From NCBI RefSeq assembly GCF_013415885.1, contig NZ_CP058910.1, positions 3,162,001 through 3,226,000 on the forward strand: 64,000 nt of DNA. Direction: 5' to 3'. The notes below the pieces were generated by a model. It saw only the letters and a list, made by a program, of their open reading frames with translations. It had not been told where the DNA came from and searched no databases. Positions 1 through 64,000 of the stretch are shown piece after piece. Position numbers and translations under genes: made by a program. The stretch is from Halosimplex rubrum (lineage in GTDB: Archaea; Halobacteriota; Halobacteria; Halobacteriales; Haloarculaceae). Positions within the stretch are counted from its first letter, which is position 1. Every line of letters begins with the position of its first letter.

Positions 1-332
1 TCGACGAGGATGTAGTAGCTCTTGTCGGTCGCGTTGAAGCGAACGACACCGGACTCCGCACTGGAGTTCTCGGTCCGCGAGCCCTCCTCGTCGCGGGTGT
101 GACCCGATAGCTGCGGGACGCCGAACTGCGGGACGTCCATCTCCAGCCGTTTGAGGACCATCGTGTCGGCCATCCCGAGGATGTCGATCCCCTCCTGCAT
201 CCGGTCGAGGAACTCCTCGGTGAGGTCGCGCGGCAGCTGGAAGCCGTCCAGTTCCGCGAGGCCGATGTCCTTGCTCGTTGCGCCAGCCAGCTCGTTCTGC
301 CGCCGGACGGCGGCGATAGTGTCAGTGCTCAT
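1..332 (-). CDS. HK97-fold major capsid protein, N-terminal part (partial)
   Basis: The first 110 residues of a protein whose 3' end lies left of the window. It starts MSTDTIAAVRRQNELAG and is polar and largely helical at first, then beta-rich around VLKRLEMDVPQFGVPQLSG. I assign it as the major capsid protein mainly from position: it directly follows terminase, portal and protease/scaffold genes in the standard head-module order of tailed viruses. The ATG at 332 has a strong Shine-Dalgarno sequence (AAGGAGGT) just upstream, as expected for a highly expressed virion protein translated within an operon. The fold cannot be confirmed from this fragment alone. Confidence 0.7.
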   Translation of the reverse strand, partial: MSTDTIAAVRRQNELAGATSKDIGLAELDGFQLPRDLTEEFLDRMQEGIDILGMADTMVLKRLEMDVPQFGVPQLSGHTRDEEGSRTENSSAESGVVRFNATDKSYYILV

Positions 333-342
333 GTGAACCTCC

Positions 343-1866
343 TTAGCTGAGGGCCTTGCCCAGCGCGTCGAGTCCGTCGTCGCCGCCTTCACCGTCGCCA
401 GAGGCGGCGGCTTCGACCTGCGTGCTGGTGCCGCTCTGGCGAGCGACCGTGTCGAGACGCTGCTCGACGTTGTCGACCTCGTCCTTGAGGGACTCGATCG
501 CCGCGACGACGTCGTCGGCGCCGGCGCTCTTGTCGAGGCCGAGCGCCTCCTTGAGTCGCCCCTCGGGCACCTCGTGCGTCTCGCCGCCGATCTCGATCTC
601 GGCGGTCTTGGGCTCCGGACCGGTCAGCGCCTCGGTGAGGCCCTTGACCGACTCGGTCAGTTCGTTGATCTGTTCGGCGTTCTGTTCGGCGAGGGTCTTG
701 CCCCCGCCGTCGTCGTTGTCGTCGCTCATGTCGTTGGAGTCGTCCGGCGTGTCGCCGCCGGTGGCGTGCTTGTCGTCCTCCTCCTCGTCATCGTCGCCCC
801 CGTCTTCGTCCCCGTCTTCACCCTCACCGTCCTCGCCCCCCGACCAGTCCCGGGCGTCGTGCTCCGAGAGATCGAAGTCGAAGGTGTCGCGGTCGGTAAA
901 GCGCTCGATGCCGTGCTCGACGCCGGCGTCTTCGAGGACATCCGCCGCCGCATCGATCGACGCCATCAGCGAGTGGCGATTCTGTGCAGAGAGGGTTCGC
1001 CCCTCCTTGGCTGTCGCGGCCGCCTCCGCCGGCGACTGGATGGCTTCTGCCTTCGACCGCGTGCCTTCGTCGACGGTCGCGTCCGAGGTGTTGCGACCGC
1101 CGGCGAGCGTCGACAGGAACGACTTGGCGGCGCTCGTGAGCGTCGACTCCTTCCCGGGCTCGCCGGCGCCGTCCACCTCGGCCGCCTCGTTGAGGACATC
1201 CCAGAGGAACTCGGCGTCCTCTTCGGAGTGGCCGCGCTGTTGGGCCTCCTCGACGAACCCGTTCGGGTCGCCGAGGTAGTCGCCGAGGCGCTTCTCGGCG
1301 GCCGCCTTCGTGTCGAGGATCTGCGCGTCGGGGACCGCCGGGATGTCAACGGCAGACACCTCTCGGATGATCCCCTCGACGAGCTCCCAGACGAGTTCGT
1401 CGCCGAGCTCGTTCGGGACGTCGACGTCGTCGAGTTCGTCCTGCTCGAACGGCCCGTTCCAGGCGACTTGGATCGCACCGATCGAGTAGCCCGAGATGAT
1501 GTCCTCTTGGATCAGCTCCCAGAGGTCGCCGTGGTCGATGGCCCACTCCTGGACCCACGCGCCAGCGTCGACGGTCTGCCCGCCGATCTCCTCGGCCTCG
1601 TCGAGGACCTCGTTGCGTTCGAGATCCATCCAGCCGTCTGGGAAGACGGCGTGCATGATGCCGCCGCCGGCCTCGCCCGCCTCGACGAACGCCTCGAACT
1701 GCGAGGCGAAGTCGCGGATCGTCTCCTCACGGGCGAAGTCGTTCTGGAGGTCGGCTTTGTCCGGGACCATCACGATCCCGGCGGCGACCTGCTCGTCGTC
1801 GTCCTTCGTGACGAACTCGACGTCCTTGCGGAACTGCTGGCCGCCCGCCTTTGCTACCGGGGGCAT
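343..1866 (-). CDS. Fused prohead protease (XkdF-like) and scaffold
   Basis: A 507-residue head-maturation protein. Residues about 15-150 resemble the XkdF/S78-type phage serine protease: a strand with VMVPDKADLQ, a GGGIMHAVF motif with candidate His72, and GYSIGA with candidate nucleophile Ser128. After this come an Ala/Gly-rich middle, a very acidic stretch (about 340-395) and a predicted coiled coil (about 400-490, AEQINELTESVKGL and SLKDEVDNVEQRL), which is typical of an internal scaffold. The family cleaves scaffold and capsid during head maturation. I chose the ATG at 1866, with GGAGG seven bases upstream, over the in-frame TTG at 1869. The gene sits between portal and capsid, 10 bases before the capsid start. 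Confidence 0.8.
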   Translation of the reverse strand: MPPVAKAGGQQFRKDVEFVTKDDDEQVAAGIVMVPDKADLQNDFAREETIRDFASQFEAFVEAGEAGGGIMHAVFPDGWMDLERNEVLDEAEEIGGQTVDAGAWVQEWAIDHGDLWELIQEDIISGYSIGAIQVAWNGPFEQDELDDVDVPNELGDELVWELVEGIIREVSAVDIPAVPDAQILDTKAAAEKRLGDYLGDPNGFVEEAQQRGHSEEDAEFLWDVLNEAAEVDGAGEPGKESTLTSAAKSFLSTLAGGRNTSDATVDEGTRSKAEAIQSPAEAAATAKEGRTLSAQNRHSLMASIDAAADVLEDAGVEHGIERFTDRDTFDFDLSEHDARDWSGGEDGEGEDGDEDGGDDDEEEDDKHATGGDTPDDSNDMSDDNDDGGGKTLAEQNAEQINELTESVKGLTEALTGPEPKTAEIEIGGETHEVPEGRLKEALGLDKSAGADDVVAAIESLKDEVDNVEQRLDTVARQSGTSTQVEAAASGDGEGGDDGLDALGKALS

Positions 1867-1869
1867 CAA

Positions 1870-1989
1870 TTAGCCTCCGTCCGATTCATCGTCGTCGGCG
1901 TCCGCGTCGGCGTCCTTGGTCTTGTCGAGCTCCTTGGCACGACCGGTTCCGAGGACGCCACGCTTCTCGCCACGGTTGTTGTTACTCAT
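1870..1989 (-). CDS. Small acidic hypothetical protein in head module
   Basis: A 39-residue ORF, MSNNNRGEKRGVLG at the N-terminus and a run of Asp with Ala, Glu and Ser at the C-terminus. It lies between the portal and protease/scaffold genes and its stop is three bases before the next ATG, so it fits the operon. There is no clear ribosome-binding site. I recognise no family. It may be a small head-associated or decoration protein, but that is only positional inference. The same frame stays open further upstream inside the portal gene, but that extension is Arg/Pro-rich and not convincing. Confidence 0.5.
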   Translation of the reverse strand: MSNNNRGEKRGVLGTGRAKELDKTKDADADADDDESDGG

Positions 1990-2060
1990 GTGTTCGGTGT
2001 GCCCGGTCGTGCCTCGCGCGGGGAGCCGGGGACTCCCGCGGTCATCGGCGAACGCGTTAG

Positions 2061-4055
2061 TCAGATATCGCTCGGGATGTCGTCGGGGACCTCCTCCGGA
2101 TCCGGCGCCGGGCCCTCCGGGAGGCGGTCGTGGAAGTTCGTGATCTCGATGTAGGGATACTCCAGCCGAATGTTGTCGTAGTGGTAGCCGCCGGCGCTGC
2201 CCGCGCTGGTGAGAGCTGCCCACTCCGTCGGCGGGATATCGACGTACGCGTACAGCGACGACTGTGCCTCGCCGCTCTCGCGGAGGAACGAGAGGTATAG
2301 CTCCTGCGTGTCGTAGTCGTAGAGCCCCTCGTCGAGGTTGCTCGAATCGAACTGCGTCTGTTCGATCGAGTCCTTCGTCGCGAGGTCCGCCTCAACATCC
2401 GCCCAGCTGCGCTCGTCGATCTTGTTGTCCTCGGGCGGGAGGTAGTCCGGTCGTGACTGCTCGACGCCGTCGCCACCCCCACCGCCGAAGCCGCTGGCCG
2501 GGTCGGCGCCGACGTTCGCGAGGAGCGTCTGCCCGTCGACGGGATGGTCGTCGGAGAGTGGCTCCTCGCCGATCATCTCCAGCGCCCGGTTGACCGGGAT
2601 CGCCCCGCGGACGGCCTGGATCTTCCGGCGGGCGATATCGGCGTCCTCCTTCGGAGCGTCGGCGCCGCGCAGCTCGTACTCGATCGTCCAGTCGGTGACG
2701 CCGAGCGCCACCTGGTGGATCGTCTGGTAGAGTCGCTCGGCAAACTTGTGCTGTTCCGGCTCGACCACGTTCTTCGCGAAGTCGCGCACCTGCTCCTGGG
2801 AGTTCGACCGGTTCGACGTCTCCGTGACGCCGATGAGGATCGGCGGCACCTCGTGGACCTTCGCGATCTCGTGTTCGTTTTTCCGCCGGAACTCCCGGAA
2901 GTCCATCTCCTCGCTGATGCCCTGGCCCAGCGGCTCCAGTTCGATCTCGACATCCTCGTCGAGCTGTTGCTGGAACTTCTCGACCTCCAGGACGACCGCC
3001 CGATGGGACTCCGCGCGAAGCCCGTTGAGCATCTGGTCGAGGTCGTTTCGGGACTCCTCGCTGAGTTCGCCGCCGGTGACCTTGACGACGAGCCGCGGGA
3101 TCGTGTCGTTCTGGAAAAAGTCGAGGTTGTAGCTCTTTGCGGCCTCGTCGCCGGCCATCGTCCGGATGGCACTGACCCAGTCGGGGATCCCGTAGTCCTG
3201 CTCGTTCGGGAAAGGGTTGCGGACGAAGATGAGCTCGTTCGCCGGCTCGTTTTCGAGTGCTTCCGCCGAGCCCGCCGCGACGTCGCCCGTCTCGCGGTCG
3301 ACGAAGATGGGCTGCTCGTCCGCGCCCTCTGCGGGCATGTTGTAACGTACCTCTGGCGGGCCGTCGCCATCGCCACCGACGATGTCGACCTCGACGCCAC
3401 GGTACCGGTCGCCGAACTCGCCGAAGTACCGACGCCGCCCGTCACGCTTCTGCACGTACCCCCGACTCGCGAGCCGGGCGTCCTCGCCACCGACGAAGGC
3501 ACCCGTCTCGGGGTGTCGGGGCTGGTCGTAGCGGGACTGTGGCCGGCGGACGCGCACTGTCGGCGCCGGGACGTGCGCGAGCCCGACGGGGCGTCCCTCG
3601 TTGTCGGTGAGGACTTCGAGAGCGAGCCACCCCTCGCCGTGGTAGTCCTGCCGCGCGAGCTCCTTTACCTCCTCGGGCGTGGTCGGCTCGGAGGACTGGT
3701 TCGGCCCGGTGAGCCACTTGGAGTCACGACCGCGCCAGAACGCCTTGGCGACAGCCCGCTGCTGGTCGTCGGCCTCGTCAGCGTCGAGGCCCTGCGCCGG
3801 GACGATGTCGAAGCCGAAGCCGACCTCCCAGCGCGACTTCTTGCGGACCGCGGTCGCGTGGGTCTCGTTGCGTTCGAGGAACGACGCGAGCCGGTATGGA
3901 TCGTACGGCGGCTTGACCCCGACGTTGAGCGACCGGACGCGTCGCGACGGGAGCTGGGTGCTCGTGTCTGCCTTCGAGAGCGAGCCCTCGCCGCCGATAC
4001 CCTCGACCGATAGCTCGAACGTCTCCGTGACGTCATCAGTGGTGTCAGAACTCAT
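2061..4055 (-). CDS. Portal protein with C-terminal KTSY domain
   Basis: A 664-residue phage portal protein of the PBSX/HK97 type. It forms the dodecameric DNA-entry vertex of the capsid. The N-terminal 480 residues have the expected portal pattern: PYDPYRLASFLERNETHATAV at the start, NELIFVRNPFPNEQDYGIPDW in the middle, then EEMDFREFRRKNEHEIAKVHEVPP. Residues about 575-650 resemble the small KTSY domain (LYLSFLRESGEAQSSLYAYVDIPP followed by GGYHYDNIRLEYPYIEI), which is not part of an ordinary portal. The ATG overlaps the terminase stop (ATGA), so the two are probably translationally coupled. The C-terminus ends in an acidic, Pro-rich tail. Confidence 0.88.
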   Translation of the reverse strand: MSSDTTDDVTETFELSVEGIGGEGSLSKADTSTQLPSRRVRSLNVGVKPPYDPYRLASFLERNETHATAVRKKSRWEVGFGFDIVPAQGLDADEADDQQRAVAKAFWRGRDSKWLTGPNQSSEPTTPEEVKELARQDYHGEGWLALEVLTDNEGRPVGLAHVPAPTVRVRRPQSRYDQPRHPETGAFVGGEDARLASRGYVQKRDGRRRYFGEFGDRYRGVEVDIVGGDGDGPPEVRYNMPAEGADEQPIFVDRETGDVAAGSAEALENEPANELIFVRNPFPNEQDYGIPDWVSAIRTMAGDEAAKSYNLDFFQNDTIPRLVVKVTGGELSEESRNDLDQMLNGLRAESHRAVVLEVEKFQQQLDEDVEIELEPLGQGISEEMDFREFRRKNEHEIAKVHEVPPILIGVTETSNRSNSQEQVRDFAKNVVEPEQHKFAERLYQTIHQVALGVTDWTIEYELRGADAPKEDADIARRKIQAVRGAIPVNRALEMIGEEPLSDDHPVDGQTLLANVGADPASGFGGGGGDGVEQSRPDYLPPEDNKIDERSWADVEADLATKDSIEQTQFDSSNLDEGLYDYDTQELYLSFLRESGEAQSSLYAYVDIPPTEWAALTSAGSAGGYHYDNIRLEYPYIEITNFHDRLPEGPAPDPEEVPDDIPSDI

Positions 4056-5392
4056 AGGTAGCTCACTCCGCTGTCGTCATCGTCGCCGGCGTTGAGGTCG
4101 GTCGGCGTGTGCGTGAACAGCGCGTACCGGAGCGCGTCGAGAGCGTGGTCCGTCGCCGCCGACTTCCCGACGTGCTCCTCTTTGTACGAAAGAAACTCCT
4201 GGACCAGATCCGAGCAGCGGCCGGCCACGAGCAGGCCGGGGCGGCCCTCGCTGTCGGTCTGCAGCCGGTCGCGGACGTGGTCTATCCCGCCGTCGAGGGA
4301 CTTTTCGGCCTTGACCGCCGGCCAGCCGCCGGCGCGGAACTGCTGGATGTGCGCCGGTTCGTGCTCGCAGTAGACGTAGCCCTTGGGACGACCGTCCATC
4401 CACGCCGCCCGGTCTTCGAGGACGTCGTCGGGGTCGACTACCTCGGCCAACCGGGACTCGGACGCGTAGAAGTGGTCCCAGACGACGTACTGGCCGGCGT
4501 GCGTGCGCCGGATGTCGACCACCACACGCGGGTCGTCCCACCCGGCGTCGTAGCCGTAGATGGCGTGGTCCTCGACGAGTCGGTCGGCGATCGCGTCGGC
4601 GTCGACGACGTGCGTTTGCCGTGAGAAATCGCCGTAGACCAGCCCCTCCGCCGCGGCGAAACCGCCGTGGAGGCCCTGCTCTTCGCGAGCGGTGCCCTGG
4701 AACTGGTTCTTGATCTTCTCCAGGCCATCCTCGGGCAGCAGTGTGTTGTGCTCGGTCGACGCGACGATGACCTTCATCTGGTCGGCCCACGGAAGCGGCT
4801 CGTCGTCCTTGTTGACCTGGCGCTCGGTGACGTCGTAGAACTGGTTGTAGCCGTTGCCCGTCGACGTCCACAGCGTCGTGTTCGGCCCGGCCTCGGTCCG
4901 CTGGCGCGTGACGAGCATCTCGTGGAGCTTGTAGAGGTCCGTGTTGTCGTAGTGGGCGACCTCGTCGCACCAGATGCGGTGGAACTCCCCGCCGGCGTAC
5001 CGGTTCCACTTGTCCGCGCTTCCGAGGCGGACCTTGTGCCCGGTGATGTACGTGACCCGGTTCTCGTTGGCGTTGTAGCCGGCGACGATCGGGCTGTTCT
5101 CCGGGTCGCCCTCGGCGTCGTCGGGGACGGTGTTCTCGCCGGGGAGCGTCTCCCAGTAGACCTTGAACGTCGTGCCGCGCCCCTTCTGGAAGTCCTGGGC
5201 CATGACAAGCGACTCGCCGTGGTCCAGCTGGAGGGCGCCGCGGTGGACCCACTGGGCGCCGGTGATGGACTTGCCGCCACCGTAGCCCGTCCGGAAGACG
5301 ACGAGGTCGTTCTCGGCGGCTTCGAGCGTGTCGCGGACCTCGGCCTGGTAGTCGGTCCACTTCCAGTCGACGGTGATGGTGTCGGCGCTCAT
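4052..5392 (-). CDS. terL: Terminase large subunit
   Basis: A 446-residue DNA-packaging motor. The ATPase half has Walker A GYGGGKS at residues 36-42 and a Walker B ending in WCDE (Asp143, Glu144). The C-terminal RNase H-like nuclease half has candidate acidic residues in GYDAGWDDP (Asp282), YCEHEPA (about 341-347) and DHALDALRY (Asp415/Asp419). The length is normal for a TerL. Only three bases separate its ATG from the upstream terminase small-subunit stop, and its own stop overlaps the portal start. It is full length with all key residues, so the packaging module looks functional. Confidence 0.92.
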   Translation of the reverse strand: MSADTITVDWKWTDYQAEVRDTLEAAENDLVVFRTGYGGGKSITGAQWVHRGALQLDHGESLVMAQDFQKGRGTTFKVYWETLPGENTVPDDAEGDPENSPIVAGYNANENRVTYITGHKVRLGSADKWNRYAGGEFHRIWCDEVAHYDNTDLYKLHEMLVTRQRTEAGPNTTLWTSTGNGYNQFYDVTERQVNKDDEPLPWADQMKVIVASTEHNTLLPEDGLEKIKNQFQGTAREEQGLHGGFAAAEGLVYGDFSRQTHVVDADAIADRLVEDHAIYGYDAGWDDPRVVVDIRRTHAGQYVVWDHFYASESRLAEVVDPDDVLEDRAAWMDGRPKGYVYCEHEPAHIQQFRAGGWPAVKAEKSLDGGIDHVRDRLQTDSEGRPGLLVAGRCSDLVQEFLSYKEEHVGKSAATDHALDALRYALFTHTPTDLNAGDDDDSGVSYL

Positions 5393-5395
5393 GTG

Positions 5396-5908
5396 TCAGT
5401 CCTCGGAGTGGGGTGTCTCGACGACCGTCTCGCTGACCTCGACTTGGACGGGTCCGCCGCCCTCGCCGGTGACCTCCCGCTGCTCGGTCTTCTTGTAGTC
5501 GAACGACGACGCCAGCAGGAACTTCGCCATGCTCGTGTCGACCTCGTCGTCGTGGAGTCCGCCCCGGACCAGCTCCGACTCGCCGGTTCTACGCGCGCGC
5601 CTGAAGGCTCGGAAAAACTCCCGCACCTCGCCGTCCTCGTCCTCGAACGTCGGGTTCTGCTCCAGCCAGTTCGAGAGCGTCCCGTCGCCGACGCCGGCGG
5701 CGCGTTCGCACCCGGCTTTGCTCAGGCCTTCGCGGGCGGCTTCGACGGCGTCCCGGGCGCGCTCGTCCGTGAACTTCGAGGGACGGCCGCCGTCGTCGGT
5801 GTCCGTACACTCGGTGTGGATCCCGCACTTGCCGTCGTCGTACTTCGGGGTGTACTCGCACGGGTCCCCGTCGTTCTTGGTTTCGCCGCAGATCTCGTCG
5901 TCGGTCAT
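5396..5908 (-). CDS. Terminase small subunit-like protein with N-terminal zinc knuckle
   Basis: A 170-residue protein just before terL. The N-terminus is a Cys/His cluster (CGETKNDGDPCEYTP, then DGKCGIH) that looks like a zinc knuckle. Residues about 50-85 contain a helix-turn-helix of the terS type (AVEAAREGLSKAGCERAAGV, GTLSNWLEQ). A charged C-terminal part follows. TerS proteins recognise viral DNA and recruit TerL. Start ATG at 5908 overlaps the stop of the preceding 56-residue gene. The zinc knuckle is an addition to the usual TerS layout. Confidence 0.75.
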   Translation of the reverse strand: MTDDEICGETKNDGDPCEYTPKYDDGKCGIHTECTDTDDGGRPSKFTDERARDAVEAAREGLSKAGCERAAGVGDGTLSNWLEQNPTFEDEDGEVREFFRAFRRARRTGESELVRGGLHDDEVDTSMAKFLLASSFDYKKTEQREVTGEGGGPVQVEVSETVVETPHSED

Positions 5909-6075
5909 CCGAGTAGTGCCTCCTCGATGATGAGGCGGGCGTGGCGCATCCCGGCCGCGTAGTCGCCGGTCTGGTCGCCGGCCTCGACGTCGGCCTGCTC
6001 CAGCGCCCGCCGGATCTCCGCGTCGGAGTAGCCGGCGTCGGCGGGCTCGCGCTCAGGGTGCTCGGCGGTGGTCAT
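5905..6075 (-). CDS. Small hypothetical viral protein
   Basis: A 56-residue ORF (MTTAEHPEREPADAGYSDAE...), acidic and helical, ending in RHARLIIEEALLG. It is joined to both neighbours by ATGA overlaps: its start overlaps the stop of the 90-residue membrane gene and its stop overlaps the terS start. That coupling supports real expression despite the short length. No family recognised and no function proposed. Confidence 0.6.
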   Translation of the reverse strand: MTTAEHPEREPADAGYSDAEIRRALEQADVEAGDQTGDYAAGMRHARLIIEEALLG

Positions 6076-6344
6076 GTGACGAGGGTGGTCACGACGAGCC
6101 CGAGGAGGAACAGCCCGAGCGCGTACCAGGGCTCCCGGCGGATGTCTTCGAGTCGGCCGACCGACCCGAGCTTCGCGCCGAGCGCGACGAACGCGAACAG
6201 GCCGGCGAGCTCGTACGAGCCGGTCTTCGCGACGACCACGCCGACGGCCAGCCCGACGGTCGCCGCGTGGATCTCCCGGAGCGTCGAGAACGGGCCGTCG
6301 CGCTCGGTCTCGGACTCGTCGGTGCTGGAGGGGATCAGCGACAT
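6072..6344 (-). CDS. Small viral membrane protein (two membrane segments)
   Basis: A 90-residue protein with a polar acidic N-terminus (SSTDESETERDGP), a hydrophobic helix around residues 28-58 (TVGLAVGVVVAK, LAGLFAFVALGAKLG) and another near the C-terminus (WYALGLFLLGLVVTTLVT). Two short hydrophobic segments in a small protein beside the packaging genes would be compatible with a holin-like or virion membrane protein, but the sequence does not prove either. Its stop overlaps the next start and its ATG is two bases after the preceding stop. Confidence 0.6.
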   Translation of the reverse strand: MSLIPSSTDESETERDGPFSTLREIHAATVGLAVGVVVAKTGSYELAGLFAFVALGAKLGSVGRLEDIRREPWYALGLFLLGLVVTTLVT

Positions 6345-6346
6345 GG

Positions 6347-6607
6347 TCAGGCCTCGGCGTCGTTGATCAGGTACTCCAGCGCCTCGGGGCCGGAGATGAT
6401 GATGGCGACGAGCGCGAACGCCGCCAGCGGCGGGGCGCCCAGACGCATCGCGTAGATCCCGGCGGCGGCGCCGACCAGTTGCGTCACGGCCTTGATCAGT
6501 TTGTAGGTCTTGAGCGTCATCCCGACGTGACTCCTCAGGTAGCTGTCCAGCGTCTCGTTACAGTCTCGGAGCTCTTGCTTGAGCGATGGGCTGTTCGAGG
6601 TCGCCAT
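6347..6607 (-). CDS. Small viral membrane protein
   Basis: An 86-residue protein: a charged N-terminal half (SLKQELRDCNETLDSYLRSHVG) and one or two hydrophobic helices (LIKAVTQLVGAAAGIYAMRL; PPLAAFALVAIIISG). I chose the ATG at 6607 because the open frame above it runs through the tRNA-like element and is not protein-like. It heads the chain of overlapping genes that leads into the packaging module. A holin-like role is possible from size and topology only. Confidence 0.6.
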   Translation of the reverse strand: MATSNSPSLKQELRDCNETLDSYLRSHVGMTLKTYKLIKAVTQLVGAAAGIYAMRLGAPPLAAFALVAIIISGPEALEYLINDAEA

Positions 6608-6947
6608 AGGGTCATCCAGAAAAGTCGGCGTCCGGGAATCGAACCCGGGCACGCACGCCGGACCGTCCCAGGTTGTCCCCGGGCTTGCAGGTCCGACGCC
6701 GCTCACCAGTCGCCGACAGATGCGGCCGGAATGGGCTGGGATGGCAGTGAGAGTCGATGTATCCCACGTCAGGGGAACGGAACTGCCTGACAGCAACTAC
6801 AGCGAAAGCGTCCGCCGCGGTCGTATGCGTCCTCGACGACGAGTCGAGTGTTGGTGGCCGCTCGTGAGCCTCGCACCTGGAGTGGTACGCCCCTCGGCGT
6901 CTCGACGTGCTGTCCCTACCCAGGACAGGCGTCATCGGGGCTCCGTG
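6608..6947 (-). other. Non-coding gap with tRNA-like element
   Basis: This 340-base gap in the viral operon has no convincing protein gene. The open frames that cross it are Arg/Ser/Thr-rich and read through the tRNA-like element at 6624-6717. The rest (6718-6947) shows nothing I can identify. Confidence 0.5.
6624..6717 (-). other. tRNA-like sequence, degenerate or atypical
   Basis: The minus strand shows a perfect T arm (CCGGG-TTCGATT-CCCGG at 6648-6632). A seven-base acceptor-like stem pairs GTCGGCG (6717-6711) with CGCCGAC (6630-6624), followed by a T run. One base (6631) is unpaired between the two stems. A possible anticodon loop CTGCAAG (GCA, Cys) lies near 6690-6684. The stem CGGAC/GTCCG would enclose it only with a 20-base insertion such as an intron. 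No normal D arm can be drawn. It may be a decayed viral tRNA, an intron-bearing tRNA I cannot fold by eye, or a tRNA-derived attachment or regulatory element. Confidence 0.4.
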
Positions 6948-7067
6948 CTACCGGATCGACCGCTCGCAGGACGGGCACGACGCGTTCCCGGCGTTGTCCG
7001 ACATGACGCGCTCGTACTCGCCGGAGATCCAGGCGCCGCACTCGCTACAGGTCGGCATGGAGGTCAT
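6948..7067 (-). CDS. Zinc-ribbon microprotein
   Basis: A 39-residue ORF with two CxxC knuckles (CSECG near residue 7 and CPSC near residue 31). That is a complete zinc-ribbon in minimal form, a type very common in haloarchaeal viruses. Its ATG lies inside the end of the preceding 56-residue gene (overlap about 23 bases), consistent with coupling. DNA, RNA or protein binding is possible, but no specific role is evident. Confidence 0.6.
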   Translation of the reverse strand: MTSMPTCSECGAWISGEYERVMSDNAGNASCPSCERSIR

Positions 7068-7215
7068 CCTCCTCGACGCGGTAGCGCGAGCCGTCGACAT
7101 CGACGATGAGGTCGTCGCGGGGACCAGTCCCGTAGTCCGCCGTGGGCTCGCGGTCGACGACCGTCCCCACGACGGTCTGTCCGAGGATGGTCGTCACGAC
7201 CTGCTGGGTGCTCAT
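7045..7215 (-). CDS. Small hypothetical viral protein
   Basis: A 56-residue protein (MSTQQVVTTILGQTVVGTVV...) with a beta-strand-rich pattern: alternating hydrophobics at the N-terminus and DDLIVDVDGSRYRVEEDDL at the C-terminus, like a small beta-barrel. It overlaps the start of the zinc-ribbon microprotein. It follows the HNH gene by 21 bases on the same strand. No family recognised. Confidence 0.5.
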   Translation of the reverse strand: MSTQQVVTTILGQTVVGTVVDREPTADYGTGPRDDLIVDVDGSRYRVEEDDLHADL

Positions 7216-7236
7216 GGTCGTAGAAGAGCCGCGGTG

Positions 7237-7875
7237 TTACTGGACGCTCGCGTGGACCGATTCACCGACTGCTTGCCGAAATACTTCGCGATCATTTGCT
7301 CGTAGTCCGCTTGTTTTGAGGTCTCGAACGGTGTCGTAGAGCACATCTTCATCGAACGGGATGTCCCTCTCTTTGAGCCGGTCGATGAGAGTGTGGGTTC
7401 GGTCGATAGCTCCCTGTATCGAGAACGTCTCTTTCTTCTTCCTGCCATCTTCAACGCCACAACCAGGACATCGCGGCGAGTTTGTGAACCTCGCGTGGCA
7501 GTTCCTGCAGATATTCGGCGAAAACCAGACGACGCGGTCGTAGAGGACTTCGGGAATTTTCTCCAGCATCAACCGATCGACCGTATCGGTTACCAGTTCC
7601 GAGACGACTTCCCGGACAAGCAGCCCCGGCTCGGCTTCTGCGAGTCGGGGGCGTTCGTCCCGACCCTCCCACTTCCCGTGGCAGTACTTGCAGAGGACGA
7701 CGAGATTCTCCACGTAGTGGGCGTCCGATTGGGTGTCGAACTCCCGGACAGGTTTGATGTGGTGTACGTGAAGGTCTTCCTCCGCACCACAGTCCTGACA
7801 CCGTCTGTTATCGCGGGCGAGTGCAGCGCGGCGAGCTGCCGTCCATTCCTCACCAGAATACGCACCCCGAGCCAT
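7237..7875 (-). CDS. HNH endonuclease with second zinc ribbon
   Basis: A 212-residue nuclease. The HNH core is complete: CQDC (Cys26, Cys29), VHHI (His38, His39), Asn57, then CKYCH (Cys62, Cys65, His66). A second Cys cluster (CRNCHARFTNSPRCPGCG, about 120-137) forms another zinc ribbon, followed by a basic/helical C-terminal region. HNH proteins next to terminase genes often take part in genome packaging, but this one sits upstream of several small genes and could also be a free-standing endonuclease. The TATA-like box at 7897-7906 is the right distance for a leaderless start at 7875, so it may begin its own transcript. Confidence 0.85.
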   Translation of the reverse strand: MARGAYSGEEWTAARRAALARDNRRCQDCGAEEDLHVHHIKPVREFDTQSDAHYVENLVVLCKYCHGKWEGRDERPRLAEAEPGLLVREVVSELVTDTVDRLMLEKIPEVLYDRVVWFSPNICRNCHARFTNSPRCPGCGVEDGRKKKETFSIQGAIDRTHTLIDRLKERDIPFDEDVLYDTVRDLKTSGLRANDREVFRQAVGESVHASVQ

Positions 7876-7896
7876 ATCTACACCTCGGGGTAGAGG

Positions 7897-7906
7897 TACT
7901 TTAAAC
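7897..7906 (-). promoter_or_regulatory. TATA-like box for HNH gene
   Basis: On the minus strand AGTTTAAAGT lies about 25-30 bases before the HNH start codon, with a purine-rich BRE-like stretch upstream. It is the main AT-rich island in this part of the viral operon, suggesting an internal promoter. Confidence 0.5.
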
Positions 7907-7941
7907 TCCGAAAACCGGGGTGAAAGTGGTCCGCTGCGTGC

Positions 7942-8562
7942 TCATGACTGGAGTGCAAAGCCGACAGCACGCCCCCAGTCGGCCGCCTCGGGATCGTCGC
8001 CGACGTCCTCGACCAGTTGCGTGGCGTCGATAGTCTTGTCGTGCTGGCCTTCGCGACCGAGCAGCGCGAGGATGTCACAGAGCCGCCGGGCGGCCGCCGG
8101 TGTCGACGTGATGCCCTCGCGCCGGAGGTAGTCGTCGCGGTGGTCCGTGGTCCCGCAGGAACAGACCGTCCCGGAGACGACGACGCCACCCGACGGGGCG
8201 CGGTCGCCGGCCTCCTCGTCGGTGACGATGTGGCCGTCCTGGCGCTCGCCCAGCTCGCCGTGCTCGGTGAGGTGCTCGTAGCCGATGATGCAGTCTGTGA
8301 GCGTGTCGGCGATGGCGTCGTGGTCGACCGGCCCGACGATGAGCGTCTTCTCGACGCGCTCGATCTCCTTGACCTGCCGGAAGCAGTTGTGACAGAAGCG
8401 GTGGTCGCGCTGGATGTGCTCGATGAGGTTCCGGCCGGTCACGAGGTTCGCGCACTGCTGGGAACAGTACGAGCCTTCGACAGCCCGGCCCTCGGGGAAC
8501 GTTTGGCCGCACCCGTCCCGATCACAGTCGTATCGCTCGCGCTGGGTGGTTGTTACGGACAT
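7942..8562 (-). CDS. Multi-zinc-finger viral protein
   Basis: A 206-residue protein rich in Cys and His. The N-terminus has CDRDGCGQTFPEG and then SYCSQQCANL, a treble-clef-like arrangement. HIQRDHRFCHNCF (about 49-61) follows and CSCGTTDHRDDYL occurs near residue 133. The C-terminal third (STPAAARRLCDILALLG...) is helical and may be a winged helix. Such zinc-finger proteins are common in haloarchaeal proviruses. DNA or RNA binding is likely, but no specific function can be assigned. Confidence 0.65.
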   Translation of the reverse strand: MSVTTTQRERYDCDRDGCGQTFPEGRAVEGSYCSQQCANLVTGRNLIEHIQRDHRFCHNCFRQVKEIERVEKTLIVGPVDHDAIADTLTDCIIGYEHLTEHGELGERQDGHIVTDEEAGDRAPSGGVVVSGTVCSCGTTDHRDDYLRREGITSTPAAARRLCDILALLGREGQHDKTIDATQLVEDVGDDPEAADWGRAVGFALQS

Positions 8563-8688
8563 GGCTGGTGAAAACAGCAGCTACGGAGGCCCGGCGCTCT
8601 CAACGCCGTGCCACGAACCCGGTGAAGGTGTAGGCTAAACTCCACTCGCTGACCGTAAAAAGCGTGATATACCGGCATTTTCCACGGC

Positions 8689-8937
8689 TCAGGGGGAGGG
8701 GGTCGACAGGTCGTACAGCGACTGGCGGGCGTCGTGGATGTTCGGGCGCTTCTCGACGACGCCCGCGTCGACGAGGTCCGACAGTCGCATCCGGGCCGTC
8801 CGCCGCGCGACCCCGGTCATCTCGACGAGTTCGTCCTGGGTGCAGGGCCCGCGCCGGCGAAGCGCCAAGTACAGCAGCTTCTCCGTCGGCGTCGCGTCGA
8901 GGACGTACTCGTCGTGGATGAGGTGCTGCCCAGTCAT
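8689..8937 (-). CDS. Winged-helix DNA-binding protein (MarR/ArsR-like)
   Basis: An 82-residue protein. TPTEKLLYLALRRRGPCTQDELVEMTGVARRTARMRLSDLVDAGVVEKRP is a classic winged helix-turn-helix, with the wing in KRPNIHDARQSLYDL. It is probably a viral transcription regulator. The start at 8937 overlaps the stop of the preceding gene as ATGA. The open frame above it is Gly/Arg-rich and lies inside the neighbour, so the short form is right. Confidence 0.7.
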   Translation of the reverse strand: MTGQHLIHDEYVLDATPTEKLLYLALRRRGPCTQDELVEMTGVARRTARMRLSDLVDAGVVEKRPNIHDARQSLYDLSTPSP

Positions 8938-9302
8938 CGTTTCCCCGGGAGTCCCGTGTCCTCCCGCACCTCCCGGATGGCGCGGTTCGCCGATTCGAGA
9001 CGCTGCTGGTCCCCCCGCTCGGCCCAGTACACCGCGACCCCGCGGAGGTCCGGCTTCGTGGCCAGCGTCAGCCGCTCGCGGCCCTCGCCGTCGGTCCACC
9101 GGTAGAGGTCGTCGTTCTCGACGGCCGCGCGGACCGAGCGTTCGACGCCGTCGACCGGGAGGTTCGCATGGGCACAGAGGATCAGTCGGATCTGGTAGGG
9201 CCGGCAGCCCGGGTGTTGGGCGCCGCCCGTGTTCAACGCGACCGTTCGGAGGACGCGGTGGTATCGTTCCTTCCGGTCGGCGCGGGTTTCCTCGTCAGTC
9301 AC
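8934..9302 (-). CDS. Hypothetical viral protein
   Basis: A 122-residue protein (TDEETRADRKERYHRVLRTVALNTGG...), basic and mostly helical, with CRPYQIRLILCAHANLPVDGVERSVRAAVENDDLYRWTDGEG, which could be a second winged helix. I chose GTG at 9302: it overlaps the methyltransferase stop as GTGA and has GGAGG seven bases upstream. An alternative GTG lies at 9308. It overlaps the winged-helix gene downstream. No family recognised. Confidence 0.55.
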   Translation of the reverse strand: MTDEETRADRKERYHRVLRTVALNTGGAQHPGCRPYQIRLILCAHANLPVDGVERSVRAAVENDDLYRWTDGEGRERLTLATKPDLRGVAVYWAERGDQQRLESANRAIREVREDTGLPGKR

Positions 9303-10456
9303 TCGCACCCCTCCGATTGATCAGTCCCCGTGTCTACTGATCGGCCGTTTCCTCCGTCGGTCCGTGCAAAGTAGTCCTCGAGCCCCGACTGGTCATCGTC
9401 GCCGCGGACGTGCGACGGGTCGATGGGCGAGAGCCCGCACCGGACGCGGGCAACGTCCGCCCACCTCGGGTCCTGCTCGATCCCGACCCACTCGCGGTCG
9501 AGTTCCTTCGCCGCTTGGCAGGTCGTCCCGGTCCCACAGAACGGGTCGACGACGACCTGTCCCTCTCGAGAGACCAGCGTGACCAGCCACTCCATCAGGT
9601 CCATAGGCTTGACCGTCGGATGACCGTTGTCGATCTGGCCGTTCAGCGTCCGCTCTGCTTCCGTAGCCTTGCTCGTGTAGAAGTACCGCGACGGGCCGCC
9701 AGAACTGGTCTCGACCCGTTCGCCGAGGTCTTCCTGACCGGTGGCCGAGCCGAACACGCGGTCGGAGCCGATTCCGTTGCGCTTCGCCGGCGTCCCGCCT
9801 GCGGAGAGCTCGCCGATCTCGGCGTCCAGGTCGTTGGCGACCGGTTCATCGAAGACGGCGTTTGAAGGGTAGCGGCCTTCCGTGGTCGTTCCTGAAGCCT
9901 TCCCGCTACTCTGGAGTGAGTTGTCCTCCGCGGCGTCCAACGAGTTCCGGTCGGTCTCACCATCTTCTTGCGTGCGCTTCGGCCGCTCTTCTCCAGCGAC
10001 GCGGCATGCGTCGATGTTCAGGTAGGCCGTGCCGTGCTCCTCGAAGCAGTCGGCCGCCGACCCATCGAAGGGGCGACGGGCGAGGACGACGAACTCCGTC
10101 GCCGGCTTGAGGAACATGTCCGTGTACTTCGGGAAGCCGTTCCCGTAGTGCCACGTGACGGTGTCGCGGATCTCAAAGGCGGCATCCTCGACACCGCTAA
10201 ACAGGCGGTGATGGGTCCGATTCGACGAGAAGGCGAGAAGGTGCCCGCCGGGTTTGAGGACGCGGTAGGCCTCCTCTGCCCACTGGCGGCACCAGTCCTG
10301 GTATTCCTCGGCGGAGAAGCGATCCCAGTCTCGGCCCATGAAGGCGAGCCCGTACGGCGGGTCTGTGACGACCGCGTGGGCGGACGCCTCCGGGAGCTCG
10401 GGCAGCTCCTCGAGGGCGTCGCCACAGATGATCCGTCCAGTGCCATCCTCAGACAT
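9299..10456 (-). CDS. Viral DNA methyltransferase (N4-cytosine/N6-adenine type)
   Basis: A 385-residue methyltransferase. The catalytic motif IV DPPYG is at residues 32-36, and the AdoMet-binding motif DPFCGTGTT is near 304-312, preceded by HPTVKP at about 279. This order (motif IV first, motif I last) is that of the beta class. The central region (about 150-270) is variable and should hold target recognition. No restriction partner lies next to it, so it may protect viral DNA from host restriction. The ATG at 10456 has GGAGG nine bases upstream and overlaps the stop of the 39-residue gene before it. Target sequence cannot be told from the sequence. Confidence 0.88.
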   Translation of the reverse strand: MSEDGTGRIICGDALEELPELPEASAHAVVTDPPYGLAFMGRDWDRFSAEEYQDWCRQWAEEAYRVLKPGGHLLAFSSNRTHHRLFSGVEDAAFEIRDTVTWHYGNGFPKYTDMFLKPATEFVVLARRPFDGSAADCFEEHGTAYLNIDACRVAGEERPKRTQEDGETDRNSLDAAEDNSLQSSGKASGTTTEGRYPSNAVFDEPVANDLDAEIGELSAGGTPAKRNGIGSDRVFGSATGQEDLGERVETSSGGPSRYFYTSKATEAERTLNGQIDNGHPTVKPMDLMEWLVTLVSREGQVVVDPFCGTGTTCQAAKELDREWVGIEQDPRWADVARVRCGLSPIDPSHVRGDDDQSGLEDYFARTDGGNGRSVDTGTDQSEGCE

Positions 10457-10568
10457 CGTCATCACCCTCCTCGTCGTCAAGGTAGTCGTCCATCGTCGGC
10501 AGGTCTTCATCCTCTTCGGACCAGTCTATCGGCCGGTTTCCGTAGGGGGCACGCTGCCACCCAATCAC
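10449..10568 (-). CDS. Small acidic hypothetical viral protein
   Basis: A 39-residue ORF starting with GTG at 10568 (GTGA overlap with the preceding stop) and ending within the methyltransferase start region. The sequence IGWQRAPYGNRPIDW is followed by an acidic Asp/Glu tail. Overlaps on both sides support translation. No function proposed. Confidence 0.5.
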   Translation of the reverse strand: MIGWQRAPYGNRPIDWSEEDEDLPTMDDYLDDEEGDDDV

Positions 10569-10801
10569 GCCGACTCACCCCCCTCAGACAGCGTCCGAGC
10601 CCACACGTCCGAGTCGTACCAGAGGCACTCGGGGCAGTCCATCCACGTCGCTATGGGATGTCCGCAGTTCGGGCAGACGTAGTAGTCCCGCGTGACCTCT
10701 CCCTCGATGGAGTCGTCGTGCGTCTCCGAGCCGTCGTAGTCGAGCGTGTCGACGCACACCGCAGGTCGATCAGTGCCGCTCACGGACCGATCACTCGCCA
10801 T
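10565..10801 (-). CDS. Zinc-ribbon viral protein
   Basis: A 78-residue protein with a CPNCG...CPEC zinc ribbon (residues about 43-58) between an acidic N-terminus and a short Trp-rich C-terminus (WYDSDVWARTLSEGG). It begins two bases after the MCM stop and overlaps the next gene as GTGA. It may be an accessory to the replication or methylation genes, but that rests on position only. Confidence 0.6.
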   Translation of the reverse strand: MASDRSVSGTDRPAVCVDTLDYDGSETHDDSIEGEVTRDYYVCPNCGHPIATWMDCPECLWYDSDVWARTLSEGGESA

Positions 10802-10803
10802 CG

Positions 10804-12903
10804 TCAGTACCCCCCGATGTACTTCAGCGAGCCCGGGCCAGAGGGTTCGATCGCCCGCCCGTTGTCCAGCAGCGCCTGGATGTCCTGTTCGACGCGCGCC
10901 GCCTCGTGGCCGTCCTCGGTCATGGCCTCGACGACCGCCTCGCGGGGCGCCTCGCCACCGTGGTCTGCCTGCTTGGCCTGGAGCACGTCGACCAGCTGCT
11001 TCTTGCGGTCGCGCTGGGTCTTCGACTCGCCCGACTCGCTGATGTCCGCGTCGAGCGTGCCGTCCTCGGTCTTCTGGTAGTCCTGGAGAGACTGGCCGAC
11101 CAGCTCCATCGCCTGCTCGGCGTGGCGGTCGGTGATGACCGGCGAGAACTCCAGTTTTGCGTGAGCGCGGGCGACCCGCTCAACGCCGGGCAGCTTCCGG
11201 AACGTCACCGGCACCTCGGCGTCCTCGGCATAGCCGTTCGCTCCGCGGAGCGTCACGAAGCTGTCTCGGAGCTTCTCGCGAACGGCGTCACTCTCGTAGA
11301 CGGGGTCGGGCTGGCGGTTCGCCAGCGCCAGCCAGACCTGTAGCGTGTCGTCGTCGACGGGTTGGGCGATGGCCTCCTGCTGGGCCTCGGGGATCTCCTC
11401 GCCGCGGTGCTCGCGGACCTTCGCGTCGCGGTACTGCGTGACGTGGTCGCCGACCGCCTCGTCGTTGTCCTGGTCGGGCCGGTCTTTGAACGTGAACACG
11501 AGGTCGAACCGCGACAGGAGGTTCGAGTCGAACCCGAACTGTTCGTCGAGCGGCTCGTACGGGTCGAACCGGGAATACTTCGGGTTCGCCGCGGCCATCA
11601 CCGCGGTCTGAGTCGACAGCGTCGCGTTGATCCCTGCCTTCGAGACGTTCACCTGCTGATTAGCCATCGGCTCAAGCATGGCCTTCCGGTCCTCCGGCGC
11701 CATGTCGTCGAGTTCGTCGATCGTGACGACGCCCTCGTTGGCTTTGACGAACGCCCCCGGGGAGAGCGTCCACCGACCGTCGGAGAACTCGCCCTGCGTC
11801 GCCGTCGAGACCAACCCCGCCGACGAGGACTGCTGCCCACTGACGGCGATCGCCCGCACGGCCACGTCGTTCGCCCGGTTGATGAGGATGGACTTGGATG
11901 TCGACGGGTCGCCGATGAGCAGGACGTGGAACTTCCCGCGAATGTCTGGCGTGTTCGTCGCGCCGCCGATGAGCGCGAGGATGAGCGCCTTCTTCTCGGT
12001 GAGGTAGCCGTACACCTCCGTCGCGAACGACTCCGCGGCGACCGTCAGCGGGTCGCCCTCCGCGCCGTTGGCCAGCTCGTCGACGCGGGCTTTCGTGTCC
12101 GCGTCGATGTCGAGGTCGGCCTGCGTCGCCTCCTCGATCTCGATGTGGTGGCCCTCCAGGTAGGGTTCGAACTTCCCGGTGCCCTTGTTGCGCCCTTCGG
12201 TCTGCTGGTTGAGGTGGAGCACGCCCGAGACGGCGATGCGGTCGCCCATCTCGACGCGGTCGGTAAGGTCGCCCTCGACGAACACCTGCAGCGTCCGGCC
12301 GGTGCCGGTCGCGACCTCCGGCGGCGTCTGCAGCTGGATCGTCTCGCCGTCGACGAACTCCGACTGGTCGAAGTTGACGCGGAACGGGCCCTGCCGCTCG
12401 CACCCCTGGCACTCGTGTGGCTCCTGGAAGTCGCCGTCCGTCTGCGGGATGTGGGTGAGCGTCCCGCAGCGCTTGCACTCGAAGGCCGCCCGCTCGATCT
12501 TCGAGTAGGTGTCCGTCGAGACGAGGACGTCACCGCGGATCGTCCGGTACTCGCCGGCCTCCGCCGTCGGGGAGAACTCCCCCGGGAAGTGCGTCTTATC
12601 GTCCGGGAGGTTGTGGACGCGGGCGTGCGCCTGTCCGAGATTGACGTCGACCGGGAGGTCGTACAGCCGGAGGGCTTCCTCGGCGTACTCGCGCATCTCC
12701 TCGGGATTGGCGAGGTAGTCGTCCCTGAAGTCCGGGTCGAACCGATAGAGGTCGTCGTGGTCGATGTTCAGCGCCGTCTGTTCTTGCGGGTAGTGCTGGG
12801 CGAGCGTCCCGATCTCCTCGCGATAGTAGTCGCGATAGAGCTCGAGGAACAGGTCGACCAGTTCCGTTGTCTCCGCCGCGTGATCTGAGTTCGTGGTTGT
12901 CAT
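10804..12903 (-). CDS. mcm: Viral MCM replicative helicase
   Basis: A 699-residue MCM protein, the ring helicase that unwinds DNA at a fork. The N-terminal domain includes a C4 zinc finger (Cys143, Cys146, Cys165, Cys168) and an OB fold. The AAA+ core has Walker A GDPSTSKS (331-338), Walker B TIDELDDM (Asp396, Glu397) and the arginine finger SRFD (464-467). The C-terminus is a winged helix. All catalytic residues are present, so the provirus can supply its own helicase. I chose the ATG at 12903 (MTTTNSDH) over an in-frame ATG at 12975 that would read through the inverted repeat. It differs from a host MCM by having a short, divergent N-terminus. Confidence 0.92.
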   Translation of the reverse strand: MTTTNSDHAAETTELVDLFLELYRDYYREEIGTLAQHYPQEQTALNIDHDDLYRFDPDFRDDYLANPEEMREYAEEALRLYDLPVDVNLGQAHARVHNLPDDKTHFPGEFSPTAEAGEYRTIRGDVLVSTDTYSKIERAAFECKRCGTLTHIPQTDGDFQEPHECQGCERQGPFRVNFDQSEFVDGETIQLQTPPEVATGTGRTLQVFVEGDLTDRVEMGDRIAVSGVLHLNQQTEGRNKGTGKFEPYLEGHHIEIEEATQADLDIDADTKARVDELANGAEGDPLTVAAESFATEVYGYLTEKKALILALIGGATNTPDIRGKFHVLLIGDPSTSKSILINRANDVAVRAIAVSGQQSSSAGLVSTATQGEFSDGRWTLSPGAFVKANEGVVTIDELDDMAPEDRKAMLEPMANQQVNVSKAGINATLSTQTAVMAAANPKYSRFDPYEPLDEQFGFDSNLLSRFDLVFTFKDRPDQDNDEAVGDHVTQYRDAKVREHRGEEIPEAQQEAIAQPVDDDTLQVWLALANRQPDPVYESDAVREKLRDSFVTLRGANGYAEDAEVPVTFRKLPGVERVARAHAKLEFSPVITDRHAEQAMELVGQSLQDYQKTEDGTLDADISESGESKTQRDRKKQLVDVLQAKQADHGGEAPREAVVEAMTEDGHEAARVEQDIQALLDNGRAIEPSGPGSLKYIGGY

Positions 12904-12923
12904 CGTGATGTGGATCCGCCGTC

Positions 12924-12943
12924 CGTTTTTTCCTCGGAATAAA
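12924..12943. repeat. Inverted repeat, left arm, beside MCM
   Basis: A 20-base sequence (CGTTTTTTCCTCGGAATAAA) whose exact reverse complement lies at 13123-13142. This arm is 21 bases upstream of the MCM start codon. Confidence 0.85.
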
Positions 12944-13092
12944 GCGATTCCGAGCCCTTCCCGCTCGAAACGCACCAGTGCGAGCCGTGCCGAGCCGAGA
13001 TTCCCGCAGCTACCGAAACCGTACTAACACAACCGCACTTGCACTAACTGCAACTCAGTACAACGGCGGTGGGATACCGCGGACGTAGTCGG

Positions 13093-13611
13093 TCATCCTG
13101 AGCGGCCCTCCCCCGAGGTCGTTTTATTCCGAGGAAAAAACGCCGCGCCACGTTTTGCGCGGTCGGCGTTCACGGCCAGGTGGCGGGTGCTCCCGTCGGG
13201 ATCGCGGACCGCGAACCCGGGCGTCCCGTCCTCCATGTCCTCCTGTTCGGCCTCGGTCTCGCCGGCGGCGCGGCGCATCAACTTGTAGCAGTGGTTCGCG
13301 CCGGGCTCGCCGTCGAACACCTCCCACATGATGTCGTCGTAGGTGAGGCGCGTCCGGCCGTGGCCGTCGCTCGCGCGCTCGAAGCCGTGCTCGCGGACTC
13401 TGCCTATCTTCTCGTCGAGCGTGAGCGAGTCGTACTCGCGATCGGCGTCCTCCTCCGAGACGCGAAGCTTGAGCGCGGTGAGGTCCTCGACGGCGTCGTC
13501 GAGGTCGGCCTCGAGCTCGTCGATGCGGGTTTCCTGTTCGCCGACCTTCGCGAGCGCTCGCTGGGCGACCTGGATGGCGTCCTCCGCCGTCACGTCGACG
13601 CCGTCAGACAT
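13093..13611 (-). CDS. Coiled-coil viral protein
   Basis: A 172-residue protein. Residues 8-52 form a strong coiled coil (DAIQVAQRALAKVGEQ, TRIDELEADLDDAVEDLTAL). A basic segment follows (DEKIGRVREHGFERA, RTRLTYDDIMWEVFDG, GANHCYKLMRRA), which could bind DNA, and then a Ser/Arg-rich tail. Its 3' end carries one arm of the 20-base inverted repeat. Position just before the MCM gene suggests a part in replication or its control. That is inference; I recognise no family. The ATG overlaps the preceding stop. Confidence 0.6.
   Translation of the reverse strand: MSDGVDVTAEDAIQVAQRALAKVGEQETRIDELEADLDDAVEDLTALKLRVSEEDADREYDSLTLDEKIGRVREHGFERASDGHGRTRLTYDDIMWEVFDGEPGANHCYKLMRRAAGETEAEQEDMEDGTPGFAVRDPDGSTRHLAVNADRAKRGAAFFPRNKTTSGEGRSG
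13123..13142. repeat. Inverted repeat, right arm, beside MCM
   Basis: The exact reverse complement of 12924-12943. It falls within the last codons of the 172-residue coiled-coil gene. The two arms, 179 bases apart, enclose a gap with no gene and several short GC-skewed stretches, so they could mark a viral origin or a protein-binding site controlling MCM. Confidence 0.85.
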
Positions 13612-13762
13612 CGCGGACCACCTCGTGGCCGTTCACGTCGTCCTCGCAGACGACGCGCTCGCCGTACTCGGGATGGTCGATCACTTTCGCCGCGGGGTCG
13701 GTGCAGCCCAGGCAGCCGCACGTCGGGCCGTCAGACGTCGATATCCACTCGAAGACGCTCAT
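13604..13762 (-). CDS. Zinc-finger microprotein
   Basis: A 52-residue protein with CGCLGC (residues 15-20) and later HPEYGERVVCEDDVNGH, enough ligands for one zinc site. Its stop overlaps the start of the coiled-coil gene. It is at or near the start of the leftward viral transcript. Confidence 0.6.
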   Translation of the reverse strand: MSVFEWISTSDGPTCGCLGCTDPAAKVIDHPEYGERVVCEDDVNGHEVVRDV

Positions 13763-13920
13763 GCCGCGACCCCCTGCGCTTCGGCTGGAGAGGATCCTAT
13801 CGCGACATGTGGTTCACCGAACCCGGACGCGCCGCCAGACCCAAGTTCGCCGGGCTCGATGCCGCATTCACGCGACTTCTGCGGGCAGGGATGAAGCGGC
13901 GTCGTACCTTCTTGGGACAC
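13759..13920 (-). CDS. Possible first gene of the viral operon
   Basis: A 53-codon frame from GTG at 13920 whose stop overlaps the next ATG as ATGA, like the other viral genes. It has a short Cys cluster (HPCPQKSRECG) and a Gly/Ser-rich remainder. The start is uncertain and only the overlap and Cys pattern support it. The provirus boundary must lie to its right, before the tatA promoter at about 13,938. Confidence 0.35.
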   Translation of the reverse strand: MSQEGTTPLHPCPQKSRECGIEPGELGSGGASGFGEPHVAIGSSPAEAQGVAA

Positions 13921-13937
13921 TGTGCAGGCCAAAAAGG

Positions 13938-13945
13938 TTATAATT
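13938..13945 (+). promoter_or_regulatory. TATA box of tatA
   Basis: TTATAATT lies 26-33 bases before the tatA start, the spacing of a leaderless haloarchaeal promoter. The TTATAA core is palindromic, so it might also serve the leftward viral operon. Confidence 0.6.
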
Positions 13946-13970
13946 GGCGTCGAGTAAGCGTCGGGTAGAG

Positions 13971-14297
13971 ATGATGGACACACTCATCCCCCTGTTCCCG
14001 GTCGGGGGCATGCCGGGCGGGACGGAACTGATCGTGATCCTGTTGATCGCCGTGCTGCTGTTCGGCGCCAACAAGATCCCGAAACTCGCGCGGTCGACCG
14101 GCCAGGCCATGGGCGAGTTCCAGAAGGGCCGCGAGCAGGTCGAAGCGGAGCTCGAGGAGATGAAAGAGGGCGCGACCGTCGACGACGACGGCAACATCGT
14201 CGACGAGGACGGCGAGATCCTCAAGACCGAGGCCGAGCGCGAGACCGAGGCCTCCATCGACTCCTCGGACTCCTCTTCCTCGTCGTCCAGCAACTGA
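13971..14297 (+). CDS. tatA: Sec-independent protein translocase subunit TatA
   Basis: A 108-residue TatA. One N-terminal membrane helix (about 16-32, ELIVILLIAVLLFG) is followed by the typical amphipathic helix starting ANKIPKLARSTGQAMGEF, then an acidic helix and a Ser/Asp-rich tail. It forms the pore that exports folded proteins carrying twin-arginine signals, the main export route in haloarchaea. In this window the thioredoxin-like lipoprotein at 36,308 has such a signal. The start could be either of two adjacent ATGs (13971 or 13974). The gene marks the host side of the provirus junction. Confidence 0.92.
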   Translation: MMDTLIPLFPVGGMPGGTELIVILLIAVLLFGANKIPKLARSTGQAMGEFQKGREQVEAELEEMKEGATVDDDGNIVDEDGEILKTEAERETEASIDSSDSSSSSSSN

Positions 14298-14374
14298 CGA
14301 GCCCGTTCTCCCCGCTCTCTCACGCCGGTGAGCAACAGCAAGGTTCTTTCTCCCGGCGGTCGCTGTCCCCGGTA

Positions 14375-14447
14375 GGGCGTGTGGCCTAGGGGACAGGGCG
14401 AGGGGTTCCTAACCCCTCGATCGCGGGTTCGAATCCCGCCACGCCCG
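14375..14447 (+). tRNA. tRNA-Arg (anticodon CCT)
   Basis: A 73-base cloverleaf: acceptor GGGCGTG/CACGCCC, D arm starting GCCTAGGGGACAGGGC, anticodon stem AGGGG/CCCCT with loop TTCCTAA (anticodon CCT, reading AGG), T arm GCGGG-TTCGAAT-CCCGC, and discriminator G. All stems pair and there is no intron. Its 3' end is repeated downstream, as expected of an integration site. Confidence 0.95.
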
Positions 14448-14449
14448 TG
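14426..14449 (+). repeat. tRNA-Arg 3' end acting as candidate attachment site
   Basis: The last 22 bases of the tRNA plus two more are repeated exactly at 14536-14559. The core shared with a third partial copy at 16762 is CCCGCCACGCCCGT. Confidence 0.75.
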
Positions 14450-14478
14450 CAGCGAACGTAGTGAGCGAACCGGAACGG

Positions 14479-14499
14479 GATTCGAACCCTGGAAGTCGC
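14479..14499. repeat. 21-base repeat, copy 1
   Basis: Identical to 16814-16834. It contains GGGATTCGAACCC-like symmetry, which is T-arm-like on the opposite strand. Confidence 0.8.
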
Positions 14500-14535
14500 A
14501 GCGGCCGAGCGGAGCGAGGCCGACCGTCTTCCTCC

Positions 14536-14559
14536 GGTTCGAATCCCGCCACGCCCGTG
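14536..14559 (+). repeat. Second copy of tRNA-Arg 3' end (24 bases)
   Basis: An exact repeat of 14426-14449, without the rest of the tRNA. It is the expected scar of integration into a tRNA gene. Confidence 0.8.
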
Positions 14560-14913
14560 GAAACGCAAATCCGCCGGACGGCAGCGGAATCTGTCACGAT
14601 TCGACCCCGATACGGCGCTGTCGATTTCGTTCAGTCGCTGAACGTGGGCTGGCGTGTCCTGTGATCCGCGCGCTTCGATAGCCGAACGCTTTGGGCGTAA
14701 TCAATCGGTCATTGACCGGGCTGCTGTGCCATTTTACACCCAGCAAATCGAGCTCCCTCATCACTGCACTCAAACTGGATCAGGGTACAGAAACTCGGTT
14801 CCCCTGTGCTACGCTATCTGTCGAAGTGATCAGTGTAGGGAGCGCACAGATCGGTAGCGGTGACCCGGTTTCTGGCGGACCGATGGGCGACTCGGGCGAT
14901 TTCATATTCTTGT

Positions 14914-15348
14914 ATGGGGGGGAAGTTCATCACCGGCGGAGTGTCGACCACGTCGACGACGTATACAGAGCCGATAAGCGCCTCCAACCGCCTTCTGGTA
15001 GAAGGCTCTGCACTCGACCAGATCACTAACATCTCCTCGCTATATGTCTCCTACACGACGCTGCTGAAGAACCCTCAAACGAGCGATGGCGCGTATATCC
15101 GACTCCGCGATGAGACTGATGACCAGGCGCTGACCGAAACTGAAGTCTCAGGTAGCTTCGTCAGAACCTCGTCTCCGAAACAAGAGGTTTCTTTCTCACA
15201 AACGAATATTTTCACGTTTGAGTTGAAGTGCGATGAAGGTGAATCGAGAGTCGAGCAAGGGCCATTCCTTCAGGTGTGGGGGAAATCCAGTGACCTGCTA
15301 TTGGGACCCCTCGGGGACGAAGATGGACGTTTACGACCACGAGGGTAG
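14914..15348 (+). CDS. Hypothetical protein in island
   Basis: A 144-residue frame from the ATG at 14914 (MGGKFITGGVSTTSTT...). It is Ser/Thr-rich and beta-strand-like (SLYVSYTTLLKN, SGSFVRTSSPKQEVSFSQ, NIFTFELKCDEG), resembling a secreted or surface beta-sandwich, but there is no signal peptide. The last 20 residues turn Arg/Gly-rich, while another frame there (from about 15,262) becomes protein-like. So a frameshift near 15,262-15,290 may have cut off the true C-terminus. No family recognised. Confidence 0.45.
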   Translation: MGGKFITGGVSTTSTTYTEPISASNRLLVEGSALDQITNISSLYVSYTTLLKNPQTSDGAYIRLRDETDDQALTETEVSGSFVRTSSPKQEVSFSQTNIFTFELKCDEGESRVEQGPFLQVWGKSSDLLLGPLGDEDGRLRPRG

Positions 15349-15544
15349 TCTCGTAGCCGAGAACATCGAATTCGACGGGTCGTGATCTGGTGACTATCCC
15401 AATGAGGTCCTCGATATTCTGTACGACCACAAAGACGGGACGTCACCGTCTTCACACAACCAAGAGCTGCTGTTCTGTCTCGCCGCTGAGCCGATCGAGC
15501 GGGGAACGCCGCCCGCGTGGCCCTTAGAGAAGAGTCCCAATTAG
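15262..15544 (+). pseudogene. Decayed coding remnant
   Basis: One frame reads like protein on both sides of a TGA at 15383-15385. Before it: YWDPSGTKMDVYDHEGSLV. After it: SGDYPNEVLDILYDHKDG and SSHNQELLFCLAAEPIERG, ending WPLEKSPN and TAG at 15542. There is no start codon in a sensible place. It may be the displaced C-terminus of the preceding gene, or a separate fragment. It runs convergently into the end of the membrane gene. Confidence 0.4.
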
Positions 15545-16003
15545 CTGAATCAGAAATCCCGAGGCAAGAAGGATCCACCCCCAAAATCGGTAACGTTCCT
15601 CCATATATTCTTGGACTGAGTCACCAATATGACCCAGACCGACAGGAAGTAGCTCTTCGCCCTCTTTGCCTTCAACTATAAGAAGGGTATGTGTCGATAA
15701 ATCCATACCCTCATCATCCCAATACACCCTTTCAACTTCATTGAAGTAAATGTCACTTAGATTAGATTGTTTTTCTTGTAATATCGGCCAAAGGGTTCCC
15801 AGTTTCTTTTTTAATACCTCCTCATCCTCAGTCTGCCCACCCTTTTCGTAGAAGGACAACATTGCCCGATGATACCTGCGCGCAAACGGTGTTATACTTC
15901 TTATCCGGTATTGAAACGTTTGATTAAAATCAGGAACTACAACTGCCAGTGCGCCGATAGCGTCAATAAATAGCCCTACCGCAACAACTGGCTCACCAGA
16001 CAT
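15524..16003 (-). CDS. Hypothetical membrane protein, low GC
   Basis: A 159-residue protein with one hydrophobic helix at the N-terminus (VVAVGLFIDAIGALAVVVP) and another at the C-terminus (FWGWILLASGFLIQLIGTLL). Between them is a long soluble helical region (RRYHRAMLSFYEKGG, EEVLKKKLGTLWPILQEKQ). Base use is much more AT-rich than the rest of the window, a sign of transfer. No family recognised. It lies between the decayed gene and the toxin-antitoxin pair, divergent from the latter. Confidence 0.6.
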   Translation of the reverse strand: MSGEPVVAVGLFIDAIGALAVVVPDFNQTFQYRIRSITPFARRYHRAMLSFYEKGGQTEDEEVLKKKLGTLWPILQEKQSNLSDIYFNEVERVYWDDEGMDLSTHTLLIVEGKEGEELLPVGLGHIGDSVQEYMEERYRFWGWILLASGFLIQLIGTLL

Positions 16004-16091
16004 AGTGAGTGGAAAAACAGTTCAATAATGTTGTAGCTTCTGGTCAGTCTTGCAGACTCACTGATCAGATTTCGGGGTGCGAAGACTTTTG

Positions 16092-16111
16092 TGTGATACA
16101 GGTGTATCACA
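16092..16111. promoter_or_regulatory. Palindromic operator before the antitoxin gene
   Basis: TGTGATACAGGTGTATCACA is a perfect palindrome: nine-base arms with a GG centre. It sits four bases before the antitoxin ATG. RHH antitoxins bind such sites to repress their own operon, so this is the likely autoregulatory operator. Confidence 0.75.
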
Positions 16112-16115
16112 ACCA

Positions 16116-16391
16116 ATGAGTACTGATACCGACGCCGGAGACGACCGGATGGAGAAGATCAACGTTCGGGTTCCGGAATCGCTACTGACGCGGATCGACG
16201 AAGAGTGGGAGCGGCGTGGGTACTCCAGCAAGTCCGAAGCTATCAGGGACGCGCTCCGGGACTGGGTGAATCCACCGGCGACGCTCTCCGAAGACACGCT
16301 CGAAGACTTGGAAGAAAGCAGCGAACAGGCAGAAGAAGGCGAGACAGTGACCGCCGAAGAGGCACGCGAGCGGCTGGGTCTGGATGACTGA
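16116..16391 (+). CDS. Ribbon-helix-helix antitoxin
   Basis: A 91-residue RHH/CopG-type protein. KINVRVPESLLTRIDEEWERRGYSSKSEAIRDALRDWV is the DNA-binding ribbon-helix-helix (about 13-50), and the acidic C-terminus (LEESSEQAEEGETVTAEEA) should wrap the toxin. It precedes and overlaps the toxin gene by eight bases, the usual antitoxin-first order. A perfect palindrome just upstream is a likely binding site. I chose the ATG at 16116, which follows the operator, over an upstream ATG that would read through it. Confidence 0.85.
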   Translation: MSTDTDAGDDRMEKINVRVPESLLTRIDEEWERRGYSSKSEAIRDALRDWVNPPATLSEDTLEDLEESSEQAEEGETVTAEEARERLGLDD

Positions 16392-16647
16392 AGTCGAGTA
16401 CACTGAGAAAGCTATCGATCACCTGGAAAATCTCGATTCGCAGGTCGCCGACCGCGTCATGAACAAGGTAGACGAGGCAACGGACTGGACAGAGCATCGT
16501 CTCGAACCGCTCTCGGGCTATCCGTACTACAAACTCCGGGCCGGAGATTATCGCGCCGTCATCACGTGGGACCGCAGTGACGACCTCCTCCGCGTCGAGG
16601 CCGTCGGCCACCGCCGGAACATTTACGACCGTCATCTCCCACCGTGA
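16384..16647 (+). CDS. RelE/ParE-family toxin
   Basis: An 87-residue toxin of the RelE/ParE superfamily: VEYTEKAIDHLENLDSQVADRV at the N-terminus, then PLSGYPYYKLRAGDYRAVITWD, and the ending VEAVGHRRNIYDRHL. These are the standard strand and C-terminal Arg/His/Tyr motifs. RelE members cut mRNA on the ribosome and ParE members block gyrase; the sequence does not decide between them, though GHRRNIYD fits RelE-like enzymes. It overlaps the antitoxin gene by eight bases. Confidence 0.85.
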   Translation: MTEVEYTEKAIDHLENLDSQVADRVMNKVDEATDWTEHRLEPLSGYPYYKLRAGDYRAVITWDRSDDLLRVEAVGHRRNIYDRHLPP

Positions 16648-16761
16648 CGGCGATGCTGATCGAACTGGGGACGGCGAGCAACGGAAGAACCGGTCTTTTA
16701 GACACCTGAATTCGACCGTCTCACGGCCGAAAGAACGGTCCGTTCGATCGTTGAGCGAAAG

Positions 16762-16775
16762 CCCGCCACGCCCGT
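16762..16775 (+). repeat. Third, partial copy of tRNA-Arg 3' end
   Basis: CCCGCCACGCCCGT, the last part of the tRNA acceptor and T stem. It is followed 38 bases later by the second copy of the 21-base motif. Confidence 0.65.
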
Positions 16776-16813
16776 TCTGCGAGGAGCGGACGCGACGAGC
16801 GAACGGGCCCTGA

Positions 16814-16834
16814 GATTCGAACCCTGGAAGTCGC
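16814..16834. repeat. 21-base repeat, copy 2
   Basis: Identical to 14479-14499. It closes the island on its right side. Confidence 0.8.
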
Positions 16835-16945
16835 GCGCAGCGAAGCGAACGAGCAGAGGAAGCGAGTGGGGACGCTCCCGACCGAAGTACTCGGAACGTG
16901 TCGCCGGCACAAGGTTTACCCCGAGCGGCCGACGACCGGTAATAG

Positions 16946-17392
16946 ATGGATCACGAGCGCACACCCTCGGACGAAACGCGCGACTTCGGCGGCCTGCTCG
17001 TCGCGTTCGTGCTCGTGGGCGTTCCGATCGGGAGTACTGCGGCAGCCGTCGCCGGCCCTGCGGGCTCTCCGTTCGGGCTGTCGATGACCGAGACGATTCT
17101 GGTGGCCGCTGCCGTCCTGATAGCGCTCGCTGAAGCCACGGGACATCGGCCCGACGCGCTCCAGTCGGTCGCGTTTTTCGTCGCCTTCGCGGTCATCCAG
17201 TTCCCGGCGCTGCTGGTCGTCGAACTCCTCTTCGGGGGCGTGCTGCCGTCGTCGCTCGACCACCTGTGCGCACTGGTCGGTGCGTACGTGCTCGCCATCC
17301 GCTTGGGTCCCATCGAAACGGCGCGCCGGTTCCGGGCGGGGCTGGAACGGCTGACGTGGATCCCCGACCGAGAATACCCGGAACGCCGCTGA
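16946..17392 (+). CDS. Hypothetical membrane protein
   Basis: A 148-residue protein with a charged N-terminus and four hydrophobic segments (about 17-37, 47-65, 75-95 and 105-122: LVAFVLVGVPIGSTAAAVAG, ETILVAAAVLIALAEA, QSVAFFVAFAVIQFPALLVV, LCALVGAYVLAIRLG). The C-terminus is basic and cytoplasmic-like. It ends six bases before the convergent P450 stop. No family recognised beyond a multi-pass membrane protein. Confidence 0.65.
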   Translation: MDHERTPSDETRDFGGLLVAFVLVGVPIGSTAAAVAGPAGSPFGLSMTETILVAAAVLIALAEATGHRPDALQSVAFFVAFAVIQFPALLVVELLFGGVLPSSLDHLCALVGAYVLAIRLGPIETARRFRAGLERLTWIPDREYPERR

Positions 17393-17398
17393 GGCGAC

Positions 17399-18757
17399 TC
17401 ACGCCCGCTCGTGGACGCGCATCTGCACGGGATTTCGCGGCCGGGCGGTGATGGTCGCGACCAGATCGAGTTCGGGCGAGGAGACGAGTTCGAGGTGATA
17501 GCGCTGGAGCAGCGTCGCCAGCACCACTTTCGCCTCCAGCATGGCGAATCGGTCGCCGACGCAGCGGCGCGGCCCGGCCGAGAACGGGAAGTAGGCGAGC
17601 CGGGGCAGTTCCTCGCGCATCTCGTCGGTCCACCGATCCGGGCGGAAGGCCATCGGGTCGTCATAGAATCGAGGGTCGCGGTGGACCGACCACTGGTTGA
17701 TCGAGACGGTGGCGCCCTCGGGGATGGTGTATCCCGCGATCTCGTCGCGGGCGGTCGCCTCGCGGACGATACCGGGGACCGGCGGGTACAGGCGCATCGA
17801 CTCCTCGACGACCGTGTCCAGGTAGGGCAACTCCCGGACCTGCTCGACCGTCGGCGGGTCGCCGCCCAGGGTCTCGTCGAGTTCGTCGAGGAGGCGTCGC
17901 TCCACTTCGGGGTGCTGGGCGAGCAGGAAGAAGGTGTACGTCAGCGCGAGCGCGGTGGTCTCGTGGCCCGCCAGGAGCAGCGTCATCACCTCGTCGCGGA
18001 TCTGGTCGCGGGACATCCCGCGACCCGTCTCGTCCTCGACGGCGAGCATCCGCGAGACCACGTCGTCGCCGGGGTCGCGCGCCCGCTCGTCGACGATGCG
18101 GTAGACCACGTCCTCCAGGTCGTCGACGGCCCGTCGGAGACGGATCTTCCCGGGCGTCGGCACGTCGACGGGGAGCACGTCCGCCGAGACCCCCTCCTGG
18201 TAGTTCATCACGACCTCCAGCGAGTCGGCGACGGTGTCCACGTCGCGGCCCACGTCGACGCCGAACAGCGCGTCGGCGACGATCGCCAGCGTGAGTTCCA
18301 TCATATCGTCGTTCACGTCGCGGACGCTCCCGTCGCGCCACCGGACGGCCGTCTCCTCCGTGCGCTCGACCATCGTCTCGGCGTACTCGGCGATGCGGTC
18401 GGGCTCGAACGCGGGGCCGATGAGACGGCGCTGGCGGCGCCAGAACTCCCCCTCGCTGTTGAGCAGGCCGTTCCCGAGGACGGGCCCGAGCGACTCCTGG
18501 AACAGCTCGCCCTTGACGTAGTTCTGGTTGTTCTGCACGAGGACGTGTTCGATACCCTCGGGGCTGTTCACCTGGTAGAACGGCGTGCCGAGCACCTCGT
18601 AGTGGGCCAGATCGCCGTACTCGCGGGCGAGTCGCTCGACGAACCCGTACGGGTCCCTGGTGTACTCGACGAGGCTCCCGACGACGGGTTTGCCGCTCGG
18701 TCCTGGCGGGCGAACTACCTCGGTCTCGGTTCCGCTCTCGCTCGTGGATTCGGCCAT
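17399..18757 (-). CDS. Cytochrome P450
   Basis: A 452-residue haem monooxygenase. The I-helix oxygen-binding motif is AGHETTAL, the ExxR motif is in VEESMRLYPP, and the haem-binding loop is FSAGPRRCVGDRF with the ligand Cys near residue 399. It lacks an N-terminal membrane anchor, so it is soluble. It resembles the haloarchaeal CYP174-type proteins in length and motif spelling. Substrate is unknown; no ferredoxin or reductase gene lies beside it. Complete and apparently functional. Confidence 0.92.
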   Translation of the reverse strand: MAESTSESGTETEVVRPPGPSGKPVVGSLVEYTRDPYGFVERLAREYGDLAHYEVLGTPFYQVNSPEGIEHVLVQNNQNYVKGELFQESLGPVLGNGLLNSEGEFWRRQRRLIGPAFEPDRIAEYAETMVERTEETAVRWRDGSVRDVNDDMMELTLAIVADALFGVDVGRDVDTVADSLEVVMNYQEGVSADVLPVDVPTPGKIRLRRAVDDLEDVVYRIVDERARDPGDDVVSRMLAVEDETGRGMSRDQIRDEVMTLLLAGHETTALALTYTFFLLAQHPEVERRLLDELDETLGGDPPTVEQVRELPYLDTVVEESMRLYPPVPGIVREATARDEIAGYTIPEGATVSINQWSVHRDPRFYDDPMAFRPDRWTDEMREELPRLAYFPFSAGPRRCVGDRFAMLEAKVVLATLLQRYHLELVSSPELDLVATITARPRNPVQMRVHERA

Positions 18758-18988
18758 GGTCGTGTTACGAGCGCGACAGCAAAACCGCTTACCCGCTCGC
18801 GGCGCCGACGGTCGGCCCGGAGCGCGGATTCGACAGACCGGGCGACCGTCCGCGGAGCCGTCCGTCGAGGTCGGGAAACCGAACGGTCGACTACTCGCGG
18901 TGAGGTAGGGAAAGCGGTCGCGACGAGAAGAGCGGACGGACTCCTGAAAGCGACGAACTCCGGCGGTCGGGCGAGCGGTCTCGACCGA

Positions 18989-19267
18989 TTACAGCTTCTT
19001 CTCGGCGTCCTCGGCGAGTTCCTTCATGCGCTTGCCGACGCGGCCGGCGTCGGAGAACTCGTCTTCGCTCATGGCGGTGGCGAGGGCGTTGCCGAGGACG
19101 AACACGGCGTGTTTGTGCTCGCTCTTGGACTTGTGGACGTCTTCCGGGGTCACGTCGAGTTCCTCGTAGGCGTCGAACAGCGTGGCGTCGACGTCTTCCA
19201 GGCCGGCGAAGTAGTCTTTGATCGTGAGCATCTGCGCGTGGAGTTCGAGGAGTTCGTCCTTGTGCAT
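18989..19267 (-). CDS. UPF0058 family protein
   Basis: A 92-residue helical protein (MHKDELLELHAQMLTIKDYF...). It matches the archaeal UPF0058 family in its start, in EHKHAVFVLGNALATAMSEDEFSDAGRV in the middle, and in length. The family's function is not known to me. A TATA-like box lies 23-32 bases before the ATG, so it is a single leaderless gene. Confidence 0.85.
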   Translation of the reverse strand: MHKDELLELHAQMLTIKDYFAGLEDVDATLFDAYEELDVTPEDVHKSKSEHKHAVFVLGNALATAMSEDEFSDAGRVGKRMKELAEDAEKKL

Positions 19268-19289
19268 GGGCGTCCCTATGGGAACCGCC

Positions 19290-19299
19290 GATTTAACAA
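19290..19299 (-). promoter_or_regulatory. TATA box of the UPF0058 gene
   Basis: On the minus strand TTGTTAAATC lies about 23-32 bases before the ATG at 19267. Confidence 0.55.
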
Positions 19300-19333
19300 T
19301 TGTCCGTCAGAGGGTCACACGCGAATCGCGGGG

Positions 19334-19552
19334 TCAGAAAACGTACTCGTCCTCGTGGCCCATCATCCCGTCGTCCTCGTAGCCGCCGGCCTCGTCGTCG
19401 TCGTCCATCGGACCGCTCGTCTTGTACGCTTTCAGCCCCGTCGAGAGCAGGTCCTCGATGGCTTCCTCTCGATTGAGGAACTCACCCTGCTCGACGAGCT
19501 GGGTGATACGCATCTCGAGGTGTTCGGGGATCGTGAGATCTACCTTGGGCAT
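19334..19552 (-). CDS. DUF7120-type ribbon-helix-helix protein
   Basis: A 72-residue small DNA-binding protein. PKVDLTIPEHLEMRITQLVEQGEFLNREEAIEDLLSTGLKAY is a ribbon-helix-helix (residues 2-43), and the tail is acidic and Gly/Met-rich (DDDDEAGGYEDDGMMGHEDEY). This matches a conserved haloarchaeal CopG-like family. It is probably a transcription regulator with unknown targets. A TATA box is well placed for a leaderless start at 19552. Confidence 0.85.
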   Translation of the reverse strand: MPKVDLTIPEHLEMRITQLVEQGEFLNREEAIEDLLSTGLKAYKTSGPMDDDDEAGGYEDDGMMGHEDEYVF

Positions 19553-19580
19553 CGGATCGGTCGTTAGTTCGGGAAGGGGG

Positions 19581-19588
19581 TATTTAAC
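19581..19588 (-). promoter_or_regulatory. TATA box of the DUF7120 gene
   Basis: AGTTAAATA on the minus strand, about 29-36 bases before the ATG at 19552. Confidence 0.6.
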
Positions 19589-19781
19589 TTTGGCGGGGGT
19601 GGAAACCGAATCGATCACCGCACAGCGGTCGAATCGGTCGCTCCGTTCCCCCGGCGCGGGCCGACACCTCGTCGGGCCGAGCGATCGCCGTCTCGCCGGG
19701 TCGACGCGCTTCCGTCTGTGGTTCCGGCGGCGCGGTCCGAAGTAGTTAGGCTGAAAGGCGTACGGTCCTAAGCGCCTGGAG

Positions 19782-21128
19782 ATGGAACCTCTCCGTGGTG
19801 ACGAGTCGTCGGTCGAACCCGACGAGACGACCATCGCGACGCGCGGACGCGAGGTCGACGGCGTCGCGGTCGGGACCGTGCTGGGCGAACTCCCGCGACC
19901 GACGGTCGCCTGGTCGGCCGAGGGCCGGCGAGTCGCCGCCGGCGGGTCGGTGGCGACGATCGCCACCGACGGCCCGGACCGCTTCGACCACGTCCGGCGG
20001 GCCGGCGAAGCGCTGTTCGCCGGCCGCGCCGTCGAATCCGACCTCCCGCGGGCCGCCCGGCCGCGGCTGTTCGGCGGCTTCGCGTTCCACGCGGGCGACA
20101 AGGACGAGGGTCGGTCGCCGTGGGACGGCTTCCCCGACGCGCAGTTCGTGCTCCCGGCCGTCCAGGTCGTCCGGACCGACGACGGCTCGACCTGGGTCGT
20201 CGCGACGGCGACCGGCCCGGCGGCGGCGACCGAAGCCGAAGCCCGGCTCGACGAGTGGGTCGACCGAGTCGAGACGCTCGACGACACGCTCCCGGAAGAC
20301 GGTCCGGGGATCGAACGCCGCACGTTCACACCCGACGACGCCGGCTGGCGCCGCCAGGTCGAGGCCGCCGTCGAGCGCATCCGCAGCGGGACGCTCCGGA
20401 AGGTCGTGCTCGCGGGGGCGCTGACGGTCGACCTGCGCGACGAGCTGTCCGTCCCGTCGGTGTACGAGCGCCTCTCGGAGACGTACCCCGACTGCTTCCG
20501 CTTCCTCGTCGCCCCCGAAGACGGGGGACAGTTCTTCGGCGCGACGCCCGAGCGACTGGTCAGCAGGGACGGTCGGACCGTCAGGACGGAGGCGCTGGCC
20601 GGCTCGACCGGCCGGGGCGACACCCCCGAAGAGGACGAGTGGCTCGCCAGCGAACTCCAGGGCAGCGAGAAGGACCGCCACGAGCACGACCTGGTCGTCG
20701 AGGCGATCAAGACGCAGCTCGACCCCTACGCCACCTCGATATCGACGGGCGACCGGACGGTGCGACGGCTCGCGACGGTCCAGCACCTCCAGACGCCGGT
20801 GACGGCCGAACTCGCGGAGGACGACCACGTCCTCTCGCTGGTCGAGGCGCTGCACCCGACGCCGGCCGTCGGCGGGCTCCCGCCGGACGAGGCCCTGGAG
20901 ACGATCAAGGAAACGGAGGCGTTCGACCGCGGCTGGTACGCCTCGCCGGTGGGCTGGTTCGACGCCGAGGGCGACGGTACGTTCGCCGTCGCCATCCGCT
21001 CGGCGGTCGCGACCGAGCGGCGGGCGACGCTGTTCGCCGGCAACGGTATCGTCGGCGACAGCGACCCCGACCGCGAGTGGGACGAGGTCCAGCTGAAGTA
21101 CCGCCCCGTGCTGGACGCGCTCGAATGA
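19782..21128 (+). CDS. menF: Isochorismate synthase
   Basis: A 448-residue chorismate-utilising enzyme that makes isochorismate, the first step of menaquinone synthesis. The conserved C-terminal domain includes LRKVVLAGALTVDL, GQFFGATPERLVS, EALAGSTGRGDTPEED, DRHEHDLVVEAIK, HPTPAVGGLPPDEAL and the end motif NGIVGDSDPDREWDEVQLKYRP. The spelling of this end and the location directly before menD support menF rather than an anthranilate or salicylate synthase. Start ATG at 19782. The gap to menD is 46 bases, so the two form an operon. Confidence 0.92.
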   Translation: MEPLRGDESSVEPDETTIATRGREVDGVAVGTVLGELPRPTVAWSAEGRRVAAGGSVATIATDGPDRFDHVRRAGEALFAGRAVESDLPRAARPRLFGGFAFHAGDKDEGRSPWDGFPDAQFVLPAVQVVRTDDGSTWVVATATGPAAATEAEARLDEWVDRVETLDDTLPEDGPGIERRTFTPDDAGWRRQVEAAVERIRSGTLRKVVLAGALTVDLRDELSVPSVYERLSETYPDCFRFLVAPEDGGQFFGATPERLVSRDGRTVRTEALAGSTGRGDTPEEDEWLASELQGSEKDRHEHDLVVEAIKTQLDPYATSISTGDRTVRRLATVQHLQTPVTAELAEDDHVLSLVEALHPTPAVGGLPPDEALETIKETEAFDRGWYASPVGWFDAEGDGTFAVAIRSAVATERRATLFAGNGIVGDSDPDREWDEVQLKYRPVLDALE

Positions 21129-21174
21129 CCGGGGCCGTGATCGGGGGACCGGGCGGCACCGAGGTGACCCGCCA

Positions 21175-22965
21175 ATGACCGCGCCGAACCGCGCGACGCT
21201 GTGGGGGCGGACGCTCGTCGACGAACTCGCCAAGAGCGGCGTCACCGGCGCGGTCGTCTCCCCGGGGAGCCGCTCGACGCCGCTGACGGTCGCGCTCGCC
21301 GAACACGACGGCGTCGAGACGTTCTCCGTGCTCGACGAGCGCTCGGCCGCGTTCTTCGCGCTCGGCCGCGGCCGCCGGACCGGCGAACCGACCGCGGTCG
21401 TCTGCACCTCCGGGACCGCCGCGGCCAACTACCACCCGGCCGTGATCGAGGCCAGCCAGTCTCGCGTGCCGCTGCTGGTGCTCACGGCCGACCGACCCGC
21501 CGAACTCACGGACAGCGGCGCGAACCAGACCGTCGACCAGGAGAAGCTCTACGGCGACGCCGTCCGGTGGTACAAGACCCTGCCCGAGCCCGCGCCCGAG
21601 GCCCGTCGGCTCCGGTCGCTCAGAGTGGCCGTCGACCGCGCCGTCGCGAAGACGACCGGGTCGGATCCCGGGCCGGTCCACCTGAATTTCCCGGTCGCGA
21701 AGCCGCTCGAACCCACGGACAAACCCGGCGACGTGCCCGACTCGCTGGTCGACGAGGCGCCGCTGGCCGTCGAAGGCCGGGACGGCCCGTTCGTCCGGAC
21801 GACGACGGGGCGGGGCGAACCCGACGACGCCGCGATGGCCGACGTCGCGGCCGCCCTCGAATCGGCCGACCGCGGCCTGGTCGTCGTGGGGCCGCTGAAT
21901 CCGGGCGTCTGCGACCCTGCGGCGGTCGGCGAGTTGCTCGACGCGACCGGCTTCCCGCTGCTGGCCGACCCGCTCTCGGGGCTGCGATACGGGCCGCTCG
22001 CCGCCGACCGCCCGGTCTTCGGCGGCTACGACTCCTATCTCGACGCTCCCGGCTGGCCCGACCCCGAGGTCGTCGTCCGGATCGGCGCCTCGCCCACGTC
22101 GAAAGTCCTCCGACGGTATCTCCGGGAGGCCGACGCGCGACAGGTCGTCGTCGACCCGGCGGGCGACTGGCCCGAGGCCGAGTTCACCGCGACCGACTGC
22201 GTCGAGGCCGACCCCGGCACTGTGGCCGCGGCGCTCGCGGAACGGATCGACGACCGGCCCCCGGCCGCTGGCGACGGGTCGAACACCCCCGACGCGAGGT
22301 GGCGCCGCCGGTTCGAACGCGCAGAGGCGACTCACTGGGACCTCGTCGACGAGGCGGCCGACGAGACCCTCTTCGAGGGCGCGATCCTCTCGGAAGTCAT
22401 CGCGGGCGCGCCCGACCCGGCGACCGTGTTCGTCTCGAACAGCATGCCCGTCCGGGACTGCGACCGCTTCGGCCGCCCCCGAACGGCGGACCTCACCGTC
22501 CTGGGCAACCGCGGCGCCAGCGGCATCGACGGTATCACCAGCACCGCGCTGGGCGCAGGGAGCGCGACCGACGACCCGCTCGTGGTCGTCACCGGCGACC
22601 TGGCGTACTACCACGACACGAACGGCCTGCTCTCGGTCGCCCGTTGCGGCGTCGACGCGACGATCGTTCTGATCAACAACGACGGCGGCGGCATCTTCCA
22701 CGTCCTGCCCATCGAGGCGTTCGACCCGCCGTTCACCGAGCAGTTCGTCACGCCCCACGGCCTCGACTTCGAACACTCGGCCGACCTGTACGACCTGGCG
22801 TTCAGGCGCGCGACCGACCTCGACGACTTCGCGGCGGCCTACCGCGAGTCGCTCGACAGCGATGGCACGCAGGTCATCGAGGTGCGGACCGACGGCGAGG
22901 CGAGCCATCGGCGCCGCGAGCGACTTCACGAGCGCGTCCGCGAGCGAGTGGCCGAAGACCGCTGA
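21175..22965 (+). CDS. menD: SEPHCHC synthase (MenD)
   Basis: A 596-residue thiamine-diphosphate enzyme that joins isochorismate and 2-oxoglutarate in menaquinone synthesis. The N-terminal half has VSPGSRSTPLTVALAEH and LDERSAAFFALGRG (the catalytic Glu). The ThDP-binding half has NRGASGIDGITSTALGAG, VVTGDLAYYHDTNGLL and NNDGGGIFHVLP. Length is normal for MenD. It follows menF on the same strand. Confidence 0.94.
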   Translation: MTAPNRATLWGRTLVDELAKSGVTGAVVSPGSRSTPLTVALAEHDGVETFSVLDERSAAFFALGRGRRTGEPTAVVCTSGTAAANYHPAVIEASQSRVPLLVLTADRPAELTDSGANQTVDQEKLYGDAVRWYKTLPEPAPEARRLRSLRVAVDRAVAKTTGSDPGPVHLNFPVAKPLEPTDKPGDVPDSLVDEAPLAVEGRDGPFVRTTTGRGEPDDAAMADVAAALESADRGLVVVGPLNPGVCDPAAVGELLDATGFPLLADPLSGLRYGPLAADRPVFGGYDSYLDAPGWPDPEVVVRIGASPTSKVLRRYLREADARQVVVDPAGDWPEAEFTATDCVEADPGTVAAALAERIDDRPPAAGDGSNTPDARWRRRFERAEATHWDLVDEAADETLFEGAILSEVIAGAPDPATVFVSNSMPVRDCDRFGRPRTADLTVLGNRGASGIDGITSTALGAGSATDDPLVVVTGDLAYYHDTNGLLSVARCGVDATIVLINNDGGGIFHVLPIEAFDPPFTEQFVTPHGLDFEHSADLYDLAFRRATDLDDFAAAYRESLDSDGTQVIEVRTDGEASHRRRERLHERVRERVAEDR

Positions 22966-22983
22966 CTCCCGGCGCGACCGCTC

Positions 22984-24066
22984 TCAGGACCGCACCAGCG
23001 AGAACGTCAGCACCGACATGCCGAGCGGGACCCAGGTCGCGATCAGGCCGACGACGCCGGCCAGCGAGAAGACGCCGAGGCCCGGGATCGCCAGCAGGAG
23101 TATCGGCACGACGACGCTCCAGAGGCCGAACACGAGGATCGCGACCTCCGGGATCGAGAGCAAGTAGGCGAAGGTGAGCAGCGTGCAGACCCCGACGACG
23201 ATTCGCGCGACCAGCGGAAACCCCGGGTACAGCGTCGCGCCGACGAAGAAGGGGTAACAGACGAACGTCGACACCAGCAGGACGACCGACTGGTCGACCG
23301 GGAACAGGCGGCTGAGCCGGAGCCGACGGTCCCCCTCGTGACCGTTTCGGACGGCCCAGGCACCGGTCGCGTCCCACGCGTTCCACGACCAGTCGGCGTT
23401 CGGACCGTTCGACGCTCCCGCGGCCGCCTGCCGCTGGGCGGAGGGGGAGCTCTCACTCCCGCCCCCTCCCGCCTCGGCGGCCGCGCCGCCGGACTGCCAG
23501 GACGGCCCGGCCGACCCGCCCGTCGATCGAGTCGTCCCGTCGCCGGCCCCCGCGGCCGCGCCGCGGCCGTCCGCTCGTCTGCCCCCCCGGGCTCGCTCGC
23601 GGCGACGCCGGTCCGTCCCACCGGTCGACCGACTGCCTCCCGGACTCCGTCCGCGCTGCTGGGACCCGCGCCACGTGCTCTCGCCGGGGTCGGACCGTCC
23701 CGTCCCGGCCGCAGTGCCCGAACCGGCGCCGCCCGCACGCGACTCGGTCGTCCCGTCACCGGTCCCGGACCCGGCCTCCGAACTCGGTCCGGCGTCGCCG
23801 CGCCCGGCGGCCGTCCGCGTCGATCCGGCGTCGGGCGTCCCTTCCCCGGTGTAGGCCGCGTGCCCGAGGCGGTCGTACCTGGCGCGCTCCTCGCCGTCGG
23901 TCAGCACGCGCTTGGCCTCGTTGAGTCGCTTCGTGCGCTCCCCGGCGTTCACGTCGTCGCTCACGTCCGGGTGAACCCGCTTTATCGCCTCCCGGTAGGC
24001 GTCCTCGATCTCCTCGGTCGTCGCGTCGTCGTCGACGCCGAGGCGGTCATAGAAGGTCTCTGTCAT
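22984..24066 (-). CDS. J-domain protein with low-complexity linker and membrane domain
   Basis: A 360-residue protein. Residues 1-68 are a DnaJ J domain with the HPD motif (IKRVHPDVSDD), which stimulates DnaK. Residues about 70-230 are a Gly/Ser/Thr/Arg-rich low-complexity linker. The C-terminal 120 residues contain about four hydrophobic helices (VVLLVSTFVCYPFFVGATLY, VVGVCTLLTFAYLLS, AILVFGLWSVVVPILLLA, LAGVVGLIATWVPLG). It therefore anchors a J domain at the membrane. It is transcribed against the men genes and converges with menD. This layout is seen in haloarchaea but the client is unknown. Confidence 0.85.
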   Translation of the reverse strand: MTETFYDRLGVDDDATTEEIEDAYREAIKRVHPDVSDDVNAGERTKRLNEAKRVLTDGEERARYDRLGHAAYTGEGTPDAGSTRTAAGRGDAGPSSEAGSGTGDGTTESRAGGAGSGTAAGTGRSDPGESTWRGSQQRGRSPGGSRSTGGTDRRRRERARGGRRADGRGAAAGAGDGTTRSTGGSAGPSWQSGGAAAEAGGGGSESSPSAQRQAAAGASNGPNADWSWNAWDATGAWAVRNGHEGDRRLRLSRLFPVDQSVVLLVSTFVCYPFFVGATLYPGFPLVARIVVGVCTLLTFAYLLSIPEVAILVFGLWSVVVPILLLAIPGLGVFSLAGVVGLIATWVPLGMSVLTFSLVRS

Positions 24067-24210
24067 GGAGGGCGCCCTGAATCGTCTCGACTTCGCGGGC
24101 CGACGATAAAATCCCTGTGCCCGAACTATCGGGATCGATAGCGTTCGGAGCCCGACGGCTCGCCCTCCGCGACCGGAACGCACTTTTCGACGCCCCGTCA
24201 GACGGCTCAC

Positions 24211-24597
24211 ATGTCTCGGCAGACGGTCACCAGCGACACAGAGTGGGAAGCGCACGTCGGCTACTCGCGGGCGGTCGCGGTCGACGGCCAGGTTCACGTC
24301 GCCGGCGCGACGCCGGTCGACGACGACGGCGAGGTGGTCGGCGACGGGCCCTACGAACAGACGAAGGCGGCGCTGGAGATCGTCGACGGCGCGCTCGACG
24401 AGGCCGGCGCGGGCGTCGCGGACGTGGTCCGCACCCGACTGTACGTCACCGACATCGACGACTACGACGCCGTCGGCCGCGCTCACGGCGAGGTGTTCGC
24501 GGACGTGCGGCCCGCCTCGACGATGGTCGAGGTGAGTCGCCTCGTCGACGAGGAGTTCTGCGTCGAGGTCGAGGCGACGGCGGTCGTCTCGGACTGA
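24211..24597 (+). CDS. RidA-family enamine/imine deaminase
   Basis: A 128-residue RidA/YjgF/UK114 protein. It has the start pattern EWEAHVGYSRAVAVDGQVHVAGATPVDDDGE, the central QTKAALEIVDGALDEAGAGV, and the catalytic-arginine region VRPASTMVEVSRLVDEEFCVEVEATA. RidA proteins hydrolyse reactive enamines made by PLP enzymes. It lies just upstream of menB but has no known role in menaquinone synthesis. Confidence 0.9.
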   Translation: MSRQTVTSDTEWEAHVGYSRAVAVDGQVHVAGATPVDDDGEVVGDGPYEQTKAALEIVDGALDEAGAGVADVVRTRLYVTDIDDYDAVGRAHGEVFADVRPASTMVEVSRLVDEEFCVEVEATAVVSD

Positions 24598-24677
24598 CCG
24601 CGCGTGACCGCCCGGGAGCGCGGCGGGACCGCCGCCGACTGAGGAATCTTTTTGCGCGGCCCGACCCGAGGACCGGC

Positions 24678-25631
24678 ATGGTTTCGGAGATTTTCGACCC
24701 CGACCGCTGGGAGTCGGTCGACGCGTTCGACTTCCGCGATATCACCTACCACCGCGGGACCGACACCCCCGCCGTCCGCATCGCCTTCGACCGCCCGGAG
24801 ACGCGCAACGCCTTCCGCCCGGGCACCGTCGACGAGCTCTCCACCGCGCTCGACCACGCCAAGCGCCAGTCCGACGTCGGCTGCGTCCTGCTCACCGGCA
24901 ACGGCCCCTCGCCGAAGGACGGGGGCTGGGCGTTCTGCGCGGGCGGCGACCAGTCGGTCCGCGGCGACTCGGGCTACGAGTACCGCGGCGACGACAGCGA
25001 GGCGCGCAGCGCCTCGGACCGGTCGAGCGGCGAGGGGAACGAGCCGCGAGACGCCGACCGCGAGGACGCCGCCGAGGCCGGCCGCCTCCACATCCTCGAA
25101 GTCCAGCGCCAGATCCGCCACATCCCCAAACCTGTCGTCGCCGTCGTCCCCGGCTGGGCCGTCGGCGGCGGCCACTCGCTGCACGTCGTCTGCGACCTCA
25201 CCCTCGCCAGCGACGACCACGCGAAGTTCCTCCAGACCGACCCCGACGTGGCCAGCTTCGACGCCGGCTTCGGCTCCGCCTACCTCGCCCGCCAGGTCGG
25301 CCAGAAGAAGGCCCGCGAGATCTTCTTCCTCGGCAAGACCTACGACGCCGAGGAGGCCGCGGACATGGGCATGGTCAACGAGGCCGTCCCCCACGACGAA
25401 CTCGAAGCGACCGCCCTCGACTGGGCCGACCGCATCACGAGCAAGTCGCCGATGGCCATCCGCATGCTCAAGTACGGCTTCAACGCCGCCGACGACGGCA
25501 TGGTCGGTCAGCAGGTCTTCGCCGGCGAGGCGACCCGCCTCGGCTACATGACCGACGAAGCGAAGGAGGGTCGCGACGCCTTCAACGAGGGCCGCGACCC
25601 CGAGTTCGACGACTACGACTGGTTCTACTAG
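24678..25631 (+). CDS. menB: 1,4-dihydroxy-2-naphthoyl-CoA synthase
   Basis: A 317-residue crotonase-family enzyme that closes the naphthoate ring. It has the oxyanion-hole and MenB motifs: FDRPETRNAFRPGTVDEL, WAFCAGGDQSVRGDSGY, VVPGWAVGGGHSLHVVCDLT, and FDAGFGSAYLARQVGQKKAR, ending in PEFDDYDWFY. An insertion of about 35 charged residues (near 105-140) is longer than in bacterial MenB and acidic in the haloarchaeal style. The start ATG at 24678 was chosen because the frame upstream lies in the RidA gene. Confidence 0.93.
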   Translation: MVSEIFDPDRWESVDAFDFRDITYHRGTDTPAVRIAFDRPETRNAFRPGTVDELSTALDHAKRQSDVGCVLLTGNGPSPKDGGWAFCAGGDQSVRGDSGYEYRGDDSEARSASDRSSGEGNEPRDADREDAAEAGRLHILEVQRQIRHIPKPVVAVVPGWAVGGGHSLHVVCDLTLASDDHAKFLQTDPDVASFDAGFGSAYLARQVGQKKAREIFFLGKTYDAEEAADMGMVNEAVPHDELEATALDWADRITSKSPMAIRMLKYGFNAADDGMVGQQVFAGEATRLGYMTDEAKEGRDAFNEGRDPEFDDYDWFY

Positions 25632-25660
25632 GAGCCATTCGTTCGCTCGGGGGTGTCTTC

Positions 25661-25677
25661 GGTCGCCTCCGGCGACC
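25661..25677. repeat. Palindrome GGTCGCC-TCC-GGCGACC
   Basis: A seven-base inverted repeat with a three-base loop, just after menB. Almost the same element (centre TAC instead of TCC, with matching flanks TCTTCGGTC/GCGACCTGCGG) occurs at 52254-52270. Confidence 0.7.
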
Positions 25678-25840
25678 TGCGGGCGGTCCCGAGCGAGAAA
25701 CGCGGCGAGAAGGCCAGTCGACCGAGTGAGCGGTCGGGCACGGACCGAGAGTGTCCGCTCTCCGTGGCGCCGACGCGGTCGACGCGCCCTCGGAGGGTGG
25801 CCGGCGTAACGTTCACCTCGCCGTGGCTCCAAACGGAAGT

Positions 25841-26368
25841 ATGTCCGACCGCGTCCAGCGACGGGCGAGCTACCGGCTCCGCCGGGCGCTCGGTCCCTTC
25901 CTCGACAGGGCGATGCGGGCGGTCACTGACGAGACGATCCGCGTGTACCCGAGCGGGTACGCGGGGACGGTCCACTGCGATATCGACCGTCTGGAGTCCG
26001 TCCTGTCGGGACGCGGGTTCGACTGGAACCCGGTGAGCATGTACCACTACACGCGCCTGGGCAAACAGACGAACGGCAGCTGGGTCTCCCGCGAGTCGCC
26101 GTTCGCCGACCGGCAGCTCCACGCCGTCCTCGTCCGGCAGGACGCGGGGCAGATCGACGTGTACGCCCACGAGGAGTACAACTGGCGCCGACACCCGCTG
26201 AAACACACCCGGGACGCCGGCATCGACCGCGAGCGCGGAGTCGAGCGGATGCGAACGGTCCTCGACGACCTCGACGTCGACTCCCGCCGGGAGTCGTACG
26301 TCCGGCGGAAGGTCGGCCACCTCGGCCAGCGGGTCCGCGCGGGGCTGGCGCGCATCGCCGACGCGTGA
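25841..26368 (+). CDS. Conserved hypothetical protein
   Basis: A 175-residue basic protein (MSDRVQRRASYRLRRALGPF...). The middle (YPSGYAGTVHCDIDRLESVLSGRGFDWNPVSMYHYT, RQLHAVLVRQDAGQIDVYAHEEYNWRRHPLKH) looks like a folded alpha/beta domain and the C-terminus is Arg-rich. It sits between menB and menA on the same strand. No family recognised. The ATG at 25841 avoids an upstream extension with repeat-like composition. Confidence 0.6.
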   Translation: MSDRVQRRASYRLRRALGPFLDRAMRAVTDETIRVYPSGYAGTVHCDIDRLESVLSGRGFDWNPVSMYHYTRLGKQTNGSWVSRESPFADRQLHAVLVRQDAGQIDVYAHEEYNWRRHPLKHTRDAGIDRERGVERMRTVLDDLDVDSRRESYVRRKVGHLGQRVRAGLARIADA

Positions 26369-26458
26369 ACCCACCGGGCGCAGGCGCGGTCGGCCGCCGA
26401 CGCGTGACCGCCGGTCGGGATGCCAACTTTGACACTCGACGGGTCCCGATTTAGAGGT

Positions 26459-27415
26459 ATGTCGACCGCAGACGCGCAGGTATCGAAGACCCGCGCCTGG
26501 CTGATGGCCGCGCGGCCACAGACGCTGCCGGCGGGGTCGGCGCCGGTGATCGTCGGCGCCGGACTGGCCGCCCACGCCGGCGTGTTCGCCGCCCCGCCCT
26601 GGCTCGCGGCGCTCGTCGGCGCCCTGCTCATCCAGGTCGGAACCAACTTCGCCAACGACTACTACGACGCCGTCAACGGCGCGGACACCGACGACCGAGA
26701 GGGGTTCACCCGCGTCACCGCCGGCGGGCTCATCCCGCCCGCCCGGGTCAAGTGGGCGATGGTCGCGACCTACGCGCTGGCCGTCGTCGTCGGCGCCTAT
26801 CTCGTCGCCGTCGGCGGCGTCCCCATCCTCCTCGTCGGCCTCTCCTCGATCGCCGCTGGCGTCCTCTACACCGGCGGTCCCTACCCCTACGGCTACCGCG
26901 GCCTGGGCGACCTCTTCGTGTTCGTCTACTTCGGCGTCGTCGCCGTGACCGGCACCTACTACGTCCAGGCGGTCACCCACGCCGACGCCGGACTCTTCCC
27001 GACCGGTCTCCCCGCGGAGACGCTCCCGCTGGCGGCCGTCGTCGCGAGTCTCCCCGCCGCGGGCCTCTCGACTGCGATCCTCGTCGTCAACAACGTCCGC
27101 GACCGGGAGACCGACGCGGAGACGGGCAAGCGGACGCTCGCGGTGCTACTCGGCTACCGCTGGAGCCGCGTCGAGTTCCTGCTCCTCGTCGGCATGGCCT
27201 ACGTCGTCCCCGTGGTCTTCGCGCTCGACCCCGCCTACGGCCTGCCGGCGCTCGCGCCGCTCCTCTCGCTCCCGCTCGCGGCGACCGTGACGACGACCGT
27301 CCTCGAACACACCGACGGCGAGGCGCTCAACCCGGCGCTCGAACGGGTGGGACAGACGCTGTTCGTCCACTCGATCCTGTTCGCCGCGGGCCTCGCCGCG
27401 CCCGCGCTGCTATGA
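26459..27415 (+). CDS. menA: 1,4-dihydroxy-2-naphthoate polyprenyltransferase
   Basis: A 318-residue UbiA-family membrane enzyme with about eight membrane helices. Both Asp-rich motifs are present: NDYYDAVNGADTDDREG (residues about 69-85) and NNVRDRETDAETGKRT (about 209-224). The family attaches the isoprenoid tail to the menaquinone head group. The final ATGA overlap with menC shows a polycistronic unit menA-menC-menE. Confidence 0.94.
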   Translation: MSTADAQVSKTRAWLMAARPQTLPAGSAPVIVGAGLAAHAGVFAAPPWLAALVGALLIQVGTNFANDYYDAVNGADTDDREGFTRVTAGGLIPPARVKWAMVATYALAVVVGAYLVAVGGVPILLVGLSSIAAGVLYTGGPYPYGYRGLGDLFVFVYFGVVAVTGTYYVQAVTHADAGLFPTGLPAETLPLAAVVASLPAAGLSTAILVVNNVRDRETDAETGKRTLAVLLGYRWSRVEFLLLVGMAYVVPVVFALDPAYGLPALAPLLSLPLAATVTTTVLEHTDGEALNPALERVGQTLFVHSILFAAGLAAPALL

Positions 27416-28476
27416 CCGGCGACCCTTCGACCTGCGACGACGTCGACCCCTTCTCCCTCCCGCTCGAATCGCCGCTCTCGACGGCCGCGGGCGACATCTC
27501 CGAGCGCTCGGGCTTCGTCGTTCGCTACGACCATCGCGGCGAGACGGGAGTCGGCGAGGCGACGCCCCTGCCGGGCTGGACCGAGTCGCTCGACGCCTGC
27601 GAGCGCGGCCTCGGCCGGGCGCTGGAAGCGGGCGCGGACGGCGCCCACACCGCGGGACTGCTCGAACTCGACGCCGGCGAGGTGCCGGCGGCCCGCCACG
27701 GGTTCGCCACCGCCCTCCTCGACGCCGACGCGCGGGCCGACGGCCTCGCCCTCTACCGCTGGTTCGACGACTCGCGGACCGTCGAGTCGGTGCCGGTCAA
27801 CGCCACTGTCGGCGACGCCGACCGCGAGACGACCGTCGAGCGCGCCGAGGCCGCCGTCGACAGCGGGTTCGACTGCCTGAAGCTCAAAGTCGGCGCGCGC
27901 CCGGTCGAGAAAGATGTCGAGCGCGTCCGCGGCGTCCGCCGGGCCGTCGGCGACGGCGTGACGATCCGGCTCGACGCCAACGGCGCGTGGTCCCGCGCGG
28001 AGGCAGCGGGGGCCATCGAACGACTGGCGTCGCTCGACGTGGCCTACGTCGAGCAGCCGCTCCCGGCCGAGGACCTCGTCGCGCTCGCGGACCTGCGCGG
28101 GAACGGGGTCGATATCGCCGTCGACGAGGGGCTCGTCGAACACTCGATGGCCGAGGTCTTCGACGCCGACGCGGCGGACGTAGTGATACTGAAGCCGATG
28201 GTGCTGGGCGGGCCGGGCAACGCGCAGACGCTCGCCCTGCGGGCTCGCGACCGGGGGATCGAGCCGGTGGTGACCACCACCGTCGACGCGGTCGTCGCCC
28301 GGACCGCCGCGGTCCACGTCGCCGCCGCGATCCCCGACGTGGCGCCCTGCGGGCTCGCCACCGCCGACCTGCTCGCCGACGACCTGGCCGACGACCCCGC
28401 GCCCGTGTCCGACGGGCGGATCGCGGTCCCGCAAGGACCCGGGGTCGGCGTGGATTCCGACGAGGTGCGACCGTGA
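27412..28476 (+). CDS. menC: o-Succinylbenzoate synthase
   Basis: A 354-residue enolase-superfamily enzyme. The catalytic Lys motif is CLKLKVGARP, and metal ligands occur in IRLDANGAW, AYVEQPL and IAVDEGL, followed by VVILKPMVLGG. It turns SHCHC into o-succinylbenzoate. It overlaps menA (ATGA) and menE (GTGA), so the three are co-translated. Confidence 0.92.
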   Translation: MTGDPSTCDDVDPFSLPLESPLSTAAGDISERSGFVVRYDHRGETGVGEATPLPGWTESLDACERGLGRALEAGADGAHTAGLLELDAGEVPAARHGFATALLDADARADGLALYRWFDDSRTVESVPVNATVGDADRETTVERAEAAVDSGFDCLKLKVGARPVEKDVERVRGVRRAVGDGVTIRLDANGAWSRAEAAGAIERLASLDVAYVEQPLPAEDLVALADLRGNGVDIAVDEGLVEHSMAEVFDADAADVVILKPMVLGGPGNAQTLALRARDRGIEPVVTTTVDAVVARTAAVHVAAAIPDVAPCGLATADLLADDLADDPAPVSDGRIAVPQGPGVGVDSDEVRP

Positions 28477-30056
28477 CGCTTCCGGGACCGACCGAGTGGC
28501 CGGTCGACGACCCCGTCGGTGACCCCTCGGTCGACATCCTCGCCCGGCGCGCCGCCGCGACGCCCGATGCGACCGCCGTCGTCGACGCCGACGAGGGCCG
28601 CGAGTGGACGTACGACCAGTTCGACGAGCGGGCGTCGAGCCGCGCCGCGTCCCTCGCAGCGGCCGCCGCCGGCGACCTCGACGGGGGCGACGCCCGGGTC
28701 GGCCTCCTGCTCGGGACGCGCCCGGCGTCCGCAGACCTGTACTTCGCGGTCGGTCGACTCGGGGCGAGCGCCGTCGCGCTCAACGTCGAACTCCCGACCG
28801 AGCGGCTTCGCTCACAGGCCGCCCGGGCCGATATCGACCTGCTGGTCTGCGAGCGCGCGACCGAAGGGCCGGCGACGGCGGTCGCGCCCGCCGAGGTTCC
28901 GGTCGCGTCGGTCGACGCTCCGGAGTCGGACGCCGTCGCGTCGCTCACGCTCGACGGCACCGACCGGGTCGGCGATGTGACCACCACGGAGCGACCGCTC
29001 GACGACGAACGGGTCGTCATGTTCACCTCGGGGACCAGCGGCGAACCGAAGGGCGTGCGACTCACTCGGCGGAACCTGATCGCGAGCGCCACTGCCTCGG
29101 CCCACCGCCTCGGCGTCGAGCCGGGCGACCGCTGGCTGGTCTGTCTCCCGACCTACCACATGGGCGGGCTCGCCCCGCTCGTCCGGTCGACGTTGTACGG
29201 GACGACGACCGTGATCCAGCGCGAGTTCGACGCCGGCGCGACCGCGCGCGTCCTCGACGAACACGACGGCACGGCGGTCTCGCTCGTCCCGACGATGCTC
29301 ACGCGCCTGCTCGACGCCGGGTGGCAGCCAGCGAACTCGCTCCGGTTCGTCCTCCTCGGCGGTGCGCCCGCGACGCGCGAACTGATCGAGCGCTGCGCGG
29401 ACCGCGGCGTCCCCGCCTGTCCGACCTACGGACTGACCGAAACCGCCTCGCAGGTCGCGACGGCGACCCCCGCGGCGGCCCGCGAACACCCCGACACCGT
29501 CGGTCGACCGCTCCGCGGGACGACCGTCGAGGTACTCGGTTCCGACGGGGGGCCGACCGAACCCGTCGACTCGGGCGAACTCGTCGTCTCGGGGCCGACG
29601 GTCACGCCGGGCTATCTCGACGACGACCAGACCGCGGCGGCGTTCGACGACCGAGGCTTCCACACGGGCGACCTGGGGTACACCGACGAGGCGGGCCGGC
29701 TCTGGGTCGTCGGCCGCGTCGACGACGCCGTCGTCACCGGCGGCGAGAACGTCCACCCCGCCCGAGTCGCCGACGCGCTCCGCGATATCGCGGGCGTGGC
29801 CGACGCCGCCGTCGTCGGCCTCCCCGACGAGGAGTGGGGCCAGCGCGTCGCCGCGCTGGTCGTGTCCGCCGGCGGGACGCCCGAGTCCACGGGCCTCACC
29901 GCCGAGCGCGTCCGCGACGCCCTCCGCGACCGCCTCGCGGCGTTCGCCGTTCCGAAGACGGTCGCCTTCGCCGACGAGATCCCCCGAACCCACTCCGGGA
30001 CGGTCGACCGCGAGGCCGTCCGCGAACGGCTGACCGCGGCTCGCGACGGGGCGTAG
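28473..30056 (+). CDS. menE: o-Succinylbenzoate-CoA ligase
   Basis: A 527-residue acyl-CoA synthetase/AMP-forming ligase. The AMP-binding signature is MFTSGTSGEPKGVRLTRRN; later motifs are PTYGLTETASQ, GFHTGDLGYTDE and GRVDDAVVTGGENVHPARVADAL. The start is GTG at 28473, overlapping the menC stop. The C-terminal catalytic Lys is in RTHSGTVDREAV, where the usual Lys appears as Thr (GTVDRE), which could be checked. Completes the set of menaquinone enzymes found here. Confidence 0.9.
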   Translation: MTLPGPTEWPVDDPVGDPSVDILARRAAATPDATAVVDADEGREWTYDQFDERASSRAASLAAAAAGDLDGGDARVGLLLGTRPASADLYFAVGRLGASAVALNVELPTERLRSQAARADIDLLVCERATEGPATAVAPAEVPVASVDAPESDAVASLTLDGTDRVGDVTTTERPLDDERVVMFTSGTSGEPKGVRLTRRNLIASATASAHRLGVEPGDRWLVCLPTYHMGGLAPLVRSTLYGTTTVIQREFDAGATARVLDEHDGTAVSLVPTMLTRLLDAGWQPANSLRFVLLGGAPATRELIERCADRGVPACPTYGLTETASQVATATPAAAREHPDTVGRPLRGTTVEVLGSDGGPTEPVDSGELVVSGPTVTPGYLDDDQTAAAFDDRGFHTGDLGYTDEAGRLWVVGRVDDAVVTGGENVHPARVADALRDIAGVADAAVVGLPDEEWGQRVAALVVSAGGTPESTGLTAERVRDALRDRLAAFAVPKTVAFADEIPRTHSGTVDREAVRERLTAARDGA

Positions 30057-30084
30057 CCGATTCGACGCGGGTCCGCGCCACGAG

Positions 30085-30090
30085 ATTTAA
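30085..30090 (+). promoter_or_regulatory. TATA box of the NRDE/TANGO2 gene
   Basis: ATTTAA lies 26-31 bases before the GTG start at 30116, fitting leaderless initiation. Confidence 0.55.
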
Positions 30091-30115
30091 TCCCGTTCGT
30101 CGCCTACCGGGAATC

Positions 30116-30859
30116 GTGTGTACGCTCGTCTTCGCCTGGCAGGTGTTCCCCGACGCGCCGGTCGTCGCCGCGGCCAACCGCGACGAGGCGCTCGATAGAC
30201 CGTCGCGGCCGCCCGAGGTGATCGAGGAGTCGCCCCGCGTCGTCGCACCGCGGGACGAGGAGGCCGGCGGCACCTGGATCGGCTACAACGACGAAGGGGT
30301 CTTCGTCGCGATCACGAACCGCTGGACCGGCCGAGAACCCACCGGTGAACGCTCGCGGGGCCTGCTCGTCCGCGACGCGCTCCGGCAGTCGTCGGCCGAA
30401 GACGCCGTCCGCCTCGTCGAGCGGGAACTCGACGACCGCGTCTACGACGGGTTCAACCTCGTCCTCGCCGACGCGGGCGCCGCCCTGCTCGTCGAATGGG
30501 ACGGCGAGACCCGTCGCGTCCGCAACTTCGACCCCGGCGTCCACGTCGTCGTCAACGTCGGCGCCGACGGCGACTACGCGATCCCCGAGACGCGCGCCGA
30601 GGCCGGGCGGGCCCAGGCCGACAACGCCGGCAAGGTCGCGAGCGCGCTGCAGGTCGAACCCGGAGAGACGAGCACGGGGTGGCTCGACCGCGCCGCGGAC
30701 GTGATCGCGGACCACGACTACGGCGTCTGCGTCCACCGCGACGGCTTCGGCACGCGCTCGTCGTCGCTGGTCGAGATCGGCCGCGACGGGTCGCGGTACC
30801 GGTACGCCGACGGGCCGCCCTGCGAGACGGCCTACCGGGAGGCGGAGGGGCAAATTTAA
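30116..30859 (+). CDS. NRDE/TANGO2-family protein
   Basis: A 247-residue protein of the NRDE (TANGO2) family, starting MCTLVFAW with the conserved Cys2, then AAANRDEALDRPSRPP, the family signature. GGTWIGYNDEGVFVAITNR and the C-terminal DYGVCVHRDGFGTRSSSLVEI also match. In eukaryotes TANGO2 has a role in haem or lipid handling; the archaeal function is not established. GTG start with a well-placed TATA box. It follows menE by 60 bases. Confidence 0.88.
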   Translation: MCTLVFAWQVFPDAPVVAAANRDEALDRPSRPPEVIEESPRVVAPRDEEAGGTWIGYNDEGVFVAITNRWTGREPTGERSRGLLVRDALRQSSAEDAVRLVERELDDRVYDGFNLVLADAGAALLVEWDGETRRVRNFDPGVHVVVNVGADGDYAIPETRAEAGRAQADNAGKVASALQVEPGETSTGWLDRAADVIADHDYGVCVHRDGFGTRSSSLVEIGRDGSRYRYADGPPCETAYREAEGQI

Positions 30860-30860
30860 A
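30852..30860 (+). promoter_or_regulatory. TATA box of the winged-helix gene at 30,886
   Basis: AAATTTAAA, 26-34 bases before the ATG, lying over the last codons of the TANGO2 gene. Confidence 0.6.
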
Positions 30861-30885
30861 CGGCCGAGACACGGACCGTACCCGT

Positions 30886-31230
30886 ATGTCCGCTGCCGAA
30901 GCCGACCTCAACGAGGACGAGCGCGCGGGACTGGAACTCATCCGGGAGACGGGTGGCATCCACCAGAGCGACTTCTGGAAGAAACTGGACGTGAGTTCCC
31001 GCAAGGGGAGTCGCATCGCCGACGCGCTGGCCGACCAGGACCTCATCCAGCGCGAGGAGACGGTCTACAACGGCCACAACACCTACTACCTCACGCCCGC
31101 GGCCCGCGACCTGGACTTCTCGCTGCTGATGGCCGGCGACCAGCTCTCCCCGTTCGTCGGCGACGACGAGATCAACGCCCACAGCGACACCTTCTCGCAG
31201 TTCGTCATGAACCTCGCCTACGAGGAGTAG
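30886..31230 (+). CDS. Winged-helix DNA-binding protein
   Basis: A 114-residue regulator. NEDERAGLELIRETGGIHQSDFWKKLDVSSRKGSRIADALADQDLIQREETVYNGHNTYYLTP is a complete winged helix with a wing. The C-terminal tail (LMAGDQLSPFVGDDEINAHSD) is a haloarchaeal-specific extension of unknown role. It has its own promoter, so it is probably independent of the men operon. Targets unknown. Confidence 0.82.
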   Translation: MSAAEADLNEDERAGLELIRETGGIHQSDFWKKLDVSSRKGSRIADALADQDLIQREETVYNGHNTYYLTPAARDLDFSLLMAGDQLSPFVGDDEINAHSDTFSQFVMNLAYEE

Positions 31231-31274
31231 ACCCGCTAGCCCCTTCTTTCCCGGTACGCTCGCGTCCAACAGCC

Positions 31275-31772
31275 ATGCCTGGCACGAACCGCGGTCGCGA
31301 GGGTCCCGACTGGTGGCGCCACGGCGAGACGGTCGTCCGCCCGTTCGGCTACGGACACGACCGACCGATCGCCCGACGAGTCGGCGACCGAGACCTGTTC
31401 GTCGGGAACGCGGCGGCCGCCGACCGCGACCGATGCGCCCGTTCGTTCGACCACGCCCTCTCGCTGACGGCCGAACCGCGGTCGGCGACGACACACCACC
31501 GTCCCCTCGTCGACGGCCCCGACAACGAGTGGGGCGCGTTCGAGGCGGCCGCGGACGCGGCGTGTCGGCTCCTCGGGGAGCGGGAGGGGCCACTGCTCGT
31601 CCACTGTTCGCACGGGGTCTCGCGGAGCGCGGCGGTCGCCGCTGTCGCGATCGCGGTCACCGAGAATCGCTCGCTGCGCGACGCGCTCGCGCTCGTTCGG
31701 GCGGCGCGCCCGCCCGCGACGGTCCGCCCGACGCTACTGGAGCAGGCCGTCTGGTACCTGGCCGAGAAGTGA
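31275..31772 (+). CDS. Dual-specificity protein phosphatase
   Basis: A 165-residue Cys-based phosphatase with the HCx5R signature in LLVHCSHGVSRSAA (His110, Cys111, Arg117). The length and the region GNAAAADRD near residue 44 match dual-specificity phosphatases. It is a small, soluble enzyme that removes phosphate from Ser/Thr/Tyr, or possibly from other phosphorylated substrates. Substrate unknown. Confidence 0.85.
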   Translation: MPGTNRGREGPDWWRHGETVVRPFGYGHDRPIARRVGDRDLFVGNAAAADRDRCARSFDHALSLTAEPRSATTHHRPLVDGPDNEWGAFEAAADAACRLLGEREGPLLVHCSHGVSRSAAVAAVAIAVTENRSLRDALALVRAARPPATVRPTLLEQAVWYLAEK

Positions 31773-31837
31773 ATCGGTCGACCGGAACGCGCCGGCAGTC
31801 GACCGTTCAGCCGTCGAGCGCGCCGATAAGCCGTCGC

Positions 31838-32314
31838 TCAGTCCTCGAGCGCGTCGGCGATGCGACCGAGCTCGCGGCGGGCGTCGTGGACCTCGTCGCG
31901 GAGCTTGCGGACCTCGCGGACGAGTTCCTCGTCGGCCTTCGAAGAGGACTCCTCCTCGCCGCGGCCGCCGGGACCGCCCGGGCCGCCGGGGCCGCCACCC
32001 ATGCCGGGCGGGCCGCCACCGCCGCCGCCCATCATGCCGCCCATCATCTGCGCGAAGGGGTTGCCGCCGCCACCGCCGCCCATGCCGGGCGGGCCGCCGC
32101 CGCCGCCGCCCATCATCTCTTCCATGCGCTCCTCGCGGCTCATCCCCTCGCCGTCGCCCTCGCCCTCCTCGGCGCGTTGCTGGCGGATCTCCTCGACCCG
32201 CTCGCGGAAGGACTGGGACTCGCCGTCGTTCTCGCCGTCGGCGTCGCCGCCCTCGGCTCCGTCGGCGGACTCCTCGGCGTCTGTGTCGTTCTCGTCGGAA
32301 GGATCGTCTGCCAT
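31838..32314 (-). CDS. Gly/Met-repeat acidic protein with coiled-coil C-terminus
   Basis: A 158-residue protein: acidic N-terminal third (DENDTDAEESADGAEGGD), a charged helix (SFRERVEEIRQQRAEEGEG, MSREERMEEMM), two copies of an MMGGGGGGPPGMGGG block (around residues 66-110), a PGGPGG stretch, and a C-terminal coiled coil (ADEELVREVRKLRDEV, ARRELGRIADALED). The glycine-rich blocks could form a flexible or condensate-prone linker. It is conserved in haloarchaea in my judgement, but the function is not known to me. Confidence 0.75.
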   Translation of the reverse strand: MADDPSDENDTDAEESADGAEGGDADGENDGESQSFRERVEEIRQQRAEEGEGDGEGMSREERMEEMMGGGGGGPPGMGGGGGGNPFAQMMGGMMGGGGGGPPGMGGGPGGPGGPGGRGEEESSSKADEELVREVRKLRDEVHDARRELGRIADALED

Positions 32315-32401
32315 GGTCGCGCTTGGCCGCGGCGTCCCAAAAGGGTTGTCGTACCGGGCGCTTTCCGGACGGCCGACCGAACGGTCCCGGCGGGCGACCG
32401 A

Positions 32402-32746
32402 TCAGGCGATCCGGCGCACGAGCACCGAGATGCCGATCGCCGACGCCGCGAGCACGACCAGATTGAACACGGCCTGGAACACCGGGACGAAGTCGGGGCT
32501 GAACCACACCCGGATCGCCTCGCTGGCCGCGAAGTAGAACCGGAACGTCGCCACGAGCGCCAGCAGACAGAGGATGGCGAACGCCGCCCACTGGACGTAA
32601 CCCACGATGTCCCGGCCGTCGACGCCCCCCTCGGAGCGAGCGGGGTCGCGGTCGCCCTCCGCGGCCGTCCCGCTGTCGGCGCTCCGAGCGTCGATCGGCT
32701 GGTCGTCCCCCTGTGCGGTCGCGTCGTCGCTGTTGCTGTCACTCAT
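32402..32746 (-). CDS. Hypothetical membrane protein
   Basis: A 114-residue protein with an acidic N-terminus (SDSNSDDATAQGDDQP...) and two hydrophobic helices (YVQWAAFAILCLLALVATF; VFQAVFNLVVLAASAIGISVL). Its start overlaps the end of the upstream PGF-CTERM gene by eight bases, so the two are in one transcript. Role unknown. Confidence 0.7.
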   Translation of the reverse strand: MSDSNSDDATAQGDDQPIDARSADSGTAAEGDRDPARSEGGVDGRDIVGYVQWAAFAILCLLALVATFRFYFAASEAIRVWFSPDFVPVFQAVFNLVVLAASAIGISVLVRRIA

Positions 32747-33755
32747 TGTTCCTCCGTGTCGCGAGCGCGGCGAGCGCGAGCAGGGCCGCGAGCGCACCGG
32801 CGCCGCCGAAGCCGGGACCGGACGCGCCGGCGTCGGTCGGCATCGGCGTCGCGCCCGCGCCACCGCCGTCACCCCGCTCGAAGTCGCCCGCCCGGAAGTC
32901 GACCTCCTCGCGGGTGGTGTTCTCCGGGACCGGCCGCGACGGGTCGAGTTTCGCCGACGCGGTCGCCGACTCGACGACGACGCCGTCCCTGAACAACATC
33001 CCGTCGAGGTAGTAGTTGTAGTTCGACGGCACCGTCAGGTCGGCCGCTTCGGTGACCGTCTGCCCCGGCCCGATCTCGTCGATTTCGACCGTCGCGCGGT
33101 CGGCGATCACGTTCGACTCGACCTGCCGCGCCACGACGACCAGCCGCAGGCCGCCCGCCGACTCGTCGCCGCGGTTCGTGAGGTAGGTGCCCGTCCGCAG
33201 CGTCGTCCGGTTGTCCGCCTCCTCGGCGATGTCGTAGGTGATCACCGGAATCGAGGTCGGACTGTCGCCGAAGCGGTGGAAACCGACGCTGGTGTCGGCG
33301 TAGTCCGGTGTCAGCGAGTCGACGCCGCTGACCTCGGTGCTGCCGGTCTCGACCCGGCGACCGTCCTCGTAGACGCGGATGTACAGGCGGTAGCCCCCCT
33401 GCCGGTCGACGGTGACGTTGACCCGCGTGCGAACCTCGCGGTTCCCATCGATCGTCCCGAGGTCCTTTCGTACTGTGGTCGCCACGAGGCCGGTGTCGGT
33501 GTCGACGGCCTGGATCTCGACGGTGACGTTGTCGGCGGGGCCGCCGCGGTGTTCCATCCGCACGTCCAGCGATAGCTCGGCGCGTTCGCCGCCGACCTCG
33601 CCCGCGGCGACGCGGGGGTCCTGGAGGGAGAGGACGCTCGGCCGAACGTTCTCGTCGGTCCGCTCGGCGAGGGCGTTCGGCGCCGCGAGCGCCAGCCCCG
33701 CGGCACCGACCACGAGCGCGAGCGCGAGGACGCCCAGCCACGCTTCTCGATTCAC
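32739..33755 (-). CDS. Surface protein with PGF-CTERM anchor (DUF7490-like)
   Basis: A 338-residue secreted protein. A signal-like helix at the N-terminus (AWLGVLALALVVGAAGLALA), a large beta-rich region with many N-glycosylation-type sites (NVTVEI, NVTVDR, NRTTLR), then a Gly-rich spacer, PGF motif (SGPGFGGAGALAALLALAALA) and an Arg-rich tail. The tripartite C-terminus marks it as an archaeosortase substrate anchored to a membrane lipid. I prefer the GTG at 33755 as start because a TATA-like stretch lies about 23 bases upstream. Probable haloarchaeal surface or adhesion-related protein. Confidence 0.8.
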   Translation of the reverse strand: MNREAWLGVLALALVVGAAGLALAAPNALAERTDENVRPSVLSLQDPRVAAGEVGGERAELSLDVRMEHRGGPADNVTVEIQAVDTDTGLVATTVRKDLGTIDGNREVRTRVNVTVDRQGGYRLYIRVYEDGRRVETGSTEVSGVDSLTPDYADTSVGFHRFGDSPTSIPVITYDIAEEADNRTTLRTGTYLTNRGDESAGGLRLVVVARQVESNVIADRATVEIDEIGPGQTVTEAADLTVPSNYNYYLDGMLFRDGVVVESATASAKLDPSRPVPENTTREEVDFRAGDFERGDGGGAGATPMPTDAGASGPGFGGAGALAALLALAALATRRNNE

Positions 33756-33871
33756 GTTCTCCAGCCCATCGGCACCCGGTAAATGTCTTGTGTCTAACAC
33801 CAGCGGTCGCGACCGCGGCCCGTCGCGGCCGGAGTGTCGGCCCGTCCGGTCGGGGCGGCGGTCGGCGGAGC

Positions 33872-34627
33872 CTACCCGAAGGCGCCGAGGCTGGACTGGA
33901 GGTTTCGATCGCTGTCGCCCGCGGTCACGTCGTAGCCCACGAGGTCGCGCATGTCGACGGCGTAGGTGCTCCCGCCGTTGTCGAGTACGAGCACCCTACC
34001 CTGGACGCCCCTGACCGTCCCCGAGGCGAGCGTCTCGGCCACCGGCCGGTCGGCCGGCTCGAACCCGTAGTCGAAGTCGTACGTCTCGGTCGGGTCGAAC
34101 TCGGCGAGCAACGACTCCCAGGCGGCGTCGTCGACGGTCTCGTGGAGGCCGCGGACCTTCGTCCGGACGCGCACGCGGTCGCCGATCTCGGTCGCGATCT
34201 CGGCCTCGATCTGTCGGGCGACGCGGCCGTCGGCGACCGTCCGGAGGTGAGCGGCGCGGTCGGCGCCCTGCTCGCGGAGGCGGGTGTCCAGCCGCCAGGA
34301 GCGGGTGACCCCGACCTTGAACGTCTCGGGGGCGAACGCGGCGAGGTAGATGGCGTGCTCCTCGCGACAGGACTCGACGGGCATCGAGCACTCGCCGGTA
34401 CAGCGCGCGCAGGGCCAGCGGTAGGTGTGGTCGTCGCAGTACGGCGCGCCGTCGCGGGGACAGGACGCGTGCGAGCCGTCGTCGAGCACGCCGGCGCAGT
34501 GGCGTTCGTCGAGGGCGTAGGAGAGGTCGGTACCGGGGTCGAGCACCAGGGTCGAGACGGACCCGTCGTCGGCGATCAGCAGCGCTGGCGGGCCGTCGGT
34601 CCCCGTCTCGTACCCCACTATCTGCAC
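33872..34627 (-). CDS. DUF2797-family zinc protein with GIY-YIG-like region
   Basis: A 251-residue protein. The Cys/His region HCAGVLDDGSHASCPRDGAPYCDDH, WPCARCTGECSMPV and the following EEHAIYLAAFAPETFKVGVTRSWRLDTRLREQGA match the DUF2797 family, whose second part resembles a GIY-YIG nuclease core. That similarity does not prove nuclease activity; the usual catalytic Arg and Tyr context would have to be examined by structure prediction. Stands alone on the minus strand. Confidence 0.82.
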   Translation of the reverse strand: MQIVGYETGTDGPPALLIADDGSVSTLVLDPGTDLSYALDERHCAGVLDDGSHASCPRDGAPYCDDHTYRWPCARCTGECSMPVESCREEHAIYLAAFAPETFKVGVTRSWRLDTRLREQGADRAAHLRTVADGRVARQIEAEIATEIGDRVRVRTKVRGLHETVDDAAWESLLAEFDPTETYDFDYGFEPADRPVAETLASGTVRGVQGRVLVLDNGGSTYAVDMRDLVGYDVTAGDSDRNLQSSLGAFG

Positions 34628-34730
34628 GCCCGCGGGTTGGCGACCCCCGGATATAGTCGTGGCGCTCCGGCGGTCGGACCGGCTCCCGGCGGGCGGTGTC
34701 GACCTGTGGGTCAGGCGAACGGTGGGGCGG

Positions 34731-34738
34731 GTTTAACT
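34731..34738 (+). promoter_or_regulatory. TATA box of the YbhB/YbcL gene
   Basis: GTTTAACT, 28-35 bases before the ATG at 34766. Confidence 0.6.
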
Positions 34739-34765
34739 GTCGGGGCGTCGTCGGTTCGCCGTAGC

Positions 34766-35227
34766 ATGGCCGACCTGCAACTCACCAGTCCGGCGTTCGC
34801 GGACGGCGCGGCGATCCCCGAACGCTACGGCTACACAGCGGACAACGTCAACCCGCCCTTCGAGATCACCGGCGCGCCCGCAAGCACGGAATCGTTCCTG
34901 ATCGTCGTCGACGACCCCGACGCGCGCGAGCCCGCCGGGAAGATCTGGGACCACTGGGTCGTCTGGAACATCGACGCCGACACCGAGTCGATCCCCGAGG
35001 ACTGGGACCTCGAGAGCGACGGCGCCGTCGCCGGCGAGAACGACTACGGCGAGACGGGCTGGGGCGGCCCGAACCCGCCGGACCGGGAACACACTTACCG
35101 GTTCCTCCTCTACGCGCTCGACGACCGCCTGAGCCTCCGCAGAGACGCCACGAAAGACGACGTGTACGACGCCGCCGAGGGCTGCGTCGTCGGCAAGGCG
35201 CAGCTCGAAGGCACGTACGCGCCCTGA
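34766..35227 (+). CDS. YbhB/YbcL (PEBP-like) family protein
   Basis: A 153-residue protein of the Raf-kinase-inhibitor-like (PEBP) family: LTSPAFADGAAIPERYGYTADNVNPPFEITG, LIVVDDPDAREPAGKIWDHWVVWNID, NDYGETGWGGPNPPDREHTYRFLLYALD. These are the family's ligand-pocket motifs. The molecular function in prokaryotes is not established. It is soluble and single-domain. Confidence 0.9.
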   Translation: MADLQLTSPAFADGAAIPERYGYTADNVNPPFEITGAPASTESFLIVVDDPDAREPAGKIWDHWVVWNIDADTESIPEDWDLESDGAVAGENDYGETGWGGPNPPDREHTYRFLLYALDDRLSLRRDATKDDVYDAAEGCVVGKAQLEGTYAP

Positions 35228-35260
35228 CGCGGGGACTTCGGACGGTTCTCCGGCCGCCGG

Positions 35261-36184
35261 TCAGCCGTCGAGCAGTTCCCGCGTGGCCCGCCGCACCGCG
35301 TCGTCGCTGGAGCCGTCGGGTTCCCACCCGAGCGCCGACAGCTTCTCGATGGAGAGGCGCATCCGCGGCACGTCGCCGACCCACCCGCGGTCGCCGCCGG
35401 TGTACTCGTAGTCGGGGTCGAGCCCCATCTCGTCGCTCACGATGTCGGCGATGGTCGTGACGGAGGTGGTGGTGCGGGTGCCGAGGTTGTAGACGTTGAA
35501 GTCGTCGTCGGCGTATTCGACGACGTGACACATCGCGTCGACGCAGTCGTCGACGTGCATGTAGGACTTCTCCTGGCGGCCGTCGCCGAGGATCGTCAGC
35601 GACTCGGGGTCCTCGCTCAGTTTGTCGATGAAGTCGGGGATGACCGCCCCAAGCTGGAGGCGCGGCCCGACGATGTTGGCGAAGCGGTACACCCACGCCG
35701 TGAAGTCGTGACTGTTGGCGTACACCGACAGCAGGCTCTCCTCGCCGAGTTTGCTCGCGCCGTAGATGCTGATGGGTTCCAGCGGCGCGTAGTCCTCGGG
35801 GGTCGGACGGGGCGCCTCGCCGTACACCGTCGACGAGGAGGTGAAGGCGATCTTGTCGACGCCGACCGCGTCCATCCGGTCGAGGACGGTCTCGGTGAGT
35901 TCGTTGTTGAAGCGGTACTGGTCGATGTCGTCGGCGGCGGCGTTCTTGTTCGCGGCGAAGTGGAAGACGCCGTCGACGTCTTCGGTGATGGCCTCGGCGG
36001 CCACGTCGGGGTCGGTCAGGTCGCCCTCGACGAGTTCGACGCCGTCGGGGAGCCAGTCGCGCTCGCCGTTCGAGAGGTCGTCGACCGCGACGACTTCGTT
36101 GTCGCCGACGAGCCGCGCACAGAGGTGCGAGCCGACGAAGCCCGCGCCCCCGGTGACGACCAGTCGCTTCCCGGAGAGGTCCAT
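35261..36184 (-). CDS. NAD-dependent sugar-nucleotide epimerase/dehydratase
   Basis: A 307-residue extended short-chain dehydrogenase. Rossmann motif TGGAGFVGS (near residue 11), NAD-contacting DDLSNG, Ser in TSSSTVYGE and the catalytic YGASK. The rest (DFTAWVYRFANIVGPR, RQEKSYMHVDDCVDAM) matches UDP-glucose 4-epimerase-like enzymes. Exact substrate uncertain. The start ATG at 36184 was chosen over upstream in-frame sequence that is Arg/Pro-rich. Confidence 0.88.
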   Translation of the reverse strand: MDLSGKRLVVTGGAGFVGSHLCARLVGDNEVVAVDDLSNGERDWLPDGVELVEGDLTDPDVAAEAITEDVDGVFHFAANKNAAADDIDQYRFNNELTETVLDRMDAVGVDKIAFTSSSTVYGEAPRPTPEDYAPLEPISIYGASKLGEESLLSVYANSHDFTAWVYRFANIVGPRLQLGAVIPDFIDKLSEDPESLTILGDGRQEKSYMHVDDCVDAMCHVVEYADDDFNVYNLGTRTTTSVTTIADIVSDEMGLDPDYEYTGGDRGWVGDVPRMRLSIEKLSALGWEPDGSSDDAVRRATRELLDG

Positions 36185-36307
36185 GCGCGGAAGTCGTCCA
36201 GCGGCGACATGTGTGTTGCGGAAGCCCGGCGGGACGACCGGTGGTCGCCGGGGCCGACCGAACGTGTCACCGACAACGGTAAATCGCGGAGGGGACACAG
36301 ACGACGT

Positions 36308-36970
36308 ATGAACGACGACGGACCACGGGGGGCGAGCCGGCGCGCGTTTCTCGCCGGGGCGGGCGCGGTCGCCGGGGCCGCGCTCGCGGGCTGTGGCGGA
36401 CTCGTCTCCAGACCGGGGAGCGAGGGCACGCCGACGGCCCGGGACGTGACGCTCCCGGCGCCGGCCAAGGGACCCGAGGACGCGCCGGTGACGGTCGGCG
36501 TCTACAAGGACTTCGCGTGTCCGGCGTGTCGGGAGTTCAACCGCGTCGTCGCACCGAAGATCCAGAGCGAGTACGTCGACCCGGGCGTCGTCCGACTCGA
36601 ACACTACGACTTCCCGCTGGACACGCACGCGCCGGCGTCCTACACCGCCGCGAACGCCGCACGCGCCGTCCAGCACGAGGCTGACGACGCGGCGTTTTTC
36701 GCGTACGCCGACCTGCTGTTCGACAACCAGGGCGATTTCGGGCCGTCGACCTACGCCGATCTGGCGGGCGAGGTCGACGCGGACGGCGAACGCGCGCGGT
36801 CGGCCGCGGAGGGTCGGACCTATCGGCGGGTGATAACCGAGGACAAGCAGGCGGGGATCGACGCGGGCGTGGGCGGCACGCCGTGGGTGTTCGTGAACGG
36901 GTCGGCCGTCGACGGGTTCGGCTGGGAGCGCGTCCGATCGGCGATCGAGAGCGCGCGGCCCGACGGCTGA
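36308..36970 (+). CDS. Tat-exported thioredoxin-like (DsbA-type) lipoprotein
   Basis: A 220-residue protein. The N-terminus is a twin-arginine signal (SRRAFLAGAGAVAGAALAGC) whose lipobox LAGC allows lipid attachment of the cysteine. The mature part is a thioredoxin fold with a CPAC active site (VYKDFACPACREFN) and a C-terminal GGTPWVFVNG loop with the usual cis-Pro. It should catalyse disulfide exchange outside the cell, as DsbA/DsbG-type enzymes do. Export depends on the Tat system, whose TatA is also in this window. Confidence 0.88.
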   Translation: MNDDGPRGASRRAFLAGAGAVAGAALAGCGGLVSRPGSEGTPTARDVTLPAPAKGPEDAPVTVGVYKDFACPACREFNRVVAPKIQSEYVDPGVVRLEHYDFPLDTHAPASYTAANAARAVQHEADDAAFFAYADLLFDNQGDFGPSTYADLAGEVDADGERARSAAEGRTYRRVITEDKQAGIDAGVGGTPWVFVNGSAVDGFGWERVRSAIESARPDG

Positions 36971-37044
36971 TCCCGCGAGCGCGGACGGCGCGGGAGCGGA
37001 CGCGTTCGGAAGGCTCCTAAACGGGGGTTCCGTAGCCGTCGTTC

Positions 37045-37629
37045 ATGAACGACGAACCCGAGGTCGCGGTGTTGCGGCTGGGCCACCGGCCGGGCCGCGA
37101 CGACCGGATGACGACCCACGTCGGACTCACGGCGCGGGCGCTGGGCGCCGACCGCGTCGTCTTCGGGCCGAAGGCGTCGGGATCGGCCGACACCGTCCGG
37201 GACATCACCGACCGCTTCGGCGGTCCCTTCGGCGTCGAGGTCACCGACGCGCCCAAGGCCACCATCTCCGAGTGGACCGGCCCGGTCGTCCACCTCACGA
37301 TGTACGGCCTGCCGATCCAGAACGTCCAGGGCGACCTGCGCGCGTCGCTGGAGGCGGGGGAGCCGGTGCTGTTCGTCGTCGGCGCCGAGAAGGTCTCATT
37401 CGACGTGTACGAACGCGCCGACTACAACGTCGCCGTGACGAACCAGCCCCACTCGGAGGTGGCGTCGCTGGCGGTGACGCTCGACCGGCTGTTCGACGGG
37501 GCCGAACTCGACCGCGAGTGGGTCGGCGCCGACCGCGAGGTGATCCCGATGGAGACCGGCAAGCGCGTCGTCGAGCCGGACGGGGCCGAGTCGGTCGACG
37601 GGGCCGGATCGGCCGACCGAGCGGAGTGA
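37045..37629 (+). CDS. trm56: tRNA (cytidine(56)-2'-O)-methyltransferase
   Basis: A 194-residue archaeal SPOUT methyltransferase (aTrm56). The N-terminal VAVLRLGHRPGRDDRMTTHVGLTARALGA and the C-terminal knot region (HLTMYGLPIQNVQ, VLFVVGAEKVSFDVYERADYNVAVTNQPHSEVASLA) match the family. It methylates C56 in the T loop of tRNAs. The last 25 residues are a less conserved acidic tail. Divergent promoter not obvious. Confidence 0.9.
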   Translation: MNDEPEVAVLRLGHRPGRDDRMTTHVGLTARALGADRVVFGPKASGSADTVRDITDRFGGPFGVEVTDAPKATISEWTGPVVHLTMYGLPIQNVQGDLRASLEAGEPVLFVVGAEKVSFDVYERADYNVAVTNQPHSEVASLAVTLDRLFDGAELDREWVGADREVIPMETGKRVVEPDGAESVDGAGSADRAE

Positions 37630-37693
37630 ACGCGCTCCCGCGAGCGGATCCGCGTCGAGACGACCGAACGCACCGGTTCGGTCCATCCGGTGC

Positions 37694-37701
37694 TTTTAAA
37701 C
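37694..37701 (+). promoter_or_regulatory. TATA box of tfe
   Basis: TTTTAAAC lies 25-32 bases before the tfe ATG. Confidence 0.65.
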
Positions 37702-37725
37702 GCCTCACGGACTGAGACGGACGTA

Positions 37726-38253
37726 ATGGCTTTTGACGAACTTCTGGAGGACCCCGTTATACAGAAGTACTTACACGAGCTGGTCGGCCCGAAAGGGATG
37801 CCGGTGGCGGCGGCGCCGCCGGACGGCGAGGTGACAGACGAGGAGCTGGCCGAGGAGCTCGGCCTGGAGCTCAACGACGTGCGCCGCGCGCTGTTCATCC
37901 TCTACGAGAACGACCTGGCGAGCTACCGCCGGCTGCGCGACGAGGACTCGGGGTGGCTCACCTACCTGTGGACCTTCGAGTACGAGAAGATCCCCGAGCA
38001 GCTCCAGTCGGAGATGCACCGCCTGCTCGACGCCCTGGAGGAGCGAGAGGACTACGAGAAGGACAACGAGTTCTACCTCTGTGAGACGTGTGGCATCCGC
38101 TTCGAGTTCGGCGAAGCCATGGAGTTCGGCTTCGAGTGCCCCGACTGCGGCAACCCCGTCGAGGCGATGGAGAACACCCGCCTGGTCGACGCGATGGAGA
38201 CCAGGATCGACGAGCTACGCGACGAACTCAACGTCGAGCACGGCGAGGCCTGA
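37726..38253 (+). CDS. tfe: Transcription factor E, alpha subunit
   Basis: A 175-residue general transcription factor. The N-terminal winged helix (VIQKYLHELVG, DEELAEELGLELNDVRRALFILYENDLASYRR) and the C-terminal zinc ribbon (CETCGIRFEFGEAMEFGFECPDCG) give the complete TFEalpha layout. It helps RNA polymerase open the promoter. The stop overlaps the DUF2110 start, forming tfe-DUF2110-DUF5803. Confidence 0.94.
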   Translation: MAFDELLEDPVIQKYLHELVGPKGMPVAAAPPDGEVTDEELAEELGLELNDVRRALFILYENDLASYRRLRDEDSGWLTYLWTFEYEKIPEQLQSEMHRLLDALEEREDYEKDNEFYLCETCGIRFEFGEAMEFGFECPDCGNPVEAMENTRLVDAMETRIDELRDELNVEHGEA

Positions 38254-38939
38254 TGGTCGTACTCGCAACCAAGCTGTACGTCGAGGGCGACGCCCGATCG
38301 CGCGCGACGGACTCGCTGCGCTCGCAGGTGAACAACGTCGTCGGCGACCTCGACGTGACGTTCGACCTCGAGATCCGTGACGACGAGTTCCCCGAGGTCT
38401 CCCTCGACGGCGAGGACGCGACGGTCGCGGCCAACGCCCTCGCGGAGGAGTGGGGCGAGATCGTCCCCGCTCTGGAGCCCGGCGAGGAGTACGTCGGGAC
38501 GCTCGACTCGTGGGACGACGAGGGGTTCGTCCTCCACGCGGGCTTCGGGCGGACCGTGCGGATCCCCTCGGGAGAGATCGGGCTCGGCCAGGGGACGCCC
38601 GAGCAGATCCGGACGCGGTTCGGCCTCGTCCAGCACCTGCCGATGCGCTTTATCGCCGCCGACCCCGAGGCGGACGAGCCGGCGCGGCTGGCCGACGCCG
38701 AGCGCGACCGCCTCTACGAATGGACGCGCGGCGCGGGCCGGGTCAACGTCAACTCGGCGACGCGGGCGGAGGCGCGGGCGACGGTCAACCGCGCGGGCCA
38801 CGCCCAGGACATCGTGACCGTCGAGCGGCTCGGCCTGCTCGAACAGAGCATCGTCTGCACCGAGGACACCGACCCGCCGGGGCTGCTGGCGAGCATCGGC
38901 CAGTACATGCCGGCGGAGCTGCTCTGCGTCGTGCCATGA
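38253..38939 (+). CDS. DUF2110-family protein
   Basis: A 228-residue protein encoded right after tfe with a one-base overlap (TGATG). The sequence MVVLATKLYVEGDARSRATDSLRSQVNNVVGDLDV and GFVLHAGFGRTVRIPSGEIGLGQGTPEQIRTRFGL matches archaeal DUF2110. The family's close linkage to tfe suggests a role linked to transcription or RNA, but this is inference from neighbourhood only. Confidence 0.85.
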   Translation: MVVLATKLYVEGDARSRATDSLRSQVNNVVGDLDVTFDLEIRDDEFPEVSLDGEDATVAANALAEEWGEIVPALEPGEEYVGTLDSWDDEGFVLHAGFGRTVRIPSGEIGLGQGTPEQIRTRFGLVQHLPMRFIAADPEADEPARLADAERDRLYEWTRGAGRVNVNSATRAEARATVNRAGHAQDIVTVERLGLLEQSIVCTEDTDPPGLLASIGQYMPAELLCVVP

Positions 38940-39730
38940 GGCGGCGACTGGTCCTCGCGCTCGGGCTGTTGGCGGTGCTCGTCGCGCTGGCCGGCTGCGC
39001 GTCGCCGTTCGGCGGCGGCGGCCCCGACGACGCCCGGCTCAACCAGAACGCGACCTACGACTGGGACACCAACGCGACGACGACCTACGACGTGGGCCGC
39101 GGGAACTTCACGGGGATACTCGGCGTCGAGAACGAGTCGTACGTCCCGCTCTACCAGCGGAGCGAACTCGGCACCGACGAGCCGCTGGACGTGGCATCGC
39201 TCCGATACCGCTACCCCGACAACGGGACGGTCGTCGCGCCGGCCAACCGGTCGAACTTCCACGTCAACGCGACGAACTCGCGGTTGAACGTGACGCTCCC
39301 GGCGGCCGGCGGGCAGGTGGCGTTCACGGCGGACCGGCCCAACGCCAAGCGGTTCGCGGTCCCGATGTTCATCGACTCGGCCCACTCGGTCGAGGTCGTC
39401 CTCCCGCCGCAGGCCCGCGTCGGCGTGCCGCTGCTGTCGAAGGTCTCGCCGGGCGGGTCGACCTCGCGGGTCCCGGAGGGCTCCGACCGGATGCTCGTCC
39501 GCTGGGAGTCGGCCGAGCGCGGCCCCATCCTGACCCGCTACTACCTCGCGCGGGACCTGCTGCTGTTCGGCGGGATCGGCGGTGTCCTGGCGCTGGTCGG
39601 CGTCGGCGGCGCGCTCTACTACCTCCGACAGATCCGCGTGCTGGAGCGCCGCCGCGAGGAGATCGGTCTCGACGTGGAGACCGAGACCGACGAGTTCGAC
39701 GACGACGACCCGCCGCCCGGGATGCGGTAG
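38936..39730 (+). CDS. DUF5803-family lipoprotein
   Basis: A 264-residue membrane protein. The N-terminus is a lipoprotein signal (VLALGLLAVLVALAGC), the middle is beta-rich with N-glycosylation sites (NATYDWDTNATTTYDVGRG, NESYVPLYQ), one membrane helix lies near residue 205-228 (LLLFGGIGGVLALVGVGGAL), and the tail is acidic. It overlaps DUF2110 by ATGA, making it the third gene of the tfe operon. Function unknown. Confidence 0.82.
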   Translation: MRRRLVLALGLLAVLVALAGCASPFGGGGPDDARLNQNATYDWDTNATTTYDVGRGNFTGILGVENESYVPLYQRSELGTDEPLDVASLRYRYPDNGTVVAPANRSNFHVNATNSRLNVTLPAAGGQVAFTADRPNAKRFAVPMFIDSAHSVEVVLPPQARVGVPLLSKVSPGGSTSRVPEGSDRMLVRWESAERGPILTRYYLARDLLLFGGIGGVLALVGVGGALYYLRQIRVLERRREEIGLDVETETDEFDDDDPPPGMR

Positions 39731-39823
39731 TCGCGGTCCCGAGGGCGGGCGATCGGTCGCGGAGAACGGACGGTTCTGACCGGAAGCAGGCGACCTTTTA
39801 CGGGTCGGGTTCCAACGGCGGGT

Positions 39824-40531
39824 ATGCGCGTGGCCATCGTCACGGTCGGCGACGAGTTGCTCGCCGGCGACACCGTGAACACCAACGCCGCCTGGCTGGG
39901 GGAGCGACTGACCGAGCGCGGCGTCGACGTCGAGCGGGTCGTCACGCTCCCGGACCGGGTGGCCGACATCGCCCGCGTCGTCAACGAGTACCGCGCCGCC
40001 TACGACGCCGTCCTCGTGACCGGCGGGCTCGGTCCGACCCACGACGACCTGACGATGGACGGCGTCGCCGCCGCGTTCGGGCGCGATGTCGTCGAGAGCG
40101 ACGAGGCTCTGGAGTGGCTCGCCGAGGAAGGCGGCTACGCGGCCGACGACCTGGCCGAGGGCACGGCGGACATCCCGCGGGGCGCACGCCTGCTGAAGAA
40201 CCCCGAAGGCGTCGCGCCCGGCTGCGTCGTCGGGAGCGTCTACGTCCTGCCGGGCGTTCCGACGGAGATGGAAGCGATGTTCGAGACGGTCGCCGACGAG
40301 TTCTCGGGCGAGATCGAACACGTCGCCTCGGTGGTCGCCGACGAGCCCGAGAGCGCGCTGCTGGACCGGATCGACGGGTTGCGCGACCGCTTCGACGTGA
40401 CCGTCGGGAGCTACCCCGGCGACTCGGTGCGGGTGAAGATCCAGGGCGGCGAGGCGGAGGCCGAGGCGGCCGCCGCGTGGCTCCGCGAGCGTGTCGAGCT
40501 GGTCGATATCGACGAGGAGAGCGGCGGGTGA
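39824..40531 (+). CDS. CinA-like molybdopterin-binding domain protein
   Basis: A 235-residue protein with the MoaB/Mog-like domain of CinA: VAIVTVGDELLAGDTVNTNAAWLGERLTERGV, VLVTGGLGPTHDDLTMDGVAAAFG, GVAPGCVVGSVYVLPGVPTEMEAMFE. The C-terminal amidohydrolase part of bacterial CinA is absent. Such stand-alone domains in bacteria and archaea are linked to nucleotide (ADP-ribose) pyrophosphatase activity, but here this is by family only. Confidence 0.82.
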   Translation: MRVAIVTVGDELLAGDTVNTNAAWLGERLTERGVDVERVVTLPDRVADIARVVNEYRAAYDAVLVTGGLGPTHDDLTMDGVAAAFGRDVVESDEALEWLAEEGGYAADDLAEGTADIPRGARLLKNPEGVAPGCVVGSVYVLPGVPTEMEAMFETVADEFSGEIEHVASVVADEPESALLDRIDGLRDRFDVTVGSYPGDSVRVKIQGGEAEAEAAAAWLRERVELVDIDEESGG

Positions 40532-40538
40532 CGCGGCG

Positions 40539-40664
40539 CTACCGGTAGAGGACTTTCCACCACAGCGCGGTCAACAGCAGTCCGCCCAGTAGCATCACGA
40601 ACCCCGCGACGTTGATGAGCCCGCCCTGCACGGCCTCGGCGCTCTCCTGCAGCGGCATGTACAT
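40539..40664 (-). CDS. Small haloarchaeal membrane protein
   Basis: A 41-residue protein with one hydrophobic helix (GLINVAGFVMLLGGLLLTALWW) and a basic end (KVLYR). It converges with the CinA-like gene. Its conserved look and clean start support a real microprotein. Function unknown. Confidence 0.7.
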   Translation of the reverse strand: MYMPLQESAEAVQGGLINVAGFVMLLGGLLLTALWWKVLYR

Positions 40665-40772
40665 ACGAGGCCGTTTCTCCCCACGCGATGTAAAACCGCC
40701 CGATTTCTCGGTGCAGGCGCCGCCGATCCCGTAGTCGGGTCGCTTTTGCCCGGTCGCGCCGAACCACGGGTG

Positions 40773-41888
40773 ATGCGACGGATCGGCGTGGTCGTCAATC
40801 CTATCGCCGGCATGGGCGGGCGAGTGGGGCTGAAGGGCACCGACGGGAAAGTCGACGAGGCGCGCGAACGCGGGGCCGAGCCGCGGGCGCCCGAACGAGC
40901 GCGCGCGGCGCTGGACGCGCTCGCTGGGACGGGCGCGAGCGTCGAGGTGCTCGCCTTCGGCGGGCCGATGGGCGAGGACGCCGCGCGCGCGGCGGGTTTC
41001 GACCCCGTGGTCGTCGGAGCGCCGACGGGGAGTGAAGACGGGGAGACGACGGCGGCCGACACCCGCGCGGCGGTCCGCGCGTTCGCCGAGCGCGACGCGG
41101 ACCTGATCCTGTTCGTCGGCGGCGACGGGACCGCCGTCGACGTGGCGGAGACGCTGGCCGACCTCGACGGCGAGATCCCGATCCTGGGGGTGCCGGCGGG
41201 CGTGAAGATCTACTCGTCGGTGTTCGCGGTGCGACCCCGGGAAGCGGGGATCGTCGCCGCGTCGTTCGACGAGGTGGAGACGGGCGAGGTCAACGACGTG
41301 GACGAGGACGCGTACCGGGCGCAGGAGGTGTCGACCGAGCTGCGGGCCATCGCGGAGACGCCGGTCGCCGAGCAGCGCCAGGCGAGCAAACAGACCGGCG
41401 GCGGCTCCGTCGCGACGCTCGCGGAGGGGGTCGCCGAGGAAGTCGAGCCCGGCGTCACGTACGTCCTCGGTCCCGGCGGGACCGTCGGCGCGATCAAGGC
41501 CGAACTCGGGTTCGAGGGGACGCCGCTCGGCGTCGACGTGTGGCGGGCGGACGCCGACGGCGAGCGAGGGGACGGCTCGGGCCCGACGGGCGAGGTCGTC
41601 GTCCGCGACGGGAGCGCCGCCGAGATCGAGGCGGCGCTGGGCGAGCGCAACGTCGTCGTCGTCTCGCCGATCGGCGGCCAGGGGTTCGTCTTCGGTCGAG
41701 GCAACCAGCAGATCTCCCCCGCGGTGATCCGCCGATCGACGGTCGAGGTCGTCGCGACCCGCGCGAAACTCGACGGGCTGGACGCCCTCCGGGTCGACAC
41801 GGGCGACCCCGACCTCGACGAGTCGCTGCGCGGCTGGCACCGCGTCAGGGTCGGCCGCTACGAGCGCCGTCTCGTCGGTATCGAGTGA
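40773..41888 (+). CDS. ATP-NAD kinase family protein (COG3199)
   Basis: A 371-residue protein. The N-terminal VVVNPIAGMGGRVGLKGTDGK and the GGDGT motif (ILFVGGDGTAVDVAE) match the COG3199 ATP-NAD/diacylglycerol-kinase-like family, longer than plain NAD kinase (NadK). The rest (PVAEQRQASKQTGG, VLGPGGTVGAIKAELGFEGTPLGVDVW) also fits that group. Substrate may be NAD or another small molecule; not decided here. Confidence 0.85.
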   Translation: MRRIGVVVNPIAGMGGRVGLKGTDGKVDEARERGAEPRAPERARAALDALAGTGASVEVLAFGGPMGEDAARAAGFDPVVVGAPTGSEDGETTAADTRAAVRAFAERDADLILFVGGDGTAVDVAETLADLDGEIPILGVPAGVKIYSSVFAVRPREAGIVAASFDEVETGEVNDVDEDAYRAQEVSTELRAIAETPVAEQRQASKQTGGGSVATLAEGVAEEVEPGVTYVLGPGGTVGAIKAELGFEGTPLGVDVWRADADGERGDGSGPTGEVVVRDGSAAEIEAALGERNVVVVSPIGGQGFVFGRGNQQISPAVIRRSTVEVVATRAKLDGLDALRVDTGDPDLDESLRGWHRVRVGRYERRLVGIE

Positions 41889-42078
41889 CCGGGCCCGGCC
41901 CGCCCGTCCTCCCCCGTCGGCGCCCCCATCCCCACTGTCGGCACTCCCCGCCCTCCATCGTCGTCACTTCCCCGACGGCCCTAGTATGTGAACCATTCAG
42001 ACCGGACGTACCGATTTCCGGACGATCGTCCAGCATACGTAATAGTATTCGACGGAGTATTATACCGTGTATGGATAC

Positions 42079-42086
42079 GTTTAAGG
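42079..42086 (+). promoter_or_regulatory. TATA box of the AbrB-PhoU gene
   Basis: GTTTAAGG, 23-30 bases before the ATG at 42109, preceded by an AT-rich region (41,987-42,080) with short palindromic pieces such as TACGTA. Confidence 0.65.
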
Positions 42087-42108
42087 TCAACAGCGGATAA
42101 GAAAGGGT

Positions 42109-43161
42109 ATGGAAACGCGGAAAGTCCAGCGGTTGGGTCCGTCGACGCTGGCGATGACCCTCCCTGCGAAGTGGGCCAAGGAGCACAACGTCGAGAAGGG
42201 CGACGAGGTATCGCTGCGGATGGGTGGCAAGGGGACGCTGACGGTGATGCCCGAGTCCGTCCAGGGCGAGGACTCCGAGGCGGTCATCCACGCCGAAGAC
42301 CTCAACGCGGACGCCCTCGAACGGGCGATCCTCTCGCAGTACGTCCTCGGCCGGCGCATCATCCACGTCGACGCGGGCGAGAGCGGGACGCTGGAGAGCG
42401 CGCACATCAACGCCGTCTACAACGCCGAGACACAGCTCATGGGGCTGGGCGTCGTCGAGGAGACGCCCGAGCGGATCGCCATCCGCTGCTCGGTCGACCC
42501 GGAGGACTTCACGCTCGACAACCTCCTCGAACGGCTGGAGAGCACGGGCTCGACGATGCGAAACGAGGCCGTCAAGGCGCTGGCCCACGGCAACCCCGAC
42601 TTGGCCCAGCGGGCGCTCAACCGGGAGCGCCAGGCCAACAAGATCTTCGTCCTCCTGTTGCGACTCATCTTCACCTCCTACCAGAACCCGAACCTGGCCC
42701 GAGCGGTGGGGCTGAACGACGGCTTCCCGCTCATCGGCTACCGGTCGATCGCGAAGAACCTCGAACTGACCGCGGACAACGCCGAGGACATCGCGGAGAT
42801 CGCCCTGGAGACGGAGGGCCACTCGCTGAACGTCGACTCCTCGACGATGCGCCGCATCCGGGAGTTCACCGACCAGGTCAACGATATCACCGAGCTCGCG
42901 GTCGAGGCGGCCGTCGAGCGGGACTACGACATCGCCATCGAGGTCCGCGAGATGTTCGCCGAGATCGGCGACCGCGAGGCCGAGATCCTCGACGACCTCG
43001 ACGAGATGTCCAACGACGACGTGCTGCGGGTGCGCGAAGTGCTCGTGAGCCTCCAGCAGACCGCTCAGTACGCCGTTCGGAACGCCGAGATCGCGACGAA
43101 CCTCGCCCTCAGCGAGGAGTCCGAACACACGACCATCCAGTCGGACTCTACGCAAGACTGA
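42109..43161 (+). CDS. AbrB-PhoU phosphate uptake regulator
   Basis: A 350-residue protein. The N-terminal AbrB-type DNA-binding fold (METRKVQRLGPSTLAMTLPAKWAKEHNVEKGDEVSLRM) is followed by two PhoU-like three-helix units (about 95-205 and 215-330: NLLERLESTGSTMRNEAV, SIAKNLELTADNAEDIAEIA, RIREFTDQVNDITELAVEAA). Archaeal proteins of this kind bind DNA and sense phosphate status. No pst genes lie here, so the target is probably elsewhere. Leaderless promoter present. Confidence 0.88.
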   Translation: METRKVQRLGPSTLAMTLPAKWAKEHNVEKGDEVSLRMGGKGTLTVMPESVQGEDSEAVIHAEDLNADALERAILSQYVLGRRIIHVDAGESGTLESAHINAVYNAETQLMGLGVVEETPERIAIRCSVDPEDFTLDNLLERLESTGSTMRNEAVKALAHGNPDLAQRALNRERQANKIFVLLLRLIFTSYQNPNLARAVGLNDGFPLIGYRSIAKNLELTADNAEDIAEIALETEGHSLNVDSSTMRRIREFTDQVNDITELAVEAAVERDYDIAIEVREMFAEIGDREAEILDDLDEMSNDDVLRVREVLVSLQQTAQYAVRNAEIATNLALSEESEHTTIQSDSTQD

Positions 43162-43287
43162 CCTGCGATCCGCGGCGACCGCTCGGGAACCGCCCGGCCG
43201 TTCACCGCGCTCGCACTCCTCTGTAACTCGACTCGTCGGTGCCCCGACCTCGAATGAATTAAGTGGTGAGTGACGGAACGGGAGGGT

Positions 43288-43485
43288 ATGAGCGAGGTTA
43301 CCGCGGGCTCGGACATGGGCATCGGGCTGGGACTGGCGTTCGGCGTGCTCGCGGTCGCGGGCGCGATCGGGATGCTGGTCGCCTACAGCGATCAGGTCGT
43401 CGCGGGCTGGAGCTTCGCGCTAGCGATCGTGGCGGGTATCTGCTCTATCGCCGGGATCCACCTCTACGGCGCTGCGGACGCGTAA
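43288..43485 (+). CDS. Small membrane protein (DUF7525-like)
   Basis: A 65-residue protein with two hydrophobic helices (GIGLGLAFGVLAVAGAIGMLVAY; GWSFALAIVAGICSIAGIHLY). It matches a conserved small haloarchaeal family in length and pattern. Start ATG at 43288 follows GGAGGG, a usable ribosome-binding site. Function unknown. Confidence 0.75.
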   Translation: MSEVTAGSDMGIGLGLAFGVLAVAGAIGMLVAYSDQVVAGWSFALAIVAGICSIAGIHLYGAADA

Positions 43486-43521
43486 GGAATTCTTAAGGGT
43501 ACTCGCGACCTAGCCCGGCGT

Positions 43522-43746
43522 ATGAGCGAACTCGGCGAGGAGGACAGGGAGATTCTGGATTATCTACGCGACAGCGTCTCGCGCGGGCAGAGTTACTTCA
43601 GAGCGAAGAACATCGCCGAGCAGATCGGACTCTCCTCGAAGCAGGTCGGCGCGCGGCTGCCCAAGCTCGACGAGGAGTCCGACGACGTCGACATCGAGAA
43701 GTGGGGTCGCGCGCGCTCGACGACCTGGCGCGTCACGCTCAGTTAA
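43522..43746 (+). CDS. Small winged-helix protein (DUF7123-like)
   Basis: A 74-residue protein (EEDREILDYLRDSVSRGQSYFRAKNIAEQIGLSSKQVGARLPKLDEES...KWGRARSTTWRVT). This is a winged helix-turn-helix conserved in haloarchaea. It could be a DNA-binding regulator; targets unknown. Confidence 0.85.
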   Translation: MSELGEEDREILDYLRDSVSRGQSYFRAKNIAEQIGLSSKQVGARLPKLDEESDDVDIEKWGRARSTTWRVTLS

Positions 43747-43782
43747 CGGGCTCTTTTAGGGGACGGGGACCGAAGCACCGTC

Positions 43783-44211
43783 ATGACTGTTCGGGTGGAG
43801 CGGTCGTTCGAGCTACCGGTCGACCGCGAGCGCGTCTGGGAGTTCATCGCCGATCCGGGACGGAGAGCCGGCGCCATCAGCGTCGTCTCGGAGTACACCG
43901 TCCACGACGACGGGAGCGCCACCTGGCGACTCGACCTCCCGATCCCGGTCGTGAACCGGACCATCGCCGTCGAGACCGAGGACGAGGAGCGCCGAGCGCC
44001 GGAGTACGTCCGGTTCGTCGGCCGCTCGAAGGTGATGAAGGTCGTCGGCGAGCACGAGCTGACCGAGACCGACGAGGGCACGCGGCTCACCAACCGCTTC
44101 GTCGTCGACGGCTCGCTCCCGGGCGTCGAACGCTTCTTCAAGCGGAATCTGGACGACGAGATTCGGAACCTGGAGCAGGCGCTGGCCGACGACCTCGGGG
44201 TCGAAGTGTGA
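43783..44211 (+). CDS. SRPBCC/CoxG-like protein
   Basis: A 142-residue protein of the START/SRPBCC superfamily (VRVERSFELPVDRERVWEFIADPGRRAGAISVVSEYTV, GEHELTETDEGTRLTNRFVVDGSLPGVERFF). It should bind a small hydrophobic ligand. It overlaps the nitrilase gene by GTGA, so they are co-expressed. Confidence 0.82.
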   Translation: MTVRVERSFELPVDRERVWEFIADPGRRAGAISVVSEYTVHDDGSATWRLDLPIPVVNRTIAVETEDEERRAPEYVRFVGRSKVMKVVGEHELTETDEGTRLTNRFVVDGSLPGVERFFKRNLDDEIRNLEQALADDLGVEV

Positions 44212-45017
44212 GGCTCGCGCTCGCCCAGCTGCGGGTCGAGGGCGGAGACGTGGACGCCAACGTCGACCGCGCGCGGACGGCCGTCGCCGAGGCCGCCGCC
44301 GACGGCGCGGATCTCGTCGCGCTCCCGGAGGTCTTCAACGTCGGTTACTTCGCGTTCGAGAGCTACGCCCGCGCCGCCGAGAGCGTCGCCGGGCCGACGG
44401 TCTCCGCGCTCGCCGAGAGCGCGCGCGAGCACGACGTGGGCGTCCTCGCGGGGAGTATCGTCGAGGACCTGGCGGCCTCCCGGGCGGACGGCGTCGACAC
44501 GCCCGCCGCGGAGGGGCTCGCGAACGCCGCCGTCTTCCTCGACCGCGGGGGCGAGCGCCGGGCGGTGTACCGCAAACACCACCTCTTCGGCTACGGCTCG
44601 GCGGAACAGGAGTTGCTGACGCCCGGCGAGGCCGTCCCGACCGTCGAGTTCGACGAGCACACCGTCGGCGTGACGACCTGCTACGACCTGCGGTTCCCGT
44701 CGCTGTATCGCGACCTCGTGGACGCCGGGGCGACGATGGTCCTCGTCCCGAGCGCGTGGCCCTACCCCCGCGTCGAGCACTGGCGGCTGTTCCCGCGAGC
44801 GCGGGCCGTCGAAAATCTGCTGTACGTCGGCGCCGTCAACGGCGTCGGGCGCTTCGACGACGCCGACCTGCTGGGGCGGTCGGCGATATACGACCCGTGG
44901 GGGACGACGCTTTCGAGCGCCGGCGACGAGGCCGCCGTCGTGACCGCCGACGTCGACGCCGACCGGGTCGCCGAGGTCCGGTCGGAGTTCCCCGCGCTCG
45001 AAGACCGCCGTCGATAG
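44208..45017 (+). CDS. Carbon-nitrogen hydrolase (nitrilase family)
   Basis: A 269-residue nitrilase-superfamily amidase. The catalytic triad is Glu41 (VALPEVFNVG), Lys123 (YRKHHLFGYG) and Cys158 (VTTCYDLRFPSLYRDL). It is similar to omega-amidase/Nit-type enzymes that hydrolyse small amides. Start GTG at 44208 overlaps the SRPBCC stop. Substrate unknown. Confidence 0.9.
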   Translation: MRLALAQLRVEGGDVDANVDRARTAVAEAAADGADLVALPEVFNVGYFAFESYARAAESVAGPTVSALAESAREHDVGVLAGSIVEDLAASRADGVDTPAAEGLANAAVFLDRGGERRAVYRKHHLFGYGSAEQELLTPGEAVPTVEFDEHTVGVTTCYDLRFPSLYRDLVDAGATMVLVPSAWPYPRVEHWRLFPRARAVENLLYVGAVNGVGRFDDADLLGRSAIYDPWGTTLSSAGDEAAVVTADVDADRVAEVRSEFPALEDRRR

Positions 45018-45076
45018 CTCAAGCGCGCGTTTGAAGCCACGGCACTCCTTTACCGATACGGCTGGATCCGAGCTGT

Positions 45077-46204
45077 ATGGGACGAAAAGCGGCGATTCTG
45101 GTGGTCGTACTGATCGCTCTCGCGGGCTGTGCGAGCATGGGGTCGGGCGATTCGGCAAACCAGGAGGGCGCGGACCTCCAGGCGAGCGGCGGCGACGGCG
45201 GTGACGGTGGGGGTGACGGGAGCAGTGGCGCCGGAGGTAGCGGCGGTGACGGCGGATCCGGCGGTAGTGACGCCGCGGACGCCGAGTTCGGCGCGAGCGA
45301 CGACGGCGACGGAGCCGGGCAGAGCGCGGCCGCGCAGGTGGATCGGGCGCTGATCAAGACCGGCGAGGTCACCGTCGAGGTCGAGAACTACTCGGTCGCC
45401 GAGCGCGCGGTCTCTGACCGCGCGGGGGCCCTCGGCGGCTACGTCTCCGAGTCGAACGTGCAACTTCACAACCGGGAGAACCGGACCTGGCGGACCGGCT
45501 ACGTCGAGGTGCGGGTTCCCTCGGCCAACTTCACGGCGCTGTACGAGGGCGCCCAGAGCGAGGGGACGGTGCTGTCGGCCGACTCGAACACGGAGGACGT
45601 GACCGACCAGCTGGTCGACCTGACGGCTCGGCTGGAGAACCTCCGCGCCCAGCGCGACCGGCTGCGGTCGCTGTACGACTCGGCCAACACGACCGATGAT
45701 CTCCTCGATGTCGGTGAGCAGCTCTCCGAAGTCCAGGGCGAGATCGAGCGGCTCGAAGCCCAGCAGCGGTCGCTGCGAGACAGGGTGAGCTTCTCGACGG
45801 TCCGGGTCGAGTTGCGTGAGCCGGAGCCCGACGCGGTCGCGCCCGCGGAGCCGACGCCGTTCCACGAGCAGTCGCCCGTCGCGGTGTTCGCCTCGTCGGT
45901 CGGCGGCTTCGTGACGTTCGCTCGGACCGTCTTCGTCGCCGGGGTCGCGGCGGTCCCGTGGGTCCTCGGGCTCGGCGTGCCCGCCCTCCTCGTCGTCGGT
46001 GCTGGCCGACGGGTGGGTGTCAAGCGGCGACTACCGTTCGTCGGCGGCCGGTCGGACTCGCCGCGTCCGTCCGACGACCGGGACGACGCGGGCGAGGGCC
46101 TGCGAACCGAGTTCGAGTCGGACGACGGCGGCGGTTCGGACGAGTCGTCCGGGCGATCGGACGCCGGCGACGGTGAGTCGGCGGACCGATCCGGCGAGGA
46201 GTGA
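45077..46204 (+). CDS. DUF4349-type lipoprotein with coiled coil
   Basis: A 375-residue membrane-attached protein. Lipoprotein signal (LVVVLIALAGC), a Gly/Ser/Asp-rich spacer, then the DUF4349 region (LIKTGEVTVEVENYSVAERAVSDRA, GGYVSESN, GYVEVRVPSANFTALY), a long coiled coil (QLVDLTARLENLRAQRDRLRSLYDSA, EQLSEVQGEIERLEAQQRSLRD), a membrane helix (AVPWVLGLGVPALLVVGA) and a charged cytoplasmic tail. Function unknown. Confidence 0.85.
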   Translation: MGRKAAILVVVLIALAGCASMGSGDSANQEGADLQASGGDGGDGGGDGSSGAGGSGGDGGSGGSDAADAEFGASDDGDGAGQSAAAQVDRALIKTGEVTVEVENYSVAERAVSDRAGALGGYVSESNVQLHNRENRTWRTGYVEVRVPSANFTALYEGAQSEGTVLSADSNTEDVTDQLVDLTARLENLRAQRDRLRSLYDSANTTDDLLDVGEQLSEVQGEIERLEAQQRSLRDRVSFSTVRVELREPEPDAVAPAEPTPFHEQSPVAVFASSVGGFVTFARTVFVAGVAAVPWVLGLGVPALLVVGAGRRVGVKRRLPFVGGRSDSPRPSDDRDDAGEGLRTEFESDDGGGSDESSGRSDAGDGESADRSGEE

Positions 46205-46583
46205 GCGACCGCGGGATCACCCGGTGGTGTGTCGGCGCGTGAGTCCGTCACACGGGAACGCCACACCGGGGTGATTCCAGACACGAGATTTATATCGGAG
46301 GACGCATTATCGACTGGTGCCGGCAAGACGCTTTTCACGTCGCACCCGGCAATCCAATCGCTCGGCCAGGCCCACGTCGACCACTCGCCGCGGCACCTGT
46401 CCGGACAGGCCGCCGCGGTTCGCCTCCTCGTCCACGGCCCGCCTCTCACCTTTCGATGCTCGAATCGAACCGGGAGACGCTTCGCCTCGCGGAACGTCGT
46501 CCGCTCGCCCTCGGCGACGGACCCGCGAGTGTCGCTCGGAGGACAAGATATTTACACTTCGTCCGACTCGTTCGGGGACGACC
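46205..46583. other. Non-coding stretch with imperfect inverted repeat
   Basis: No convincing gene. Near its start there is an imperfect inverted repeat (46216-46231 against 46262-46276, ATCACCCGGTGG against CCGGGGTGAT), which could be a terminator. A TATA-like ATATTTAC at 46548-46555 serves the AIM24 gene. An open frame across it is Arg/Ser-rich and looks spurious. Confidence 0.55.
46548..46555 (+). promoter_or_regulatory. TATA box of the AIM24-family gene
   Basis: ATATTTAC-type box, about 29-36 bases before the ATG at 46584. Confidence 0.6.
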
Positions 46584-47309
46584 ATGGAGTACGAACTCGA
46601 GAACCGGCCGTCGTACGCGGTCGCTTCGGTCACGCTCTCGCCGGGCGAGGAACTCACGACGGAGGCCGGTGCGATGGTCTCGCACACGGAGACGATCCGG
46701 ATGGAGACGGGGATCGGCGACGCCGACGAGGGATTCCTCGAGTCGATCAAAGACTCCGTGCTCGGCGACGAGTCGCTGTTTCGGAACCGGTTCACCACCG
46801 AGGGCGGTGACGGCGTCGTCCAGATCGCAGCGACGACGCCGGGAGACATGACCGCCCGTGAGCTCGACGGCGACAGCGTCTACGTGCAATCGGGCGCCTA
46901 CGAGGCCGCCGGGTCGGGCGTCGAGCTCGACACCGACGTGGGCGGCCTGGACACGCTGTTCGGCGGCGAAGGACTGTTCCTGCTGAAAGCCTCGGGGACG
47001 GGACCGCTCTTCCTGTCAGCGTTCGGCGGCATCCAGGAGCACGAGGTCGGCGCCGGTGAGGTGTTCACCGTCGACTCGGGCCACGTCGTCGCCTGGGACG
47101 CGTCGATGGACTACAACACCGAACGGATCGGCGGGATGAAGGAGACGCTGTTTAGCGACGAGGGACTGGTCATGCGGTTCACCGGGCCGGGGACGGTGCT
47201 GCTACAGACCCGCAACTACGGCGACTTCGTCAGCGACCTCGCCTCCCGGCTCCCCTCTAGCAACTCAGGCGACGGCGGTGCCGACGTCGAGGTTGGCGGC
47301 GACATCTGA
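46584..47309 (+). CDS. AIM24 / TIGR00266 family protein
   Basis: A 241-residue protein of the AIM24 (TIGR00266) family: LENRPSYAVASVTLSPGEELTTEAGAMVSH, GEGLFLLKASGTGPLFLSAFGGIQ, GEVFTVDSGHVVAWDASMDYNTERIGGMKETLFSDEGLVMRFTGPGTVLLQTR. It is a beta-prism-like soluble protein of unknown function, widespread in bacteria and archaea. Convergent with the aldehyde dehydrogenase gene. Confidence 0.9.
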   Translation: MEYELENRPSYAVASVTLSPGEELTTEAGAMVSHTETIRMETGIGDADEGFLESIKDSVLGDESLFRNRFTTEGGDGVVQIAATTPGDMTARELDGDSVYVQSGAYEAAGSGVELDTDVGGLDTLFGGEGLFLLKASGTGPLFLSAFGGIQEHEVGAGEVFTVDSGHVVAWDASMDYNTERIGGMKETLFSDEGLVMRFTGPGTVLLQTRNYGDFVSDLASRLPSSNSGDGGADVEVGGDI

Positions 47310-47354
47310 CCGAGCCGCGGTCGACACGAGTCGGAACTCCCGCGAGCGCTGGAC

Positions 47355-48887
47355 TCAACCCTCGTCGGTCGTGATGTCCGCCGAGAGGCCCTGAGCCATC
47401 TGGATGTCCTTCGAGTTGTTGAGCGTCCAGGCGGTGCGCTCGGTGACGGCCTCGATGACCTCGCGGGCGCTGGGGGCGCCCTTGCCGGACTTCTTGACGC
47501 CGCCGAAGGGGAGCTGGACCTCGGCACCGATCGAGGGGAGGTTGCCGTAGGCGAGGCCGACCTCGGCGTGGTCGCGGTAGTAGTTGATCTGTCGGTAGTC
47601 CTCGGAGACGACGGCGCCCGCGAGGCCGTAGTCGGTGTCGTTGTGGATCTCGACGGCCCGTTCGATGTCCCCGTCGTACTCGATGAGCGCGACGTGGGGG
47701 CCGAACACCTCCTCGTGGATACACCGGAGATCGGGGTCGTAGTCGACCTCGTAGACGAACGGGCCGACCCAGTGGCCGTCTTGGTGACCCTCTGGAATCT
47801 CCGAGTCGTCCAGTTCCTCGCGGTCGACGAGGACGTTCGCGCCCTCTTCGCGGGCCAGGTCGTTGTACTCGCCGAACTTCTCGACCTGGCTCTCGTCGAC
47901 GACCGGACCCATGAAGGTGTCCTCCTCCAGCGGGTCGCCGACGGCGACGTCCTCGGCCAGGTCGACGAACCGCGCTTTGAACTCGTCGTACACGTCCGTG
48001 TGGACGATGATGCGCTCGCTGGAGACGCAGCGCTGGCCGGTCGTCTTGAACGAGGACATGACCGCCGAGTGCAGGGCGATGTCGAGGTCGGCCTCGTCGG
48101 TGACGACGATGGCGTTCTTGCCGCCCATCTCCAGGGCGGCGTCGCGACCGGGGACGCCGCCGAGTTTCTCGTCTATCTTGTGGCCGACCTCGGCCGAGCC
48201 CGTGAAGAGGACCGTCGAGACGCGCTCGTCCTCGACGATGGCGTTGCCGGCGTCGCCGAAGCCCTGGACGACGTTGAACACGCCCGGCGGGACGCCGGCG
48301 TCGATCATCATCTCCGCGACGATCTGGCCGCAGTAGGGCGTCTGCTCGGCGGGCTTCCAGACGACGGTGTTGCCCTCGACCAGCGCGACGGCCACGTGCC
48401 AGAACGGGATGGCGACCGGGAAGTTCCACGGGGTGATACAGCCGACGACGCCCCGCGGTTTGCGGCGCATGTAGGCGTCCTTGGCGGCGATCTCGGAGGG
48501 CACCACGTCGCCGTGGGGGTGGCGGGCGTTGCCGGCGGCCCACTCGACCATGTGGGCGGCCTCGACCACGTCGGCGCGGCCCTCGCTGATCTCCTTGCCG
48601 CACTCCCGGGTGACGATTTCGCCGAGTTCGTCCGTGCGGTCCCGCAGTTCGTGGTACACCTCCCAGAGCACCTCGGCGCGGTCGATGTAGGACAGCCGGC
48701 GCCACTCCTCGAAGGCCTCCTCGGCGGCGGTGACCGCCCGCTCGACGTCCGTCGGGGTCGCGCGGTAGAACTCCCCCAGCGTCTCCCCCGTCGCCGGATT
48801 CGCGCTCTCGAAGGTCCCCTCGCTCTCCCCGACCGTCCACTCGCCGTCGACGTAGTGCTCGAACGGCTCCGTTTGCTCCCGACTCAT
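47355..48887 (-). CDS. NAD(P)-dependent aldehyde dehydrogenase
   Basis: A 510-residue aldehyde dehydrogenase. Catalytic Glu in [11 protein letters not shown], catalytic Cys in [14 protein letters not shown], cofactor-binding [13 protein letters not shown] and [10 protein letters not shown]. The ending [17 protein letters not shown] is typical. Substrate not evident; the closest groups oxidise semialdehydes or lactaldehyde. Independent gene. Confidence 0.92.
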
Positions 48888-49060
48888 GGCTCACCGTTCG
48901 ACTCCGACGGTGAAAAAGCTCCTGCGGCCGTCGCCGCTCCCGCCCTGCCCCTCGGTTTCGACCCGCTCGGAGCGCTCTCCGACCGCTCACCGAATCCCGG
49001 GGGTTCCCGTACCCCCGTGTTATCAGCACCGATAGCTCGCGACATATTAATTATAGTTCG

Positions 49061-49068
49061 TTATAAAT
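49061..49068 (+). promoter_or_regulatory. TATA box of the HalX gene
   Basis: TTATAAAT, 25-32 bases before the ATG at 49093, in an unusually AT-rich patch (49,043-49,072). Confidence 0.65.
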
Positions 49069-49092
49069 TGTGAACCGATCGAGTGACCGACG

Positions 49093-49938
49093 ATGGCTAC
49101 AGCATCAGGGCCGCCGGGTCAGACGGGAACGGGCGAAGAGACCGACGTGGGGCAAGCCGACGACGGTGCCGGACCGACGGTCGCGGTGTTCGACGGGTCG
49201 ACGCGGGCGGCGCTGCATCGCCGGTGGCTCCCCGACACCGTGCGGGTCGTCTGTGCGCGGTCGGTCGGTGAGGCCAGGGAGATAGTCGACCGGACGACGG
49301 CGGTCGCGCTCGTGCGCCACGAGCTATCGGAGCCGAAACGCTCGGCGATAGCCGACCTGCTGGACGGTCGAACGAACCGCGCTCGGACCGTGCTCACGAC
49401 CAGCGGCCACGAGCCGGTCAGCGACCCCGTCGTCGACGAGGACGCCTGTCTCTGTGAACCGATCGACAGCGAATCGCTCCGGCAGGTGGTCGGCCGACAG
49501 CTCGCGATGGCCTCCTACGGTCGACTGCTCGCCGAGTACTACGAGTGTACGACCCGGCTGTCGTCCAGAGAGGTCGAACTCAGCGCGGACGAACGGGACG
49601 ACGACGAGCGGTATCGCCGTCTGGAGTCGCGTCGGTCGGACCTGGCCGCCGGGATCAAGACGCTTCAGAAGCGGCTCTCGGCCGAGGAGGTGCGGTCGGT
49701 GCTGTTCGACATCGCGCCCCCTGAGTACGAACGCGTGGCCGCCGAGCGGAAGCCGGCGACCGGCGGCAAGTACCGTCCCGACGGCTGCCGGTCCTGCGGA
49801 CGCGACTGGAACGTCAACCCCGACGGCTCGCCCGCCGGCTACCGCCGGCTGGGCGCGTTCGTCTGGGAGTGTACCGACTGCGGGACCCTCCACGACCGCT
49901 CGGACCCCGCCAACCAGCGGATCGCCCGCCGTCGGTGA
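49093..49938 (+). CDS. HalX-domain protein with degenerate receiver and zinc ribbon
   Basis: A 281-residue regulator-like protein. Residues about 28-140 look like a response-regulator receiver, but the usual phospho-acceptor Asp is missing: the strand reads VALVRHELSEPKR. Residues about 140-200 are the HalX domain (YGRLLAEYYECTTRLSSREVEL, RYRRLESRRSDLAAGIKTLQ), found in haloarchaeal regulators. The C-terminus adds a zinc ribbon (CRSCGRDWNVNPDG...ECTDCGTLHD). So it probably works without phosphorylation. Targets unknown. Confidence 0.82.
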   Translation: MATASGPPGQTGTGEETDVGQADDGAGPTVAVFDGSTRAALHRRWLPDTVRVVCARSVGEAREIVDRTTAVALVRHELSEPKRSAIADLLDGRTNRARTVLTTSGHEPVSDPVVDEDACLCEPIDSESLRQVVGRQLAMASYGRLLAEYYECTTRLSSREVELSADERDDDERYRRLESRRSDLAAGIKTLQKRLSAEEVRSVLFDIAPPEYERVAAERKPATGGKYRPDGCRSCGRDWNVNPDGSPAGYRRLGAFVWECTDCGTLHDRSDPANQRIARRR

Positions 49939-49989
49939 CCGGAGGCACCCCGACCTCCGGCCGATCGGGCGAGCGCGTTCGGTCCGCGG

Positions 49990-52188
49990 TCAGTCGGCCG
50001 CGACCCGCTCCAGCGCGTGTTCGAAGTCGTCGCGCCCGATCACCACGTCGTCGGCTCGTTCGTTGGCCGCCTCGGGGTCGACGCCGGCGGCGACCTCGCT
50101 GATGGCCCGCATCGACGCCGCGCGGACCAGCGACTCGATCTGCGCCCCGGACAGTCCATCGGTCTCGCCCGCGAGTTCGTCCAGATCCACGTCGTCGCCC
50201 AGGGGCTTGCCCTCGGTGTGTACGTCCAGAATCGCCCGCCGACCCGCCTTGTCGGGGTTCGGGACCTCGACGTGCTGCTCCAGTCGGCCGGGTCGCAGGA
50301 GCGCGTCGTCGAGCATGTCCCGCCGGTTCGTCGCCGCGACGACGACGACGTTGGGGTTCTCGGCGGCGCTGTCCATCTCGGTCAGGAGTTGCGAGACGAC
50401 GCGCTCGGTCACCTCGTTGCCGTCCATGCGACCGCCGGCGATGCCGTCGATTTCGTCGAAGAAGACGATCGCCGGCGCGGTCTGGCGGGCGCGGTCGAAC
50501 ACCTCTCGAACGGCTTTCTCGCTCTCGCCGACGTAGCGATCCATCAGCTCGGGCCCCGCGACGCGGATGAAGTTCACGCCGCTCTCGCCGGCCACGGCGC
50601 GAGCGAGCAGGGTTTTGCCCGTCCCCGGCGGGCCGTACAGCAGGACGCCCGAGGGCGGGTCGGTGTTGGTCGCGGTAAAGAGCGGGCCGTACTCTAGGGG
50701 CCACTCGACGGCCTGTTCGAGCGTCGATTTCGCCTCCGCCAGCCCGCCCACGTCGTCGAAGGTCACAGTGGGGGACTCGGCGACGTACTCGCGCATCGCC
50801 GAGGGTTCCACGGTTCGGAGCGCCGCTTCGAGGTCCTCCCTGGTGACCTCCGGCTCGTCCCGGGTCCGCCGGAGGGCGTGCATCGCGGCTTCAGTAGTGA
50901 GTGTGTGCAGGTCCGCGCCGACGAACCCGTGGGTCCGGCCGGCCACCCTATCGAGGTCCACGTCCTCGGCCAGCGGCATCCCGCGGGTGTGTACGTCGAG
51001 GATCTCGCGGCGTCCGGTCTCGTCCGGGACGCCGATCTCGATCTCCCGGTCGAAGCGACCGCCCCGCCGGAGCGCCGGGTCGATGCTGTCGACCCTGTTC
51101 GTGGCGCCGATGACGATGACCTGTCCGCGGTCCTCCAGCCCGTCGAGCAGGGTGAGCAGTTGCGCGACGACGCGGTTCTCCATGTCCGAGTCCTCGTCGC
51201 GCTCGCCGGCGATGGCGTCGATCTCGTCGACGAAGATGATCGCCGGGGCGTTGGCCTCGGCGTGGTCGAACGCCTCGCGCAGTCGCTCCTCGCTCTCGCC
51301 CTTGTACTTCGAGACGACCTCGGGCCCGGAGATCACGTCGAAGTAGGCGTCGACCTCGTTGGCGACCGCGCGGGCGATGAGCGTCTTCCCCGTCCCCGGC
51401 GGGCCGTGCAGCAACACGCCCCGCGGCGGCGAGATCCCCAGCCGGGTGAACAGGTCGGGGTTCGACAGCGGGAGCTCGATCATCTCCCGCACCTGGTCGA
51501 GTTCGTCGTCCAGTCCGCCGATGTCCTCGTAGGAGACGCCCGTGCGCGAGGCGGACTCGTCGGGCGTCGACTCGGCGGTGGTGCCGCTCGCGGTCGTTCC
51601 GGTCGAGCCGCCTGCCCCGCTGGCGCCGCCTGCCGAACCCGCGGCACCGCTACCGGTGCTCGTACTGCCCCCGCCGGTCGCGCCACCGGTCGGCGTCCCG
51701 TCTATCGGCGGGAGGACAGTGATATCGGTCTCGTCGGTCACCCGGACCGCCCCTCCCGGATCGGTCCCGGAGACGGCGAAGGCGCCGACGCCGTCGATGT
51801 GGACCTGTTCGCCCTCCCGCAGCGGGCGGTCGAGGAGGGCGCGTCGGACCGCCGACTCCTGCTGGGCGTCGTCCAGCCCGACGGTCTGGGCCAGCCGGAC
51901 GGTGAGGCCGTCGGCCTCGCGGACGGAGGTCTGTTCGACGGTGACGGTGTCGCCGATGTTCACCCCGGCGTTGGCGCGCGTGTCGGCGTCGATGCGGATG
52001 TAGGCGCCGTCGCCGGTCTCGGGCCAGGCCTTCGCGACGGTCGCCCGCTCGCCCTTGATGACGAGGGGGTCGCCGCTCAGCACCCCCAGTTCGGACCGGA
52101 CTCGCTCGGGGACCCGCGCGATGCCGCGGCCGGCGTCGCGCTTGTTCGCTCCTTCGACGGAGACCTCGATGGCGTCGCCGCTTCCCAT
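49990..52188 (-). CDS. CDC48/VAT-type AAA ATPase
   Basis: A 732-residue unfoldase. The N domain (about 1-165) is followed by a Gly/Ser/Thr-rich linker (about 165-215). D1 has Walker A GPPGTGKTLIARA and Walker B IIFVDEIDAI. D2 has GPPGTGKTLLARA and IVFFDEIDGI. Arginine fingers occur in RGGRFDREIEIG and RPGRLEQHVEV. This is the archaeal p97 homologue that unfolds proteins for degradation or remodelling. All nucleotide-binding residues are intact. The linker is longer than in typical VAT proteins. Confidence 0.93.
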   Translation of the reverse strand: MGSGDAIEVSVEGANKRDAGRGIARVPERVRSELGVLSGDPLVIKGERATVAKAWPETGDGAYIRIDADTRANAGVNIGDTVTVEQTSVREADGLTVRLAQTVGLDDAQQESAVRRALLDRPLREGEQVHIDGVGAFAVSGTDPGGAVRVTDETDITVLPPIDGTPTGGATGGGSTSTGSGAAGSAGGASGAGGSTGTTASGTTAESTPDESASRTGVSYEDIGGLDDELDQVREMIELPLSNPDLFTRLGISPPRGVLLHGPPGTGKTLIARAVANEVDAYFDVISGPEVVSKYKGESEERLREAFDHAEANAPAIIFVDEIDAIAGERDEDSDMENRVVAQLLTLLDGLEDRGQVIVIGATNRVDSIDPALRRGGRFDREIEIGVPDETGRREILDVHTRGMPLAEDVDLDRVAGRTHGFVGADLHTLTTEAAMHALRRTRDEPEVTREDLEAALRTVEPSAMREYVAESPTVTFDDVGGLAEAKSTLEQAVEWPLEYGPLFTATNTDPPSGVLLYGPPGTGKTLLARAVAGESGVNFIRVAGPELMDRYVGESEKAVREVFDRARQTAPAIVFFDEIDGIAGGRMDGNEVTERVVSQLLTEMDSAAENPNVVVVAATNRRDMLDDALLRPGRLEQHVEVPNPDKAGRRAILDVHTEGKPLGDDVDLDELAGETDGLSGAQIESLVRAASMRAISEVAAGVDPEAANERADDVVIGRDDFEHALERVAAD

Positions 52189-52253
52189 ACCCCCGCTATC
52201 GGGCCGACGCTCTTTATCATTCCCCACCATCTTTTTCCCGACCGGGTTTCCTC

Positions 52254-52270
52254 GGTCGCCTACGGCGACC
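52254..52270. repeat. Palindrome GGTCGCC-TAC-GGCGACC
   Basis: Near-identical to the palindrome at 25661-25677. It lies inside a longer hairpin (ACCGGGTT...AACCCGGT, about 52241-52285) upstream of the CDC48 gene. Confidence 0.7.
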
Positions 52271-52405
52271 TGCGGAGAACCCGGTCGACAAAAACATGGG
52301 TGAAAAAGGCGCGGCCTCACTCCGTTCGGCCGCGTGAATCGCGCTCACTTCGTTCGCGCGAATGCTCAGTACAGGCGATGGAGGTAGCAATCAACCGTGG
52401 CGCGC

Positions 52406-52433
52406 GCTGTCGCGAGTCTCGTCTCGCGACAGC
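52406..52433. repeat. Perfect 11-bp hairpin
   Basis: GCTGTCGCGAG (52406-52416), six-base loop, CTCGCGACAGC (52423-52433). Confidence 0.8.
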
Positions 52434-52552
52434 ATCGTGCGAGGGATGAGCGAACGGAGTGAGCGAATCGGCTGGGGAGGTACGTGGCAGTCTGCGGTGC
52501 TGTACGGGGCGGTCCTGGTGGACTGAAAGGGCGAGGCGCGCTCGCGTCGATA

Positions 52553-52615
52553 GTCGCCTGAGCGGGCACTATCCGCGCGGGCGGTGCCGAGAGCGCGGAT
52601 ATCCCGCTCAGCGAC
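52553..52615 (+). ncRNA. Candidate structured RNA or repeat element
   Basis: A long hairpin with three stacked stems: GTCGC/GCGAC, then TGAGCGGG/CCCGCTCA after a one-base bulge, then ATCCGCGC/GCGCGGAT beyond a small internal loop (CACT/AT), closed by a 14-base loop. All 21 pairs are Watson-Crick. Upstream it is preceded by GGACTGAAAGGGCGAGG, a motif I recall seeing near similar hairpins in other haloarchaeal intergenic regions. No protein reading frame explains it. Strand is not known; I give + only because the motif reads that way. Confidence 0.5.
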
Positions 52616-52781
52616 CGCGAGCGTGCCGAGGGCTTTCATCGCTCACCGTCGAGTGCGGTCACTCTCGCACAACTTCGTTTCACAGCTCAATCAGCAGAAA
52701 CAACTGATACACTCGCACATTAGACACACCATCGATGTAACCGGAGAAACGCCTTTACCCCGTGGCGTCGCACGACCTAGC

Positions 52782-52916
52782 ATGGTCGTGACTACCGAGC
52801 GCGACGAAATGACCTGGTACAAGTGCGAGGCGTGCGGGCTGCTGTTCGACGACCGGTCCGACGCGAACCAGCACGAGGACAACTGCGACGCCGAAGAGCC
52901 GTCGTACATCCAGTAA
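52782..52916 (+). CDS. Small zinc-finger protein (DUF7128-like)
   Basis: A 44-residue protein (MTWYKCEACGLLFDDRSDANQHEDNCD is its core) with a C2HC/C2H2-like zinc site and an acidic tail ending EEPSYIQ. It matches a conserved haloarchaeal microprotein family. Role unknown. Confidence 0.82.
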   Translation: MVVTTERDEMTWYKCEACGLLFDDRSDANQHEDNCDAEEPSYIQ

Positions 52917-52985
52917 CCCGGTTCCGGTGGAGGAGACGGTTCACCGACGCGCGGTTCGCCGGAGGAGCGGACCGCCGAAGAGTCC

Positions 52986-53414
52986 TTACGCGTTCTCGAC
53001 GATCTCGAAGCTCTGCTCGCCCATCTCGTCCTCGATGAAGACGAACACGCGGCCGTCGACGACCGAGAGGTCGGCCTCGACCTCGACGCGGTGTGCCTTC
53101 GAGTGCGCCCGCACGCCCTGAAAGAGCGGCTCGTCGTCGCCGTCGTCGACCATGACGCGGCCGACGCCGGTCGTCTCCAGGATGTCGTCGTGGGTGTCCA
53201 GGTCGTTGACGTACAGCATGATCCCCTGGGTCTCCGAGGCGTCGGTGACCAGCACGTGTACGTCCTTGCCGGGCGCGGCGCGGACGCTGTCCTCGACGGC
53301 CGTCGGGACGCCGCGGTAGAAGGCCTCTCGGCCGTCGACGTACTCGACGGCGACCCCGTCCTCGGTGAGTTCGACCCCCAGCGTGTCCGGCGGCACGTCG
53401 TTGCGCGCGCTCAT
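52986..53414 (-). CDS. DUF5796-family protein
   Basis: A 142-residue protein (MSARNDVPPDTLGVELTEDGVAVEYVDGREAFYRGVP...) matching the haloarchaeal DUF5796 family. It is beta-strand rich and acidic, with no membrane helix. Divergent from the shikimate kinase gene. Function unknown. Confidence 0.82.
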   Translation of the reverse strand: MSARNDVPPDTLGVELTEDGVAVEYVDGREAFYRGVPTAVEDSVRAAPGKDVHVLVTDASETQGIMLYVNDLDTHDDILETTGVGRVMVDDGDDEPLFQGVRAHSKAHRVEVEADLSVVDGRVFVFIEDEMGEQSFEIVENA

Positions 53415-53596
53415 ACCACCGAGTTCCGGCCAGCGCCCCAAAAGCGTCGCGTTCCGCGCGTCGGCGCCGCGGGCGACCGACGGCCCGGCTCGCGCGGAGC
53501 GGCCCGTTCCGCTTGCCGGATTTCCGGCGAGTTCACTCACGTCCGTTCGCTCCTCGCCGACTTCCCGTTCTCTTCGTTCACGGGAATCCCACAGAG

Positions 53597-53604
53597 GTAA
53601 ATAC
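53597..53604 (+). promoter_or_regulatory. TATA box of the shikimate kinase gene
   Basis: GGTAAATA-type box, 23-30 bases before the ATG at 53627. Confidence 0.6.
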
Positions 53605-53626
53605 CGCCCGGGAAGACAGGGAGACG

Positions 53627-54481
53627 ATGGAAGGAGAGGCAGTCGCCCCCGCGGCGGGGACGGTGCTGAACGCCCTCGCGAACGGCAAGGGGTCGGCGTT
53701 CGCCATCGACGAGTACACCACTTCGACGGTGGAACTCGACGCCGGCGCCGACGGCGTGACCGGTCGGGTCGCCGAGGACCCCGACGCCGATACCGAGTTG
53801 ATCGAGCGCTGCGTCGCCGCGGTCACCGACCGCTTCGGAGCGGGCGAGGGCGGGCGCGTCCGCACCGAGAGCGACGTGCCGATGGCCTCGGGCCTGAAGA
53901 GTTCCAGCGCCGCCGCCAACGCGACCGTGCTGGCGACGCTGGACGCGCTCGACGCCGCCGAAGAGATATCCCGCGAGGACGCCTGCCGCATCGGCGTCCA
54001 GGCCGCCAGGGACGCGGGCGTCACGGTGACGGGCGCGTTCGACGACGCCAGCGCGAGCATGCTCGGCGGCGTCACCGTCACCGACAACGTCGACGACGAA
54101 CTGCTCGCCCGGGAGGAACGGGACTGGTCGGTCCTTGTGTGGACGCCGCCCGAGCGGTCGTTCTCGGCGGACGCCGACGTGGACAGCTGCCGGCGGGTCG
54201 CGCCGATGGCCGACCTCGTTGCCGACCTCGCCCTCGACGGCGAGTTCGGCCGCGCGATGACGGTCAACGGGCTGGCCTTCTGCGCCGCGCTCGACTTCCC
54301 GACCGACCCCGTGGTGGAAGCGATGCCGGTCGTCCACGGCGTCTCGCTGTCGGGCACCGGGCCGAGCTTCACCGCCGTGGGCGAGCGCGACGACCTCGAA
54401 GCGCTGCGCGACCGCTGGGGCGAGCGCGAGGGTCGCACCTGGCTGACCACGACACAGACGGAGGGCACACGGATCCCATGA
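53627..54481 (+). CDS. aroK: Archaeal (GHMP-type) shikimate kinase
   Basis: A 284-residue GHMP-superfamily kinase, the archaeal replacement for bacterial AroK. Signatures: AAGTVLNALANGKGSAFAID near the N-terminus, the ATP-binding DVPMASGLKSSSAAANATVLA, and the C-terminal VHGVSLSGTGPSFTAVGE. It phosphorylates shikimate in aromatic amino-acid synthesis. It is translationally coupled to the chorismate mutase gene that follows (ATGA overlap). Confidence 0.92.
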   Translation: MEGEAVAPAAGTVLNALANGKGSAFAIDEYTTSTVELDAGADGVTGRVAEDPDADTELIERCVAAVTDRFGAGEGGRVRTESDVPMASGLKSSSAAANATVLATLDALDAAEEISREDACRIGVQAARDAGVTVTGAFDDASASMLGGVTVTDNVDDELLAREERDWSVLVWTPPERSFSADADVDSCRRVAPMADLVADLALDGEFGRAMTVNGLAFCAALDFPTDPVVEAMPVVHGVSLSGTGPSFTAVGERDDLEALRDRWGEREGRTWLTTTQTEGTRIP

Positions 54482-54777
54482 GTCAAGACGAATCCACATA
54501 CGCGGAGGAGATGAACCTCGACGAACTGCGCGACGAGATACAGGCGATCGACCGGGAGATCGTCGAGCTGATCGCCCAGCGGACCTACGTCGCCGACACC
54601 ATCGCGGAGGTCAAAGACGAACAGGGCCTCCCGACGACCGACGAGGAACAGGAGCAGGCCGTCATGGACCGGGCCGGCGAGAACGCCGAGCAGTTCGACG
54701 TGGACTCGAACCTCGTCAAGGCCATCTTCCGGTTGCTCATCGAGCTGAACAAGGTCGAGCAGCGCGAGAACCGCTGA
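54478..54777 (+). CDS. Chorismate mutase (AroQ type)
   Basis: A 99-residue all-helical AroQ-type chorismate mutase: MNLDELRDEIQAIDREIVELIAQRTYVADTIAEVKDEQGLPTTDEEQEQAV, with the two active-site Arg/Lys positions in QRTYVADTIAEVK. It converts chorismate to prephenate for Phe/Tyr. It competes for chorismate with the menF product of the menaquinone branch in the same window. Confidence 0.9.
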   Translation: MSQDESTYAEEMNLDELRDEIQAIDREIVELIAQRTYVADTIAEVKDEQGLPTTDEEQEQAVMDRAGENAEQFDVDSNLVKAIFRLLIELNKVEQRENR

Positions 54778-54841
54778 GACGGCCTCGAACCGCTCGCGGT
54801 CGACCTATCAATTCTTGAGGCACGGCCACGTATCAGCACGT

Positions 54842-55510
54842 ATGCACACGAACCACCGCTTCGGCGTCGCGGCCGCGCTCGTCGCGGTCTCGGCGCTCGT
54901 GAGCGTCCTCGCCGCGCCGTCACTTCCCGAGACGGTCGTCACCCACTGGAACGCCGCGGGGGAGCCGGACGGTACGATGTCGAAGACGGCCGCACTCGCG
55001 CTGCTCCCCGCGCTATCGGCCGTCCTCGTCGCGCTGTTGGCGGTGTTGCCCCGTCTCGATCCGCTGGGCGAGAACGTCGCCGACTTCCGCGCGTACTACG
55101 ATTGGTTCGTCGTCCTGTTCGCGGGGTTCATGGCCCTCGTCCACGGCGGCGTCGTCGCGTTCAACCTCGGCTACGAGTTCGACTTCACGCTGCTGATCCT
55201 GGCCGCGGTGGCCGGACTCTTCTACTACATCGGGGTCCTGCTCACCCACGCCGAGCGGAACTGGTTCGTCGGCATCCGCACGCCGTGGACGCTCAGCGAC
55301 GAGACCGTCTGGGAGCGGACTCACGAACTGGGCGGCCGGCTGTTCAAACTGACCGCCGTCGTCTCGCTCGTGGGCCTGCTCGCCGGCGACTACGCCGTCT
55401 ACTTCCTCCTGGTCCCGGCGCTCGCGACCGCCGCCGTCACCGTGGCGTACTCGTACTACTGCTACGAGCGCCTCGACGACGCCGGGGACGGGGCCGAACC
55501 CGGGGTCTGA
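54842..55510 (+). CDS. SdpI/DUF1648-family membrane protein
   Basis: A 222-residue membrane protein with about six hydrophobic helices. The DUF1648-like N-terminus (PSLPETVVTHWNAAGEPDGTMSKTAALALLPALSAVL) and the SdpI-like VGIRTPWTLSDETVWERTHELGGRLFKLTAVV are clear. In Bacillus SdpI gives immunity to a peptide toxin; here the role is unknown. Confidence 0.85.
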   Translation: MHTNHRFGVAAALVAVSALVSVLAAPSLPETVVTHWNAAGEPDGTMSKTAALALLPALSAVLVALLAVLPRLDPLGENVADFRAYYDWFVVLFAGFMALVHGGVVAFNLGYEFDFTLLILAAVAGLFYYIGVLLTHAERNWFVGIRTPWTLSDETVWERTHELGGRLFKLTAVVSLVGLLAGDYAVYFLLVPALATAAVTVAYSYYCYERLDDAGDGAEPGV

Positions 55511-55563
55511 CGGGGGAGCCGACAGCCGAAGTTCCTTATGTCCACCGCGAGAAGTCGGCGGGT

Positions 55564-56028
55564 ATGGCGGAGTACGAACTCGACGAGATCGACCGGGAGA
55601 TCCTCGCCGCGCTGCAGGAGGACGCGCGCAACCTCTCTTCCGGCGAGATCGCCGAGCGAACCGACGCCTCGTCGAGCACGGTTCGAAAGCGCATCCAGCG
55701 ACTCGAATCCGCGGGGATCGTCAAGGGGTACAGCGCCGACGTGGACTACCAGAAGTCCGGGTACCCGCTCCGAATGTTGCTGTTCTGTACCGCTCCGATC
55801 CCCGAACGCGGCGAGCTCATCGACGACATCCTCGAGATCCCGAGCGTCGTGTCCGTCCAGGAACTGGTCACCGGCGAGCAGAACCTCCTCGTGACGGCCG
55901 TCGGCGAGTCCGACGACGACATCACGCCGGTGGCACAGGAACTGCTCGACATGGGGTTGACCGTCGCCGACGAGGTGCTCGTCCGCAGCCACGAGACGAC
56001 GCCGTTCGACGACTTCTCCTCGCAGTGA
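55564..56028 (+). CDS. Lrp/AsnC-family transcription regulator
   Basis: A 154-residue regulator. The N-terminal winged helix (LDEIDREILAALQEDARNLSSGEIAERTDASSSTVRKRIQRLESAGIVKGY) is followed by an AsnC-type ligand-binding domain (VDYQKSGYPLRMLLFCTAPI, DILEIPSVVSVQELVTGEQNLLVTAVGE). It probably responds to an amino acid or similar metabolite. Position before dabB may be coincidental, as there is a 480-base gap. Confidence 0.88.
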   Translation: MAEYELDEIDREILAALQEDARNLSSGEIAERTDASSSTVRKRIQRLESAGIVKGYSADVDYQKSGYPLRMLLFCTAPIPERGELIDDILEIPSVVSVQELVTGEQNLLVTAVGESDDDITPVAQELLDMGLTVADEVLVRSHETTPFDDFSSQ

Positions 56029-56509
56029 GCGCGACCGACGCGCCGCTCCCGGTCGGCGACCGCGGGCCGCCCCGCGGGACGGCCCGCCGGCGTCGGCACC
56101 GCACCGAACGAACGGTCGAACGGGAACGGCGATCGACGACCGGTTCGTCACGGATCGTTCGGGACCGCCCGTAGCGAATACCGAACTGTTCTCGACGGCG
56201 GAGACTCGCCCCGCCGTGCTCGCCCGTCTCCGACCCGTCCCGTGTCTCCCGCGGAAACAGACGAGATACCGCCCGAAACGCCCACAACCGACGGATCTCG
56301 GCGATCCGTTCCGAGCGGACCGACCGTCGACTGCCGCAATCTTTGCCGACCATAATGTTCTTTCATGCAGTGAATATCGAACGATTTGGTCGTACCGAAG
56401 ATTATAATAACCATATTGTTCTACAGTGGTGTACCGACGACCAGTTCGTGTGAGACTCGGCCCGGCTCCGACGCCGGGGCGGCGGGACGGTCTGGTCGGG
56501 GACCCGACG
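56029..56509. other. Regulatory gap before dabB
   Basis: No gene. The left part has a GC palindrome (GGGCCGCCCCGCGGGACGGCCC, about 56067-56088) that could end the Lrp transcript. The right part (56,340-56,425) is strongly AT-rich and contains TATAATAA, a likely dabB promoter. Confidence 0.6.
56402..56409 (+). promoter_or_regulatory. TATA box of dabB
   Basis: TTATAATAA-type box in a strongly AT-rich patch. A GTG at 56426 would be leaderless from here, but the ATG at 56510 gives a more natural protein start, so an untranslated leader of about 80 bases is possible. Confidence 0.5.
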
Positions 56510-57997
56510 ATGACGGACCAACCACAACCGAGCGAGGCCGTACAGCTCTCCGAAGCAGCGACGTCGCCGGACTCGGCCGTCCCGCGAGCGGCGACCCTCG
56601 CGGTCTGGACGCTGTTCCTGCTCGCCGCGGGCACACTCGCGCTGACGGTCGCCCGCGGCGCTGCGTGGGGACTGGCGGGCCTGTTCGTCGTCGACGGGCT
56701 GACCGCGGTCGTGTGGGTCGTGGTCACCTTCTTCAGCGGGATCGTCCACAGCTACTCCCGCCGTTACATGGCGGGGAACCGCTACCTCGACGGGTTCTAC
56801 GCCCGGATCTTCGCGTTCACGCTCGTCGTCATGACGATGACCGCGGCCGACCACGTCGCGCTGTTCGCCGGGGCGTGGCTGACGATGGGGCTCCTCATGG
56901 CGTCGCTCGTCGGCCACGAGCGCGACTGGCCCCAGGCGCGGGCCGCCGCCCGGACCGCCCGCCGGTACTTCCTGGCCAGCAGCGGACTGCTCGCCGTCGG
57001 CCTCGTGGCTCTCGTCTGGGCGACGGGCGCGACGTCCATCACGAGTATCCTCGGACAGGTCGAGACGGTCCCGCGGCCGGTCGCGCTCGTCGCCGTCGGC
57101 AGCGTCGTCCTCGCCGCGATGATCCAGTCGGCGCTGTTCCCGTTCCACACTTGGCTGCTGTCGTCGATGACCGCGCCCACCCCCGCCTCCGCGCTGATGC
57201 ACGCCGGGTTCGTCAACGCGGGCGGCATCCTGCTGACCCGCTTCGCGCCGCTGCTCGCCGACGAGCCGGTCGCCATGGCGCTTGTCGTCGCCGTCGGCGC
57301 GCTGAGCGCCGTGCTCGGGCAGGCGCTGTTGCTCGTCCAGACGGACATCAAGCGCAAACTCGGCGCCTCGACGATGGCCCAGATGGGGTTCATGATACTC
57401 CAGTGCGGTCTCGGCTTCTTCGCCGCCGCCATCGCTCACCTCGTCCTGCACGGCTTCTACAAGGCGTACCTGTTCCTGTCGTCGGGCGAGGCGGTCGAGC
57501 AGACGGCCCCGAAACGCGCGACCGACGACGGGCTGACCCTCCTCGGTGTCGCCGTCGGCCTGCTCACGGCGGTCGGCGGCGGCGCCCTGTTCGCCCTCCT
57601 CACCGGGAAGGGGACCGAAGTGAACAGCGGCCTCGTCCTGGCGCTGGTCGTCGTCCTGACGACCATGCACGCGACGCGCGACGTGCTCCGCCGGTCGACG
57701 CTCTCGCCGGTCGCGAAGCTCGTCAGCGTCCCCGTCGTCGTCCTGACGGCGATCGGCGCCTACGGCGTGCTGTTCAACGCCGTCTCGACGGTGATCGCCG
57801 GTGCGCCGATGGCGGCGGCGCCGACGGAACTGACCGTCGTCCACGTCGGCGTCGCCGCCCTGTTCGTCCTGTCGTACCTGGCGGCGGAACTCGGCTGGCA
57901 CCGCTCCAGCGACCGCCTCTACGTCGCGCTGCTGAACGCGTCGCAACCGGACCCGGACACCGTCCTCACCCGGACGGAGGACTACCATGACCCTTGA
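56510..57997 (+). CDS. dabB: DabB: NuoL-like proton channel subunit of inorganic-carbon transporter
   Basis: A 495-residue integral membrane protein of the NuoL/MrpA/DabB type with about 14 helices. The core motifs are HSYSRRYMAGNRYLDGFYARIFAFTLVVM, FPFHTWLLSSMTAPTPASALMHAGFVNAGGILL, and DIKRKLGASTMAQMGFM, with the Lys residues used for proton movement. It overlaps the dabA start by 11 bases. In bacteria, DabB couples ion flux to CO2 hydration by DabA. ATG at 56510 chosen; a GTG at 56426 adds an unlikely basic extension. Confidence 0.85.
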   Translation: MTDQPQPSEAVQLSEAATSPDSAVPRAATLAVWTLFLLAAGTLALTVARGAAWGLAGLFVVDGLTAVVWVVVTFFSGIVHSYSRRYMAGNRYLDGFYARIFAFTLVVMTMTAADHVALFAGAWLTMGLLMASLVGHERDWPQARAAARTARRYFLASSGLLAVGLVALVWATGATSITSILGQVETVPRPVALVAVGSVVLAAMIQSALFPFHTWLLSSMTAPTPASALMHAGFVNAGGILLTRFAPLLADEPVAMALVVAVGALSAVLGQALLLVQTDIKRKLGASTMAQMGFMILQCGLGFFAAAIAHLVLHGFYKAYLFLSSGEAVEQTAPKRATDDGLTLLGVAVGLLTAVGGGALFALLTGKGTEVNSGLVLALVVVLTTMHATRDVLRRSTLSPVAKLVSVPVVVLTAIGAYGVLFNAVSTVIAGAPMAAAPTELTVVHVGVAALFVLSYLAAELGWHRSSDRLYVALLNASQPDPDTVLTRTEDYHDP

Positions 57998-60389
57998 GAG
58001 AGACACCCTGGAAGACAGCATCGACCGCGCGGCCGAGACCGTCGGCTCGGTCTGGCCGCTGCACTCCTTCGTCACGGCCAACCCCCTCGCGGGGTTCGAG
58101 GACCGGCCGTTCCACCGCGCGGTCGCCGACGCCGAGGAGCTGTTCGGCGGCCGCGGCTACCCGCACCCATCGGTGTTCCGACGGGCCTGGGAGCGCGGCC
58201 GGATCGACCCGGACGCGCTCCGCGAGGCGCTCGACGACCACGGCGTCGGCGGCGAACCCGATGCGCTGCTCGACGAGATGGCGGCCGCCGAGTCCGAGTC
58301 CGAGCGCGGGACCGGGGCCGACGCCGCGACGGAGACGGTCGACCGCGTGCTGTCGAAGTGGCTCGCCGCCTTCCTCGACCAGGGCCAGGCCGAGTGGTCG
58401 ATGCCGAACCGCGACCGGGGCTTCTACGCCGCCTGGCGCGACCTCGCCCCCTACGACGACGAGGTCCCCGGGTGCGACGACCCGTCGGACATCCCCGAGT
58501 CGCCGGTCGAAGCGCTGGAGGCCGCCCTCTCCGCGTACCCGGAGGGACAGTGGGAGAGCATCTTCGAGCGCCACCTCGCCGCCCTGCCGGGCTGGACGGG
58601 CTTCGTCAAGCAGCGGGCCGACGGCCACGCCGGGCCCTGGCAGTCGAAGTACCCGGTCTCGCTCCTCGACTATCTCGCGGTGCGGCTGACGCTGGTCGAC
58701 CTGCTGGACGCGCCCGTCGAACCCGACGGCGCCGACCGGGAGGCGGCCGACGACTGCGACGAGGTACCGCTGGCCGAGGTCTGGCTGACCGCCTGGGAGA
58801 GGAGCCACCGCGCCCGCCTGCTCGACGGCATCGACCGGTCGGTGGCGGAGCCGTCGGCCGACGGCGACGAGCGCCCGGCCGCCCAGCTCGTCTTCTGTAT
58901 CGACACCCGCTCGGAGGTCGTCCGCCGTCACGTCGAGGCGACCGGCCCGTACGAGACCCACGGCTACGCGGGCTTTTTCGGCGTTCCCATGCGCTACCAG
59001 GGGTACGATTCGAAGGTGGAGATCGACGCCTGCCCGCCGGTCGTCGACCCGAAACACCGCGTCGCCGAACGCCCCCAACCCGACCGCCGTGAGCGGAAGG
59101 CGGCCCACGACCGGTGGACGAAGCTCGCGGCGGCCGGCCGGAAGCACCTCAAGTCGCTCAAGACCAACGTGGCCGCCGCGTTCACCTTCGTGGAGGGCGG
59201 CGGGAGCGCCTACGGCGCGGCGATGGCCGCCCGGACCCTGCTGCCGTCGGCCGTCGCCGACCTTTCCGACGCCGTCGACGAGCGCGTCCCGTCGCAGGCG
59301 GAGTTCTGCGAGCCCGCGCTCGACCGTCCCGTCGACGGGGACGCCGAGGGTGACCTCCCGCGGGGGATGACCGTCGAAGAGAAGGCCGGCTACGCGGAGA
59401 CGGCCTTCGAGCTGATGGGCTGGGAGGAGTTCGCCCGGCTGGTCGTCTTCGCGGGCCACGCGAGCGAGACGACGAACAACCCGTTCGATTCGAGCCTCGA
59501 CTGCGGCGCCTGCGCCGGCAACCCCGGCGGCCCGAACGCCCGCGTGCTCGCCGCGATCTGCAACGACGCGGAAGTCAAGCGCGAACTCCGCGAGCGCGGG
59601 TTCGAGATCCCGGACGACACCGTCTTCCTCGCCGGCGAGCACAACACTACCACCGACGAGATCGAGCTGTTCGACGCTCACGTCCCCGAGAGCCACCGCG
59701 CGGACCTCGAACGCCTCCGCTCGGACCTCGAAGAGGCGCGGGCCGGCGCCGCGGCCGAATGCGCCGAGTCGATGCCCGGGAGCGACCCCGACGACGGCGT
59801 CCGCGAGGCCAAACGCCGGACGGCCGACTGGGCGGAGACCCGCCCCGAGTGGGGGCTGGCCGGCAACGCGTCGTTCGTCATCGGGCCGCGCGAGCTGACC
59901 GAGGGCCGGGACCTCGACGGGCGGGCCTTCCTCCACTCCTACGACTGGACGACCGACCCCGACGGGGACGCCCTGGAGGCGATCGTGACGGGGCCGCTCG
60001 TGGTCACCCAGTGGATCAACAGCCAGTACTACTTCGCGACGGTGGACAACGCCGTCTACGGGAGCGGCTCGAAGGTCACGCAGAACCCCCGCGGCAACGT
60101 CGGCGTCGTGCAGGGCAACGGCGGCGACCTGATGACCGGGCTCCCCCTCCAGTCGCTCAAGGTGGCCGACGACCGGCCGTACCACCAGCCGCTCCGGCTC
60201 ACGGCGGTGATCCACGCGCCGGTCGAACGCGTCACCGACGTCCTCGCCCGCCACGAGGAGGTCGCGAGGCTGTTCGACAACGGCTGGGTCTCGCTCACGG
60301 TCGTGGACCCGGAGCAGGACGACGCGGCCGTCCACTACCAGGGCGACCTGGAGTGGGAACCGCGGCCGGCGAAGCCGCTCGCCCACTGA
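57987..60389 (+). CDS. dabA: DabA: carbonic-anhydrase-like subunit (DUF2309)
   Basis: An 800-residue DUF2309 protein. The zinc-binding residues of the family are present: Cys304 and Asp306 (VFCIDTRSE), His491 (VVFAGHASETTNNPF) and Cys506 (SLDCGACAGNPGGP). The spacing His to Cys is 15 residues, as in the known DabA of Halothiobacillus (His524, Cys539). The N-terminal motif PLHSFVTANPLAGFED is also typical. With DabB it should form an energised vectorial CO2 hydratase that builds up cytoplasmic bicarbonate. All key residues are intact. Confidence 0.9.
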   Translation: MTLERDTLEDSIDRAAETVGSVWPLHSFVTANPLAGFEDRPFHRAVADAEELFGGRGYPHPSVFRRAWERGRIDPDALREALDDHGVGGEPDALLDEMAAAESESERGTGADAATETVDRVLSKWLAAFLDQGQAEWSMPNRDRGFYAAWRDLAPYDDEVPGCDDPSDIPESPVEALEAALSAYPEGQWESIFERHLAALPGWTGFVKQRADGHAGPWQSKYPVSLLDYLAVRLTLVDLLDAPVEPDGADREAADDCDEVPLAEVWLTAWERSHRARLLDGIDRSVAEPSADGDERPAAQLVFCIDTRSEVVRRHVEATGPYETHGYAGFFGVPMRYQGYDSKVEIDACPPVVDPKHRVAERPQPDRRERKAAHDRWTKLAAAGRKHLKSLKTNVAAAFTFVEGGGSAYGAAMAARTLLPSAVADLSDAVDERVPSQAEFCEPALDRPVDGDAEGDLPRGMTVEEKAGYAETAFELMGWEEFARLVVFAGHASETTNNPFDSSLDCGACAGNPGGPNARVLAAICNDAEVKRELRERGFEIPDDTVFLAGEHNTTTDEIELFDAHVPESHRADLERLRSDLEEARAGAAAECAESMPGSDPDDGVREAKRRTADWAETRPEWGLAGNASFVIGPRELTEGRDLDGRAFLHSYDWTTDPDGDALEAIVTGPLVVTQWINSQYYFATVDNAVYGSGSKVTQNPRGNVGVVQGNGGDLMTGLPLQSLKVADDRPYHQPLRLTAVIHAPVERVTDVLARHEEVARLFDNGWVSLTVVDPEQDDAAVHYQGDLEWEPRPAKPLAH

Positions 60390-60403
60390 GAGGCTCGCGA
60401 CGG

Positions 60404-60430
60404 CCGGCCGCGGAGCGCGTCCGCGGCCGG
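60404..60430. terminator. Hairpin between convergent dabA and carbonic anhydrase genes
   Basis: Perfect 11-bp stem CCGGCCGCGGA/TCCGCGGCCGG with a five-base loop. It has no T run, so it may act as a bidirectional stem-loop terminator or transcript stabiliser. Confidence 0.5.
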
Positions 60431-60431
60431 G

Positions 60432-61112
60432 TCAGTACTCCCAGATCCGGTCGATCCGGTCTTCGACCTCGGGGTGGTCGTCGCGGAGCGCGTCGACGCG
60501 CCGCTCGCCGTCGACGTTGACCACGTGGATCTCGCCGCGCTCGCCGCCGTAGACGTCCTGGAAGTCGTAGACCGCACCGACCACGTCGACGCTCTCGGGG
60601 ACTCGCTCGCTGTCGACGAGGGATTCGACCTGCTGGTCGACGTTGAACTCGACGAGGCGGTCGACCGCCCTCGCCGCGTCGAGCCCGTCGGGCAGCGCCG
60701 CCACGCCGGCTTCGAGGTGGGGCGCCAGCAGGCTCAGGCAGTGTTCGATCCCGTCCGGTTCGGTCTGGTCGTCGGCGAGCGCCCGGTAGGTCCCGGTCAC
60801 GGCGCCGCAGCCGGTGTGGCCGACGACGACGGCGGTCTCGGTGCCGGTGTGGGCGATCGGGTAGAGCACGTCGTCGGAGACCTCCTCGCCGTCCTCTCCC
60901 CGCTGGACGACGCGGTTGCCGATGTTGCCGACGGTGAAGAGGTGACCCGGCTGTTCGTTGCCCCACATCCGGTCCTGGAGCACCCGCGAGTCCGAACAGC
61001 AGACGGTGACCGCCGCCGGGTGCTGAGTGTCCTGTACGTCGTCGAAGCGGTCAGCGAACTGTTCGGCGTGACGGGCGTTCCCCGCCAGCAGGTCGACGAC
61101 CGTCCCGTTCAT
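60432..61112 (-). CDS. Beta-class carbonic anhydrase
   Basis: A 226-residue beta-carbonic anhydrase. Zinc and catalytic residues: Cys39, Asp41, Arg43 in VCCSDSRVL, and His99, Cys102 in VVGHTGCGAV. A cytoplasmic enzyme interconverting CO2 and bicarbonate. It faces dabA convergently and is only 42 bases away, which makes a functional link with the DabAB bicarbonate pump likely. ATG at 61112 selected; upstream extension is Arg-rich. Confidence 0.92.
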   Translation of the reverse strand: MNGTVVDLLAGNARHAEQFADRFDDVQDTQHPAAVTVCCSDSRVLQDRMWGNEQPGHLFTVGNIGNRVVQRGEDGEEVSDDVLYPIAHTGTETAVVVGHTGCGAVTGTYRALADDQTEPDGIEHCLSLLAPHLEAGVAALPDGLDAARAVDRLVEFNVDQQVESLVDSERVPESVDVVGAVYDFQDVYGGERGEIHVVNVDGERRVDALRDDHPEVEDRIDRIWEY

Positions 61113-61272
61113 GCGACGACCCACTCGCGGAACACGTATAGCTCTTTGAGAACGCGTACCAATCCCGCTACGGAGACGCAAGAGCGACACCCGCCCGTCA
61201 GGCAGCGTCCGAGCCCGCGTCGACGGCCGCCGGGATCCGCTCTATCACGTCGGTCGCGACGAGCCCGGTGCC

Positions 61273-61518
61273 GATTGACATCCTCCCCGCCCTAAAGGGC
61301 GAGGATTCCCCAAAGGGGATATTCAGGTTGCACGTTTCCTCGCTTCTCAAGTACGCTTTCGCGTGGAACGTCGAAGGTCGCCGTCCAGTTGTGACCAAGG
61401 ACGTACTTTTCAGTGCGTGTAGCCCTGTCAAAGAGGCCTTCCTCCCCGCATACAGCGGGCGTCAATGACGGCGGGTTCTTCAGCCCGCGAGGTAGCACGG
61501 TTCGACTCGCCCGAAGCG

Positions 61519-61530
<12 letters not shown>
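61273..61530 (-). ncRNA. Predicted omega-RNA (right-end RNA) of TnpB
   Basis: The stretch from the 3' end of tnpB to the element's right end should encode the guide RNA used by TnpB, by analogy with characterised IS200/IS605 elements. The last bases lie next to the host sequence GGCACCGGGCTCG (minus strand), which would be the guide. The sequence shows GC-rich paired segments near the end (CGCCC...GGGCG). Boundaries are inferred. Confidence 0.45.
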
Positions 61531-62568
<1,038 letters not shown>

Positions 62569-62649
62569 TACATTTGTAATTAGTCACGATTACTTAAGTA
62601 CCTGTTGGAATATCAGGCCGTGCTACCGTCAGTGGATTGTGGAGTCAAT

Positions 62650-62690
<41 letters not shown>

Positions 62691-63206
62691 TGCACTTCCG
62701 TAACGAGCCGACGACGCCAGCGAGCCGTGTTCGGCCTCGATGCGCTCGACCTCCGCGCTGTCGGGCGTGACGACGCTCCCGCTCAGGTCGCACTCCAGCG
62801 CGTGTTCGATGGCCGTCGCGTCGACGACCGTCGGCACCGCGACCCGGTCGACGATCTCCCGCACGGCCTTCGGCGTGGGCGTCTCCAGGCCCGGCCCGAC
62901 GACGAGCGCGTCGCTCCACTCGGCGACCGCCAGCACCTTCCCGACGGAGTCGGGCCTGAGCACGTCCGTCCCCGTCCGCAGCGCCGCGAGCCCGGACAGC
63001 GCCGGCGGGCCCGCGAACTCGATGCTCCCGCCGACGACCCCGACGCGCCCGCTGTCGCCTTTCTCCGAGTCGTCACCGTCGGCCAGCTCCGCGAGGAGTT
63101 CCTCCATGCCTCCGGTCGCGTCCGCCGCCCCAACAGCCCCCTGCCGGCACACGACGGCCCCGCCGTCCCGGTCGGGAACTCGGTCCGGTCCCGCGCGCTC
63201 GCACCC

Positions 63207-64000
63207 TCAACCGCGGTTGTCCTCGAACCACTCGACGGCGAAGTCGACGAGCGCGGGCTGGTCGACCAGCCGCGCGTCGGCGGCGCCGACGGTCCCGCGC
63301 TCGACGGCCCCGGGAACCCCCTCCTCGAAGGCCGCGCCCAGTTCCTCGAAGTCCGACGTGTCGGTCTCGATGTCCTCGTACTCGACGCGGACGCGCTCGC
63401 CGTCGTCGAGCACGGGGGCGTCGTTTGTCGTCCGCGCTTTCGGGAAGTCGGCGCGGTACTCCGCGAGGTGGATCGAGGTGTTGGTGTCGTACCCGGTGCC
63501 GAGCAGCAAGACGCGCCCGTCGCGGTCGTAGACCTCCGCCAGCGGCGATTTCTCGCCCAGTCCCTCGTCGTAGGCGTGGTCGGCGACGACCGCCTCGGCC
63601 CCCGCGCCCCGGGCGGCGAAGGAGACGGTCGGGTGGCGGCTCCTGACGGTGTCGGGATAGCCGCGGAAGCACTCGGCGACCGCGCCCATCCCGCGGGTCG
63701 GCGTGCTCTCCGGCCGGAACGGCGGTCGCTCGGCGCGGACCGTCTCGACCCAGTCGTCGGGGACGGGCGGGTTCGACCACATCTCGGGGTCGGTGTACTG
63801 ACCGGTGTGGGCCGGCATCACGAGCGTTCCCGTGTCCGTGACGGCCTCCCGGAGCGCGTCGACGACCGCCTGCGCGTCGCCGCAGACCCAGCCGAGCGCC
63901 GAGAGCGACGAGTGGACGAGGAGGGTGTCGCCCGGACGGACACCGAGCCCGCGGAGGTCGTCGGTCAGCGTCTCCGTCGTGGCGGGCTCGTCGACCCGGT
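63207..64000 (-). CDS. Aminoglycoside 3-N-acetyltransferase-like protein (partial, 5' end off window)
   Basis: The visible 263 residues match the AAC(3) family: LGVRPGDTLLVHSSLSALGWVCGDAQAVVDALREAV near the N-terminus, VMPAHTGQYTDPEMWSNPPVPDDW, ESTPTRGMGAVAECFRGYPDTVRSRHPTVSFAARG (with the HPT active-site region) and LLLGTGYDTNTSIHLAEYR. The family acetylates aminoglycosides, but many archaeal members act on other amines. The start codon lies beyond base 64000. It ends 100 bases before the nnrD remnant on the same strand. Confidence 0.85.
   Translation of the reverse strand, partial: RVDEPATTETLTDDLRGLGVRPGDTLLVHSSLSALGWVCGDAQAVVDALREAVTDTGTLVMPAHTGQYTDPEMWSNPPVPDDWVETVRAERPPFRPESTPTRGMGAVAECFRGYPDTVRSRHPTVSFAARGAGAEAVVADHAYDEGLGEKSPLAEVYDRDGRVLLLGTGYDTNTSIHLAEYRADFPKARTTNDAPVLDDGERVRVEYEDIETDTSDFEELGAAFEEGVPGAVERGTVGAADARLVDQPALVDFAVEWFEDNRG

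Follow-up and report, generated by a model that had tools for sequence, protein, structure and literature searches.

A predicted DabAB inorganic-carbon pump with a linked Lrp-type regulator and a convergent beta-carbonic anhydrase in the haloarchaeon Halosimplex rubrum

The DabAB and MpsAB complexes represent the closest described counterparts of the locus reported here. In the DAB2 complex of Halothiobacillus neapolitanus, mutants of the zinc site, the Asp-Arg dyad, the finger and the proton path grow poorly in a CO2-limited complementation assay (Lo et al., PMC13144422). A carbonic anhydrase (CA) gene beside mpsAB/dabAB is already known from Bacillus and Staphylococcus sciuri; in B. subtilis, B. 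anthracis and S. sciuri it lies downstream of mpsAB (PMC8552792). In haloarchaea, a COG3002/COG1009 complex was noted in 2017, its function being then unknown (COGNAT, PMC5700660), and a dabAB prediction for Haloferax volcanii, HVO_2410/HVO_2411, followed in 2021 (PMC8305020). A biochemical or genetic test of DabAB was found in the literature for no archaeon.

Here, we describe a member of this family in Halosimplex rubrum. The window is the whole stretch of DNA that was analysed, i.e., 64,000 nucleotides of contig NZ_CP058910.1 (positions 3,162,001 to 3,226,000, forward strand), and the host genome consists of one contig of 4.48 Mb. Its features are collected in Table 1. The gene arrangement given in an initial annotation was confirmed, with dabB and dabA overlapping by 11 nt and a complete beta-CA gene lying convergent with dabA, 42 nt after the dabA stop; the linked Lrp-type regulator had not been named there. 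An alternative upstream start of dabB, GTG 56426, gives a numbering of 523 aa. The closest public relatives are Halosimplex species, the DabA of H. pelagicum being 86% identical.

Table 1. Features of the dab locus and its neighbourhood (positions in the window)
Feature	Position	Strand	Description	Evidence
Lrp/AsnC-type transcriptional regulator gene	55564..56028	+	154 aa from ATG; GTG 55540 possible	HTH_24/HTH_AsnC
Candidate dabB promoter core, TATAATAACCATATTGTTC	56403..56421	+	TATA box and TGTTC half-site	conserved in aligned Halosimplex loci
dabB	56510..57997	+	495 aa from ATG 56510; membrane proton-conducting subunit (predicted)	PF00361/PF00662
dabA	57987..60389	+	800 aa; cytoplasmic beta-CA-like zinc subunit (predicted)	PF10070
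beta-carbonic anhydrase	60432..61112	-	226 aa from ATG	PF00484, 94.3 bits
TnpB-family gene	61519..62568	-	between CA and next gene	guided_TnpB, 155 bits
ORF	62658..63152	-	presumably corresponds to the C-terminal portion of an NAD(P)H-hydrate dehydratase; possibly truncated	79% and 51% identical stretches in loci L033 and L034
Aminoglycoside 3-N-acetyltransferase family gene	63207..63998	-	runs off the window end	PF02522, 305 bits

In our view, lrp-dabB-dabA very probably encodes a pump that is driven by the proton motive force, converts CO2 to bicarbonate and feeds the carboxylases of a heterotroph, with the CA as a passive and partly interchangeable partner. This view rests on gene content, residue conservation, phyletic pattern and the missing cassette of a relative, and its proton coupling, direction, regulation and physiological role are taken from homology. 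The three genes would form a transferable or losable unit for a DabAB/MpsAB-family complex, in which DabB would conduct protons down the membrane gradient. DabA would be a beta-CA-like subunit with a buried Cys2His zinc and a helical finger reaching into DabB, acting as a vectorial carbonic anhydrase whose hydration of CO2 to bicarbonate runs one way only. Its product would be used by PEP carboxylase (PEPC), carbamoyl-phosphate synthase (CPS) and a biotin-dependent carboxylase, not by RuBisCO. Additionally, the upstream Lrp-type protein would most likely regulate dabBA, and the convergent beta-CA may provide a second, passive source of the same bicarbonate that could partly stand in for DabAB.

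The identity of DabA is well defined. The Pfam profile PF10070 covers it at full length (903.6 bits, profile positions 1-747 of 747), and within the PDB sequence set it matches DabA2 of H. neapolitanus alone (9rd0_A, E 5.6e-115). Alignment to this solved structure places Cys304, Asp306, His491 and Cys506 on the zinc-site residues Cys351, Asp353, His524 and Cys539; all four residues named in the initial annotation thus match, and no Cys, His or Asp is misplaced relative to the site. Arg308 corresponds to Arg355, forming the dyad D306/R308, and the finger Glu403 to Glu444. Among the ten DabA2 residues compared for their part in zinc binding, the active site or the finger (C351, D353, R355, S356, E444, H524, C539, H585, D590 and L658), all are identical in the window; the matches extend to the water relay and to the Leu found where CAs usually have Gln/His. 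Furthermore, Cys304, Asp306, Arg308, Glu403, His491 and Cys506 do not vary among 81 haloarchaeal DabA sequences, and the other residues checked in these, like the proton-path residues in 78 DabB sequences, are nearly all invariant as well. An AlphaFold2 model of DabA built from 23 sequences reached a mean pLDDT of 69.1, falling below 50 near the second zinc cysteine and the finger; with this model, too weak at the active site, Foldseek gave no PDB match under E 0.001.

DabB has DabB2 (9rd0_B) as its top match among solved structures in the PDB sequence set, with every complex I subunit ranking lower. That it might instead be an ordinary complex I or Mrp antiporter subunit, mis-called as DabB, is scarcely credible: it does score on nuoL/mrp models, yet each score shown falls short of the curated cut-off, while dabA overlaps it, DabB2 is the best structural match and dabB adjoins dabA in nearly all loci inspected. 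In the 523-aa numbering, S255, H259, K309, S315, H338, H342 and K346 reproduce all seven proton-path residues of DabB2 (S256, H260, K310, S316, H339, H343 and K347). By contrast, the DabB2 ion-pair residues Lys235, Asp185 and Arg182 are replaced by Gln, Ser and Leu. Gln stands at the K235 position in 77 of the 78 haloarchaeal DabB sequences, whereas bacterial DabB proteins, in the few sequences compared, mostly carry K/R and D/E at these positions. In DAB2, Ala mutants of the ion pairs still complement with a yield lowered by 30-60%, and the residues are not essential (PMC13144422). Since the ion pairs are dispensable there, their loss in haloarchaea is best read as a variant and not as a broken pump, although coupling could, to judge from the residues, differ in detail from DAB2. 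No paper on this loss was found in a literature search that was poor in subscription journals, and in the comparison made here it is new.

The lost ion pairs, which modulate proton transfer in DAB2, also bear on another reading, namely that haloarchaeal DabAB is a sodium-coupled transporter importing bicarbonate with Na+ and performing no proton-driven CO2 hydration. Published work describes MpsAB of Staphylococcus as transporting bicarbonate (PMC8552792), a sodium-gradient argument is cited in PMC13144422, and haloarchaea inhabit molar Na+. However, DAB2 is proton-coupled and its zinc-site and proton-path residues are all retained here, and it appears neither to need nor to move Na+ (PMC13144422). 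Sodium coupling is considered unlikely.

The Lrp-type protein encoded upstream of dabB is matched by HTH profiles, and this divergent member has no Pfam match for the C-terminal RAM domain. Of 80 public haloarchaeal loci inspected, almost every one has an lrp gene upstream of dabB; at the dab locus of Haloarcula hispanica pHH400 it is annotated as a winged-HTH regulator. Across 391 sampled Halobacteria genomes, a strong Lrp match was found in 234 of the 239 genomes with DabA, compared to one of the 152 without it, and the best-match E values are bimodal class-wide (1e-69 or better, versus 1e-52 and worse). Among the five exceptions, two genomes have partial Lrp matches (G285 and G205, 78-79% identity), one has its dabA close to a contig start (G195) and one has only weak dabA matches (G272). 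Moreover, the same-genus genome G274 keeps sdpI and the CA gene, with matches 178 nt apart, and lacks exactly lrp, dabB and dabA. Its neighbourhood is otherwise that of the window, with shikimate kinase-like, chorismate mutase-like, sdpI, CA and aac3-like genes. As two apparently more distant relatives (L034 and L036) carry lrp-dabB-dabA at the same site, the simpler explanation is that G274 lost the three genes cleanly. The near-perfect co-occurrence of Lrp and DabA, together with this exact three-gene absence, defines lrp-dabBA as the unit, and the Lrp-type protein is most likely a dedicated regulator of dabBA, as far as sequence can tell. The same search, with its poor coverage of subscription journals, gave no paper on the Lrp-DabA link, which is new in the present comparison.

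Among 75 haloarchaeal intergenic regions between lrp and dabB, 47 have a core of the same type as the candidate dabB promoter, by a pattern that was chosen by eye after inspection and serves as a lead. The exact palindrome CGAAC-N5-GTTCG is present in 15 of the 75 loci (12 of the 46 shorter ones, versus 0.17 in shuffles); it is likewise only a lead because the window lacks it and the loci are related. Separately, genome G129, with neither DabA nor beta-CA, has a dab-type Lrp that is 71% identical (L140 6623-7087, C1). This gene is convergent with a CooC-like ATPase gene and a prismane/CO-dehydrogenase-family gene, with Usp and MFS genes upstream. The idea that it guards another bicarbonate transporter is unsupported by these MFS, Usp, CooC-like ATPase and CODH-family neighbours.

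DabA is widely spread in Halobacteria, being present in those 239 genomes (61%) and in 55 of 86 genera. With this distribution and the publications of 2017 and 2021, the surprise implied by the initial annotation does not hold. DabAB is known from chemolithoautotrophs (PMC13144422), and about a third of the sampled Halobacteria have a RuBisCO large-subunit match, which would suit an autotrophic CO2-concentrating mechanism feeding RuBisCO. Nevertheless, no RuBisCO was found in the host genome and DabA shows no association with RuBisCO across the 391 genomes (p 0.39), making such a mechanism very improbable. The host genome has PEPC, CPS and a biotin carboxylase-type gene, and these enzymes are plausible users of bicarbonate. 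Hence, the suggestion in the initial annotation that DabAB supplies bicarbonate for carboxylation in a heterotroph is favoured by the retained residues, the absence of RuBisCO and the presence of these three genes, while its other suggestion, pH/CO2 control in brine, gained no specific evidence.

A beta-CA was found in 351 of the 391 genomes. Both proteins occur in 203 genomes, DabA only in 36, CA only in 148 and neither in 4. DabA is therefore present in 36 of 40 CA-less genomes compared to 203 of 351 genomes with CA (Fisher p 2.9e-5). Within CA-variable genera, 27 CA-less genomes with DabA were seen against 22.4 expected (one-sided p 0.0037), relatedness being partly controlled; the genome and genus lists of the cross-table were transcribed by hand and their totals match the tallies. 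Such an excess is expected if either system can supply bicarbonate, and DabAB and CA look partly interchangeable. DabA clades also mix families, with Halorientalis, Halorubrum and Natronomonas placed together in the DabA tree (L058, L062, L065 and L110), and several haloarchaeal dabA copies are plasmid-borne. Frequent transfer of DabA within Halobacteria is likely. A contig labelled as an uncultured proteobacterium MAG (L112) encodes a haloarchaeal-type DabAB, with DabA at 54% identity and Gln at the K235 position, representing either mis-binning or transfer.

The CA of the window, which matches 29 solved CA sequences in the PDB sequence set, is the one full-length beta-CA that the host genome yielded. 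By alignment it carries the motif C39-x-D41-x-R43 with H99xxC102 and Gln30, i.e., the zinc motif CxDxR...HxxC plus the Gln of the Gln/His transition-state position. A context search for dabAB with beta-CA in Halobacteria, as proposed in the initial annotation, placed a CA gene no more than 2 kb from dabA in 22 of 80 dab loci, compared to about 0.2 expected, in convergent, co-directional and upstream arrangements. The DabA tree requires several origins for this pairing, and outside the closest relatives the paired CA proteins are mostly 31-51% identical to that of the window. The pairing is non-random and repeated; that it is special to the genus of the window is ruled out by the 22 loci and their several places in the tree.

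These far-above-chance pairings in several orientations could also fit a role in CO2/pH homeostasis, in which CA equilibrates CO2 and bicarbonate and DabAB traps respired CO2, supplying no carboxylase. A cytosolic CA beside a pure accumulation pump is indeed puzzling, as it should leak pumped bicarbonate back as CO2, and this counts against the carboxylase-supply reading. Having both CA and MpsAB is argued to waste bicarbonate, and their co-expression in Staphylococcus gave no benefit (PMC8552792). Against homeostasis, CA and DabA are in part mutually exclusive, which indicates that they share a role in supply, and genomes with DabA only occur in many genera; we regard this reading as quite unlikely. 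Haloarchaea possibly keep both systems owing to different regulation or a salt-limited CO2 supply.

Beyond the CA, the aminoglycoside 3-N-acetyltransferase family gene is kept nearby in Halosimplex, and the Halosimplex relatives compared show no TnpB match where the window has its TnpB-family gene.

Chance cannot explain the observed locus and residue matches. The locus is a genuine, ordinary member of the DabAB pump family that adds modest new comparative facts. A bolder proposal, which we put forward tentatively and would not yet bet on, is that haloarchaeal DabAB forms a distinct subtype with its own inorganic-carbon-responsive Lrp, no DabB ion pairs and a differing coupling ion or gating, in which lrp-dabBA and CA are interchangeable and have been repeatedly gained, lost and paired. 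The findings make bicarbonate supply in heterotrophic archaea testable, Haloferax being genetically tractable and carrying the same haloarchaeal DabAB family. Furthermore, the almost perfect association of Lrp with DabA points to a candidate regulator with a possible response to inorganic carbon, and the haloarchaeal DabB, in which three ion-pair residues have naturally been lost, provides a ready-made variant for studying proton coupling in this pump family.

Compared to known systems, the locus shares with DAB2 (9rd0, PMC13144422) the pairing of DabA with DabB, the Cys2His zinc site with its Asp-Arg dyad, a Leu where CAs have Gln/His, the finger Glu and the whole proton path. It differs in the Q/S/L found in haloarchaea for K235/D185/R182, in a host genome without RuBisCO, and in its regulator, which is of Lrp type in haloarchaea and of LysR type beside bacterial dab genes in three of the plasmid loci inspected. 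The COG3002/COG1009 complex of haloarchaea is the same operon class as dabBA of the window, and HVO_2410/HVO_2411 of H. volcanii is a member of the haloarchaeal DabAB family found here. Two further Haloferax species (L060 and L066) have lrp upstream of dabAB and CA downstream; as this CA is co-directional and shares only 36-37% identity with that of the window, the pairing there probably arose separately. MpsAB of Staphylococcus and Bacillus likewise concerns inorganic-carbon supply in heterotrophs having either system or both, in some with an adjacent beta-CA, and differs in that Na+ coupling is argued and an Lrp-type regulator is not reported there (PMC8552792).
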